From assembly GCF_051622035.1 (NCBI RefSeq), contig NC_135361.1, forward strand, positions 31,239,205 through 31,303,204: a DNA stretch of 64,000 nt, in the 5' to 3' direction. Below, piece by piece: positions 1 through 64,000 of the stretch (positions are counted from its first letter, which is position 1; the number at the start of each line of letters is the position of its first letter). The notes below the pieces were generated by a model. That model was not told where the DNA came from. It did not search any database and saw nothing but the letters and a program-made list of their open reading frames with translations. This DNA is from Arctopsyche grandis (taxonomy: Eukaryota; Arthropoda; Insecta; Trichoptera; Hydropsychidae). A program made the position numbers and the translations under genes.

Positions 1-110
1 TCAACATTTTTTATTACCAGATTCGTGTTCACTGGGCATAATTCTATAAGAAAAGTCATATCTCGTCTCTGAACCCAAAAAAAATCGTCATTTGTCGAAC
101 AGTATAATTA
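1..110. repeat. dispersed repeat, family R1 (partial copy)
   Basis: This stretch closely matches 11938-12040 and 50680-50770, sharing the words attaccagattcgt and cactgggcat and a tail with cgaacagt. It is the end of a longer unclassified repeat whose fuller copies lie at 11412-12050 and 50146-50780. No coding capacity is visible. Confidence 0.7.
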
Positions 111-692
111 TAGTGGTTTTTAAGTAATAAAAAAAATTTCGAACCAAATCCGACAGCCGGAAGTAGAACTTTTGTCCTGTGTAAGTTTACCTACATTTTC
201 GCTCAATTTGTATTGAAAATGCTCACATAACCGATATGTGTGAATTTTTTATATACATATATATGTCGCATTATCCAACAATAAGACAAAATATCTTACT
301 TCTAATAAGATATTTTGTCTGAAAGGTCGTGTGTTATAATATTATATATTTATTATAATTCGAGGGATCGTGTTTCGAGCAATATGACGTTTGAGCAATT
401 GATTTCGAGCAATTCACCGGTAACCATCGCATCCATTTTCAGTGGGCAAGTATTTATTAGAAAAGTTTCGTTTCATTTGCCCCATAAAACTTGAAAAACA
501 CGCTACGTCTGCGTATAAACGTCCCGTTCAACTGTTTGTGTGTCTCGACGGTATCGCGTGAGACCTTTTGGAACTGAGACACGTAAAAAAAATCAGTCTT
601 TCGTCTATCTCGTCGAAGTTGTGTCTCGGCGGGTTGCCTCGAGCCACACGACTCTTCCATTTCGATCTAATGCGAATATTATGTTGTTGCAG

Positions 693-3600
693 ATCCGGAC
701 TGGGATGGTGAGAGTCAGCGATGGGAAAACTCGTCCAGAACCGGCAAGATTACGACTATCCATGGAGACTCTCGCCGTGCAAAAAGAAGCCCCACCCAGA
801 GAGACGAGACCAGCTATGCACGCCAGGGTAAGCAGACAGACATGCCTCATAAAATCCTTTTATGACATGTAAAAAATTCAAAAAAGGTGTATTTGTAAAG
901 GAAAATAAACATCGCCGGCACTGGTATGTGCGTTTATAAATAGACCTTCAAAATTGTATTGATTGTCAAAGCCAAAGTCGCTTCACAGCATGTATTGGAT
1001 GATTAAGGTGATCCACGCACTGCCAGTGCTCCATCCAGAATGCCTTCATACGGCCTAAGTACCTGCTTATAAAACGCAGATCGCTCACTGCATCTTCCTC
1101 GACGCGTTTGTTTACCTATTGTTATAGTCACGTGTACCAGATATGCAGTCCCACGGTCTCGCGCTGTCAGTTCTGAGAACTCTAGTGGGAAGCGACCGAA
1201 TGCCGTTACCGACCACTAAGTCCATTTGGGGGTCTCCATTGTTAGCCGACAGCACTTAATCCTGTAGATAATCCTCGAAAACCATTTATAACGGCGGCTC
1301 CTTTTAGCATATGCTACAATAACTAAGCACCGAGAGGTCGCCGTGTGAGCTGACCTCGACTTAACCCTTTGAATGCTGACCAACGCCGATCGGCGTTTTG
1401 CTGACAAGTCTATGGGCCTGCAATACGCCGATAGACTTTGAAAATTTTACATGTACGTTGAGAATATAAGTTTTTATGCAAGTTTACCGTTTTGAATGAC
1501 GTCATATCAGTGGTGGGGGAGGCCGACTTTTAACCCTTTGAATGCTGACCAACGCCGATTGGCGTTTTGCCAATAATTTCATGAGCTTGAAATACGCCGA
1601 TAGGCGTTGTATTTTGAGTATGTTAAAAATAAACAAGAATACTACCCGCTAAGCCTTTCCAGGTAGCATTGAAAAAAAAATGCATTGAACATGGGTCGTG
1701 TAATCCGTGTCAATGTTTATAAAGACTGGTTTACACCGGAATTTCTGAATTTATAACCATAGCAGAATTACCCGATAAAAATCCCTAACTGCTGAGTATT
1801 TTAGATTGTGGCTTGGAATTTAGATTATGAGTTCTTCTTCATTTTAAAAACAATGAAGAAGATTTGGACAAATACATTCATTAAAAGACTCCTTTTGTTA
1901 ATTTTATATTGTTGCAAGATATATTAGAGAGTCTACATATTAGAGAGACACACCTTTACAAAACTCGAAATCCTCGACGGTAGTTATCTAGGGTTTGCTT
2001 GGATTAGCTACAATTTTTACTTACCTCCTTTACGTTTCACATGGCTTTCGGTCATTTTTTATATCTCTTATTATACCTGATTTCTTCTGGATTTCTAAAT
2101 AATTCTAGTTGGAAATATTGGCGAAATTTTCAGCGTGGCTGGCTTTCAACAGAAAAGACGTCAGCGCACTAAGGGTAATAGGAGTAGAGTTCGTTCAGTG
2201 AGTGGAGTGGATTTTATATTCCGCAAGAAGGATATAATGGAATTCTAGTGGAAGTTGCACACAAAGGTCTAAATATTTTTTGCAAAAAAGAATCGATCCT
2301 GCCAGGATTCGAACCTGGAATCTTCTGATCCGTAGTCAGACGCGTTATCCGTTGCGCCACAGGACCTATTGATCACTCCGATTCGATAGTAAAATAAAAA
2401 TCATTTTATCAGCGAAAAATTGATAAGATAGGGCCTGTCGTTATCAGAATTGATAAGATAATATACAATTTATATTTATGAATCAAAAAGGTAGATTTTA
2501 AGGTCCTGTGGCGCAACGGATAACGCGTCTGACTACGGATCAGAAGATTCCAGGTTCGAATCCTGGCAGGATCGATGCTTTTTTACATCTCGAATTTGTT
2601 GAATCGTATAAAAAATATGCTACCTACATATTGTATTTCTCGTAAATTTGCTGTTTAAAAAAAAATTTGTTGATTGTCCATAGATGTCTAAAATGTTAGT
2701 ACTTATGTACAAAATACAAAATATGTATTACTAGTTGTTTTCCCAGCTTCGCTCAGTATTTGTAATATAAACAGCTTAAACATGGCGAATTTAATTGTAA
2801 ATATTCATTTGTTTTTTTATTAATTTTATTTGAATCGAAAAAAAATATCGAATCGTCAATGTTACATACAAAGTCTCTTTCGAAATTATATGTATATTAG
2901 ATACATGGATGTTTAAAAATGTTAGTAGTTACATATATACAAAAAAAATCTTAGTATGTGTCGCCTTCGGGTAATTCCTGTAATGGCACATATTTTATTT
3001 TTCTACATGTATATACCATGAAGGCCTAACAGTTAAACCTCAATGCTTCCTAGTTAATTACAAACGTCGATATACAATTTTTAGAATAATTTTAAAAAGC
3101 ATCATAGACGACACATAGATATGTATATGGATAAATTTTTTGATAAACTTACATTTTCTGCTCGAAAGCATAATACGCTTACCACTAGTCCACGCTGCCG
3201 ATTAATTTTCACACATTTCAATGTTTGAAATGTTAAAAATCTTATAAAAAATATGCTACCTACATATTGTATTTCTCGCAAATTTTCTATTTAAAAAAAA
3301 ATTTGTTGATTGTCCATAGACGTTTAAAACGTCAGTACTTATGTACAAAATACAAAATATATTACTAGTTGTTTTACCCGGCTTCGCTCAGTATTTGTAA
3401 TATAAACAGCTTAAACATGGCGAATCTAATAGTAAATATTCATCGAATCGCCATAGAAACTGATTTGTTTTCGATTTCCAACCAACTATAGTACAAACAT
3501 ACAAAGTCTCTTTCGAAATTATATATTATACCAGAATCTGGCGCCCCCCCCCCAGCGCCTCCCGTCCCCCGTCCCCATGTCGTCATGGAAATTTTGACTT

Positions 3601-6600
3601 GTTTTCGAAGTTCCCAACCAATTTCCAACCAAAAATATTTACATACATACAAAGTCTCTTTCGAAATTATATATTAGATTTGTATTATGCTTATATGTCT
3701 GGTCTAAATATATGTATAAATAAATAAATGTACATATACTTTAATAAGTGTGATAGTGACGCACGCACTTTTCGTTACCACTTCCGTTCCAATCCCCAAG
3801 AAGTTTACCCTTAATATGTTTGGTAGTGTGAATGGATTTGATTGGTTTGCTTTGCAAATTCTCACTGAAATGAGCTTCCGTTGACGATGCAATCGTCATT
3901 ATCTTCGTCTTAGATTCACAGTTGGCCAACCTGGCGTACCCTTCTCCGCTTTCGTTGAAAGGGTGGAATTGCGCGCGTCAACCCTTTCGCTCTGTTGGAA
4001 TGATTAATGGACACGAGGACGGCTAATTGTGATGTCTGCGACGGGTCGGAAGGATTGCAATCCTTGTGGTCCTTTTTTATATGCCGAAAGCCCCCAAAAG
4101 AGCGGCAAAAATACAATTTTATTCTACATACATACGTATTTCACCTGTCACGGTGGTTAGTTTCAAAATAGGTGTATTGTTACAGCTTTTTCGTCCAACT
4201 AAACCAAACAAGTACCAAATATTTAAAAATTTTATTCTGTATTCCAAATATTGAAATTTTTAAGAATTCGGTCGTTAAGGTCTGACCGCACTATGCGTCA
4301 AACGAACGATCCGACACTTCACAACAGTGTGCGACAGTATTAGGTAAACCGCACTTGAACGACAGCGATGCTACACTACGCAGTAAATTATGTCAATCAT
4401 TCGTTCGGTACCTCGGAGCAAGATGGACGAAACGGACGCTATTATAGTATACCTTTGATATGCGAGGATGAAGAACAATCGAGGAAAACCAAACGATTAT
4501 TTTTGCACATGCTATTTCAAAGTCACGATATGAAGAAGGAGAATAATTGTCGCAAGGCAACTCCCACTCAATGACACTTCTCTGTCGTTCTACGCCATGC
4601 GACTGTCGCGCAATGCGTTATGTCTCATACAATTTCATACAAACAATATTTGGTCGCGTACTGTTGTGAAGTGTCGGATCGTTCGGTTGTCGCATAGTGC
4701 GGTCAGACCTTTAAGCTTCTGCCTAACACCGAGAGGTGCCGGGTTCGATCCCATGAGCCGACCTCAATTGAAAAGAGTATATCTGTAGTGCTGCTGGTCA
4801 GACCTAGATATCTGTGACTACCAGGTCGATCGTTTTCTATCAGAGTTTGCCAATTTTCTCTGATTTCATTGTTGAAACGGTTCCCGATTAAAATTTGGCT
4901 AAAATCCTTCCTACCTACTATGTCACCACTATTTCAGTATGATTAATGTACAATAAAATTTATGTACAATTCATAGATGTCTCGTTAATTCTTTTCAATC
5001 GAGGTCAGCTCATGGAATCAAACCCGGCGCCTCTCGGTGTTAGGCAGAAGCTTAACGACCCTTAACGGCACATCCCTGGGAGCCCTTACATGTGTTGTTT
5101 TATGTACCTATTTACATACGTATGTAAAAATGCACCAGGCGTCTCCCAAGCCGAAATTAATTCAAAATGTGCAATCTCCACATCTTGGACCTCGTCGATA
5201 TTGTATGTACTATCAGTTAATATTGTAATATGTACTTTTATATAGCGTGGACGTGTAGAGGGGTTTTCTAGATTGGAGTGAAAAACGTAGCGAGTACTTT
5301 TAGGCACAAATCGCACAAAGAAGAACGGCACGTCGTGTGCTTGGCTCCCTGTTGTGGGGGGGGTCTTCTAAATTTCTTCAAATACCTACCTTTTTTTACG
5401 AGATTCATTTTGCTTTCTTGCTTTCAGCTGTGTTGGAACGTGTACTGTTATTTACCATTGCCCTAATCATTCTCCATTATCTAGTCATGACGTGATCTCC
5501 TGCATTCTTATATATACATATATACGTAACTCACCCGTACTTCTATGTATGTACAAATAAGTACATGTGTGTTCATGGCATATAATTTCCTGCATTATTA
5601 TGAACTTCTGATGTTGTAATATTTATTTTTTGAAATCTCTATAGTTTTCCATGCAAAAAACAAACATACACGCATCCTTGGGAGCTGTTCGATCCAGGAC
5701 TCCAATCCTAGATCAAACGTGCTATTTATATTAATATCAATTGTTATTTTTATACTCGATTGTTCATTTGTTTTCATTTATCAGCAGCGTGGACTAGTGG
5801 TTAGCTTATTATGTTTTCAAGCAGAGTAGTCGCGGTTCAATTCCCACTAGTAGCTGTTGGTTTTTGATTTCAGATCGATCGATTCCTATCAGAGTTTGTC
5901 AATTTTTGTAATTTTCATTGAAACGGATCCTGTAAATTGGCATCTCCTTTCCAATCTCTTCATGTACCTTATTGGCTGTTGTATACAGCTCGTTCATTCG
6001 TCGAGGCCTTTTTGGCGCGAACGCAAGTGATCAGCGATAGTAAACCAGTGTTAGACGGATCCACCAATCACCTAATCTCTACGTTACAATATTTAAACAC
6101 TATTTAAATGTTTGTCTCATAGGAAAGAATGGTTCAAATAACTAGACAAAAAGTTGGCGGTCTAGGATTGAGCATCAAGGGTGGGGCCGAGCACAAACTT
6201 CCAATCCTGATCTCCAGGATATACAAGGACCAAGCTGCCGATCAGACGGGACAACTATTCGTCGGTGATGCCGTAATAAAAGGTATGCATTTATCACTAC
6301 TTGGTAAAGTGAAATTTATGTGACGTGTCCAATCTGAAATGACGTCAAACTATGTCGAGATGTGGACGAGTTGACTTTTAACCTAATCATCACTCGTTGT
6401 TTTTTGTTACAGTTAATGGAGAGTACATTACGGCCTGTCCACATGATGATGCTGTGAACATTCTCAGAAATGCTGGTGATCTTGTTGTTCTTACTGTGAA
6501 ACATTACAGAGCTGCAACACCATTTTTACAAAAGCAGGGTTAGTTTTTTTTTTTTCGTGAATGTATAATAGTATGAAAAGTTGAGGTGGGTTTAAAAACA

Positions 6601-9600
6601 TTGTTCGCAAAAATTTATTGCTCCAAAGCTCCCTTTTTTGAGCCTGAATTTTTAATCAAAGGATTTAAAAGTGTTAATATTTTATTTGGTTTAACGTCGT
6701 TCAATGTAAAAGTGGATTAATACTATTATATTAATTTAATAATATTTTTTGAACTTGAAAGTAATGTTACGAGCAAAAAATAGTTCGATAAGTTGCACGA
6801 CTAATTATGAAAACAACTTGCTCAACTGTAGGTATTATTAACTATCACTTATAATTTAATAGGTCAAAGTGTTTCGGTTCCAATTACTTGGAATCTAGTA
6901 TTCTAGATAAGTAAATTATACATATATTAAGTATATTGAACTAACGCATATATTTTAAGAGCTATAAATCAAACCTACATATCAGTCTTCCGAACAAGCT
7001 ACCTACTGATTTGTCATTTCAAGTCTACGGCCGATAAACGATAAATAAATGGTTTCATTTGTGAACCTCTTTAGACTAAAACAAAGACAAAAAAATACTT
7101 AAAACCGAAAATCCGTGTAAATTCATACGATAAAAGTAATTTTTACTATCAAATGTCCATTTTTATTTGTTTTTTACAGTCATTAATCCAAATCCACACA
7201 CTTTTCTAACTCAATTAGCCCACAGTACTACTACCTTTCTTTTTTCGTGGTACCTAGTACCTACTAATTTGTAGCTCGTATGTGGACAAATCCTACCAGC
7301 GATAAATCTTCTCAATAAGTTGTACGACTAGTTGGACTACAAACGCTTTCATTAGGTTTCTCACTCATATGGTTCACTTTCTATTTATTTGTTATACCAA
7401 ATATACACTTCTCAAAGTGTATTCAATCTGATTCAATAATCCAGCATTCAAACCCTATGTAACTATTATTATTTTTTTTTTATATATATATATACCAGGA
7501 AGGCCTAACAGGTAACCCCAATGTGCCTCCCTGGCCAGAAACAATGTACATTTGATCCAAATATTATACAAAGTAAATACATATCTATTACATTCATATA
7601 GACATACATATGTATGTTATATGAATGTAATAGCAGTATTTTATACAATTTAGCTAAATCAGAGATTGCTGAAAACTCAAAATTTGCTAGAAAATGGGTA
7701 AGTTTGCCAATTTTTTGGAACCATTTCAATGAAAATTAGAAAAATTGGCAAACTCTGATAGGAAACGATCGACCTGGAGTCACAAATCCAAGGTCTGACC
7801 AGCAGAAACCAGTGAGATATGAACCCGTGACCACTTTGTTCAAAGTATTATATGCTAACCACTAGTCTATAATGCTGGTTATTTCTAGCTCAATCAGCCT
7901 AAAGTAATATTACCTTTCTTATCTCTACATTCTGTATAGATATATGCCGTCGATTCGTGGTACCTAGTACCTACTAATTTGTCACTTGATTATGGACAAA
8001 GTCTACCAGCGATAAATCGTCTCAATAAGTTGTACGACTAGTTGGACTACAAATGCTTTCATTAGTTTTCTCACCCATTTGATGTACTTTATATTTTTTT
8101 GGTAAATCAAATATACACTTCTCAAAGTGTATTCAATCTGATTCAATAATCCAGCATTCAAAACCTAATTAGCAGTATTATATACAATTCAGCGAAATCT
8201 GAGATTGCTGGAAACTCGAGATTTCCGAGAAAATGGGTAAGGTTGCCAATTTATTGGACCCGTTTCAATGACCACTTTGTTCAATGCATTATATGCTAAC
8301 CACTAGTCTATTCTGCTGTTTTTTTCTAGCTCAATCAGCCTAAAAGTACTGTTACCTTTCTTCTTTCTACATTCTCTACAGATATATGCCGTCGATTCAT
8401 GCTACCTAGTACCTACTAATTTGTCGCTCGTATGAATGTGGACATAGTCTACCAGCGATAAATCGTCTCAATAAGTTGTACGACTAGTTGGACTACAAAT
8501 GCTTAGTTTTCTCACCCATTTGATTTACTTTATATTTTTTGTGGTCTACCAAATATACACTTCTCAAAGTGTATTCAATCTGATTAAATAATCCAGCATT
8601 CAAAGCCTATGTAAGTATTATAAAACAACCGATTCGTTGTTATTACCTTGAAAGAGGATTAGACATTGAATTAATGTGAAACGTAAAGGAGGTTTGTAAA
8701 AATATAAATCGAGAAACATTTTCAATTATATACAAGAACTGGTCCCGTATTTCTTTCAGTCTGATTTCACACAAACGACCCTCGTATACATTCGTAATAA
8801 GTATGATAAAATATGCACCAAAAGCTCCGTTTCATAGGACAAAAGTTTAATAAGTAATATTGAAGAGCTCGAATGCGAAAGCTCGGAACTTTCCATTGCA
8901 AACACCCTTCCCTTATTCAAAGTCGCAAATATTTTGCAAACTTTGCCCAAATTTACAAATCAAGGGCGAACATTGTCTCAGGACGAATACGCTTCGTGTT
9001 AATCACGTCGAGTGCTAGTCGAGAGTTTACTCTCTTTCCAGTTGATATCGAGAAGTTTCATGTCTAATCTTCAATCTTTAAGCAAAATGGGTCAACTCAG
9101 AAGAGGTTCTAAAGAGCGGACTTGCAAACAGCCCGTTTAAACTCAAAGACTTCACCTGGTCCTTAGTGTGGTGTTTACTAGAGACCAGGTGAATGCATAT
9201 ATGTACATATCTCATAGTATATAGAAACTGTTAACCGGTAGTTGAATATCCTTCTTAAGTAAGGTCGAACCAGCAGCGTGGACTAGTGGTCATAGCATAC
9301 TATGCTTTCGAGTCACGGGGAGTCCCACTAAAAAATTGAAGCTTCGATATACGATTTTAAACGCTCTTGGCCATTTATTACTTATATTAATAAAAAATTA
9401 GGAAAAAGTGTATTTTATATTTATTTTTTATTTTTACAAATCAATATGCACTCGCCATTACAGATTTGCTCCAATGCGACGGGTGTACGTTAACGAAATA
9501 CAGAATACATAAACAATCAGAAATCAGAAATACAGCAATACATACATATACCATCAGAATATATAGCATATAACAATTAATCAGAAATAATAATCATAGA

Positions 9601-12600
9601 GAAATCTATGGATTATTTTTAGATTTTTTTTGTATACAATTTTTATACATATAATAAATACGAAATTATAGAGATATCTATAGATTTCAGATTACTGTGT
9701 ATAATTATTACAAATTATACACAGGCAGATTTTGTGACAACAGGATTAGATCTAATACCAATTTTCAGGAACCGTTTCAGCAATGATCAGATAAAATTGG
9801 CAAACTCTGATAGAGAAACGATCGATTTGGAGTCACAAAACCACCAAATCTAACCAGCAGTGGCGAGGACTCGAACCTTTGACCTCAGTGGTGCTAAATA
9901 CATATATACACTACCACTAAGCCAAACTGCTGGCTATATATGAAGTCAGTACTTTAATTAAATGGTCAGTAAATAAAATAACATACATTTGAACCAGTAG
10001 ACAAAGACAGTATTTTATATATAATTTTACGGTCAGCATATATGTATATATTAAATCATCGGTTGTTTTAGTAAAACGGTTATCTGTTTAAAAAAATTAT
10101 CTGTTATTATAATAAATGGTAAGTAAATAAAATAGCATAGGGCTCAGTAGACAAACGGATGGTGTATTTATCGTTTGATCAGTATTTTAAATTAAACGGT
10201 CAGTTTATTTCGACAATTGGTACGTAATTTGATAAATAAATGAGGTTATGTTGTACTCATTGAATCAATGGCTGTACTATTAAGCATAATGGAATGATTT
10301 TTTGATACCAAAAACATTTAAGTGATTTTTTTTATACATATGTACTTGTCGTATGTCGAAATCATATATTATATACATATATATGATTTCTATATTTAAC
10401 TATATAATACTAATTGTTTTACCCGGCTTCGCTCAGTATTTGTAATATAAACAGCTTAAACATGGCGAATCTAATAGTAAATATTCATTTTTTTTTTATC
10501 GTCGTCATATAAACTCATAGATTTGTTTTCGATGTTACCAACCAACATTACATACATACATATGTACATACAAAGTCTCTTTCGAAATTATATATTAGAT
10601 TATTACAATATAATTCAATGCAAGGTCTTAAATAATATTACCGTAAGTTTTGCTGTCCATAACATAACGTTGACAATTATTTGTATCGTCTAAAATAATT
10701 TTCCATTAATATAAAATATATACGTATTTCATAAATAAATTAATAATATCAAAGCCCGCTTAATGGGTGAAATAATTCGACCCTTAAGCCCTCAATACAG
10801 TCCGAGAGACCCTTTCGTCGGAGAACGAGACTGTTTCTAGTTTTCAGGGTTTTAAAGTAAAATATTCCATAAAAAGTCAATCCACCCTATTTTCAGTACC
10901 ATGCAGTATTTGTCTCACAAAAATGTGTCCCTTTTCATCACATCCTACTACTTACTCTATATTTTTTTTTGCTTTCGTGCTGCGGCGTTAATGAAAGAGC
11001 CAGTCCTGTGCAAGTGTCCCGGGTTGTGTATGTGTACATACATATATGTATGTATGTTGAGAATGTTGGTTGAGCTTTAGAATAGAGATCAAAAAGCTGA
11101 ACCCTTAATGACTGCAAATGTGAAAGATGTGTATGCTTGCACTTAACTAAAAATACTTCATTTGAAAAAAAATCTCTAGAACTACTGGATATGACTATGT
11201 ATCATCTTAATTGCTTAAAAATCGATTACATGCAGACAGAATATGTATATCTAATAATAAACTAATTACAAGGGCTATGGAGTTGGAGTCGTAAAAAATC
11301 AACCGACTCCGACTACTTTTTACAAGGTTTGAATTATTTTTTTTCTTCTCAACTAAAGTCACCAATAAAAATTATATTGATAACTGGCTTACCTCGATAA
11401 AATAAACGAATTTTTGTTATTAATCCACAAGAATAGTCGACATATGATTTTTCTAAGTAGAATTTTATTTTATTCTCATACAAAGACAATTTAATATATT
11501 ATCCCTATTAATTCAATTCAGATTCGTGTAAATACGAGTAAATACTAGTACGTGCTTTTAGCTCGCAATTTTACCGATTTAAAATTCAGCACACTTCCAA
11601 TTAACCCTTTTAAACGAAAACAAAAAATAGTGTGGCCAGAACACTATCCCAATAAACATGTGTCAATAGAAAATACTCAATATAAAATAGTATTAACAGT
11701 GGGAAAAAAATCCCAAGTGAAAATACGTACTTTTGACTTTTCATTTGAACTGGACGACTACTTATGTACAGAGATTTGAAAGCTGAAAAGTACTAAAAAT
11801 GAAAGATAAAATACCCGACTATAGATTCCAGTATTAATTTTGAACAGGAAATTGACAGATTTTGAGACATCGACCAAACAACACCAAGAATAGAAAAATC
11901 ACGCGATTTAAAAAACACATATCTCCGAATCTCGAGCCAATCAACATTTTTTTAATACCAGATTCGTGTTCACTGGGCATAGATCTATGTATAAGAAAAG
12001 TCATATCTCGTCTCTGAACCATTTTTCATGTTGAACAGTGTAATTTCTCTATACGAATCATGAATTTAAATTACATCTATATATATAAAATTGAATGTTT
12101 GTCTGTTCGATTACATGGAACTTTCAGGATTTGTTGTATGCATGTCCGGGAAGATTACTGTGAAAATAAACGGGAAAAAACCTCTTAATAATAATATTTG
12201 TAATTACGATTTTATCGACGCGAAAGTATGAAGCGCCAGTGTGTAGTTAAGGAAATGTGTACGTTGGTAACCAACTTGCGCGCACGCATGCCAACCCTTA
12301 CATTACGTACCACTCATACCAACCTTACATTGCGTACCACTCATAACAATCCTACATACATATATGTATATAAAAATCAATGTGTGTCTGTCTGTCACGT
12401 ATGCGTTCCTATACTTTACTATAATTTAATTTGATTATTAAGTATTAATTAGAAACTGAAACATTCACTTATCGAAACGCATCGAGAAACGGGAACGGGA
12501 ATTGCATGCATTACTATACGATGGAACTTTCTGGATTTATTGTATGCATGTCCGGGAAGCTTACTGTGAAAAAAAATCGGCCAAAAACGGGAACGGAAAC

Positions 12601-15600
12601 GAGAAAAACGGGAATGAGTGGCATTGCAACGCAATAATTTCAAATGTTTTCGCTTCAAATGATATTGTTATTATTAATATTTTTTCACGTACTCTTAAAC
12701 GATCTTCCCCGGTTGAGAAACGCTGTAATAATGAAATTTACAAATATTAATTGTATTTTAATCTTATAATAAGTCAATAAAGCAATATGAATTGAAAAAT
12801 TGAAGATGTACATCGACGGCTAGTCAAATTGTTAAAACCAATCAATCAAACACTTTTCAAGGCCAAATCACACGTATTATATTAGTATGGACGTCAAAAC
12901 CACTATAAAAATCATTATTTTTTCTACAATTTCTTAATGGTCGATAAAAAAGTACTTCCGTCATCGCAACTCTCCATTCCTGCAATGTCACGTACATATG
13001 AAAATGTATATCAATTAACTTCTACTTAATTTAATCAGTATTTGATTGATCTCCAGCTGACGCCACGTCTGACAATGAGAGCATAGCAGGAGACGAGCAT
13101 CCTCAACATCATGCCAACGGAGGCTGGGGCAGCGTAGCCGGCCTCGGAGACAACCACAACCACGATAATGCCAGCGTCAAAGGCACCCCCGTCACCGAGA
13201 CAAGCCTGTCAGCTAACCACAACAGTCTCGGCAGAAACGATGACTGCTGGAGTCGAGCTGGATCAGCTACAAACAGTCGACCTTCCTCCGTAGCCTCCGA
13301 CTACGTTGGCTCCATCGGACGGAAGCATTGGGTCGACATCTTAACAGGTTATACTTCACACACATACTTCAATTTGATGCATTTCAACGTTTAATTAATG
13401 ATATTTGTTGGTATTTCAGTTCCTCTCATGATGGCTTACGTCACCCGCTACGTCTTCGGCACCGACAAACTTCGACCCAACTCGTTCGAAGTGCGAGGTA
13501 TCAACGGAGCTTCCACCGGGGTTATTCACTGTGATGATTTGGCTATCATGTCTCAATGGTTGAAACTTATCACCGATAACATTGTCGGCCTGACTAATCT
13601 ACAGGTATTCTATTTATATAATATAATATAATACTGTCATGTTCAACATTAACTTCTGCAGACTCCGACGTGTATTTAATTTGAGCTATGCATAGAAATA
13701 ATACGTTTTATATTAATTAAAAATCATGCATCATATTTGGATCAGTTCTTCTTCAATAGCAATGCATGCTTCTAACCGAAAGTAAATGCTAAACAGATTC
13801 AAACCAACAGCTATGTAATATTATAAATAGGGTTCGTTATATTAGACTACCTTAGTCCTAGAAAATGGCACTAGTCAATATACATATATACTTGTTATAC
13901 TCAATTTATATATAATATACGAAAATTATCATTAACCTGGAATTCTTATTATGGTCCATTATAGCAATGACAAAAAAGCTATTGTTTTCATATAAATCGA
14001 TTCTATAGCCCACTTATGTAACTTGAGAACTTTGAGGAGTCTGCAGACAATCCATTGAGAAACTCCAGCACTCAATTTTATATTATATTTATCATAATTA
14101 CTTTCAGACTAAGTTATACAATAGAAATTTTGCTGCCGGTGAAAGAATAGAATATATGGGATGGGTACATGAAGGGGTGTTGAACAACAATCAACCTTGG
14201 CAGACTTACAAACCGAGGTTTCTCACACTCAAAGGAACCGATGTTATGCTGTTCGATACACCACCTGTTAGTATACACAGACCTATTTACCTTCATCTAA
14301 ACAGTTGTAGCCTATTTTTTAACCTCAAATTTTATTTAATATTAGCTATTTTATCTAAAAAATAGATCCAAGTAAATATATCTCTCTTTCAGGTGAATGT
14401 TGCCGGCTTGTCGAAATGTCCCTACGTGCTCAAAGTATACCAAACGATGTTTCGTGTTGTGAAGGAGAGTGAAAATGTCGATTGGCGACAACACTGCTTC
14501 CTGGTGCAGGCATCCGGAGCGGCTGGTCCTCGATACCTGAGCGTTGAGACTCGTCAGGAGCTGCTCCGCATCGAGAGCGCCTGGACAGCTGCTATTCTCA
14601 CGTCGGTCATTAAATTAGGGGTAATAATGCTATAAACACATTCCAATAAAAACACCTTGATTTTAATGTACAACCAATTTATGTTCTATTTTCAACAATC
14701 ATTTTTTTAAGTGCTTCAATCAGTTCCGGCACCTGATCAGTAATTTTTCTCCAATCTTCGAATTTCAAACAGTAAATGTCGCATGTTTCCAAAGCCAAGT
14801 AGCTAAAAATGCTCTTTCTATTTCCTTTGAGCAACGATTCCTCGCCGAAATAGTCTCCGTCGTCCAAATGAGCTATCTCCAAACCGGAGGCGTTCTCAAC
14901 AGCAATCAATCCCGTTACTAAGAAAAGCATTGAGCTGTTTTTCTGTCCTGATTTTATAATGTACTAAAATTTATACAGAAAATTAATTCTTAATTAAAAT
15001 CATAATATTTCATCTATAAAATACCAGGTTCAATCGTAAATGATGGTCAATTCGTGAATCAAACTATTGAAGACTGACTGAATTACATATATTTACAACC
15101 TCAATTATAGTACTGTCACCAGAGAAATGTTATAATAATAGAAGTGCCTTTACCAATAAATTGCCTGTGTCAATAAGACGCGGTACGTCTCCATAACTAC
15201 GCTACAACGCACGGAATATAATCAGGGTCATCACATATTCACTATAGAAATTAAAGTTTTATTTTGATATAGTTTTATTTACAATTTGAGTATATGGTGG
15301 AGTTGGGTGTTGGTGGCCAATCCGTTTATTTTCTCAGTTGGCGGACTATTTTTATCCACTTTGCATTTTGCATTTGTCTGTCTTTGGCAACTCTTAAATT
15401 AACGTGTAATGTATAGTTTCAACAAAAATATGTATAACATAAAATAAACGATGTTTATATTAATTAAACTTAAATAATTGGATATTAATATAATTGAGTA
15501 TTCGGCGCCACCAAGAAAAATATTTTTACATATAATTAAAAATAAGTTTTACATTTCTCTGGTGCCACCCCTGAAATTTTATGTAGAATGCGGGCGATCG

Positions 15601-18600
15601 CCATGACACTTTTAAAAACTGGCAAACTACGATGTTAATTGAATAATATGTAACTTAAATGATCCCATGTTGTTTATTGTGTGTTTTTGAATGCATTGTG
15701 CAATTTTTAACTATACATTTGCCAATCTTGCGAATAATATAAACAAACAGAGAAGTTTTTATCGGACACACGTCGAGCACCAAGCATCAAATACGACTGA
15801 CGCTAAAATTATTTGAAAAGGTCTGTGGACATTCCTCACTAGACAACAATATGACGCCTAAAGGTCTGACCGCACTATGCGTCTGCGACACGAACGGCAG
15901 CGTGCGGCCAAATATTGTTTGTATGAAAATGTATGAGATATAACGCACTACGCGTCACGCGACAGAGTTGCCTTTTGTATAAACTTTGCCGTGTTGTGTC
16001 GTGCTGCAGCAGTCGACGGCCGTATAGTGCGCGGTCAGACCTTAAAGCCACTTCTATTATTATAACATTTCTCTGACTGTCACTGTCAAAAACGTTATTA
16101 GAACTCAAACCAACAGCTGATTAACTATTCAATACTATATCGTCTGAATTGTCACCATTGCGATGACCTGTATTTAGTCTGATTTCTAATCTCCAATATG
16201 ACTACTCTGAAAGGACTTATACACGATAGACACTAAAGCCAATAAACACTAAATTCCCAAGTTCTTCTAAGCCACTCCATTTAAATCATGTCACAAACCG
16301 ATGTGAATAAAACGCCGCGTAAAAAACGTAGCGTGAATAAAATTGTTACCACGGGTGTGTTTTAACCGCTTAGACGCCCAGCCGACGCGCTGAGCGTATA
16401 ATAGATACGGCTGTTTGCGCCTTAAGGCGCTTTGGGCAGCTAAGCGGTTAAAAGTGGTGTTTTATTCGCGTCGGTTTATAGGATGCTAAGAAGCAGTTTC
16501 TCGCGTGTACGCGTCAAAAACTATTAAATTTTAACAAATGAAAGTGAATATCTTTCTTAAGTCCAGTGCCGGTTTTAGGGGGGGGTGGGTCGGGCGGTGC
16601 CCGAGGGCGCCGAGTATATTGGGGCGCCACTCCATGCACCGAAGGCGCTTTAAAATTTAAAATTAGGGCGCCAAAGACCCAAAAAAATTTTAGTTTAGAG
16701 TGCCAAAGGCGAAACTTAAATTGATTATTTGAAATTGAAACTTATCTCCGGTCTACAATGTCACAAAATAATTTGTAACAATTTCTAGGGGCGCTTAAAA
16801 AAAATTCCCCGAGGGCGCCATAGGGTGTAAGGCCGGCACTGCTTAAGTCCACTACATATGTTTGTGTATCGTGTGTACATAAGTCCCTCAGACATCCAAT
16901 ATATGTATATGTGTACTCACATCCCCCGACATGTAGGTGTCTTGAACGAGAAAATCCACGATCTGCACCAGAATGGTCATCGAAATGTTTTTAAAGATGG
17001 CCACTCTCGTCAGTAACGTTTGGCATTTGTGCATTTTGATCTCCTTCCTGAGATGATCGTTGAGCCTAGTCATGATCTTCTTCTCGTTGTAGTTCAGCAT
17101 GCACAACTTGCTCGTCATGAACATGTAGATCTTGTCGCGAACTACTCTCGGCAGACGCTTGTCAATCATGAAGCACTTCGCCTCGTCCAACTTTTCGCCG
17201 AAGGCCAACTTATGACCGAACCTCATCTCGGTGGCGGTGATCACCTTCATGATCATGTAGATTTGAAAGATGCAACCGATGACCATCAGACTCGCCGATA
17301 TCATATCGTAGTTGTAGTCCTCGAACACCAGATTCCTCTGTCCCGACGACGACATTATCCCGGTCACGTAATACAGACACAGGCAGTAGACGATCCAAGT
17401 GCTCCGACCGCTCATCTCCTCGACATAATCCTCCACGAACATCTCCGCCAGGTGGTTGTAAATGGAGGCCGTCCAGTGCACCAGCATGACCGTCCTGAGG
17501 AATATGTCGAATCGGTACATCCACTTGAAGTCGAGGCTTACTTGGTGGCATATCGTCTCGAAATATATCAACACGCACTGGAAATGAAAGCATTTGAAGA
17601 AGAGCGACACGTCGAACCACACCTTGTTGCCGATGATGTACAGTATGTGTTGAATGGGAAGAAATCCCACAAAGTTGAACACGAAATCTCTCTTGATGTA
17701 CTCTCTAGCCGAGTGGGGCAGGTCGAAGATCACTTCAGATAACCGTTCGTGGTGGGCTCCGGTGAAAAATTTCACCAATATATCAAGCAAGGCGACAAAA
17801 TCAGAGCAAAATATAATCATAATTATCGGTTTTCCTTCTAAAATAATAAAAAAAAAACGCTTAAGTTACATACATATACATATACACATAAAATATATAG
17901 ACATGCGACTATCAAAAAATAAAGCGCAAGTTATTCAACTTTGCTAAACGAACGATAGACGTCGCCATTTCATAGCATCGCAACCTGGTGGACGCGGCTC
18001 TTTTAGTACCGTGCGCACCACTTTGATCTAACGCGTGCGAGCGCAATCGCGTGTGAGGGAGAAAACCTACGTTAGTTAACGTTTTGTCACCTATATATGT
18101 ATGTATGGACTAGCTAGCAACTGTCGATAAAGTACACATGTATGTACGTAGCTGAAAAACTCTACGAGCGGTAAAAAATGTGTTCCGCGAATATCAAGAG
18201 GCTGCGTGGCTCTGCACTAGGTTAATGGCGAAAACACACTGAGTAGTACGGGACGTCACGTCCTTTGGCTCACCGCTGTGACCGATTCACAGTGGGGGTT
18301 CCTCAATCCGAATTCGGGTGCAGTTGCACGTGCAGAGTGCATATGTTTGAGAGCTCGCACGTGTATTCATATCCATATGCAACCGAGATCAGAAAAATTT
18401 CTCAAATATGGGATTCACCGTTATTTTTATTTTTAAAATGTTAGCCACATTGACATTACAGAGTACTCTAACGCAGAGCACCGCAAGGTGAGTGACGCGG
18501 CAGTTTTGCTGCCGCGGGCACCACTTCAATCTAACGCGTGCGAGTGAGATCGCGTGTGAGGGAGAAAACCGATGTTAGTTAATGTTTTGTCATCTATGTA

Positions 18601-19831
18601 TGTACCGACTAGCTAGCGACTGCCGATGCAGTACATATGTATGTACGTAGCTGACAAACTCTACGAGTCATAAACAATGTGTGCCGCGAATATCAAGAGT
18701 GTGCGTGGCTCTGCTCTAACGCGTCACTGTGGCCAGTCACACAATCATAACATCATAATAATAATAACCAACTGTTATATTTTGATGGAAAAATCATTGA
18801 TATTTATAATTGATAAAAACAACCACGGACGTTGCTCAACAACCACTAAACCAGTTCAGCACAGCTTATATAAAGCAGGTCAATTTCACCACCAACCCGG
18901 TTGAGCAGATATATCGCTCTAGATATTGGAGACGTTGCCAACATATTTGTGCGAGTCACAGGAGGAGAAAACAAATCACATCAAGCAAGGATAAATACAC
19001 GGATGAAATGTCACCGAAAACATTCCAGGGGGTGATCTTTGGGACTGTGTGTGCCATGTATGTGGGCTATGGGTGCTGCATATTTTTCGCATGTTTAAAA
19101 GTATCTTTAAAAAAACACGTACCACGTACCACTCAGTGTACTTTCGTCCTAAAGCGTTTTGTTTCACGTCCGGTCTATACTTACTCCCCTCGCCTAAAAA
19201 AGTTAAAACTTCACAAAACCATACCATTGCGTTGTAGAAAAGTCGCAGCGGGAGCCAGGAAGCAAATAGTCAGCAACACGATAAATATGAAATGTTGCCA
19301 TATCAGTATGAATTCGGAGTATGGATGCAGCATGAAGGAATTCTTCATTGTCAGTTGCCGTTGCTGTTCCATATCGATGGCTTTCTCGCTGTGCAAAATC
19401 TTTTTAACCATGTAGTGCTTGGGCGATGCCAGACTCAATTCTCGGAGCTTGCGAAGAATCCACTTTCTCACCGAGCTCATTAGCAATGGACGTTTCGCGA
19501 AGAACATGGAAGTCGAGTAGATGCTCTCCGGATGTATACCACAAATATGTACTGCAAAATAATAAATTGCTATGAACCAATAATAATAATATATATAAAA
19601 ACGGATGTGATGTGTGTATGTATGTGGGTATGTGCCGGACCGTGGACACACAGCCAATCAGAGTCAAGTGGTCGGGGAGACGCGGGGAAGCGTGGTAGTG
19701 GGGAGGTGGGGAATGTGGAGCGTCATGTGACGTCAGTCCGAGTGACGACAGACATGTGCGACGTCAGGCCGAGCTAGGACAAGCATATGCGACGACAAGC
19801 ATGTGCGACGTCAGGCCGAGCGACGGGTGAC

Positions 19832-19864
<33 letters not shown>

Positions 19865-22320
19865 TCATTCATCATTTCGAACGGGTTGAATTGGTGAGCG
19901 TGTAATGTGCGCACTTTTTATTACGATTAATATTACGTGCACGCGCGCTCGCGCCTATAAATTACCTTACATTATATTTATGCTAGTGGTTTTACCCGGC
20001 TTCGCTCGGCATTTGTAATATAAACAGTTTAAAAATGGCAAAACAATCTAATATTAAACATTCGTTTTTTTTTTATTAAATGTATTTGAATCGAAAAAAA
20101 TAATATTCAACGATGTCGATATCGTCGTCATAGAAACTTTGATTTGTTTTCGATGCTCCCAACAAACCTTACATACAAAGTCTCTTTCGAAATTACATAT
20201 TAGATGTGTGTAACATATAACTTTATGTTAATTCGTGTATCAATTCCTTTCCGAAAGCACACATTGAAATCATCAAGAAACAAAAACATCTCGGGTGCAA
20301 AAGGTTGTCGGTAATATCATATGCCAATGAACATGAACCATAAACAATTGCAGCATTTTCTTTATCTGTCGAAATTAATTTAAGCCTGAGCAAAGCCTAG
20401 TGCTTAAGCTATTCCATATATGTGTATATACATTTTTGAGGTTTCTTAGTACAGTTTCTCATTTCTAATCAGATCAGTACTTTTTCTGAAAGTTTTCCCC
20501 CGACATGCTTTATATATATGTATATGTTAAGGCCGAGATGTATTTTCAGTTTATATATTCCAACTGGCGTTTTAGGTTATTCATATTCGAATACAATTCA
20601 ACTAGTAAATTATATCTCTACAAACGCAAATACACTCAACAATGTGCGCCAGTTGAAATTTGACGGCACTAATGTTTTTACAAATGCTTTATAATTCAAT
20701 AATATGTTAATATTTGTAATAATAAGTATTACAAATAAAGGTAATGAGTATCGTATTACAAAGTCTCTAAAGGTCTGACCGCACTATGCGTCAACCGAAA
20801 GATCCGACACTTCACAACAGTACGCGACCAAATATTGTTTGTATGAAATTGTATGAGACAACGCACTGCGCGACAGTCGCATGACGTAGAACGACACCGT
20901 GCGTCAAAGTTTGCTTTCCGACCAACTTTGACGCAACGTGTCATTGAGTGGGGGTTGCCTTGCGACAATTATTATCCTTCTTCATATCGTGACTTTGAAA
21001 TAGCATGTAGCCATAATCTTTTGGTTTTTCTCGATTGTTCTTCTTCCTCGAATGATTGACATAATATACTGCGTAGTGTCGCATCGCGATGCTGTCGTTC
21101 GAGTGCGGTTTACCTAATATTGTCGCACACTGTTGTGACGTGTCGGATCGTTCGTTTGACGAATAGTGCGGTCAGACCTTAAGAATGTGTGACGTTTTCA
21201 CGACAACCTAACCGCTCCATCTTACCTGATACTACATATATAACTTATAGTTGAATTTTATTTTCAGTTGTAATATATTTCGACCCGATGCGGTGCAAAC
21301 GATTGACAAGCGCCAGACAGACTGAACCACAGATTAACGACAAGTGTACCTTATGCGTGCGCACTGCTCGCACTAACACTAAGCGAAATCTACCTGAAGT
21401 CCCAATATACCTACCCTGTATACGTTCTGTGCTTCTGATACTTTAGTTCCGAATTTTGCCTTATTAAACTCGCCAGAAAGATCCAACTCAATTTTAATAA
21501 TTGCATCTGTGCACATAGAAAGGTTACTCGTCATCTGATGTGCAATCTATCATTCGTGAAGTCGAGAATTGCGTTTAAAGCAGCCATCCAGTTCATCTGT
21601 GGTTCAGTCTGTCTGGCGCTTGTCGATCGTTTGCACCAAACCCATCTTGACCAGTTGGAATGTAATTCGCCATATGAATCAACTTACGTGGGTTAGACGG
21701 CATATATTACAACTATAACGATAGCTGGTACCGGGTTAGATGGAACTAGTTAAAATATATTACAACTAGAAGATACACTTCAACTCCTAGCCTATACACA
21801 GTATATTCTCTTACCATCATCGATATCTTGCTTCTTCCCCATCTTGCCTTTTTACTTTATCTATTTTTTTTATTTATAATATCAACATATTCATTTGTTT
21901 TATTCAATTCAAATTGAATTATATTTCAGAAAAAGACTTTCACCGTGTCGTATGAGGGTCGAACTGCCGGCTTGACTTTGGACTGGTCTTCAGGCTTTTC
22001 GCTGAACGAAGGAGCTCCTGGCAATCCACCGGTTTGGGCCTACCGTTTCTCCCAATTGAGAGGATCCAGCGACGACGGCAAATCCAAACTGAAGCTTCAC
22101 TTCCAAGACAGCGAAACTCGAGCCATTGAAACAAAGGTAATAACAACTCTACATATGTAGCTATGAAGCGGAAAAATATTAAAAACTCATCTCCATGTGT
22201 GATTTTCAGGAGTTGGAGTGTCAGATATTGCAGAGTCTTCTGTTTTGCATGCACGCCTTCCTGACGGCGAAGGTCGCCTCCGTCGATCCGGCTTTCCTGT
22301 CTTCCATTCAAGCGACATAA
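693..22320 (+). CDS. SNTG1: gamma-syntrophin, nine visible exons (5' end outside or unseen)
   Basis: Syntrophins are cytoplasmic adaptors that bind dystrophin/dystrobrevin at the membrane and use a PDZ domain to tether channels and signalling proteins. Exons join in frame with GT-AG borders: 693-827, 6123-6282, 6413-6538, 13057-13347, 13420-13604, 14108-14266, 14393-14620, 21930-22136, 22210-22320 (TAA), giving about 533 residues; vertebrate gamma-syntrophins are 517-539. Exon 1 ([11 protein letters not shown]) fits the split PH1a start. The PDZ spans residues about 46-135 with the GLGL ligand loop ([11 protein letters not shown]) and ends [15 protein letters not shown] Ser/Asn/His-rich linker fills 141-225, then the rest of PH1, PH2 ([18 protein letters not shown]) and the C-terminal SU region with [20 protein letters not shown] and [18 protein letters not shown]. 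The SU wording points to the gamma class rather than alpha/beta. The initiator exon was not found, so residue numbers are relative. SNTG1 versus SNTG2 orthology is not resolved. Confidence 0.93.
1361..1615 (+). repeat. two direct copies of a piggyBac-like terminal sequence
   Basis: TTAA followed by CCCTTTGAATGCTGACCAAC occurs at 1361 and again at about 1530, each followed by a cgccgat...cggcg stretch that can fold. TTAA plus a CCC-start terminal repeat is the hallmark of piggyBac ends. A related CCCTTTGAATGCT lies at 40893. No matching right end was found, so these are fragments or one end duplicated. Confidence 0.5.
2294..2366 (-). tRNA. tRNA-Arg (anticodon ACG)
   Basis: The 73-nt gene folds as a full cloverleaf. 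The acceptor stem pairs GGTCCTG with CAGGATC and has discriminator G; the anticodon loop is CTACGGA, read as ACG; the T arm carries GGTTCGAATCC. A T6 Pol III terminator follows. No intron is present. It is identical to the copy at 2502 and is transcribed away from it. Confidence 0.97.
2502..2574 (+). tRNA. tRNA-Arg (anticodon ACG)
   Basis: This is the second copy, identical over all 73 nt to the minus-strand gene 135 bp upstream, with the same ACG anticodon and internal A and B boxes. A T6 terminator starts at 2579. The two genes are head-to-head inside a syntrophin intron, so one is transcribed with the host gene and one against it. Confidence 0.97.
2609..2900 (+). repeat. R2 repeat copy with upstream duplicated segment
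   Basis: The R2 core begins near the phrase cccagcttcgctcagtat, continues taatataaacagcttaaaca and ends with acaaagtctctttcgaaatt. The 120 bp before the core (aaaaaatatgctacctacat) is repeated at 3243. R2 copies also lie at 3365, 10417 and 19990. A non-LTR 3' end is possible but unproven. Confidence 0.75.
3243..3675 (+). repeat. R2 repeat, second tandem copy
   Basis: Its first 200 bp are nearly identical to 2609-2810, at an offset of 634 bp, so a block of intron was duplicated. The copy carries two successive acaaagtctctttcgaaatt tails (3500 and 3647) with an interposed C-run at 3543-3552. Confidence 0.75.
4278..4710. mobile_element. PIF/Harbinger-like MITE, family H1, long form
   Basis: The element starts AGGTCTGACCGCACTATGCG and ends with the complement (gcatagtgcggtcagacct), flanked by TTA on both sides. 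A 3-bp TWA target duplication with such termini fits PIF/Harbinger. At 433 bp it has no transposase. The same long form occurs inverted at 20771-21179 and a fragment at 59362-59531. Confidence 0.8.
4714..4930 (+). mobile_element. tRNA-derived SINE, head type A
   Basis: The head reads gcttctgcctaacaccgaga and then a B-box-like gggttcgatcccatg. The body ctgctggtcagacc leads to the tail shared by all SINEs here (gatcgttttctatcagagt, then tttgccaatttt and tgaaacggttcc). The head abuts the end of the H1 MITE. Confidence 0.75.
4985..5056 (-). mobile_element. SINE head A fragment, inverted
   Basis: This is the reverse complement of the SINE head at 4714 (aacccggcgcctctcggtgt), without the tail. It lies 60 bp from the complete copy. 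Confidence 0.65.
5241..6088 (+). mobile_element. diverged solo LTR interrupted by other repeats
   Basis: The left part (gcgtggacgtgtagaggggt) and right part (ttttggcgcgaacgcaagtg ... tctctacgttaca) match the beginning and end of the solo LTR at 36065-36367. About 600 bp of foreign DNA, including a SINE at 5785, separates them. The 3' edge lies just upstream of the syntrophin PDZ exon acceptor. Confidence 0.6.
5785..5960 (+). mobile_element. tRNA-derived SINE, head type B
   Basis: The head is gcgtggactagtggttagct with a B-box-like gcggttcaattccc. The shared tail follows (gatcgattcctatcagagtt, tgaaacgg). The head differs from type A although the tail is common. Confidence 0.75.
7185..8615 (+). 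repeat. segmental triplication within intron
   Basis: Three copies of a roughly 280-bp module start near 7190, 7885 and 8325. Each contains tggtacctagtacctactaa, a taccagcgataaat block and cacttctcaaagtgtattca. Spacers between copies carry a whole SINE (7700-7885) or a deleted remnant of it (8245-8330), which shows that the SINE was present before the last duplication and was later internally deleted in one copy. Confidence 0.85.
7700..7885 (-). mobile_element. tRNA-derived SINE, inverted
   Basis: Read on the minus strand it has an actagtggttagcatataat head, ctgctggtcagacc and the shared tail (aggtcgatcgtttcctatca). It lies in the first spacer of the triplicated region. Confidence 0.75.
9272..9340 (+). 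mobile_element. SINE head B, truncated
   Basis: The sequence cagcgtggactagtggtcat is followed by a degenerate B box. The tail is absent. Confidence 0.55.
9740..9935 (-). mobile_element. tRNA-derived SINE, inverted
   Basis: On the minus strand the A box reads tggcttagtggtagtg and the B box ggttcgagtcctcgcc. The tail shared by the other SINEs follows (tcgatcgtttctctatcaga, then tgaaacggttcc). This is the most tRNA-like head of the set. Confidence 0.8.
9950..10250. repeat. cluster of GGTCAGTAAATAAAAT-type short repeats
   Basis: The word ggtcagtaaataaaat and variants (tgatcagtattttaaatt, ggtaagtaaataaaat) recur several times in 300 bp. The same word family forms both ends of the element at 39765-40640, so this is probably a second, decayed copy. 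Confidence 0.5.
10417..10605 (+). repeat. R2 repeat copy
   Basis: It runs from tgttttacccggcttcgctc to acaaagtctctttcgaaatt, as in the copies at 2735 and 19990. No ORF is present. Confidence 0.75.
11412..12050 (+). repeat. dispersed repeat R1, long copy
   Basis: It matches 50146-50780 along its whole length, from tttttgttattaatccacaa to tctcgtctctgaac. An internal stretch at 11552-11779 is open for 75 codons but is interrupted in the other copy, so I do not call a protein. Confidence 0.8.
12076..12823 (+). mobile_element. candidate non-autonomous Helitron
   Basis: It begins A|TCTATATATATAAAA and ends gacggCTAG|T, with the short palindrome gatgtacatc just before the end. Insertion between A and T, a TC start and a CTAG end preceded by a hairpin are Helitron features. 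A module (tgtatgcatgtccgggaag) is present twice, at 12136 and 12540. No Rep/helicase is encoded. Confidence 0.45.
14662..14667 (-). terminator. possible poly(A) signal ATTAAA of the nested channel gene
   Basis: ATTAAA on the minus strand lies 12 nt after the channel stop codon. If used, the transcript would end close to, or inside, the antisense of syntrophin exon 7. Confidence 0.35.
14679..19551 (-). CDS. cyclic-nucleotide-gated/HCN-like channel with atypical S4 and pore (5' exon not found)
   Basis: Three exons join in frame on the minus strand: 19551-19225, 17837-16921 and 14963-14679 (stop), about 509 codons. The fold follows the CNG/HCN plan. S1 is [15 protein letters not shown]2 is [16 protein letters not shown], close to the family DIVINFRTG; S3 is [19 protein letters not shown]; an S5 carries [12 protein letters not shown] like the family LCHWDGC; then pore, S6, C-linker and a cyclic-nucleotide-binding domain (GDYIIKSG ... 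FLVTGLIAV ... [19 protein letters not shown]). Two hallmarks are missing. S4 ([20 protein letters not shown]) has one Lys and no Arg, and the pore reads [13 protein letters not shown] with no GYG. The phosphate-binding cassette keeps GE but has RKS for the usual R-(T/A)-(S/A). The first exon starts mid-codon after a ttttgcag acceptor, so an upstream exon exists. The stop lies 58 bp from a syntrophin splice donor. The family assignment is strong; ion-channel function is uncertain. Confidence 0.85.
15120..16075. mobile_element. non-autonomous Merlin-like element with 8-bp TSD
   Basis: Terminal inverted repeats of about 33 bp start CAGAGAAATGTTATAATAAT; the exact duplication actgtcac flanks both ends (15112-15119 and 16076-16083). 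Internal sequence (cgagcaccaagcatcaaata, ctaaaattattt) matches the flanks of the ISXO2-type transposase fragment at 47690-50140, so this looks like an internally deleted Merlin derivative. A Harbinger-like MITE sits inside it at 15862-16042. Confidence 0.7.
15862..16042. mobile_element. PIF/Harbinger-like MITE H1, short form
   Basis: At 181 bp it starts aggtctgaccgcactatgcg, ends cgcggtcagacct and is flanked by TAA on both sides. It is nested in the Merlin-like element. A near copy, inverted, is at 57620-57798. Confidence 0.8.
16366..16447. mobile_element. 82-bp piggyBac-like miniature element
   Basis: The arms CCGCTTAGACGCCCAGC and its imperfect complement (gggcagctaagcgg) are flanked by TTAA on both sides (16362-16365, 16448-16451). 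It lies in intron 2 of the nested channel gene. Confidence 0.65.
16564..16841. mobile_element. 278-bp non-autonomous hAT element with exact 8-bp TSD
   Basis: The ends are cagtgccgg and ccggcactg, with cttaagtc repeated on each side (16556-16563 and 16842-16849). The interior is rich in ggcgcc words. It is in intron 2 of the channel gene, 79 bp from exon 2, and looks recent because the target duplication is perfect. Confidence 0.85.
17990..18724 (+). repeat. two diverged 230-bp direct repeats, about 503 bp apart
   Basis: Copies at 17990-18222 and 18494-18724 share cgcgtgtgagggagaaaacc, gactagctagc, tatgtacgtagctga and ccgcgaatatcaagag. The GC content is higher than in the surrounding intron. 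No ORF explains it; it lies between exons 1 and 2 of the nested channel. Confidence 0.8.
19717..19825. repeat. GACGTCA-rich short tandem repeats
   Basis: A unit near 40 bp containing acatgtgcgacgtcaggccg recurs about three times, with one perfect CRE palindrome TGACGTCA at 19728. It lies upstream of the visible first exon of the minus-strand channel gene. A regulatory role is only a possibility. Confidence 0.5.
19835..19862. repeat. (AC)14 microsatellite
   Basis: A perfect dinucleotide run directly follows the GACGTCA repeats. Confidence 0.95.
19985..20205 (+). repeat. R2 repeat copy
   Basis: It runs from ggttttacccggcttcgctc to acaaagtctctttcgaaatt, with more internal divergence than the copies at 2735 and 10417. 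Confidence 0.75.
20771..21179. mobile_element. PIF/Harbinger-like MITE H1, long form, inverted
   Basis: AGGTCTGACCGCACTATGCG ... gtgcggtcagacct is flanked by TAA on both sides. Its 409 bp match 4278-4710 in the opposite orientation. Confidence 0.8.
21266..21714. mobile_element. inverted-repeat element just upstream of syntrophin exon 8
   Basis: Arms of about 45 bp (ggtgcaaacgattgacaagc, cagacagactgaaccacaga) occur at 21290-21335 and complemented at 21596-21640, with outer agttgtaatata/tatattacaact ends. A second tatattacaact lies at 21755-21766. No TSD is clear and the class is unknown. Confidence 0.6.
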
Positions 22321-22380
22321 GAAAAACCACCACGTCTTCTGTGTGCCTGTCTTCTCGACTTTTAAAGTCCAACTCGGGAC

Positions 22381-22386
22381 AATAAA
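22381..22386 (+). terminator. poly(A) signal AATAAA of syntrophin
   Basis: A canonical hexamer lies 60 nt after the TAA stop and is the first one downstream. Confidence 0.75.
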
Positions 22387-24851
22387 ATGTATTCAATTCG
22401 GTCTCTGTAAAACTTTGATGCTTCACTTTTAAATCCGACGATCATTCAAACTCGCTTACTTGAGATATTTATAAAATATAATAAAAACAAAGGCATATTC
22501 CGTTCTTTCTTCCACAATTCGTTTCTGAATCTATATCGTTTCGATTGTGTCGATAGTGCGGATCTGAAACGGACGTTTCGTAACAATTGCATTAGAAATC
22601 CTTGTAAAATATATGAAAATGTGTATAATATATATATATGTATGTATTTGTAACCCGTAATGATTTCGACTGATTGTAGGACCTCGTGTATGTTTGGGTA
22701 TTCAACGAACATTAAATTTACATAAGGCAAGTAATTCCCTTAGTGTATATAGATATTTTTTTGTATGAATTATGACTTTAAGGAAAAAATGTTAGCATTG
22801 TCACGAAAATTTGTAAGATTTTTCAGCATCATACTCCATTGATTGATCTCTGAATGAAAAGGGTTATTTTATTTTATCTTTAAACATAAAATGAATTTTT
22901 ATATACGTATATATGTATATGCTTATTCTAACATGAAAGGGTATAGTAAAAAATCCCTATTGACAAACTTGACCATTGTAAGTTTAATGCGGTCTAAAAA
23001 TGAGGCTCAAATCTCACGCTTTTTACAATTAATTATTTTTCTAAATATTATCCTCGAATACAATACTCGTTTTTTCAGCGTACACTAAAGTCTACGATAC
23101 ATTGTATTATAAGAAAAAAAGATTCTTATGAATAATATATGTACATACTATGCATGCTGTACTTTACAATAATTGTCGTAGGAAAGTATAGAAGAAACTT
23201 CATCAAAATACGTATCGATTTGTGTTTAAATGAATTTGTTACACCAAAGGTGAATCAATAATTATATTTATGGTGAAGATTTTGAGTTAATCGAACGAAT
23301 TCAAACAACCAAAGACACATCTTTAGTTAGTTTGGAGACCCGTCGGAAATTTTGGACCTCAAACAATGTAATGTTTTGCTCGAGCTATGATAAGATGCTA
23401 TCAATATCAAGCACGAATATAGACGAGAACTCTTATGTTATACAAAACATACATAGAGAAAATTCACATGAAAAATATGTCATGACACTGAAAGAAACTC
23501 CTATTACGATACAAAACACCAATTGCCCTGCCTTTTTCTTTAATATATGCATAATTTCCTGTGGTTTTATCCAATCTCTAACAAAAACATACTCCAGTGA
23601 GTTCACAATATGTTTTCTAACTGACAGCTCTACACTTACCATAAACTATTATCATCTTGAAAGGTACAGACTATAGATGTAGAATAACCTAGATATGCCA
23701 TTACATACAAATTTCGTTGGAGATCTTGTCGCCACTAACTGAGGGGTGCGGGGGGTTTAACTAGCGGGGAAGTGGTAAAAAAAAAAGGAAGAAACGCAGC
23801 GGTCGGCACCCAGTTTATGTATATGTACATGCACTGAAGTTTTATTTTATTGGACAGTAAACCAAACTAATAAAGCCATATTAAGAAAAAAATATTTAGC
23901 TATACACACTATATTAAACTACAAATGTATGTTACTATAATAAAACCATCATTAACTATTACAATATTTAAATATTAGTAACTTTCACAAGTATCAATTT
24001 TAAAGCTGACACTTTAATATTTAGTTAATTGTTTGTAGTTTTAAACTTAATGTCGATTTCTGAATTTCCTTCAGTGCCAACAAGATATACGCGTGCATTA
24101 TATTAATTCTTACTTATGATATGTGATGCCATCCGCCTTTTTATGTTTTCTTGAGTAATTGTAACACAATTTCACTGAACACGTTGGCATTTTCGAAAAA
24201 TGTCAATCGATCTTCCTACTTAGAAGCTAACTAGCTACTGAGAGAGAGTGTGCATGATCTGTACTTTTTTTTGTGTGTGCATGGTCCAACAGGGGGATCG
24301 GCTTAGAGCGTCAGGGCGTATCTATGGTATTCTATATCTATGGTACAGACCGAAACCATCATGATTTTAATATTTAGTTCGGCTTCCAAAACCTTTTCTG
24401 AATGACTACAGATAATTACTGACTCACCTTTAATGTGTATTACATCATTCATGTTTACGTTTAATGTTTTACAAATTCAAAATAAATATCGTACCTGTAC
24501 ATTAGATTGGCCTTCACTTTGCTGGAGTATTTTTTATTATTTTTGGCATTCTAAAAATGCAAACGTTGTATTTGGCAACACATTTGACACGGGTACAGTT
24601 ATTTATCTTTAAAATAAAAAAAATGTTTATACATAATAATTTCAGCAAAATGATAGCCATTCTTATATGCAAATGTTAAGTTTACTATAAATATTTATTT
24701 ACTCATGCATATCATAACTCACACTATTTGATTATAGTTTTAAATGGTTTCACACGCAAGACTTACATATATTATGAATGCGAATGTAAATGAAAAAAAA
24801 GTGTGTGGCGTGCTTTTGAATGACGATATTGTAATCTGATAAGTACCTACT

Positions 24852-24907
<56 letters not shown>

Positions 24908-25460
24908 TATATATATATGTATGTATAGTGTGACCAAATTCCATTTTAGAGTCAAATTTACGGTGTATAGATTGGATCGAATTTATATTTGAGGATGCTA
25001 TGTATGTATGTATGTAGTTTGTAATTATTGCTGTTTGTAATTTTTTCCACTACCATGTAAATCTAACGGACGATGGAAAAAGACTGACGAATATAACCAA
25101 ATCGTAGATGAAACGAATCGGTGTTTGTTTTTAATGGACACTTTCATCTCGTTATACATCCATGCGGCATATAATATGTAGAAGTGATTGTGTTTTAATA
25201 CGACCAAAACGGAAGTGTATAGAAAGTAATAAAAAAAAAGAGTCTCATAGTCGGTTTAATGTAAGGAAAATAAAATAGACACAACGACGGGTGTGTGTAT
25301 ATGAGAATGTAAAATTTTATATTATATCATTAAGAACAAATGCTTTTTATTGAATCATATCCAAGTATATGTATATTGTGGTTGATTGTTTAATTAATTT
25401 TATTTTTTATTAAATTTATGAGTTATATAGTCGAACAGGGGTATTATGCGTACGATTGCT
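22387..25460. other. AT-rich intergenic DNA without recognisable genes
   Basis: Only short open frames without family resemblance occur, and the sequence is rich in tatatgtatg words. I see no repeat family member except the AT microsatellite. Confidence 0.6.
24854..24918. repeat. (AT)n microsatellite
   Basis: A nearly perfect AT dinucleotide run of about 65 bp with one interruption. Confidence 0.95.
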
Positions 25461-25469
25461 ATCTTTTTA

Positions 25470-25898
25470 GGTTGTGGCTATTTGCAGGTAATATCTGCGA
25501 CAGGCGCAAAGCCTTCTGTGCATGCGGGTGAACTTATTATCCGATTATAATTTCTTACATTTAATGTATGCTAGACTTGTTTAATCAATCGTTCATTATA
25601 CATGAGGCAAATAAATTTCGCACGTTATTATAATAGATTTATATCATTTAGCTAGTTCGCGACTTGTACTTGTATGTAGGTATTATACGTTGTATATGAT
25701 AATAATTTTTTAACAATTAATAATGTTAACTAATTTGCATTATATTTTTTACTCTACGTCACTTTACAAGTTCGAACTAAATTTTAATAGGTTTAAAATA
25801 AAATTTTAACAGTAAACACGCTGACAGTGACAGTTCACGCGCATGCGCAGAAGTCTTTACGCCTGTCGCAGATACAGTACCTGCAAATAGCCACAATC
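25470..25898. mobile_element. 429-bp TIR element with 9-bp target duplication
   Basis: Arms of about 70 bp (ttgtggctatttgcaggta, then tctgcgacaggcg and cttctgtgcatgcg) are inverted at the right end (gcgcatgcgcagaagt, cctgtcgcagata, tgcaaatagccacaa). The 9-bp atcttttta is repeated exactly at both edges. Long TIRs with a 9-bp duplication suggest a Mutator-like or Merlin-like element. There is no ORF. Confidence 0.75.
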
Positions 25899-26019
25899 AT
25901 CTTTTTATTTGAATTTCATGTGGTTTTTATACAATGATTTTTAAAAAATCGCATTGTGACGCCCGCAAGAAGTGAAACTTCCGAGTTTCTTATCCGCAGA
26001 TTTGTACTGTTATGATAAG

Positions 26020-26267
26020 CAGGGCTGAAGAGAGTTCCAGGGCCCGGACTACTCCAGGGACCACATGTCAGAAATCATACCTGTTATATCATAATTTATT
26101 ATTCAATTATTTTAAAAAATAACAACCAACATATAAATAGGTATTTTTTCTAATAGTTCTGATAGATTTTTCGTATATTAAATTAAATCTATAAGATTTT
26201 TTTTTCAGTTTGTCATAGGGCCCGGAATAGTTTTTACCAGAACCCAGGATTCCTCTCGACGGCCCTG
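26020..26267. mobile_element. 248-bp hAT-type miniature element
   Basis: The ends are cagggctga...agggcccgg and ccggcc-type cggccctg. The flanking octamers atgataag and atgataac differ at one base, as expected for an aged 8-bp duplication. Confidence 0.65.
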
Positions 26268-29150
26268 ATGATAACGTGAGGCTTTTTTAAAAAATCCATT
26301 TAAAATTTGAATTGATTTCTAATATATTACATGCATTGAATATAGTAATAACTGAGTTCGACTGTATATTATATTTGACAATCATCATATATTTTTCTAG
26401 TTATTATATTAATTTTATTATATTTGGAACGTTCGTGCATGTGTATATTATAATGGAGCATTTACACCGACGAACCGAATAAATCATTCACTCGCTCGTC
26501 GGTATAAAGATTGGCAGAAAGTATGATAGTTATTTTTATGTATATTTAGAATATTAGCTACATATCAGTATTCCATAATAATTTTTTGCATTTTATATGA
26601 CTTTTTATGTGCAGGTGTGATTCGGGTGTTATATTTGTTTGAAACCTGCACACTTTTTAATGTACAATTTAAGTTTTATCACGTTTCGCAATTTATTAAT
26701 AGATGTTATATTGTTGTAATTATTATAGATAAAGTCTGATAAAATTGAAAAAATACCAAAGAATGTGTGTCGAAGCAATGTCTTTCTATTTAAAACTGAA
26801 ATGATGGAATTCCGACCAAGCTGACTAAATTGAAAATATTTCAGTTCCGTATTTACATATTGATAGTTTCATTTCATAAAAGATGTTGGTTCAAATTATA
26901 TGTATTACATTTATTTTTAATATATTTGTAGGGGTAATTTTCCTATAGTAAATAAACCCCGATATATAGGTATTTGTTTAACGAGTAAATGAACAATGAA
27001 AAATATAAAATTGTTATTCAGTACAAAAAGATTATTATGAATTACATTTCTATGCTTCGATTATTATCATTGCGAGTCGTTGATTTGATTTGGAAATGCT
27101 AAAAAATATTTACAATATTGTGAACGAATAGGTGTGTAAGTCGTAACGATTGTCAATGAGCAAAATAGCCTTCTTCTTATTATATTAAATTGTAATAATA
27201 CAGAATAAGATATTTCAATTATATACGTACGTAGATGTGGTCTATGGATGTGAAGTGAGTTTTAGCAATATATATATGTATGTACATATATCGACGGTCT
27301 TGTGGTGCTTTTACGAGTATTCATACTATTCTTGATGCCACATTGGTACACACGTGTATCTCATTTTTATTTTAAATATTAATTTGTGTGTACAAATGTA
27401 CTTGGGAAGTGCTATCAACCAGTCTTTATTTGATCACATTTATGATGATATCTTTTTTTATTCATAAAAAAACACAGACAGTATTAGTAATTGACCTCGT
27501 CTGAAATACATATTCATATACATATTCAATTCATGTTGCACTTCGATTTTTTCATATAGAATTGCATTAGTAAAGTCTATTTATTATATATGTATAGAGC
27601 AATTATATATAAACATATTATTTATTTTTAAATGTTTATTCAACATTGTTATTCTGTCATATATGTATATGTATTGTGAATATTTTAAAAGAAATTTCCC
27701 CTCCGTGATTGAAGACACTGTCTCGCATTGTTAATCACAACAGACCCTGAACTAAATTAATAATTAACGTTTATATTTATAAGGAGCATGTTATTGTTAA
27801 TATTAAGTGGTTGTTTTTAAATATTATTATTAGATGACAATATATAATGCGAATGATTAATGTTTGAATTTGTTTCATTACTTGTTTTACTGTTTTTCGA
27901 TTTTTCTTCCACTATTTTTTTCAACCCCTTAAACATGTGTGCTCTTCACGAAAAAAATCAAGTAATATTCAATGTGATGAAAATAAAAAAAAAATCACTA
28001 AATTTAAGAAACCGTATAGGGTGATAGGCATTGAAGTATAATGTATAGAATAGTCATTCCTAACAAAAGTATCGCTTAAAAGCGAGCCATCGAAGAGAGA
28101 GACGGAAAGTCAGAAGAGAGACAAAAGAGTGAGGAAAAAGAATTCGTGGAAGTGATCGTCCCTTATCGTCCTTTAAAATTTTTAGGGGCTGAGAGCAATT
28201 CTATGCATACTACTTCAATGTAGATAAAGTAATAATTAGTTTTAAAAAATAATACGGTGTACGGCCCTGTTTTTCAATGAGTGAGCCTGGCGCACGTGCA
28301 CATACAGATGTTCGGACTTTGTCGAACTAATACTACCACACAATTTCACTAGTAGAGCCTATTTCAAAGAGATCCTACTGCTACAGAGTTTAACAAACAA
28401 CTGAGCAAAACAGCCGACATCTCCGTTTGCAAGGAGTTTTTGTGGCAACATTTTTGGAAGCTGAGAGCGCTTCTACCCATTCTACTTCAATGATGATAGG
28501 TTTTGAGCGATTCCCGGCCTATTGAAACACTGTTTGTGTTTGTTTGTAAGAGGATCGTTTATTTATGTTCAGTTGTTACAATGGTAATTTTATGTACAAA
28601 GAAGTTTAGCTTCGGAGAAGTGAGCTGGCTGAACTCCAGAGGTTCACTCTGGCGTCTGGAGCTGGTGCGTCGGTTTAAATACATTGTGGGTCGATGCGTG
28701 CCGTGTGCAGATGTCTTTGCTTCAGGTCAAGTGTCGTAGTTGCATGATGACATCACTGCTGGATTTCGTTCGTTTTACGATCGAGCGATAAACTCTTTCT
28801 TCTGGAATAGTCGCAAGGGGACGTTGCCCTCGAGTTGCGAAGATAGTTCCAGGCGAGATTAGTTCTGCTGGGTCGTCGCCCTCTAGTAGCGAAGCGAATT
28901 CCTGGCGAGATTAGTTCTGGATGTTTTTACAGGAGCGATGATGATGCCATCGTAATACTTGTGTATTGTTGTGAAATATATGAGATCACTGGTTTTGATT
29001 CGGAATAGTGCTATATTCCTACAACCGGAAGTAGGATTTTTTCCTCCGTAGAGACTAATCCATAGACATTATGGATTTAGACTTGCACATAAATTTTTAC
29101 ATAGTGTACATAAATCAAATTCAGATATTAATGACATAGTGGGTAGGATT
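26268..29150. other. AT-rich intergenic DNA, no gene recognised
   Basis: The block 28170-28225 (ctgagagcaattctatgcat) has a diverged echo at 28455-28495 (ctgagagcgcttctacccat). The GC-richer 28640-28960 has two echoes of gcgagattagttctg and ends near gctatattcctaca. It could be a decayed LTR but I could not bound it. Confidence 0.5.
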
Positions 29151-29390
29151 GTTTTTGCCAATTTGATGGAGGGACCGTTTCAATAATGAAATCAGATAAA
29201 TTGGCAAACTCTGATAGGAAACGATTGACTTGAAATCACAAATATCCAAGTCTGACCAGCAGCACTACAGAAATACTTTCGAATAAATTATTTTCAATCG
29301 GGGTAAACGCAGGGCTTGAACCAGGGAGCCTTTTATTGGTTAGCATTAACGCAACCACTGATCTATACTGTTGGCTTTTCATTTATCACA
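29150..29390 (-). mobile_element. tRNA-derived SINE, inverted
   Basis: On the minus strand there is a head with a diverged B box (ggttcaagccctgcg), then ctgctggtcagacttgg and the shared tail (tcgtttcctatcagagtttg, tgaaacggtccc). Confidence 0.7.
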
Positions 29391-30414
29391 TGGGCTATAC
29401 AATGAGCTTTACTATGTATGTACAAGTGTTCCGAAAAAGATTATGAAAGTTGTAACACACAAATTTCAGAACTTCTTCATAACAAACAAAAAGCATGCGA
29501 ATAATAGTAATCATTAAAAATGGATTTCACAGAATACAATAATTTTAACTCAATATTCAATGCGATGATTTTATTGTGTGCTTCCATCTCGACAAACAGC
29601 TTCAATATTTAAGGCTCAGCTTTTGTCAAAGCCAACCTTTTGTAATTCTCAATGTTCAGTAATTATTTTTAGTTTCACTTCGCTAATTTTCTTTCTTTCG
29701 TTTTGAGGGTCAGATAGTTTTCGCACAACAAATTACATACCGAGAAATCGTTTTATTTATTTATATACAATAATGTATCTTGTTCTGAAACGGGAATGTT
29801 TCCTACTGATGGTTGAAACCATTATCTGAAGTTCAGAACTCATGAAAAGTAAGTATTCCACTAGTATTCCTTTACAAGGGATTCAAAGTGCGAAATAATT
29901 TTCTCTCTCAGATTCTCATTCAGTTCACCTCCAGATTCTTCTATTATAGATATGGACTGTATAATTTTTTTTTTAATTTACTAAATATTTAACAACGTGA
30001 CGACTTAAAAAAAATATTGTGGCCTTTTGGTTGGAAATCTGTGCTTAACTTAAGCCATGCGCGAAATAAATGTAGTGAAAGTTCGGAAAACTAAATAAAT
30101 AAAGCTAACTTTTTTAGATTATATTCTAGTGTTTTCCTGAGGACGACAATTTTCGATGTGTTTTTGCGTTATATAATGACGTGCGAAGTTCAATTCACAC
30201 AGAACAAGTAATGAAACTCAGAATAATGAGAGACAAAAAGTTCAACACTGAGTAGCAATGGTTCCACAATAGAGATTGAAATGATAGGTCATTCTAAAAG
30301 ACGGGCAGGAGAGTGTAAGATTAGGCAGATAAATGTTCAAATCAATTAAATATGAATGGGACTTAAATGATGACGTAATAATGAAGCAAATCTATCGAGT
30401 GATTAAAAGGTCAT
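29391..30414. other. AT-rich intergenic DNA, nothing recognised
   Basis: No gene, RNA or repeat structure was identified here. Confidence 0.55.
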
Positions 30415-30900
30415 AAGTAGTAGCCGGATCCACAGCGCGCCGTTTATTATTCAATTGTTGTAAATTCTATTGTTCAATTGTTGTAAAAGGCTCGCCTTTT
30501 ACAACAATTCAACCTTTTTTTGTACTCTAGCTTTGTAAATAGAGCCAACCGCCCCGATTCCTGGAAAAAGCACGGTCTCTATCCGCAGTCTAGTCATAAC
30601 TAGTCACCGGACCCAGAAGGTGCCGCGTATTGTTCAAAGGTTGTAAATGCATTGTTAAAGGTTTGCCGAACCTTTTTTACAAAGGATTTACAACAATGGA
30701 TAGCACTGTGACTATCCTACCTCTAGTCATAACTTATGACTAAACTAGAAAGCCCGGACCCTGAGGGAGCCGTTTATTGTTTAAATGTTGTAAATGCATT
30801 GTTAAAGGTTTGCCGAACCTTTTTTACAAAGCAATTACAACAATTGAACAATATATACGACACGCTTCCGGTCCTACCTTAGTCATAAGTAGAGACCGGA
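30415..30900 (+). repeat. tandem array whose units each contain a hairpin
   Basis: Three units of about 140-170 bp begin tagtcataa...ccgga, continue gccgtttattgttcaa and then hold a hairpin such as aaaggtttgccgaacctttt or gtaaaaggctcgccttttac. A fourth partial unit ends at about 30900. Unit sequence drifts but the stem pairing is retained. Confidence 0.75.
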
Positions 30901-30953
30901 ATTAAAGGGGCGATTCCGGCCCCTTCAGATTCCGACCTCTAGTCATAAGAAGA

Positions 30954-31057
30954 TATAGGTCTGTTACCGAGAGTTGGCGCGTTCGCGCACTCACACAGAA
31001 GCGCACGAAAGGAACAGAGCGCATTTGTTCGCGCCAACTTCCTGTAACAGACCTATA
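30954..31057. mobile_element. 104-bp miniature inverted-repeat element
   Basis: The outer arms tataggtctgttac and gtaacagacctata are perfectly complementary, with inner arms agttggcgcg/cgcgccaact. It directly follows the hairpin array. No TSD beyond TA can be proposed. Confidence 0.7.
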
Positions 31058-31794
31058 AACTGGTCTAATAAAGATTAATGGCATCTCAGCTATTAAAGAA
31101 ATGGAGTTCCATGTTAGCAAGAGCTATTTTTTATTAAATTTATGATATATGATTTTAAATAAAGCCACTCAGACAGCGACAGCTCCCCATCCTCCTGTGA
31201 TCCTAGTACAGGTGAACGGTCATCGATGACAAGGAAAGAATTGTTAAAATCCTTTCAAAGTCCTCCTCACGCTCAGGGAACCGCGCCACGTCTCATCAAC
31301 GTGACTCGTGCACTCTCTTATAGAGCGTGCTTGACGGTGAAGAAAGTACTACAGAAATGATCCTGTGGAGTACAGTCCTAAAGATAGACGGTAACGATCA
31401 AAGTTTTTATTCACACTTTGATTATTACCGATAGTATATTTACTCAGAAACCATCTCCATCTACTTAAAATTTGTAAAACTATTATATATTGATTCACAT
31501 TTATAAGCAGGGACACGAACCGTTATTTTTTCTTTCCTGTTCGGTACCTGTCGGCCAACCTTTCAGCGCATCGACGACGAAAAAAAAAAAAAATATATAT
31601 ATATATACCTAAATATATTGATATTGAAACATTTTATTAATTTACAACAGTTATATTATCAAATCTTAAAAGGAAAACTATATTTATTTTCGAGTTATTA
31701 GAGCAATTTTTATTCTATAGATGTCACTGTATGTCAATGAAAATTTTTATACCTACATACATATAATATATAAATTTTTGAAAAGACTTATTTC

Positions 31795-31926
31795 CAGTGG
31801 TGTCACCCCAATTTTGGAATAACGGGTTTCCAAATTAATTTGACTAAATAACGGGGTTCCGAAAACTTTTGATTTTTAACAATGGGTTTCCGGAAACCCA
31901 TGGAAACCATTAGGGTGAAACCACTG
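31795..31926. mobile_element. 132-bp hAT-type miniature element
   Basis: The ends are cagtggtgtcacccc and gggtgaaaccactg. The flanking octamers cttatttc and ctaatttc agree at 7 of 8 bases. The interior repeats the word gggtttcc. Confidence 0.7.
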
Positions 31927-32611
31927 CTAATTTCTGTATACAATTCATAATTATAGATTGTCAACTACACATTTATTTATCTGTATCGTGGCCATATATT
32001 TGAATAAACTGAGTAATTCCGCTTCTATTCAAAACACATTTAAATAAACTTCATCTTGAATATGATATATAGTACCCCGTCCTATAATATAAACACTGAT
32101 TTGTTGGTATAAACGTTTCTTTATAATATAATGTATAAAAACATTAATCCTCGACTTTTGTACGGTACGGCATTCATACCAAATTATCAATATGTTTCTA
32201 TGTATGCATGTACAACAATTTGAAATTGTTTTGCATATTTTTTCAACATTATAAAAACGTCAAGATCCTATAACTACACGTTTCTTACCAGTGTAAATAC
32301 AATAATAAAATTATTTATGTACGTATGAGCATTGAAATAATTTGAAAATTTCCAGCATTCATTCAAATTATAGGTATTGAAGAAGAATCGTTTTTATACA
32401 ACATAGCTAATTATTTTTTTCATATGATGATCGTCGTATCTTCATCAGATGCAGTCGATTGTGGGATAGATCGTACGGAGATTTGAACCGCTCGCATATA
32501 GCATGTTTCTATTGATTTGTCTGGTTTTAATTTTAAACAGTGAGTAGTAATAAGACAATTCTGCATATATGTAATTACAATTCCACATTAAAATTTCATT
32601 CTTATTTTTAG

Positions 32612-34516
32612 GCTACATCTATGATGTCGATTCACAAGCTGCCGACTGTAAGTACTCTGAATAGTATTATTATGATGTTGTTTTATTTGATTATATGGCA
32701 AAATTTTATTTGTAGATTGCAATAGTTATAGCCAAGAGGAATATCTAACATGCGGCTCTAAATGTCCTCTGACTTGCTGTAATTACAATATCAATTTTAC
32801 GTGTTCGTCTGAATGTGTAAGCGGTTGTTTCTGCAAGAAAGGCTACGTCAGAGACATTTTTGGAAATTGTGTATTCCCCAAAGATTGCACTATGCGTATG
32901 TTTATATTTTTGTTATCTATTCAGAGATGCAAATCAGTTTTAAAACTAGTTTATTTTTAAACCATTTAGTATTTTGACTCTTATAAATAAATTTTAGTGT
33001 GGATTATGACGACCACAAAACTAATGGTGTTGATTGTATTGTCAAATTATGGTTTATGGAAACCCTCTGAAAGACAACACTAAATTCAATTTATAACACT
33101 GAGCAACAACAAAAAATTACCAGAGCGGAGACTAACCAATCTTTACTAAGTTTCACTGAATTCGAATATGATAATGATTTTTGTTGTTTGGGTCTCCTTT
33201 ACGAGATATGAGGGTTTAAAAAAATGCGCAATTTTTACAGATTTTTGGCTTTTGCAGTCTTTAATTCAAAATCTAGTATTGCTGTGCTCAATGTGAGTAT
33301 TGAAATCAATAGTCAGATGTTTTTTCTATTGATTGTGATTTTTTATTGTTTTAAAATACTTATAATTAATTTTCGAGAGTCCGCCACTTACGCGCGTAAT
33401 TGGCCGACTTGCCATCTCTCTTGCACTAACGCTTTTAGTGTACGCTCATGGAAACTGAACGAAAGTCTTTCTTAGCAATTACCGCTCGAGTTAGTACGTT
33501 TAGATAAAAATTAAAAAATATAGAGATAGAAAACCAATCCTTATGAACGTGGTTAAATAAAAAACTGACCAAACAAATGCAAAATAGCACAGATAAAAAA
33601 AAAATTTTTTTGACTTTTAAAATTCGCTAGAAAATTAATTATAAGTATTTTAAAACAAAAACAAATCACAATCGATAGAAAAAACATCTGACTATTGATT
33701 TCAATACTCACTTTGAGCACATCAATACTAGATTTTGAATTAAAGACCGCAAAAGCCAAAAATCTGTAAAAGGTGTGTATTTTTTTAAACGCTCATATCT
33801 CGTAAACGATCACCAACCAACAAAAATCATTATCATATTAGAATTCAGTGGGTCAAAGTTAGTAAAGATTGGTTAGTCTCCGCTCTGGTAATTTTTTTTG
33901 TTGCTCAGTGTAATTTGTGTTACAATTCCAAATTGATTTGTAATTCTGTATACAATTATGTGATTAGAACGTGACCAAGAAAATTTATTGATTTAACTTT
34001 TCAGTCACGCTCCCGGTTCCATGTGGTGCCTATGAATTTAAGCCAGTTGCTGGAATGGAGTGTGAAAGGACTTGTTTCGACGGTTGGAATCACGTCTATC
34101 CTCCATTGGACAATTGTCCTTGTAATGATAACTACGTACGAGATGCTAGAGGACAGTGTATTCCCTTGAACCGTTGCCCTCGTACCATCTTTGAATATAA
34201 TATATCTTAATAAACATCTGTACCCACAATAATCACTGTAGTCAATGTTCATTGTAATATTTTAGAGGCTTGTCTCGGCTCCAATGAAATATATGATTGT
34301 AAAATTACGGATAAGGAGTGCATCAATTTGAATAGAATTTCTGCTGAAACCTCTTGCGTTGATGGTTGCCATTGTGAAGATAGATTTGCTAGAACCATTT
34401 ATGGAAACTGCGTTCTTGAACTTTACTGCCATTTTCATAATAACCCTTTTCTCGCACATTTCTTAACACTCTTTCGACCTCCGTCCTCGACTCTACATGA
34501 TTCATCTGCAACGTAA
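32612..34516 (+). CDS. TIL-domain cysteine-rich protein, probable secreted protease inhibitor (5' exon not found)
   Basis: TIL (trypsin-inhibitor-like) domains are compact ten-cysteine folds found in secreted serine protease inhibitors and mucin-like proteins. Exons join at phase-1 borders: 32612-32647, 32716-32895, 34005-34181, 34266-34516 (TAA). Domain 1 runs YCNSYSQEEYLTCGSKCP ... CVSGCFCKKGYVRD ... CVFPKDC, with one cysteine more than the usual ten because of a CC pair. Domain 2 is shorter in cysteines (CGAYEFKPVAGMECERTC ... CPCNDNYVRDARGQC). Domain 3 reads CLGSNEIYDCKITDKEC ... CVDGCHCEDRFARTIYGNC. If the donor at 34182 is skipped, translation stops at 34208-34210, giving a two-domain form. 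No signal-peptide exon was seen, so secretion is inferred from the family. An 814-bp palindromic element sits in the intron before domain 2. Confidence 0.8.
33097..33910. mobile_element. 814-bp palindromic (foldback) element, family P1
   Basis: Arms of about 350 bp are inverted copies: cactgagcaacaac ... accagagcggagactaacca at the left and its complement at the right, flanked by TAA on both sides. The unpaired centre holds ccgctcgagttagtacgttt. Related copies or halves are at 34995, 41861 and 62959. It lies in an intron of the TIL gene. The hydrophobic open frames inside the arms recur only because the arms recur. Confidence 0.85.
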
Positions 34517-34646
34517 TGGTTTGTAATGACTGTGAATGTTAAATGATTCGCAATGCCTTCAAGATTATAAATGATATACTTTAATTCGAAAGCTCTCTCC
34601 AACCAGTTTGAGAAGAAATTTTATGCTATATATATATAATCCAAAT

Positions 34647-34652
34647 AATAAA
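34647..34652 (+). terminator. poly(A) signal AATAAA of the TIL gene
   Basis: A canonical hexamer lies 131 nt beyond the last stop codon. Confidence 0.6.
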
Positions 34653-34994
34653 GAAAGCATTAATTCATTTTCTTCATAATCATTTTGATAAGACTTGGTT
34701 CTAATATATGTATTCGAAATTGTAATCATAATAAAATATATAATATTTTCATTTTAGTTTTTAAACAGTAACCTATTATTCGTATAATATGACATCTGAT
34801 ATAATTTGTAAATATATCTGGGAAAAGGAATTTGTCCTAAGAGAAACGCAACAAAGAGAAATTTGCGTCATACATGTAAATATGAAACCTATACAAAAAA
34901 TTATAAATTGTTCATTATTAAAAAAATATTAGTACGTATTACAAATTGTTCCAGTGACACTGATCACAACTTTTTTTTTTCATTTAATTTTATG

Positions 34995-35400
34995 ATAAGA
35001 CTGAGCAACAAAAAAAATTACCAGAGCGAAGACTAACCAATCTTTATTAAGTTTGACCCATTGAATTCGAATATGATAATGATTTTGGTTGGTTAGTGAT
35101 CGTTTACGAGATATGAACGATTAAAAAATGCGCGATTTTTATAGATTTTTGGCTTATGCGGTCTTTAACTCAAAATCTAGTATTGATGCGATCAAAGTGA
35201 GTATTGGAATCAATAGTCAGATGTTTTTTCTATTGATTGTGATTTTTTGTTTTAAAATACTTATAATTAATTCTCTAGCGAATTGTAAAAGTCAAAAATG
35301 AATTTTTTTTACGGATTTTTTCTCCGTGCTATTTTGCGTTTATTTGGCCAGTTTTTTTATTTCACCACGTTCATAAGGATTGGTTTTCTATCTCAATATT
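34995..35400 (+). mobile_element. P1 foldback element, left half only
   Basis: It starts gactgagcaacaaaaaaaat and follows the left arm of 33097-33910 to about 35400. The complementary right arm is missing. Confidence 0.75.
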
Positions 35401-35568
35401 TTGAGATAGAAAAATAATAAAATAAAACAATAAAAAAATATTAAAAGGATAAAATATAGCTTTATTTTTATAAATCTAATTTCCAATCACTGTTTTAATT
35501 TTGGGAGGCTAGAACTGTTCCTTCCCCCTGGATATACCATTGATTGTAATTATATAATCAGTGGCGTA

Positions 35569-36447
35569 ACTAGAAAAATGGGGCCCGCATGCAAATGTTA
35601 GCAAAAGGCCCCCATTTAATTTTTTTTTTTTAATTAAATTGATAATTAACTCACATAATTTAAATATTCATTTTGCTCGCCTTCAAAGTCGCAAATTTTG
35701 CAATTACATCTTACAAAGTCATTTTAGAAGCTTCTTCATGTTCAATATATAATATAGCTAATTCACTGAGCCTGACTCATCGAATTTCTTTTATAGTAAT
35801 ACGGGAACGTGATTCACAATACACAAATGAAACGAAAATATTTTATAAACCATTATTTTTTTTAATTTAACATCGGGTTTATAGAATATAGATCATTGCA
35901 ATCAATTATAAGTACTGTACCATAACGGAAAACAATTAAATGTCGTGAGAAGGAGTACAAAATCGTGAAAATTCGACACGCAATTTGGAGTATAAACTTT
36001 TAATTAGTCATATGAATAATTTTAAGAAAATTTTTACGACTTTTATTTGAAAAATGTATAGTATTGTTGCGTGGACGTGAAGAGGGGGTTTCCAGGATCG
36101 GAGAGAAAGACGCAGGAGGTTGTAGAAGCGGTTTATTTGTCTGCTCTCATTGGCGATCCAGGTCGGAATGGTTTCCAATTCGAGAGCGCCCCATATTTAT
36201 ACACATTTGGGCTCAACAACTATTAGTCGATGAGTAGACGATCCCATTGGCCGTTGCATACGGCTCATTCAAACGTAGAGGCCATTTTGGCGCGAACGAG
36301 AGATCAGGTGATCTGCGCTAGTAAACCATCGGTCCACGAGCGCCACTCACCTAATCTCTACGTTACAGTATTTTAATTTAAAATCCTTTTTGAACCCCTA
36401 AATCTTAAAGGCCCGCATGCCCGTGAGGCATATTAGTTACGCGTCTG
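35569..36447. mobile_element. 879-bp non-autonomous hAT element with exact TSD, hosting a solo LTR
   Basis: The ends are cagtggcgtaactag and attagttacgcgtctg, with gggcccgcatgc/ggcccgcatgcc as second inverted block. The octamer tatataat is exact on both sides (35561-35568 and 36448-36455). A solo LTR occupies 36065-36367. There is no transposase. Confidence 0.8.
36065..36367 (+). mobile_element. solo LTR (303 bp)
   Basis: It begins TGTTGCGTGGACGTG and ends TCTCTACGTTACA, with a 4-bp duplication GTAT on both sides. TG...CA ends and a 4-bp duplication fit a Ty3/gypsy-type LTR left by recombination. No internal gag-pol is present. A diverged copy is at 5241-6088. Confidence 0.75.
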
Positions 36448-36481
36448 TATATAATGTATGGTTCATTGCATTTTATTTTAA

Positions 36482-37808
36482 CACGTTCAACCCACCGTGT
36501 ACCACCGGTGGCCACGCGGATAGTGCTATAGCAGACTATAATTTTACGGTTCCACTTCATTGAGCACCCCAACACTAAAATTCCTATAAAATTCTAAAGA
36601 TTTAGGGACAACTCATTATATAAAGTTAATTTAAACAAATGTGCAATTATGAGCTATGGACGTGCACATTCACTCTATTGTCACGGATATTCCATTAGAT
36701 CCGTCTTGTTGAAGCGTGTGGAATCTATTGTCGATTTGGGTATCACTTTTGATCCTCAGCTCACCTTTCACAACCATATCAAAAAAGTCGCTGACGTTTC
36801 CTTTCGTCGACTTGGATTTGTTTTGAAATATGCAAGATTATTCTCCAATCCTTTGTCTTCTCGCTTGCTTTTCAATTCGCTTGTGAGAAGTAAGCTAGAG
36901 TATAATGCGATTGTGTGGAATCCGCATGAAGCAAATTACTCTCTGATGATTGAGAAAGTGCAAAAATCATTTCTTCGTTTCCTATATAGGAAAGAATATG
37001 GGTATTACCCATATCTCTACCCCACTCCTTTCCTTTTGGGCATACTTGGGTATAATTCCCTTGAACTTCGGAGAAACTTCTCATTAATTCGTTTCGTTCT
37101 CCTGCTCTTACGTGGTAATACGTCATGCCCGTTGTTGCTGGAGCAGTTGGGGCTTTATGTCCCTAATCACTATGTGCGTGGTAGACATCATCATTTGCTG
37201 GCTGTACCTCCTGCCCGCACAGTCCTTTTTCGAATGGCTCCTATTCCAAGAGCTATCCGACTTCTTAATGAAATCGTTGCTGCCGAGACTGAATGTGATA
37301 TTTTCCACCTTAGTGAGCGTAAATTGTCGGAAATTACTCTAACCCATTTATCTGGTAGTCTGCGCTCATCATTGTTTTCATGATTGATTGTGATTTATGA
37401 GTGAAATTTTGATTAACTCTCTTCCATTTGGGCCTTACAGGGATGTTTTGTATTTGTAGTTGTTTCTTACATATTTATTGAAACTGGCTGTAGGTGCAAG
37501 GCATTCCTTATGCTATATTTTATTTGATATTTTTACTTTATCTGTTATTATTAAATGCTATTTTTTATGTATGTATGGATGTATTTATATTTATGTTTAA
37601 TTGTTATTTTGTTTTTTTTCTTTTTTGTGTTATATTTTTTGACCATTGTGGCGCTTTAGGAATTCCTGTTATGCCACAATGGTCTGTTTAAAATAAATAA
37701 ATAAATAAATAAAGTGATTTAATGCCGTCACGCGTAATTGGGTGCCGATACGCGTGACAGTGCCGCCACATGGGCAAATGTATGAAATCATGTGCCAGGC
37801 TGTATGTG
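36482..37808. mobile_element. piggyBac-like element split by a LINE insertion
   Basis: TTAA flanks both ends (36478-36481, 37809-37812). The left terminus CACGTTCAACCCACCGTG and the right terminus (complement CACATACAGCCTGGCAC) are imperfectly inverted. What lies between is almost entirely a LINE 3' fragment, so the original element may have been a few hundred bases. Confidence 0.5.
36649..37712 (+). pseudogene. 5'-truncated non-LTR retrotransposon (reverse transcriptase C-terminal part)
   Basis: An open frame of 244 codons (36649-37383) matches the region after the RT catalytic core in Jockey/CR1-type LINE ORF2. It has VDLGITFDPQLTFHNHI, SLVRSKLEYNAIVWNPH and IEKVQKSFLRFLYRKEYGYY. The endonuclease and the RT catalytic motif are missing, so it is dead on arrival. 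A 3'UTR of about 300 bp ends in a (TAAA)n tail at 37689-37712. The homologous fragment on the minus strand at 50905-51840 has a similar tail, so both belong to related families. Confidence 0.8.
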
Positions 37809-37812
37809 TTAA

Positions 37813-38535
37813 ACTAAAAAACTAGATAGTTAGTAAGATGTCAAGCACATAAATATATGGTACACACTAAATTTATCAAAATTTTATCTTTGCACGGCTA
37901 TAAGACAAAATTTATTTAAGTGAGATCTTTCTACGTTTACTAAAATCTTTACAATTATACTAAAATATACAATTTTTTTTATTCAAATCCCACAGTAGAA
38001 TAAAAAGTTATAAATAAAAAAATCACATAAGTGGCCAACGGCTAAACTGTTTCCATTACAACTATAAATTGTAAAATTTCTGTGGTATATACCTCTTTTA
38101 AACGTGATATTAAAAAGAATATATAACTGTAAAAATAAATTTAATTACGCCCACACTGGTCACGTGTTACGACCAACATTAATAAACATTAAATAAGAAG
38201 AAGCGCGCAACGAACGGTCGGTAAAGCAGATTTGATTAAACGTCAAACCCAATTTTGAGTTGTCACTTGAAGCAAGCTGACTTCATCCACTGAGGCTTCT
38301 GGAAAGCTGATATCACTCATCGTCAACATTATACAGCTTAAAACCCCCAGATTAACATGTAAGACAAACTCATATTAAAAAACAAATTCAAAACGAACCA
38401 TTTAATTTTTAAGGTTATGTCGTCAATACCGCTTTAATACACCATATAGACTTGATATATAATAACCTTTTGTATCCACCACGCAAATACATATTCATCA
38501 CCCATTGAAGACTTTTCTGATATACCTCCAGCAAA
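37813..38535. other. AT-rich DNA upstream of NUP35
   Basis: It should contain the NUP35 promoter and 5'UTR. No TATA or initiator element could be singled out, and no repeat family was recognised. Confidence 0.5.
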
Positions 38536-41501
38536 ATGGAGCCGATGACCTTAGGAAGTCCTACACATTCACCACCAGGCAGCCCCAACACGAGTTTCCT
38601 GCCACCTTTCTTAATGGGCGAATTCAATCAACCGTCCACACCCAGAACGGGAAGTCTATCCCCGACCAAAGGAAGAACACTGGCATTCGGTAAACATCAC
38701 CAAACATTCCACACGAAGAAATACTCGCAAATATACATAAACATGTTCAATTTTCAGGAGCTTCACCCCCTATTCGTCCTACGGCACAACCAGCCCAACC
38801 CCAATACAGTACGCCGGTTCACGCTAAGCCGACAAGCAACGTGTCGTTCTCGAACAAAGCGAACGGACCTCCGACTCAAGGCTTGTTCGATTCCCTCAGC
38901 CAGCCCGAATGGAGCAATAGAAGTGTCCCGGCGACACCGACACCGTTCACGTCGCCTCAACAGGCCAACTTGTATCATCAGGATAACGTGTTGAGTCCAA
39001 ACGAGAGCTATATGCAGAGTCAGCAAGCACACATCAGCTTTCACCAGTCACCCAATCACGGCAACGAGAGCTTTCATTACAACGGTCACTACGAAGCCGG
39101 AGTGAACGGTCAGTTTTCAGATGATTCCAACGAATGTTGGGTAACTGTGTTCGGGTTTCCGCCGAGTGCCGCCAGTATGCTCTTAACTCAATTCTCCAAT
39201 TGTGGAAATATCGTCGGTGAGTAATTGCTCCAACTGTTTGAACATTCAGTAACAGAATTTGATGGTTTTTAATTGAAATTTGTATAGCAGACAAACATTC
39301 AGCTTTATTTACGTATTAAGATAGCAGATTAAAAGTATAACTTTATGTAAAAAAGTAAGGCAGTTTATGGATTATTTGTATTGTATTGAATTCAAATATG
39401 TACATGTATTGTTTTCAGAGAAAAAGTTTCCTTCACAAGGCAATTGGGTTTGGTTGAAGTTCATGTCGCGCTCGGAAGCAGGGCGAGCTCTGGCATTGAA
39501 CGGAAGGGTCTTTTCCGGAGGATTGATGATAGGCGTCTTGCCGTGTTCACAAGCACCAAACCATCTCAATCCACAAGTTAACAAGTGAGTTCCGATTAGC
39601 ATAATATAAAGGTTAAAATGTTTGAGCATCACTTTTCATACAAAACGCTATATAAATATATCTACCGAGGTACTATGGCTTTCAATATTAGTGAATAATC
39701 TGATTTGGATCTAATATATTTGCATAAGGCAACAAATTATTTGGTTAGTTTATAATTCTAAGAGTGGTCAGTAAAAAAATGAAAAATTTATCAGTAATTA
39801 ATTATAAACTTGATCAGTAACTTATTCTAATTGATCAGTGAAATATAATAAACGATCAGTAAATTATTCATTTTTGTTCAGTAAATAATTATTTTTTTAT
39901 CAGTAAATAAATCCTTTTTGGTCAGTATTTTATTTAAATACTGATCAAAAAGGATTTTCTATCAGTGAAATTATAATTTTTGACTGTTGGATGATTGCGC
40001 GTCGCCCCGCGACTGTCCATTCCCACTCTCCTCATGGTCCACACACCATAATATCCATCCAAACACATCTTACATAATATATATTTTTTTAAGTTTTATT
40101 TCATCAATATTTTCACAAAAAAAAAACATATCTTAGCAGCCAACATTTATTTATTTAAGGCTCAGGTTAGGTTAGGTTAAGTTAAGGCTGGCCCTATTAA
40201 TTTAAGATTAGGTTAGGTTAGGTAAACGTCAACAGACACGCAAGAACTAAGACAGTGAGACTGAACTGAACCTGGACTGAGGGGGTTGAAAATGAAGAGC
40301 GAGGAGATACATTATTAAAAGAATGTTGCCAAGTGGCAAAATTCATCAGGGTTTTTTATACTACGAGCCATAATGCGATATGGCAACACTGACGATTTTC
40401 TGGCTGTCATAATGAACTGATTCTTTTTAAATGATATTATCGATCACCTTATAACAATCATCGACCGTTTCATTTTATTATCTGATCATTTTGGTTTAAT
40501 AACTGAGTATATGACAACTGATCACAGCGTACTGATCATTTAGAATACTCACTGATAATTTCCAAATATTTACTGACAATTTAGTTATTTTTGTTGATCA
40601 AAAGTTAAATAAATTACTGATCAATACACGCCTTTACATAGCAATATACAGCTTGACCAGTGGCGGCTCGTGAGAATTCATAAAGGGGGGGGGGGGGGGG
40701 CTGCAGAGATTAATCGGGCTGTAGTAGCTCATTGACCATACCGGTGATAAAATGCAGACAAAAATAGCATGCATATGTACTATACTGGGAGGTCTGCAGC
40801 CCATATGGACGGCAAAAATAGCATCCATTTTTACTATTCTGGCAGGGCTGTAGCCCCGCAGCCCCATATAGACGATCCGCCACTGGGCTTGACCCTTTGA
40901 ATGCTAAACAACAATATATCGTTGTTTATGAAAATGGCGAATAATTGCTAACAACGATTGTTAACATCATAATGGTCGTATTTGAATACTTACTTATGAG
41001 CCGGTACATCATTTATATGAAGCATTTTTATATAAAGAAAATAAAACCGTTTTTTATTATAGAGGTCATGAGCCGTCGCGCAAATAAATGTTTATAACAC
41101 CCTTTTGAAGATAGATCAATCGCACGCTTGCAATAGCAACCACGAAAGAGAGATAGAGCTACAAGATACCCGCTTTAAATGTATTACACTATATATGGTG
41201 TTAATAATAGATCTTAAGTAGCAGTCAAAATATAGGCTTCAAGCTATCTAAAAAAACAAGTAAAATATAAAAAGATATGTACGCTTTGACAGATTGTCAA
41301 GTCGGAGAACATATTTTAGCGAGCTTAATATTCGATACATTCTCTCTTTTTAGTTTCAGAGGTGGTGCTAGACATTTGGCAGTGGGACCTTCGAGACTTC
41401 AGAATACGTCTGCGGTGAGTCCTGGATCTCCAGCGAACGCCGGAGCGCAGCGTTCATCCGGTGCAATATCTAGAGCTTTAGAATACGTCTTCGGCTGGTA
41501 G
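38536..41501 (+). CDS. NUP35: nucleoporin NUP35/Nup53, complete
   Basis: NUP35 is a structural nucleoporin of the inner ring that binds Nup93/Nup155 and touches the pore membrane. Exons 38536-38689, 38758-39216, 39419-39584 and 41354-41501 (TAG) join in phase to 308 residues; the human protein has 326. The start MEPMTLGSPTHSPPGSP ... FLPPFLMGEF parallels the human SEPMMLGSPTSP ... FLPGFLMGD. The MPPN/RRM-like dimerisation domain spans residues about 177-248 (CWVTVFGFPPSAAS, NWVWLKFMSRSEAGRAL, RVFSGGLMIGVLPC). The C-terminal ALEYVFGW is the conserved amphipathic membrane-binding tail. The middle is Ser/Pro/Gln/His rich and low in complexity, as usual. Intron 3 holds a subterminal-repeat element and a hAT MITE. 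A possible ATTAAA signal is at 41668. GID8 lies convergent 2.4 kb downstream. Confidence 0.96.
39765..40640. mobile_element. element bounded by many TGATCAGTAAATTA-type subterminal repeats
   Basis: About ten copies of (t)gatcagtaaattatt or ggtcagtaaataat fill 39765-39985 and the inverted form (aattactgatca, tttactgaca) fills 40430-40640. The roughly 450 bp between them includes an aggttaggttaggttaa run. Ends made of short repeats in opposite orientation recall transposase-binding subterminal arrays. No ORF or TSD was found. Confidence 0.5.
40658..40885. mobile_element. 228-bp non-autonomous hAT element of the ZMYM/TTF type
   Basis: The ends cagtggcggctcgtg and gacgatccgccactg match the ends of the transposase-bearing element at 47952-49706. 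The flanks agcttgac and ggcttgac agree at 7 of 8 bases. It contains an 18-base G run. It is in NUP35 intron 3. Confidence 0.8.
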
Positions 41502-41860
41502 TGACGATGATATAATAAGAATGGACTCGGTATCAAGATCGGAGCCGTGCATAGCGGAGCCGATTCATAAGATGAAAGTTTATTGTTGACTTTGAACACT
41601 GTTGAAATTTTATGTTTTCTATACTCATGATGATTATTGTATGTAATTCGATATCAAATATCTTTTTATTAAATTTTAGAATTAATCACTTTGAATAATT
41701 TACAAGTTGATGAGCATGTTAAGCCGAGGCCACAATATGGTGAAAGTGCCAGACCTGATTCCAAAGAAAACAATATAAATTACAATGTGTGTTCGTTGAC
41801 GGATTGTGTCTAGGAATGGGCCTGTTACTATATTGCAATGGTCTCGTGTTAATTAAACTG

Positions 41861-42628
41861 AGTTACAAAAAAATCACGTTTCTTACTTACTGGAGCAGAG
41901 ACTAACTAATCAATCGTTACTAAATTTGACCCACTAAATTCGAATATGACAATGATTTTTGTTTGTTTCTTCTCGTTTATATCTCATATTCACAGACTTT
42001 TGGCTTTTGCAGTCTATAACTCAAAATATAGTATTGCTGTGCCAAAAGTGAGGATTGGAATCAATAGTCGGGTGTTTTTTCTATTGATTCTGATTTTTTA
42101 TTGCTTTAAAATACGTATAATTAATTATCTAGCGAATTTTTGTAGTCAAAACTACACTTTTTTTCCGAGCTATTATACATTTATTGGGCTACAAGGTCGG
42201 TTTTTAATCTCAATATTTATTATTTTATTTTTATCTGAACGTACTAATTCGAGCAGTAATGATTTTAAATTACAATATGAAATGTTCTAGGCTGCTCATT
42301 GCTCTTGCATCATGCATACAGTCATCAACAACAGCATTTTTTAAAAGTGATAAATTAGCGAAATAAGTTCTGAAGATAATTAATTATAAGTATTTAAAAG
42401 CAATACAAAATAGCAATTAATACAAAATAAATCTGACTATTGATTTCAATATTAACTTTTGGCACAGCAATACTAGATTTTGAGTTAAAAGCCAAAAATA
42501 TGTAAACATTGCACATTTTTTCAATCGCTCATATAAAAAATCATTGTCATATTCGAATTCAGTGGGTCAAATTTAATAGTGATCAATTAGTCTCCACTCT
42601 GGTAATTTTGTTTCGTTGCTCAGTGCTA
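41861..42628. mobile_element. P1 foldback element, diverged full-length copy
   Basis: The left arm (gagcagagactaactaatca) and right arm (attagtctccactctggtaa, gttgctcagtg) are inverted, as in 33097-33910. The centre includes gtactaattcgagcagtaat. It lies downstream of NUP35. Confidence 0.75.
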
Positions 42629-43904
42629 TTTTTGTATTTGAATATTCAATTTTTGATATAATTTTTCTTTTATTATTCGCACATGTTATAATTATATTGA
42701 ACGTTATAAATGTATGGTGAAATGCTTAAAGACGGTACTATTTCGTTTATTGATTACAAAAATATCAGGTTCACAATTATTTGATTACAAAAATTTAACC
42801 AAATTCTGATTATTAAATTAAATTTGCTTTCGCACAAAATAAATAATGAACAAAATCAATAATAAACAAAAAATGAAAATATTTTTCTCATACAATTCAT
42901 CAATAATAATAAACTTATCAACTAATTTGCCTTTTTTTTTTTTTACTTATTTATTTCTTTAATCAACATTTCACTTTTTTCTAATCAAAATAATTACATA
43001 GATTGTGATGTCGAAAAGGAAATACATAGAGCGATTCTGGGTAATCTGCAAAGATTTATTTCCCTTCCCGAAGTGATACAACCACGAATAACTTCAATGC
43101 CGAATCGGAAACAATAGTCTTCATCGTAATTTCAATGCGAAACATTGAAATTGTTCGAAACAATTAGATTTAGAGTACAAAATTCAGTCTTAGTGTATGT
43201 CTACAAAAAAGGCATATTACATTAAACGGTTTATAGTTCAAACCGTGTCCATACATTAGGCATCTTTCCAACATTCTCGGGCCCAATCTTGTTTTCGCAT
43301 ATCATTTTGTTTAACAAGCGAAACGTATCGGTTGCAGTTGTTTGTAAGCAGTAAATTTTGTATATCGAACCAAGTAGTCTGACATCCGATTAGGAAATCG
43401 CTAATGTGTGGACATAGTTATGTTTTCACTTCTAATTGATCATTACGGTCAAACGAGACATTAATCAAAAATATACATTACACTATAGATGCGGAGCGTT
43501 ATTCGGCAATACGACATTAATGATATATATATACGAATAATGCTTCAAATTGAAACAGAAACAAAAACGAATCTAAAGTTTATAGAAAGATTTTAATTCA
43601 ACTCCCATGTAACATTAAAATACTTATTTTTAAATAAATTAACATAAAATCTGCGGAAGATTTAAGAATACATCACATAACAAGATACAATTTTTTAGTC
43701 GCAATAATAATTCCAATTACTAATAATAAAAATGAATTCAAACTGTTTTCTAATAGATTAATTAAGGAGTCATTTACAATAAATACTATTTAATGTGCGT
43801 TTAAATAATTCAACGCACACACGAATATTTAAGACTGTCACACTTGCTACGAGTCTGTTTCAAATTATACAACATATCTAATTATAAGAAATGTGCAATT
43901 AAAA
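42629..43904. other. AT-rich DNA between the convergent NUP35 and GID8 genes
   Basis: I see no gene. The part next to 43905 should hold the GID8 3'UTR. No repeat family was recognised. Confidence 0.55.
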
Positions 43905-46900
43905 TTATTTCGACTGCTCGATGGTGGCGGAAGTCAGATCTGTCATTTTTGGATATTTTATATTTTTCTTATCGAGCTCCGCCTGACCCCAAAGGATGAG
44001 CCTGAGTAAACTAGAGAGCTTTGGACTGGTGAACTCTTGATTTTCCATCCTCAGGATTGCGGCATTCAATTCACTAGCAATCTACAACAGAACAATATAT
44101 ACATCATTCAAAATGCAATGTCAATCATTAAAATACGAAAACCCATTCGAATGAACCACTCACAGTTTGGCTATACTGCGGTTGCAGCAGATCGGAGAAT
44201 GGACTATTATTTGGATCGGGGAATGCGAGTAGAGCTAGAGATCGTTCCAGTTCGGGTAGAGCGGCCGGACGGGCGGCTGCCGCTTCCGCTAGAGCTGCAC
44301 GAGCCCACCCGAGGGCGGCTTCGACGCGTCCAGCTTTCACCAATTCCAACAGTTGCAATTGCTGAAACGATAAGACGTCACGCATGAATATCTATCGTAG
44401 TGCAGTCGATCGTATCGAGGACTGTCGGTGTACCTGCAGGTGAAAGTATAGGTATCGATCGTTGTCGAGGAGTTCCGGATGCAAGGCGTTGACTAAAGCG
44501 GTGGCTTCTTGTATCCTGCCGCTTTGCACCGCTTCTCTGATGAGTATTCTCTGATCCAACGAGCCAGAAAGAGCGGGCTCCGATAAGCCGGCCTCTTGTT
44601 GGAACATCAATGCGGCTTCTTTGAAACCTTCTGCAAATGTAAAAGATTTGAAATGGAACTATTTCCAGCTGTTGAAAATTGAAAATTTACGACATTGAAA
44701 TGAAAATTTACGACGTATCAATGAGAATTTCAGTAACTGATACTAAGTATCATTCCCATAGGACTAACGGTGTTCAAAAAATTCCCAAAATACACAGATT
44801 GTCATCTGATCGATTCTAAGTTCGAATCAGTCAAAATCTCAAGTTACATTAAAAATAAATTGAGTATAAAGTTTAATGAAAAAATTTCAGTTGACAATAA
44901 TAATATATATAGCAGTCGGCGAATCATTACGAAAAATTCATTTGAACATTAAGAGGGCTGGACCCCAGCACCTTGTCCATACAAACGTATTAGACTTCTC
45001 ACTTCCTCAATTATGACACTAGAGAAACTATTTTTTAATATGCTATGGATAGCCACCATAGGCATGGTTCTATATTTTTGAACTTTGTGGATATCCATAG
45101 CATATTAAAAAAATAATTTCTCTAGTGCCTTAATTGAGGAAGGGAAAAGTCTAATACGTTTGTATGAACAAGGCGCTGGGGTCCAGCCCTCTTTAAACAA
45201 GAGTAAACTGCCACTTCTGGTTGACAAATGCTTACCAAATTTTATATATAACTTGGTATTAAGCTTAAACTTACAGATGTGAAATTTCAGTTCAATAAAC
45301 CAAAAGGTTTATTGAAAGAAAAACATAAAAAACCTCGATTCTCTAGAGCAGCGGTTTCCAAACTGGGAGGCGCCAAAACTTTTTAATAAAAAAATAATTT
45401 TCATACCATAATATCTACAAATAAATAAAACCTCATATCGTAGCTTAACAGTAAAAATTCAATGCATGAATGCTTATTTTTATTTTTCTTTCATTTTTAT
45501 ATACACATTTAGTCAGCAACCTTTCTCGAAGAAAACCAACATGAAGAGGCACATTTGTGGTCGAACGATAATTTTATTGTTTAACTTGCCTATTCGGTTG
45601 AAATTTTTGGAAAATTGAGTGGTTTAAATAAATCAAATGCAGGGATCACAAATACATCCACTGGTTCAAAAATACAAAGTAAAAGCTTTCATTAAAAAGT
45701 TGAAGTTATGGAAATCAAATTTACAAAAGAATGAGTTGGATATGTTTTCACTTTCCAAAGATTTCTGGGCCACAGCCAATATTGAAGCAAGTAAAAATCT
45801 TTTTATTGACCACTTGGATGGTTTAGTGGTGCATTTTTCCAATTATTTCAAAGACCCTGATTTCTCAAAGTTTTTGTGGATACAGAATCCATTTAACTAC
45901 AATGAAGAAGACGAATTCGAGCCGACAACCATCGAAAAAGAAAAATTGATAGAATTATCATGCGATAGCTCACTAAAACAAAAGTTTCAAAATGAAACCA
46001 TAATTAAATTTTGGATGAATCTTTTTGTATTGCAAAGAAATGCAAGTGCTTCTACCATTTATAACGTCTTATTTATGCGAAACGGGCTTTTCGGCACTAG
46101 CTGCAATGAAAACCAAATATTGAACCAGGTTAATAGTCTCCACATTGCCCCCAAGATTTAATAAATTTTGTGCCAATAAACAACAACATCCTTCGCATTA
46201 AATTTTGATGTGTTAGATGTAGTTTAATTAGTAATTTAATATAAAAATAAATATATGTGTTCGTATAAATTTATGTTATAGCAAAACCTTTTTATTATTC
46301 CGTCTATTGAAGTGTTCAGTATTTATTTTTTAAATAAAGGTTTATTGTTCAAAACGTGTCTATATTATTATATCTATTAAAAAATAAAAGGTAGGGAAGT
46401 TTGGAAACCGCTGCTCTAGAGTAAAATTACAACTTCCGGTTCAGATGAAAAAAAAAATAATAACAAGTAATTGGACTTGTACAATCATCTCAACTCTTCG
46501 AAATCTTCAAATACTGAATTGATTCGTGTGGGTCGGTTTCAATGTGTAAAATAGTGTCTAAATTCAAATGGGACATGGTTGTTATCAACGGCGTCACGAC
46601 CGTCTCAAACGTCAAAAAAGTGGAATCGAAGAAAGAGAGCGAGTCACGTCGCGAACAAAGAGGGCTAGGTTAGGTTAGGTTAGGTTACCCGTGACCAGAT
46701 AGTTCATGATGAGCAGGTTCATGTCGGTGCGGGAGACTTGCAGGCTTTCGGAGCGGGTGTACGCGTCTTCTTTGGAAGCTTCCGCTTTGTCGGAGGCCGG
46801 GGGCGCTCCCACGCCCCCGGGCGCTACGCCCCCCGATGCAATGATGGCGCCCCCTACCCCGCCCGCGCCCCCACCCACTACCGCCGCCACTCCGAAGCCA

Positions 46901-46932
46901 GGAGGCTCGTAGCTCATACTGCTGCTCGACAT
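43905..46932 (-). CDS. GID8: GID8 (CTLH E3 ligase scaffold subunit), complete
   Basis: GID8 (Twa1/Houki) is a core subunit of the GID/CTLH ubiquitin ligase, linking the RING pair to RanBP9-type receptors. Minus-strand exons 46932-46689, 44630-44434, 44361-44164 and 44081-43905 (TAA) join in phase to 271 residues. Lis[19 protein letters not shown]-type region at about 68-85. CTLH/CRA follow: [60 protein letters not shown], and the conserved end KYPKMTDL. The human protein has 228 residues; the excess here is an N-terminal Gly/Ala-rich stretch ([16 protein letters not shown]) in the GC-rich first exon. The intron-1 donor runs directly into telomere-like repeats, and intron 1 carries a hAT element and a palindromic MITE. 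The residue at the first exon junction is Glu (codon split G/AA). Confidence 0.95.
44952..45192. mobile_element. 241-bp near-perfect palindromic MITE
   Basis: The arms agagggctggaccccagc...ccttgtccatacaaacg are inverted at the right (gtatgaacaaggcgctgggg), about 110 bp each, and flanked by TTA on both sides. The 3-bp duplication suggests PIF/Harbinger. It lies in GID8 intron 1. Confidence 0.8.
45349..46413 (+). mobile_element. hAT element with exact 8-bp TSD, partial transposase
   Basis: The ends cagcggtttccaaact and agtttggaaaccgctg are perfect inverted repeats, with ctctagag on both sides (45341-45348, 46414-46421). It sits in GID8 intron 1, transcribed opposite to the host. The intact TSD indicates a fairly recent insertion. 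Confidence 0.92.
45637..46161 (+). pseudogene. partial hAT transposase (ZBED5/SCAND3-like middle region)
   Basis: The 174-codon frame matches the region of ZBED5/FAM200/SCAND3-type hAT proteins before the C-terminal dimerisation motif: [22 protein letters not shown]. The BED finger, catalytic residues and dimerisation domain are absent, so it cannot be an active transposase. The same protein region is kept in the element at 58393-59353, from a different subfamily. Confidence 0.7.
46665..46687. repeat. interstitial telomere-like (TTAGG)n at a splice donor
   Basis: Four aggtt units in tandem form the first bases of GID8 intron 1. On the coding strand the donor reads G|gtaacctaacctaacc. TTAGG is the canonical insect telomere unit. 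Confidence 0.85.
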
Positions 46933-47041
46933 CCACTACCTCGACAGTGAAGACACAGCTGACCAGCGATCGGTAAACTAAACACCTCTCGCTCGCCACT
47001 CGTCACGACTGACAACACTGACAGGGCTGGCAACTCCTAAG

Positions 47042-47262
47042 CAAATTCCCCTTTCCCAATGGAATATTATTCAGCATATTATGTATTGTCTGCATTGAAT
47101 GGGGAGCCACCGGAACGGTGATTATTGAAGCAGCTCCTCCACCAAACGCTTCAGCTCCTCGAAGAGAACTGATTCAACGAGGTCACTGAGAAAATTTGAG
47201 ATTTGAGAAAATTCCACCTGAAGTTGGAATTCTCGACAGGGCGGACCCTTTAGGCTCGGAAG
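47042..47262 (-). other. unassigned stretch with a short coding-like frame
   Basis: On the minus strand a frame ending at about 47127 reads FLSDLVESVLFEELKRLVEELLQ-stop (broken here at twenty residues: FLSDLVESVLFEELKRLVEE then LLQ). It has helical, charged character unlike the AT-rich noise around it. No start or upstream exon is visible. It could be a gene or transposon remnant. Confidence 0.25.
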
Positions 47263-47292
47263 CGAAGCTCGGTCGACCCGCTCCTTCGGCTC

Positions 47293-47491
47293 GGTGATTA
47301 CTGGTCACAAATTACTCGTCACAAATTCACTAAAATCTCTATAACGGAACATCTGGCAGCCGAAAAGTCCATCATACTAACGATAACTATCATAGTAACG
47401 AGAACTTGAGTGCCAAATATTGTGTATTCGCGATGTTCATGGCAAAAACTGTCTTCGTGACCACCCTAATGTGACGAATAGTCCAATTACC
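47293..47491. repeat. dispersed 199-bp repeat R3
   Basis: It is about 93% identical to 61415-61599 and contains ctctataacggaacatctgg and gataactatcatagtaacga. The ends ggtgattactggtcac and gacgaatagtccaattacc are partly complementary, as in a small TIR element. Confidence 0.75.
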
Positions 47492-48284
47492 GCTCCTTCA
47501 TATCATTGGTTGTGGCGTTGCTCTTTGACATAATCATTATTAATGAGTATGTCAAATATATCTAAATACAAGTTGTAAATGCGATTTTTTTATAATTTTT
47601 CTGGGGGTGCTGCGGCGCCGTAGTTCCTATGCACGAGTCGCGCCTGGTTATAATAATAGAAGTGACTTTAGGCGTGTGGCGGCTAGCTATATCAGAGAGA
47701 TGTAATAAGAATAGAGGGGCCCTTACGAATAAATAATTGTACGGTACGTCTCTATAAATACGCTACATCACACGGAATACAATCGGATCAATTTACTTAT
47801 AAAAATGTATCCCATGTTGTTTATTGTGTGTTTTTGAATGTATTGTGCAATTTTTACCGATGCACTCGCCCATCTTACGAGTAATATAAATAAACAGAGA
47901 AGTTTTTTATCGGACATACGTTGAGCACCAAGCGTCAAATACGACTAATGCAGTGGGGGCTCGTGATAATTTTTAGTGGCGGGGCTGCACTGAAAAGATG
48001 TCTAAAAATGTCACCATAATTATTCTATCATGTCATAACAGGACAAAATAAGCACAATTTTTGGCGTACGACCACTTACATGTGGATTTAAGTATTATTG
48101 AAAAAAAAACTAGCAAAATTCACCACCCATTAAAGGGGTGCGTCCAAACGCGATGAAGATTTCGAAAAATACGCTGGTACTCCAGTAAGATTGCTAAAAA
48201 AAATTCGTTCTTGCTGGTTTCGCGACGCGGATTAAAAAAAACCCCAAAACCTTTAAAAAACTTAACCCCCTAATTCGTAACGAA

Positions 48285-49049
48285 AAACATTAACCTGTTG
48301 ACAATGCATCGATACATTGGTTGTTTCATCTGCCATAACAGCTAGATAAGTTGCTTTTTTATTTCAGCACTTATTTGTTCCCTACACACGTTCAAAATAC
48401 AATCTAAAAGTTCATTTTGAATAGTTTTTGATGTCCTTTTAAAAACCGAAGAAGTTTGAAAATGTTTTTTTAAAGAATCGTCGAAATTTTGTGAATACTC
48501 TAGAAGCCCCCGAAAAACTGCTGGATTTTTTTAATTATCTGTTTCATCGTGTCCCCTCATTGGCATTTCAAATTTACCGCAAAATTTAACGCAATCAATA
48601 ATTTTAAATAAAACATCCCGATTTTTTTTGACGTTTTCGTTATGCTTATCTATTTCCCGCCGACAAGCTTCCCAAAATCGTGAGATTGCACACATTTTTT
48701 AAGTGTTCGACACTTCCCTCGTGTTTTTAAATTTATCGTTTAAATGTTTTAAGTCAATAACTCCTGTTTTCGTCCAAAATGCTTCGCCTGGCGACTCGCC
48801 TCCAAACAAAAGACACGGATAACAAAATAACGCGTTTTTTTCTGTACATCTCGTTAACCAATTGTATTTTTTATAAATGTCTGGATTAAATTTTCGCGAG
48901 TAACTAAAAGATCTACTAGTTGCAGGCTGTGAAATAATTAAATTGGGCGTGAGGCAGCCTAATGCTTTTATAGTGACTTTTTCGGTAAGTTCTAGTCGCG
49001 AAAAGTGCAAATTTTGTAAATATTTTACTGAATTCTTTTGTTCTTCCAT
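48285..49049 (-). pseudogene. hAT transposase remnant (TTF zinc finger and DUF4371 region)
   Basis: The N-terminal 116 codons are open: KYNWLTRCTEKNALFCYPCL and LFGGESPGEAFWTKTGVIDL form a TTF-type C2 zinc finger. Beyond the stop near 48699, other frames continue the family order: KFCGKFEMPMRGHDE, then TSKTIQNELLDCI, and ATYLAVMADETTNVSMHCQQ, the start of the DUF4371 RNase-H-like region with its DET. Frameshifts and stops make it a pseudogene, and the C-terminal dimerisation part is missing. Confidence 0.8.
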
Positions 49050-49478
49050 TTTTAAAAGAAAAAAAATCTTAATATATTTAAATAAAAATTACGCGAAAAA
49101 GTTAAACAGATTTGAAAAAAGTTTGCTGTTATCAAAATGAAAACGACTCACCAAAGATTTGATGAGGGCTCGTACACAACCAATTAAGAGTAACGAAAAC
49201 GAATAAAGCTGTGATCGTGCGATTCAACTAATCAAATGTAAGATCAAGCGCGCGAAATCTTAAACAAACTGACAGATGAATGTCGTTTAACAGGCGAAGG
49301 CTGCCGACTGTCCAGCCCAAAACGGCAAAGTGAGTGAAAGAGAAAGAGCTATCTGCACTTGCAAATAGCTCTTTCTCTTTCTCGTTCCGAAACTCCGGGC
49401 TGCGCAGCGTTCAGCGCGGCGCTGTAACACTTTACAGCCAGTACAGCAACATTTTAATTCATCTGTCACCATACAAGT

Positions 49479-49575
49479 TAGTGGGGTCTTCGAAACGGTC
49501 AACATTACTTACAATATCACCCTTTTGGATATGGGTGATATTGTAAGTAATATTTACTCTGTCGAAGGCCCCAAT
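49479..49575. repeat. nested 97-bp hairpin
   Basis: The arms attacttacaatatcaccc and gggtgatattgtaagtaat are perfectly complementary around ttttggatat, extended by ggggtcttcga/tcgaaggcccc. It is inside the hAT element and is probably a small MITE. Confidence 0.7.
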
Positions 49576-49711
49576 AGTTCGTCCATCCAACTAATAAAAA
49601 AAATATCATTAATAAATAAAATATTAAATGTATTATTAAACATATATCTTTAAAAATTTATAGGAGGGGCTGCAGCTCGGCAGCCCATTAGGACGAGCCG
49701 CCACTGGACTA

Positions 49712-50029
49712 ATGCTAAAATTATTTAAGTTTATCGCAAGAACTTTAGTATTGCCGTGCCCTGAATTAACTCGACTTTTACCTGATGAAATACTCCGACA
49801 TATACTGCCTGGTTCACATATAATTTCGGACAGTTGGACAGCGTACGGAAATATTCCGAATTCCGGTAAAAGTGGTTATAATCTCTTGGATCCAAATAAT
49901 AGTGAAATACATACCCAAAATGCGGAAAATATGTGGATGCGTGTGAAAAGAAAGATGAAGCGTCAATTAGGTACAACGCGTGCCTGTTTTGATTCATATT
50001 TAGATGAATTTGTATTGAACCACGAATGA
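49712..50029 (+). pseudogene. ISXO2-like (Merlin) transposase, C-terminal fragment
   Basis: The frame shows the second half of an ISXO2/IS1016-type DDE transposase. ILPGSHIISDSWTAYGNI contains the second catalytic Asp, and HTQNAENMWMRVKRKMKRQL carries the catalytic Glu context, followed by DSYLDEFV. The N-terminal zinc ribbon and the first Asp are missing because the element was split. The ATG used here is created by the hAT target duplication, so it is not a true start. Confidence 0.85.
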
Positions 50030-50145
50030 ATGCGTGTATATTCCATTCGCAATATGTGGAATATTTCCGTACACTGCCGAACCGTCCGAAATTAAATGCG
50101 AACCAGGCAGTATTATTATTTTATCGAGGTAAGCCAGTTATCAAT

Positions 50146-50780
50146 AGAATTTTTGTTATTAATCCACAAGAATAGTCGAAATATGATTTTTCTAAGTGGA
50201 ATTTTATTTAATTCTCATATAAAGATAATTTAATATATTATCCCTATTAATTCAATTCGGATTCGTGTAAATACGAGTAAACACTAGTAAGAGCTTTTTA
50301 TTCGAAATTTTACCGATTTAAAGTTCACCACACATCCAATTATCCCTTTTAAACGAAATCAAAAAATAGTGTGGCCAGAACACTACCCTAATAAACATGT
50401 TTCAATAGAAAATACTCAATATAATACAGTATTAACAGTGGGAAAAAATCCCAAGAGAAAATACGTAATTATGACTTTTGATTTGAACAGGACGACTACT
50501 TAGAGAGATTTGAAAGCTGAAAAGTACTACGAATGAAAGATAAAATACCCGACTGTAGATTCCAATATTCATTTTGAACAGGAAATTGACAGATTTTGGG
50601 AAATCGACCAAACAACACCAAGATATAGAAAAATCGCGCGATTTAAAAAACACATATATCTCCGAATCTCGAGCCAATCAAAACTTTTTATTACCAGATT
50701 CGTATTCACTGGGCATTGATCTATAAGAAAAGTTGTCTCTGAAACATTTTTCGTGTCGAACAGTGTTATTTATAAGTATG
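50146..50780 (+). repeat. dispersed repeat R1, second long copy
   Basis: It is nearly collinear with 11412-12050, with small indels and frame breaks. It directly follows the truncated Merlin fragment. Confidence 0.8.
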
Positions 50781-50904
50781 GTGCGCTCTCGAACGGTGGC
50801 ATTCGGATCCTGGCCTCCACCTGACGAGCAGCTAATGAAGACTTGGAACCTGCCTGCGTGTTTTCTTGTACCTCGACCTGACTCCACTTACCTCTGAATA
50901 CTCT

Positions 50905-51840
50905 TCAATAAATTATTTATTTATTTATTTGGAAAATTTACAGTTTATTAAGTTACATAGATTGATAGTAAAAAAACATAATTATGTTAAGTAAACCATT
51001 AATAATTTTCACATATAGGTAAAAAAAGAAAAGCTCAAACATTTAAAATAAGAAACAAAAATGATAATAGAGTAAGATAGTTAGAGAAAACAAAAAGAAA
51101 AAAATAGAAATAACAGTATAATAAAAATATCAAAATAATAAGAATAATAATATGATAAAAATTATGAAATAATAAAAATAATATAATATATAACAAAAAA
51201 CAAAATAAATACATCAAAATAAAAATTCATAATCACAATCGTAAATTTTCAATAAAATTAATCATCGAAAAACAAATTTGCAATAATCACTCTAGCTTGT
51301 ATAGCATTAATATTAAATAAGTAAAACATAGAAATTGTTAAAATTAGTGTGTTGACGGTGGAACTTGCACGCCAGATGAATGAGCTTCTTCCATAATTAG
51401 AAAAAGTATTAGCTATGTAAAGGAGCTGATTACATCTAGTCATTCTATTTGGCACACGCAATGATAGTCTGCTCAATAATTGAGGACAGTCGATCGAGCC
51501 GTTAAGGATGTTCAAAATTGTTGAGATGTCAGCTATCTCCCTTCTTTTGACAAGTGGAAGTAGATGCTGACACCTACAAGCATCTTCATAGGAAGTATAG
51601 GATAATCCAAAACGGCTACTGATGTACCTCAAGAATCTCTTCTGAATGCGCTCCAATCTGTCTCTTGCACCAGAGTACTCTGGGTTCCAAACTTGGAATG
51701 CAAACTCAACAATACTTCTTACGTATGCACAATATAGTATTTTGTATGATTTAATAGAAGTAAAGCATTTGGAGGACCGGAATAAATTATATAAATTATC
51801 TTGCCTTTTTTCCTGTCAAACCCCCCCCCCCCCCCCCTTA
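50905..51840 (-). pseudogene. 5'-truncated LINE (reverse transcriptase C-terminal part), minus strand
   Basis: The frame at 51656-51258, extended upstream through SYKILYCAYVRSIVEFAFQV and WNPEYSGARDRLERIQKRFL, matches the C-terminal part of Jockey/CR1-like ORF2. The 3'UTR ends in an AATAAATAAATAAAT tail at 50909-50935. The 5' edge is a 17-base G run next to a hAT-type terminus (cagtggcgtagccatg, complement of 51853-51868). Confidence 0.78.
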
Positions 51841-52086
51841 TCCTTAAACAATCATGGCTACGCCACTGACTCCAGGTCAAGGCAATCGCTTCGTTCATCT
51901 TTGTCTTTTGAGGGCCGGTCTCGGTTTCTCTTTATTTACGTCTAGAGCAGGCAAATAAAAAAAGTGAAGTGAAGATGGTCGTAATGTGCGGTGTTCTGTG
52001 AGCTGTGCCATGTGTCAAAAGCGAGGGGCGTGGGAGTGGAAGGGGGCGCGTATCGGTCGTCAGTCGTCAGTCGTCGCTGGGCAGCG

Positions 52087-55000
52087 ATGTCGGTTGGCGG
52101 TGTGGGTGGGGGTGGGGGTGGGGGAGTGGGGGGCCGCGAGCTGATGACGGTGGTGTCGCTGTGCGCGGTGTGGTACGCCACGTCGTGCGGCAACAACGTG
52201 GTGGGCAAGGTGCTGCTGAGCCAGCTGCCGTTCCCGCTGACGGTGACCCTGGCGCAGCTGGCGTCCATCGCCGTGTATTCGGGGCCCGCGATGAGGGCGG
52301 CGGGCCGACAGCCTCGGCCGCCGCCCCCGGAGCGCGCGCCCCGCCTGGCCGTGCTCGTGCCGCTCGCCCTCGGCAAGTTCCTCAGCTCCGTCCTCTCGCA
52401 CGTCTCCATCTGGAAGGTGCCGGTCTCCTTCGTCCACACAGGTCTCACTCTTTACTTTTCCACACACAAATTATACTTTGGGTTGCCAAGACGTGTCATT
52501 GACAAAAAAAGTTATTTAAAAACATACCTCTTCTACAATTATTATTTTTAATAAAAACAATAATTTTATTTTACTACCGCCATCTATGTTTAAAACTAAT
52601 AAACAAACGATGTATAAACGTCAACGACTATCTCGCCGGGCAGATATCAAACGCGTCTTAGACGATATTTTTGCACCATCGTAATGGCGGAGGATCCATT
52701 TACTTATGTATATTGATGACCAAAATGTGCAATATGGCAAAATATGAAAACGATCGGATAATGGTGCGTACGCACCAAGCCAACGAACGGCCCACAGGCC
52801 AACTTTTAAAACCATAAAAAATAATAATTCTTTGATTTTTTTTCGATCTTAGTGCGTATCTTCGTAAGTCAAAACTTCTTAAGTCGAGGATTACCTGTAT
52901 GTGATTGTTGATGATCTAATTTTAGGTCAATCTCGAAAATTTATTTAAATTGTGCATGTTCTGTTTTAACTTTCAATATTTAATTTTAATATAATGATTA
53001 TAATTTTATTTTGATACTTGAATTCAATTTTAATATAATAATAATAGTTTTAATTTGATATTTAATTTCAATTTTAAAATTTAATTTTTATTTCGATATT
53101 TTGTACGCTACTGCTGGTTAAAAAGTTGGCCCAAAATCGTCGTTGGTTTAGTCCGTAAGCACCATAATGGTGCGTACGCACCAAGCCAACGAATGGCCCA
53201 CAGGCCAACTTTTAAAACCAGTAGCGTACAAAATATCGAAATAAAAATTAAATTTAAAAATTGAAATTAAATATCAAAATTAAAACTATTATTATTATAT
53301 TAAACTTAAATTCAAATATCAAAATAAAATTATAATCATTATATTCAAATTAAAATTAAATATTGGAAGTTAAAACAGAACATGCCCAATTTAAATAAAT
53401 TTTCGAGATTGACCTAAAATTGGATCATCAACAATCACATACAGGTAATCCTCGACTTTTGTTTGTCGAAGATGTTTTGACTTACGAAGATACGCACTAA
53501 GATCGAAAAAAAAATCAAAGAATTATTATTTTTACTTCCCCGTAATGCGCAGTTACTGAGAATATATCATGTATTAGTATGGGTGATCCAACGATTTTTG
53601 CTAACCTAACTATTGAGTCATGCAGTCGCCTGTTGGCCTTACCTATGTGCGCGAGAATTGAGACCGCATATTAAAGCAAAAACGTGAAGGTAGATCGCAT
53701 ACTAAAGAAGATATGTGAATGTAGACCGCATACTAAAGTGGCACCCAATTTTCATTATAATTGTGCGGGTTATTATTAAAGTGAAATAAGTCATTAACCA
53801 AAAATACCAGTATTTTTCAAGGTAATCGAAAAAATTCCACCATTACAAGAAAGATTATATCTATAAGGCTAAGAATCATAATGTATACATATATTTGTAT
53901 GTAGTATCAAAATAATTGTGAAGCAAATTTACGAAATATTATATGAGTTATTCCACTTTCATAATAACCGGAAAATACATATGTATTTATGTAGTTAGGA
54001 ACTTGAAAAGTAATTTAAGAAAATTAATTGAAGAATTTAATCATCTTCTTTGTCACACAATTTCATCATCTCTGTTGCTATATTTATCTACACTGCTAAT
54101 TTGGTGCAAAAGTTATTTATTTTCTTTTATTTCTTTATAAAGTTCTAAACATGATATATTTTTGTATTTATATACATATACTACGCTTATTTATTTATTT
54201 GGTCCACTGTCCTTTATCTTCTTATAGTTGGTCCATAGTTCTCCAGTATAGAGGCTAGTACAATCACCCCGTGGAGTGTTTTCGGTAAAATTTTATCCTT
54301 GCTTGACAGTGATCGATGACGGTGTATCCCATATTTGAAGAAATGTAGGAGAACCCCCCCACAGCAAGGAGCCAAGCATACGACGTGCCGTTCTTCCCTG
54401 TGTGATTTCGCTCTTATTCTATTCGGGTAGAATCGTTCTAGCGTGACTGAAAATGCGTAAAATTCGCTCCACTGACCGATTAATTGGTGATAAAATATAT
54501 GTATGTATATATTTTATAGTTGAATTTAATAAGATTATAAGAAATAATTCGATAAATTCAAAACCTAGGTATATATATAAACATTTTTTTTCTAAAAGAG
54601 ACAATTGGCATCTATAGTCAATATGCTTTATAAGTGAACGTGTGTTTTCAGTTTTAGTAATCTATTAGTGAAGAAATAATATATGTATATGATAGATAAT
54701 GAGAGCCTGCAATACAAATTTTGTAAGATATAGTGTGAAAATGATGAAGTTTTAGGCGTTTAAACAATTCAAATTTGACAAAACGAGTGGGGGGCGAAAA
54801 GTCAAATAAACAAAGCTACTGGCTTTTGGCAGTGGGTGAGCTGTCACTATTTCCTATTTTTTTTTTAATTCTTAAACGTGTTTATTACGATTATATTTCA
54901 TCATTGGCTTAGGTTAAGCTTCTGCTTAACACCGAGAGGCGCTGGGGTTCGATCCCATGAGCTGACCTCAATAGGAAAATAATTTTTCTGAGTACATCTG

Positions 55001-58000
55001 TAGTGCTGCTGGTTAGACTTGGATATTGTGACTCCAGGTCGATCGTTTCCTATCAGAGTTTGCCAATTTGTGGCGGCTCGTGGATAAGATATCTGGGGGT
55101 GCTGCGGTTGATTAAAAATAAAAAAAAATGTTTATTTGGATTATATTTTACTATTAACATCAATATTACCAAAATTAAACATTATATGTATTTTATTTCA
55201 TTATAAAATTGATTTTTCTGTCTTTTTTCCTTGAAAAAAGATCTATCACCTTTTTGTTAAATTTTTTACTATTCATAGTCATTTTTTTTCAATTGACAGC
55301 ATAGACAAAGCCGTCAATCTTTCCTGAACCATTGTGTTTCTTATACTCGTATATGTACAATGTCTTTATTCTATTTATTGATGAAAAACACCGTTCTGGC
55401 TCAGAGGTAGTTGAAGTTGTAAGCAGAATTTGAATAAGTTTTGCTATTTCCACACGAACTTTGCATAAATTGATTGCAAAAATAAGTTTTAAAAATATTA
55501 ATAAATCGTTAATAGTATGCTTTTCTTTCCTTGAGTAAAACACTTCTAATTCAGTTTGAAGTTTTTCTTTATCTAGCATTGGATATTATTCAACGGTTAG
55601 TAGTATATCTTTCATTGGCATTTTCTTTCAGTACTTTTCAAAATTTTCTTTATTAAATAATTTCACAGCTTTTAATTGATTAGAAAAAGTATATCTTTGT
55701 TTTATATCCTTAATAATAACATCGCACATATTTTTGGCTTCTATAATATGTGCGATAATATATGCATCACATATTTTTGGCTTCTATTTTTTCTCGTATT
55801 TGTATAATGACATTAGTAAAACTTTTTAAGTTTTCTTTAATTGAAAATGCATCGATATTACTAGATTGCATTTGGTTATAAATAATTTCTACATGCGGCA
55901 TTAACTTGTGAAAAAGTTGTGACTAAAATAAAAAATTGTGTTTAGTAAATTGGTAGAATCTGTTATTGTTTTATAAGTATTTTCGGAAGAATATTTAAGT
56001 TCTTGAAAACATTGGCTCAGCTTCTCTTGATTTTTATACCATCTTAAATACTTAGAGTGACGTGTAGAAAGATAGAAAGTGTAAGAGGTGTAGAAAGAAA
56101 GACAAAAGGTGCAGAAGAAATGACGAAAAGTGAGGAGCGTGTCGAGCTCACACGAACGCAACAAAAAATGTGTATAGCACTGTTGGGAGTGCAGTACGGA
56201 CCAAGCTTCTAGCTGCCCCCGCGCCCCTCCTTCGCCCACTCGAGCAATTCCATCGAAAACCGTACTGCACAAAATCATAAACGATGCCTCACTTTCTGAT
56301 ATTAGTACCGCGATGTATGATCATTATTGGATGTATCGGTGTGCGGGCGAGCTTAATACACGCTTAAATAGTATTGATATTTTCATATAATATACATACA
56401 TTTATGTATATAATAATATTAAATTTTTCTGACGAGCCGCCACTGTATATATGTAAAAAAAGTAAATAAAATAAAATAAAAAATAAATTGAAATCTCCAT
56501 CGGCGGCCAAACCTTGCAAAGTTTCAAAGCGATCGGAAGAGTGTAAGAAATTTGTCAGACTAATTGAAACTAATAAAAACGTTGCAATAATAATAATAAT
56601 TAACGTTTTCACAATAATATTTTAATTTTTGCGTTAAACTATGTATATTTATTTAAATAATACGAAAACTTTCAATTTAACAAATGTAACCACACAGTTA
56701 TGTAATCCATGTCAAATTTAATTTCATTTACCGGTATAAACCGATAAACCGGCAGTGGGAGAAACTATTTACCGTACACCGATTAATGAAATTGTAAATG
56801 CAAACTTTTCATTCATAAAACTTTCGCTTCGTCATTACGCTGATTATATCAGTATTTATTTATTTAATAAACAAACAATAAAATCATTCTAAAAGCAAGG
56901 TAGGTATATACAATGTATGTAGGTCAAACTTTCATCAGAATAAAATCATATAATACAACAATATAAAGCGCGATGCATCATGACGCGACAAGAAAATGCA
57001 TCCCAAGACACTATTTAGAGGTCATTTTCACACAAAAGCATGTTTATAGACGGATGTGTTCACATTACTGAGATAATCAAATGCAACAAAGGCAGGATTT
57101 GTACCGAAATCTTGCCACGTCGCGTCGCGTCGCTCCAATATGCACGCAGCCTACACACACACACACACATACACACAAGTATGCAAATTACAAAATTGTC
57201 CCACATTACGTTTTTCCAATTGTTGGTAGATATTCTTCAAATTGAACGCACGATTGACTTTTTGATTTCGAAATCGTGTTTGAATTTATCTCCATACAAC
57301 CCGTTATTTCGCGTTAATTGCTATCTACTGTCTATTATTCATTATATATGTGTATTTTACACGTGACACGAATAAAAGTGGATCGTATGGAGATTATTAC
57401 GTGGCCAATACGTATATTATATCAATGTGTTGCAAAATTTGCTCAAAAAATTGCAAACTTACGCCGATTTCAAAACTGTGAATTGATTCGATAAAATGTA
57501 GTCTCACTGAAATAATCCGCATACTATTTTTATTGATGCCTTTACATATTTAAATTTATGTGTTTTTTTTTACATTTTTAATTTATTTTTTTTAAGTTTT
57601 GCTAATTTTCTAGTAGTTAAGGTCTGACCGCACTATACGGCCGTCGACTGCTGCAGCACGTCACGACACGGCAAAGTTGATACAAAAGGCAACTCTGTCG
57701 CGTGACGCGTAGTGCGTTATATCTCATACAATTTCATACAAACAATATTTGGCCGCACGCTGCCGTTCGTGTCGCAGACGCATAGTGCGGTCAGACCTTT
57801 ATTCCGTTTTTTTTTGCCTCATAGAAAGAAAAGTAGAAATATTAATTTAGAAACGCTATCTTAAAAAAGATTTCTTTAATTTGGGCTGGTGTCACCATGC
57901 TATCAATTTATAAAGGGATAAAAGAACAAAAAAAATACGAATCCGGATCCGGAGATGAAAAAGTAATCGGGTTCCGGAACTGAAACAGGGATCCGGATCC

Positions 58001-61000
58001 GAGACTGAAAAATGAATCCGGATATGAACTGATTAAAGAATCCAGAACTGGAACTATCAAAATCGAAAACGGAATCAAAATCGATATCGATATAGTCGTC
58101 ATAGAAAATTACCACCCAAACTTTACATACATGTATATATGTATATGTATATGTCACAGTGAAAATATATTTTCATTTAAGATTATATTGTTAGGGTTGG
58201 TATTATTTAAGGGCTAGGATAGGTTAGGATAAGTAATGGTTGGCCCTATTCATTTAAGATTTGGTTGTTAGGGTTAAATTGATGAGTTAAACGTTGTAAA
58301 TTCATTGTTTGATACATTTTCACTGCTTGAATTGGTGAAAATACATATATTTTCACTTGAAATATGCTTTCACTGTAACATATACATTAAACCAGTGCTT
58401 CCCAATTACTTTCATGTCACGACCCCCTAATTCTGAAAGAATTAATTCCCGGCCTTTAAATTTTTTTTTTCTAGTTAAAAGGTTTATTTGGCAGTAATTA
58501 TTACAATTATAATACACATATTTATATTCAGCACAAAATTATAGGAACTTGCTTAAAAAAGTTTTTTTTAAATAAAAACTATGCACACATGAAACAATTT
58601 AATGCGATAGATGAGGTCGCATGTTTTTACATAACAAATCGATATCGGGTTCAATGTCAGAAATGCTAACTCGCCTCGCAAAGCATCTTCCAAAGTCTCC
58701 GTGGAAAGGCATGACTTTTGCTTATTTTTTAATATAAGAAATGACGAAAATGCTGTTTCTCATAGGTACGTAGTCGCGAAAGGAATAAGAGTTACCAGGG
58801 CTTCTTTTCCTATAGCAGGATATTCTTGTTGTCGCCTTAACCAAACTTCTGAAATACTTTTTTCATTAAATTCCACTTCAAGCAAATTACCTGATCTGAT
58901 ATCGATCAACTCTTCTTGAGCCGTCGACGTAATATGATTATAAATTAAGGACTTGGCAAATGGTGTTCTTATCCAATTGTTCCTTTCATCGTCATTCAAG
59001 TTTGGAAAATATTTTTTGACAAATAGTATCGATTCGGCCATGTGATCAAGTATAACATTTTTCACTGAAGTCGACAGTGATATTTCATTATTCGTGAGAA
59101 AATCATTCAAACACGAAAACATCTCCGTGCATCCTTGACTAATACCCTTTGACCACAAAGAAAGCTTTTGTTGGAAAGTTTTCATATAATGTGTTATTAT
59201 TTAACAGACTTAAATATATACATTCCCTAAATATGTAATGTGGAAAAATATTCATAAATGAATATTTTTACTTTCTACTGAATATTTTCGCGGCCCCCGC
59301 GAGAAATCCTACGGCCCCCAGGGGGTCGTGACCCCCCAATTTGGGAAGCACTGCATTAAACCTATAATAGCGTCCGTTTCGTCCATCTTGCTCCGAGGTA
59401 CCGAACGAATGATTGACATAATTTACTGCGTAGTGTAGCATCGCTGTCGTTCAAGTGCGGTTTACCTAATATTGTCGCTCACTGTTGTGAAGTGTCGGAT
59501 CGTTCGTTTGACGCATAGTGCAGTCAGACCTTAAGGGTGATTCCCATATTAAAAAAAAATGTAGGAGAAACTGCGCTTTTATGTACCCTTTGATTGTGCA
59601 AATTGTGTCAACAATCATCGAATGCAGACAATCTTCATCGTCAGTCACAATTTGTGACTGTAATGGGAAGGATAGGCCAATTTAATATGGCATGTCTCGC
59701 CAATCTCATGAGACTATGTATATAATATGTAGAGGTAATTGAATTCTAACGAAGTTTTTCAATTTATATTCCATTATACTAGGAAAAATGTATTATATAT
59801 GAACTGGCGACATTTCAGCGTAAAAATTGCAAGTGCAGTCAAACTTAAGTCGAAATTAATTCTCTTCCGTGTTTACACGAGTCTTTGATTTACAGTCTGA
59901 ATACAAAATGAGATGAATACGACGATATGTTATGTACTTTGTATAATTTTCGAATTGTTCCGTGCCGACTTGAGTTTGTTTCGCAAATTGATGTTTGCCC
60001 GTTCAATATTTGATCAAGTGTCGTCGCCATTAATCCATCATCCATGTTATTATCGAATGCGCATTAATTGTGTCAACTTTCGAAAGAAAGAAGCTGAAAT
60101 CTGCTTTCAGTCATTTAATTTATTGTGTTTTAACTAATTAATCATGAGAATAAAAAAAAATCGAGATTGAAAGTTGCTCGTTTGTTGTGCAATTTGCAAA
60201 CGCCAATTTTAATGCATTCGATTTTGTATAGTAACTAGGTCGATCGCATTAAACGGACTAAGAAAATGTTGAAAACGAAATGGGAATTGGTTGCCAATAT
60301 TGATGATTTCAACAATGATATTAGATACATTGACTAACGATCGACCTGCAGGCACATATATCCAAGGTCTGATCAGCAACACCGGGCCAGGGAATGAACT
60401 GATTACCCCTCAGTTGAAAGCATTATACGCTTACCACTGAGTCATGTTGCTGCTTAGCTTTGATAAGCCTGTTTTTTTTTTACTTTCAACTTGCATCGTA
60501 TGATAACGATATAGATTCTGAATTGTTTAACTTATAATGTTCACGCATATTATAGATATGTAAGTCATAACTCATAAAGACATGTAAGTCATTACGTATG
60601 TATGTATGTCCAATGACTTGACTAATATTGGCACAGCAGTTGAAAATGATAATGAACATGTAACTTCGGCAGATCTCATTACATTTCCAACTTGACATCT
60701 CCACTTGCATCGAATGTTACCAACTTCAAATTGCGACGAACTTTTTTGTAAGTCTCTAAAATATATGTAAAAAATACATTGACTTGACTGATAATGATAT
60801 TGTAAGTGAAAGTGACAAGTGAACTTTCACTTTCAACTAAACATTTCCACCTGCATCGCAAGTCAACAACTTAAAATTGCGACGAACATTTAAGTCTCGA
60901 AAATATATGTAAAAAATATATTGACTTGACTGATATTGATATTGCGGGAGAAAGTGACAAGTAAACTTTCACTTTCAACTTTACATTTCCACTTGCATCG

Positions 61001-63973
61001 CAAGTCAACAACTTAAAATTGCGCTGAACTTTTATCTAAGTCGCGAAAGTATATGTAAAAATACATTAACTTGATTGATATTGGTATTGCAGGTGAAATT
61101 TACAAGTGAACGTTTCCACTTGCATCTCAAGTCAACAAAATTAAAGTTGCGACGAACTTTTATGTAAGTCGCGAAAGTATTGTCAAAATAAATTGATTTT
61201 ACTGATATTGATATTGCGGGTGAAACTGATAAGTGAACTTTCACTTTCAACTTTACATTTCTACTTGCATCGCATTTTAAAAACTATAAATCGTGACGAA
61301 CGTTTACGTAAGTCTTGAAAGTTTATGTAAAAAATACATTGACTTGACTGATATTGCGAGTGAAAGTAAACTTTAACTTTCCACTTATGTATTTCCACGT
61401 ATGTAAAAAGGTTCGGTGATTACTGGTCACAAAGTCACTAAAATCTCTATAACGGAACATCTGGCAGTCGAAAAGTCCATCATACTAACGATAACTATCA
61501 TAGTAACGAGAACTTGAGTGCCAAATATTGTGTATTCGCGATTTTCATGGCAAAAATTGTCTTTGTGACCACCCCAATGTGACGAATAGTCCAATTACCA
61601 TGTAAAAAAAAATTATGAGCGTTCATACAATCATATGTAAGTCATACACAAGTATATGGGTACGATTTAACTGTACATTAAAAAAAATACTTAGCATCTT
61701 AAAAAAAATGTTTGTGCTTAAACAATCTCGTATTGTGCATTGAATAAAATATTTTGGCATTATAAAGTGACCATTAAAAAATATGAAACGATCATTCGAA
61801 AAAATAGATTTTAGCATTAGAATGGATACAAAATAAATAAAACCAACCCTAACTTAACCTAACCTAACCTAACCAAACCATAAATAAATAAAACCTAACC
61901 AAACGTTGGTTCGTATTTTGGTATTCACGACGTTGCCGATACAGTTCACCTGTCATTTTAATGCACATTCATCCACTTTTTAAGTAGAAAATATTTTTTC
62001 AATGATCAAAGCAAACTTTATGTACAGAAACTTTTTTTAAATGGACATTTATTTTATAAAATGGACGTTTAAATTTTTCCCAAAGTATATGTAAAAGAAT
62101 ACATTGACTGGACTGATACTTACACTGCAAGTGAAAGTGACAAGTGAACATGTATCTTTAGTAGGTCCACTTTCACCTTCAACATGACATGTGCACTTAT
62201 AAATAAAAAATAAATAGTTATACGGAGAAAAAATGTCTTCTATGTATGTAAAGTAATCATAGCGTTGCAAATGTGAAATGCGAATTCTCGACATTCGCAC
62301 TCACAGTTTTAGAATCGGCGACGTGGAACTATTACAAGCATCGCATTCCTTTCACTTGTCCAAATGCATGTGTTCTCGTATATGATATGTACTTTTCAAC
62401 AACGGCACAACATTGAACACATGCACATCGAAAAGTTCATGTGCCCAACACGTGTGCTTGTGATTTTGCATAAAATATAATACAATATTATGTTCATGAC
62501 TAGGGTTGGCCATGGTCCAAATTCCCATACGATTCGTACTTGATCTTGGATCTTTTGGCATTCGTTTTGAGTACAGTCTTGTCGTTTTCTACTCGTTATT
62601 TTTTACGCATTAAGTCTTCGTGATTTTTTACATACAATTATAGTCGTCATATTTTTCTTGTGCGTGCGGTTCAATTTTTGCCGCCTTTTCTAAAAAAAAT
62701 TCTGGTTCTAACAAAAAATTACTTAATAAGAAGAGGCTAAAAAACGATCGTTAAACGTCAGGAAGAACTTCGAGGGAGTATTTTCAAACGTGTCTAATAT
62801 TTTTTCACCATCGTAATGGTGGATGTCACTTCCACTTACATTGATGACCAAACCGAGCAAAATGGCAAAGTATGAAAACGATCGGATAAGAGCCAAAATT
62901 TTTCTTGATCAGTAATCGTAAGCGAAGGTAAGAAGAGATTAGTAAGAAATGATAATAACACTGAGCAACAAAAAATCACCTGTTACCAGAGCGGAGGCTA
63001 ATCAATCTTTACTAAGTTTGACCCACTGAATTCGAATATGATAATGATTTTTGTTGGTTCGCTCTCGTTTACGAGATATGAACGTTTAAAAAATGCGCAA
63101 TTTTTACAGTTTTTTGCCCTTTGCGGCTCTCACTCAAAATCTAGTATTGCTGTGTTCAAAATGAGTATTGGAATCAATAATCAGATGTTTTTCCTATTGA
63201 TTGTAACATTTCATTGCTTTGAAATACTTATAATTAATTATCTAGCAATTTTTAAAAGTCAAAAATATTTTTTATGCGATTATGCGTTTATTTCACCACG
63301 TTTATAAGGATTGGTTTTTTATCCCAATTTTTTTTTTCTTTCTAAACGTACTAACTCGAGCTGTAATTGCGTTAGAAAGGCTTTCGTTGGTGCCCGTGTG
63401 CGTACACATTTCTGACGCAGATAGCGTTGGTGCAAGCGAGATGGCAAGTAGTCTGACCGCTTACATGTGTAAACAAATTCGCCAGCTTTTACCAATGCAA
63501 ATTCGCCTTTACTAAATATTTTGCAACGAAAACAGAACAATCGATCCAATTCGGATGAATACATAAGCCATGTTCTATCCACTAATTCACCATTTGCTGT
63601 TCTTAGTTGGAGATATATTTTGTTAAAAGACCGCCCTACAGTGTCAAGCCAAGCACTGCTTACACAGGCCACGCTTTGGCCCTGATTATAGTACTCGGCG
63701 TCACCCAGGATGGAATTTTTCGAATAAACATTTCACTAAAATTTGCATTTGTTTTATTTTCCAGTCAAGGCCACTATGCCTCTCTTCACTGTAATCCTAT
63801 CAAGATTGATCATGGGAGAGAAGCAGACGACCAAAGTGTACCTGAGCCTCGTACCCATCATCACTGGAGTCACCATTGCGACTATGACGGAGCTATCGTA
63901 CGATGGCATCGGAATGATGTGCGCTCTAGTATCAACTGCAGGCTTTTCTCTACAGCATATATATTCAAAAAAG
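52087..63973 (+). CDS. SLC35E1: SLC35E1-like solute carrier, first two coding exons (gene continues beyond the window)
   Basis: SLC35E proteins are ten-helix Golgi/ER transporters of the nucleotide-sugar/triose-phosphate (TPT) family; the substrate of E1 is not firmly established. Exon 52087-52441 joins 63765-63973 across a phase-1 intron (V|K at SFVHTVKATMP), giving 188 residues. Helices visible: [98 protein letters not shown] and [20 protein letters not shown]. The signatures [16 protein letters not shown] and [11 protein letters not shown] are nearly those of human SLC35E1. ATG 52087 is the first in-frame start and follows a GC-rich leader; a Gly run precedes helix 1. The rest of the protein lies past the right edge. 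Confidence 0.93.
52610..52765 (+). repeat. dispersed repeat R4
   Basis: It resembles 62745-62890, sharing caccatcgtaatgg, ttgatgaccaaa and tatgaaaacgatcggataa. It directly precedes the long inverted repeat. Confidence 0.65.
52760..53531. repeat. long inverted repeat with about 300-bp arms
   Basis: The left arm 52818-53118 (cgatcttagtgcgtatcttc ... tttgtacgctactgctggtt) is complemented by the right arm 53215-53531 (aaaccagtagcgtacaaaat ... gaagatacgcactaagatcg), with few mismatches. In addition, a 55-bp block (atggtgcgtacgcaccaagc) is present as a direct repeat at 52762 and 53166. A transcript through it would form a long hairpin. Confidence 0.88.
54907..55069 (+). mobile_element. tRNA-derived SINE, head A, cut by hAT
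   Basis: The head gcttctgcttaacaccgaga, B-box-like gttcgatcccatgag and shared tail (gatcgtttcctatcagagtt) run up to tttgccaattt, where the hAT end begins. Confidence 0.75.
55071..56445 (-). mobile_element. hAT element (ZMYM1/TTF type), decayed
   Basis: The termini tggcggctcgtgg and gacgagccgccactg match those at 47952-49706. The left end lacks the first two bases of the terminus, and no clear 8-bp duplication remains. The sequence beyond the right end does not resume the interrupted SINE, so the locus has rearranged. Confidence 0.75.
55289..55579 (-). pseudogene. hAT transposase C-terminal dimerisation region
   Basis: The minus-strand frame shows the hAT dimerisation signature [20 protein letters not shown] followed by IKT, preceded by a weakly conserved helical stretch. 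It complements the N-terminal part kept in 48285-49049: two copies of one family retain opposite ends of the transposase. Confidence 0.75.
56446..57619. other. AT-rich intronic DNA, no gene recognised
   Basis: A short (CA)-rich run lies at 57151-57172. Nothing else was identified. Confidence 0.55.
57620..57798. mobile_element. PIF/Harbinger-like MITE H1, short form, inverted
   Basis: At 179 bp it is the inverted near-copy of 15862-16042, flanked by TTA on both sides. It has no ORF. Confidence 0.8.
57930..58085. repeat. degenerate ATCCGGATCCGGA-type simple repeat
   Basis: Words such as aatccggatccgg, gggatccggatccgagactg and atcgatatcgatat recur with drift over 150 bp. The palindromic hexamers make it self-complementary on both strands. 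Confidence 0.6.
58393..59353 (-). mobile_element. hAT element with exact 8-bp TSD, partial transposase
   Basis: The ends cagtgcttcccaatt and aatttgggaagcactg are bounded by cattaaac on both sides (58385-58392, 59354-59361). Inner ends tcacgacccccta and gggggtcgtgacc are also inverted. It abuts a fragment of an H1 MITE. Confidence 0.92.
58760..59185 (-). pseudogene. partial hAT transposase (ZBED5/SCAND3-like middle region)
   Basis: The 141-codon frame has [46 protein letters not shown]-equivalent [20 protein letters not shown] and PFATTYL, the segment before the dimerisation domain of ZBED5-type proteins. Catalytic and zinc-finger parts are absent. Confidence 0.75.
59362..59531. mobile_element. 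PIF/Harbinger-like MITE H1 fragment
   Basis: It carries only one end (gtgcagtcagacct followed by TAA) and the adjoining 150 bp, matching 20771-21179. The other end is missing at the hAT border. Confidence 0.75.
59535..60324. other. AT-rich intronic DNA, nothing recognised
   Basis: Short frames only, with no repeat family identified. Confidence 0.55.
60325..60460 (-). mobile_element. tRNA-derived SINE, inverted, tail shortened
   Basis: On the minus strand the A box reads gactcagtggtaagcg and the B box tcattccctggcc, then gctgatcagaccttgg. The tail stops after tcgatcgtt. Confidence 0.65.
60690..61395. repeat. tandem satellite, period about 142 bp, 5-6 copies
   Basis: The phrase tttccacttgcatcgcaagt (or variants) occurs near 60698, 60842, 60984, 61112, 61255 and 61385. 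Between occurrences lie aaattgcgacgaacttt, ttgacttgactgatattg and gtgaaagtgacaagtgaac. Copies are 75-90% similar. Echoes continue at 62095-62145. Confidence 0.85.
61415..61599. repeat. dispersed repeat R3, second copy
   Basis: It matches 47293-47491 with a few substitutions and a 14-bp deletion. It directly follows the satellite. Confidence 0.75.
61853..61876. repeat. interstitial telomere-like (CCTAA)n
   Basis: A short taacctaacctaacctaacc run followed by degenerate aaaccataaa units. It resembles the motif at 46665 and the runs at 40165-40225. Confidence 0.7.
62745..62890 (+). repeat. dispersed repeat R4, second copy
   Basis: It matches 52610-52765 with moderate divergence. Confidence 0.6.
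62959..63375 (+). mobile_element. P1 foldback element, left arm and centre
   Basis: It starts TAA|cactgagcaacaaaaaatc and runs through the arm to the central gtactaactcgagctgtaat. The right arm is absent and other sequence follows, including a hAT fragment. Confidence 0.75.
63480..63665 (-). pseudogene. hAT TTF-type zinc finger fragment
   Basis: The minus-strand frame reads [20 protein letters not shown] and [20 protein letters not shown], the TTF zinc-finger pattern W-Y-S...LFCF-C-LF of hAT proteins. It is about 55 codons long, with no terminus found. It lies 100 bp from the SLC35E1 exon 2 acceptor. Confidence 0.65.
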
Positions 63974-64000
63974 GTATAGTTTTATTGTAAATAATGTTTA

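Follow-up and report, generated by a model that had tools for sequence, protein, structure and literature searches.

The nested gene and its host

The window, meaning the whole stretch of 64,000 nucleotides of Arctopsyche grandis DNA that was analysed, carries minus-strand exons of one gene inside a single intron of a plus-strand syntrophin gene, the nested antisense arrangement that an earlier note on this DNA had described. The features of the locus are the following:

14621..21929, plus strand: host intron of syntrophin (donor GGG/GTAATA, acceptor TTTCAG), enclosing the modelled nested gene
21930..22160, plus strand: syntrophin coding sequence resumes here, with the C-terminal PH domain (PF23012, E 2.3e-10); its right limit is the end of the open frame, not a mapped donor
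19863..19875, minus strand: tentative end of a 5' coding exon (ATGATGAATGAAT followed by GTGTGT), a candidate giving M(M)NEL-HICGI
19225..19551, minus strand: first modelled exon, with the HCN-domain-like stretch and S1 (acceptor TTTTGCAG, donor GTATGG)
17838..19224, minus strand: intron 1, GT-AG
16921..17837, minus strand: exon 2, with S2, S3, an S4-like segment (one Lys), S5, the pore loop, S6, the C-linker and the start of the CNBD
14964..16920, minus strand: intron 2, GT-AG, holding a transposon-like inverted-repeat pair
14679..14963, minus strand: last exon, with the remaining CNBD (PF00027, E 1.3e-11) and the TAA stop (14679–14681)
14662..14667, minus strand: ATTAAA hexamer, similar to a poly(A) signal, 3' of the stop and within the host intron

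On the minus strand, exon sequence starts at 19551, directly past the AG acceptor, and the stop codon ends at position 14679. The three exons join into a frame of 508 open codons that ends in TAA, and with both introns of the GT-AG type the coordinates and the clean exon joining proposed earlier proved right. Because the stop codon and the ATTAAA hexamer both fall inside the syntrophin intron, the modelled part of the gene is fully nested. The 5' exon upstream of 19551, previously reported as missing, is still absent from the model. There are 36 candidates for it in all. The one ending at 19863 has a donor that scores 7/9 and lies inside a GT repeat, and a rival at 21688–21703, which would give MPSNPL-HICGI, has a donor scoring higher (8/9). 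The former was preferred only because C8 and C9, two HCN-like genes of the same genome, carry an H-x-C motif near the N-terminus, four residues past the first Met, which the HICGI start fits.

Over the 305 codons of exon 2, the coding frame has no stops, and the remaining five frames have 22, 8, 2, 16, and 22. The GC content of third codon positions (GC3) is 0.57, 0.731, and 0.432 in exons 1, 2, and 3, respectively, and the overall GC of the surroundings is 0.425 and 0.375 in the introns and 0.387 upstream. High GC3 is no general mark of this HCN-like gene family, because in the same genome Ih (0.39) and C8 (0.35) have low values; that of C9 is 0.64. Antisense to exon 2, at 17017–17742 on the plus strand, there is an open frame of 241 residues, which is probably a shadow of GC-rich third codon positions.

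Several repeated elements were also observed. In intron 2 (15120–16075), two 33-nt sequences in inverted orientation show 97% complementarity across 890 nt of intervening DNA; together they look like a non-autonomous DNA transposon. Intron 1 has two copies of a repeat of approximately 250 nt (17971–18219 and 18474–18718), 82–87% alike and 0.5 kb apart. The 23-nt stretch GCGAAGCCGGGTAAAACCACTAG occurs on the minus strand with 0–2 mismatches at 3365–3387, 10410–10432, and 19983–20005 (and not once in 100 shuffles), and is present too in the intron of the C9 paralog; we take these stretches to be, perhaps, the ends of Helitron-like elements. Finally, an open frame at 49664–50029 encodes a transposase domain of the ISXO2-like kind (PF12762, E 2.3e-7), presumably of the Merlin type.

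Family identity and domain plan

The closest solved structure to the nested protein is HCN1 (E 1.6e-35, residues 50–504), and the best CNG match among solved structures is CNGA2 (E 1.9e-19). The gene had been described as "CNG/HCN-type"; its HCN-like half holds, while the CNG-like half is not borne out. As in HCN channels (HCN1; 6uqf, 9bc6), which give the best sequence match, the order of domains is an HCN-domain-like N-terminal stretch, S1–S6, C-linker, and CNBD, and in the stretch before S1, 12 of 27 residues are identical with HCN1. CNG channels (CNGA3, 8ev8; the CNGA of this genome, on C2) also have the C-linker and CNBD, but they are more distant and their TIGET filter is not found in the nested protein.

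In Pfam, the cNMP_binding domain (PF00027) was recognized above the cut-off, while Ion_trans_N (PF08412; E 0.0031, 17.5 bits) stayed under its 27-bit cut-off and no match to Ion_trans was obtained at E up to 1. By hydropathy, S1–S4, the pore, and S6 pass the threshold, and S5 does not. The CNBD retains the FGE motif and has R-K-S in place of the R-R-T of HCN1; its C-helix ends before that of Ih and, judging from its length, could make nucleotide binding weaker.

The voltage sensor and the pore

The 26 residues of the S4 stretch include two His, one Lys, and no Arg, the latter two points as previously noted from the sequence, while Ih and HCN1 each have eight Arg/Lys in 34 residues, and C8 and C9 have five and four, respectively, in 26. 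The S3 Pro also lies closer to the S5 His, at 60 residues against 78 in Ih and 79 in HCN1 (a difference of 18–19 residues); the distance is 62 in C8 and 69 in C9. In the column of the S3 Asp, which is Asp in C8, Ih, and HCN1, the nested protein has Asn and C9 has His, and a different Asp is found in the nested protein four residues before this column. With C8, the S4 region shares 7 of 33 residues; the alignment of this segment is uncertain, because it is short.

The five filter columns of the nested protein read SSGQR in two alignments. In the register of GYG, only the first Gly is retained, with Gln-Arg at the positions of Tyr-Gly. The same columns are CIGYG in Ih and HCN1, LQGFD in C8, LYGLG in C9, and TIGET in the CNGA of this genome. 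The claim of a pore loop without GYG or GFG had the letters right, and the columns that correspond to the filter are SSGQR. An alternative exon supplying a canonical filter would have refuted that claim, and none was found in the host intron when the minus strand was scanned for GYG and GFG in frames of at least 15 codons: the motifs turned up at 21643 and 14796, both unrelated to a pore exon. Matches to the Ih and HCN1 proteins within the 64-kb window were confined to the three known exons. With the first Gly of the filter aligned and Ser/Thr residues close by, the pore may still allow some permeation.

The losses are reflected in the distribution of identities along the protein, counted with domain borders that were set by hand after S4 and the pore had been singled out. 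Compared with HCN1, identity is low in the S4 region (1/34), S5 (5/26), the pore (5/28), and S6 (3/29), and higher in the pre-S1 stretch, S1–S3 (29/98), the C-linker (19/74), and the CNBD (31/116); taken together, 14 of 117 positions are identical in the sensor and pore versus 91 of 315 in the rest (p 0.0002). The comparison with Ih gave a similar contrast (13/116 versus 75/289, p 0.0008), while Ih and HCN1, compared with each other, showed none (92/148 and 180/289, 62% in both, p 1.0). Against C8 (21/117 and 74/310, p 0.24) and C9 (19/117 and 73/317, p 0.15) the contrast was not significant, as might be expected if C8 and C9, with their own altered sensor and filter, had drifted in these parts too.

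Relatives in the same genome

Searches of the genome (475.7 Mb) with proteins, in which the best candidates were scored, found four HCN-like genes and CNG-type places on C2 and C13. One of the four is a canonical Ih on C12, with the filter CIGYG and eight Arg/Lys in S4; an upstream N-terminal exon of this gene was searched for and not found. The CNGA on C2 is visible from S5 on (CNGA3 match, E 5.9e-143). Besides the nested gene, the genome has two more divergent HCN-like genes, C8 (32576–32582 kb; 539 aa, six exons) and C9 (32418–32422 kb; 536 aa, two exons), which in the PDB match best to an HCN1-based chimera (E 6.7e-33) and to HCN4 (E 3.1e-38), respectively. The earlier view of the nested antisense gene as an intact, divergent paralog that has neither S4 arginines nor a GYG filter is supported.

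C8 and C9 have the same plan as the nested protein, with a shortened S4 stretch and a changed filter, but they retain more of the S4 Arg/Lys and their introns differ. C9 and Ih agree in the position and phase of the acceptor before S1 (HPYSxF-R; for Ih, on the acceptor side only), and the nested gene has no intron at this position. Identity is 21% for each pair among the nested protein, C8, and C9, and 21–24% for each of the three to Ih and HCN1; between Ih and HCN1 it is 62%. Among human, Drosophila, and sea-anemone HCN channels, 169 of 504 aligned positions are invariant, according to PMC4640657.

In the tree, the nested protein, C8, and C9 form a cluster (98/98), apart from Ih with HCN1 (93/94) and from the CNG channels; the three divergent sequences are long branches, and such joins may be false. 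A tree that omitted C8 gave no resolved order for Ih, HCN1, and the other sequences. A recent duplication of the Ih of this genome was rejected as the origin of the nested gene (nested protein with Ih as a clade, p-AU 1.4e-6), and so was a clade of the nested protein, Ih, and HCN1 (p-AU 0.0098). A clade of Ih with all three divergent genes was not firmly rejected (p-AU 0.051), and the divergent group may either predate the split between insect and vertebrate HCN or derive from the insect Ih.

Other CNBD matches in the genome, in a listing of 27, resembled by eye kinase, GEF, or CNG pieces or chance matches. The protein searches also gave a match to part of the CNBD at C11:29073157 (E 2.7e-6). 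Seven matches of equal score (L035–L041), GEF-like by eye, lie on C13 (four, 27.485–27.541 Mb) and C73 (three); the same frame of 173 residues is present at six of the seven and there is none at L041, a pattern that would fit either a segment duplicated not long ago or an artefact of the assembly. A near-identical CNBD frame of 313 residues, kinase-like by eye, was found on three small contigs (C49, C65, and C75; L022–L024). The genome also gave a match to a gloverin domain (E 2.6e-5, 58 of 155 profile positions), gloverins being known from Lepidoptera. With exon 2 as the query, viral contigs gave three pattern matches and no true relatives.

The open frame and neutral drift

In a neutral simulation started from the frame of the nested gene, with substitutions only and no indels, the frame stayed open in 26 of 400 runs at 90% identity, in one of 400 at 80%, and in none of 400 at 70% or less. 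Since neutral drift would break the frame, the gene is not an old pseudogene, and because 508 codons are open at 21–24% identity to its relatives, the divergence was gathered under constraint. Of the earlier view that the gene is not a pseudogene, the part concerning an old one stands; a very recent death would be compatible with the simulation, and is considered below.

Interpretation

We favor, with a probability of roughly 0.5, the reading in which the nested gene is intact and encodes a divergent HCN-related protein that serves as a regulatory subunit, with a dead pore, no sensitivity to voltage, and a CNBD. Because S4 is almost without charge and Gln-Arg replaces the Tyr-Gly of the filter, a voltage-gated selective channel is unlikely. 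The protein would not be able to sense voltage in the manner of HCN and, alone, would form no K+/Na+ pore; it may act alone, or join C8, C9, or Ih via the C-linker. The protein has probably changed from a channel into a regulator, losing the hallmarks of sensor and filter and keeping the part that binds cyclic nucleotides. Of the options raised in the earlier note (non-selective, non-conducting, or regulatory), the last two, in combination, are those favored. CNG channels are unlikely to sense voltage strongly, and by its sequence the same appears unlikely for the nested protein.

The main rival to the regulatory subunit is a leaky, voltage-insensitive cation channel, that is, one that still conducts with weak selectivity and is opened by cyclic nucleotides in the way of CNG channels, through an unusual filter. 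The C-linker and CNBD are retained, hydrophobic stretches persist at the pore and S6, and the filter has its first Gly in register. In length, the S4 stretch falls short of the HCN one and so comes nearer to that of CNG channels. However, SSGQR is neither GYG nor the TIGET of CNGA, and it places an Arg at the second Gly of GYG; S5, the pore, and S6 are poorly conserved in relation to HCN1, and S5 falls below the hydropathy threshold. We therefore consider a conducting channel unlikely, even as the main competitor of a regulatory subunit.

Among HCN relatives whose pore is dead, zebrafish HCNL1 offers the nearest precedent. PMC11700363 describes it as restricted to sperm, with a non-conducting pore domain and a flow of protons through the voltage-sensor domain (VSD) that is blocked or reduced by adding Arg to S4. 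By that account, HCNL1 resembles the nested protein in being an unusual HCN relative. A conduction of protons or other ions through the VSD of the nested protein, with the central pore dead, would agree with this precedent and with an S4 lacking any Arg, but we regard it as very improbable, since HCNL1, as described there, is gated by hyperpolarisation and the nested protein has a sensor nearly without basic residues, with its single Lys.

A gene that died recently, before stops and frameshifts accumulated, would fit the short C-helix of the CNBD, the unsettled start exon, and the frames that the simulation left open at 90% identity, but it is highly unlikely against 508 open codons at such low identity to C8, C9, Ih, and HCN1, GT-AG introns, an exon 2 GC3 of 0.73, and a poly(A)-like hexamer.

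Returning to the regulatory subunit, a broader and rather doubtful proposal is that the lineage of this insect carries several HCN-derived proteins whose sensor and pore decayed to varying degrees while the cyclic-nucleotide module was retained, the nested gene being the end point: a membrane-anchored sensor of cyclic nucleotides that is no channel and acts via partners. Among the literature matches listed, a partial coverage and weak evidence, there was no report of insect genes of an HCN type without sensor and filter. Such genes in moths are likely to carry an automatic annotation as HCN-like. By analogy with HCNL1, testis or sperm may be guessed as the site of action. Four channel terms had no occurrences in two papers on lepidopteran sperm (PMC11288676 and PMC13060016).

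Ih, C8, C9, and the nested gene make up a natural series within one genome: the number of Arg/Lys in S4 falls from eight through five and four to one, and the filters read GYG, GFD, GLG, and GQR, respectively. If the reading as a regulatory subunit is true, a relative of HCN would part the role of this family as channels from its role as a cyclic-nucleotide-sensing scaffold, a separation based on the constraint of the HCN-domain-like stretch, S1–S3, the C-linker, and the CNBD, and on the loss of the marks of sensor and filter.
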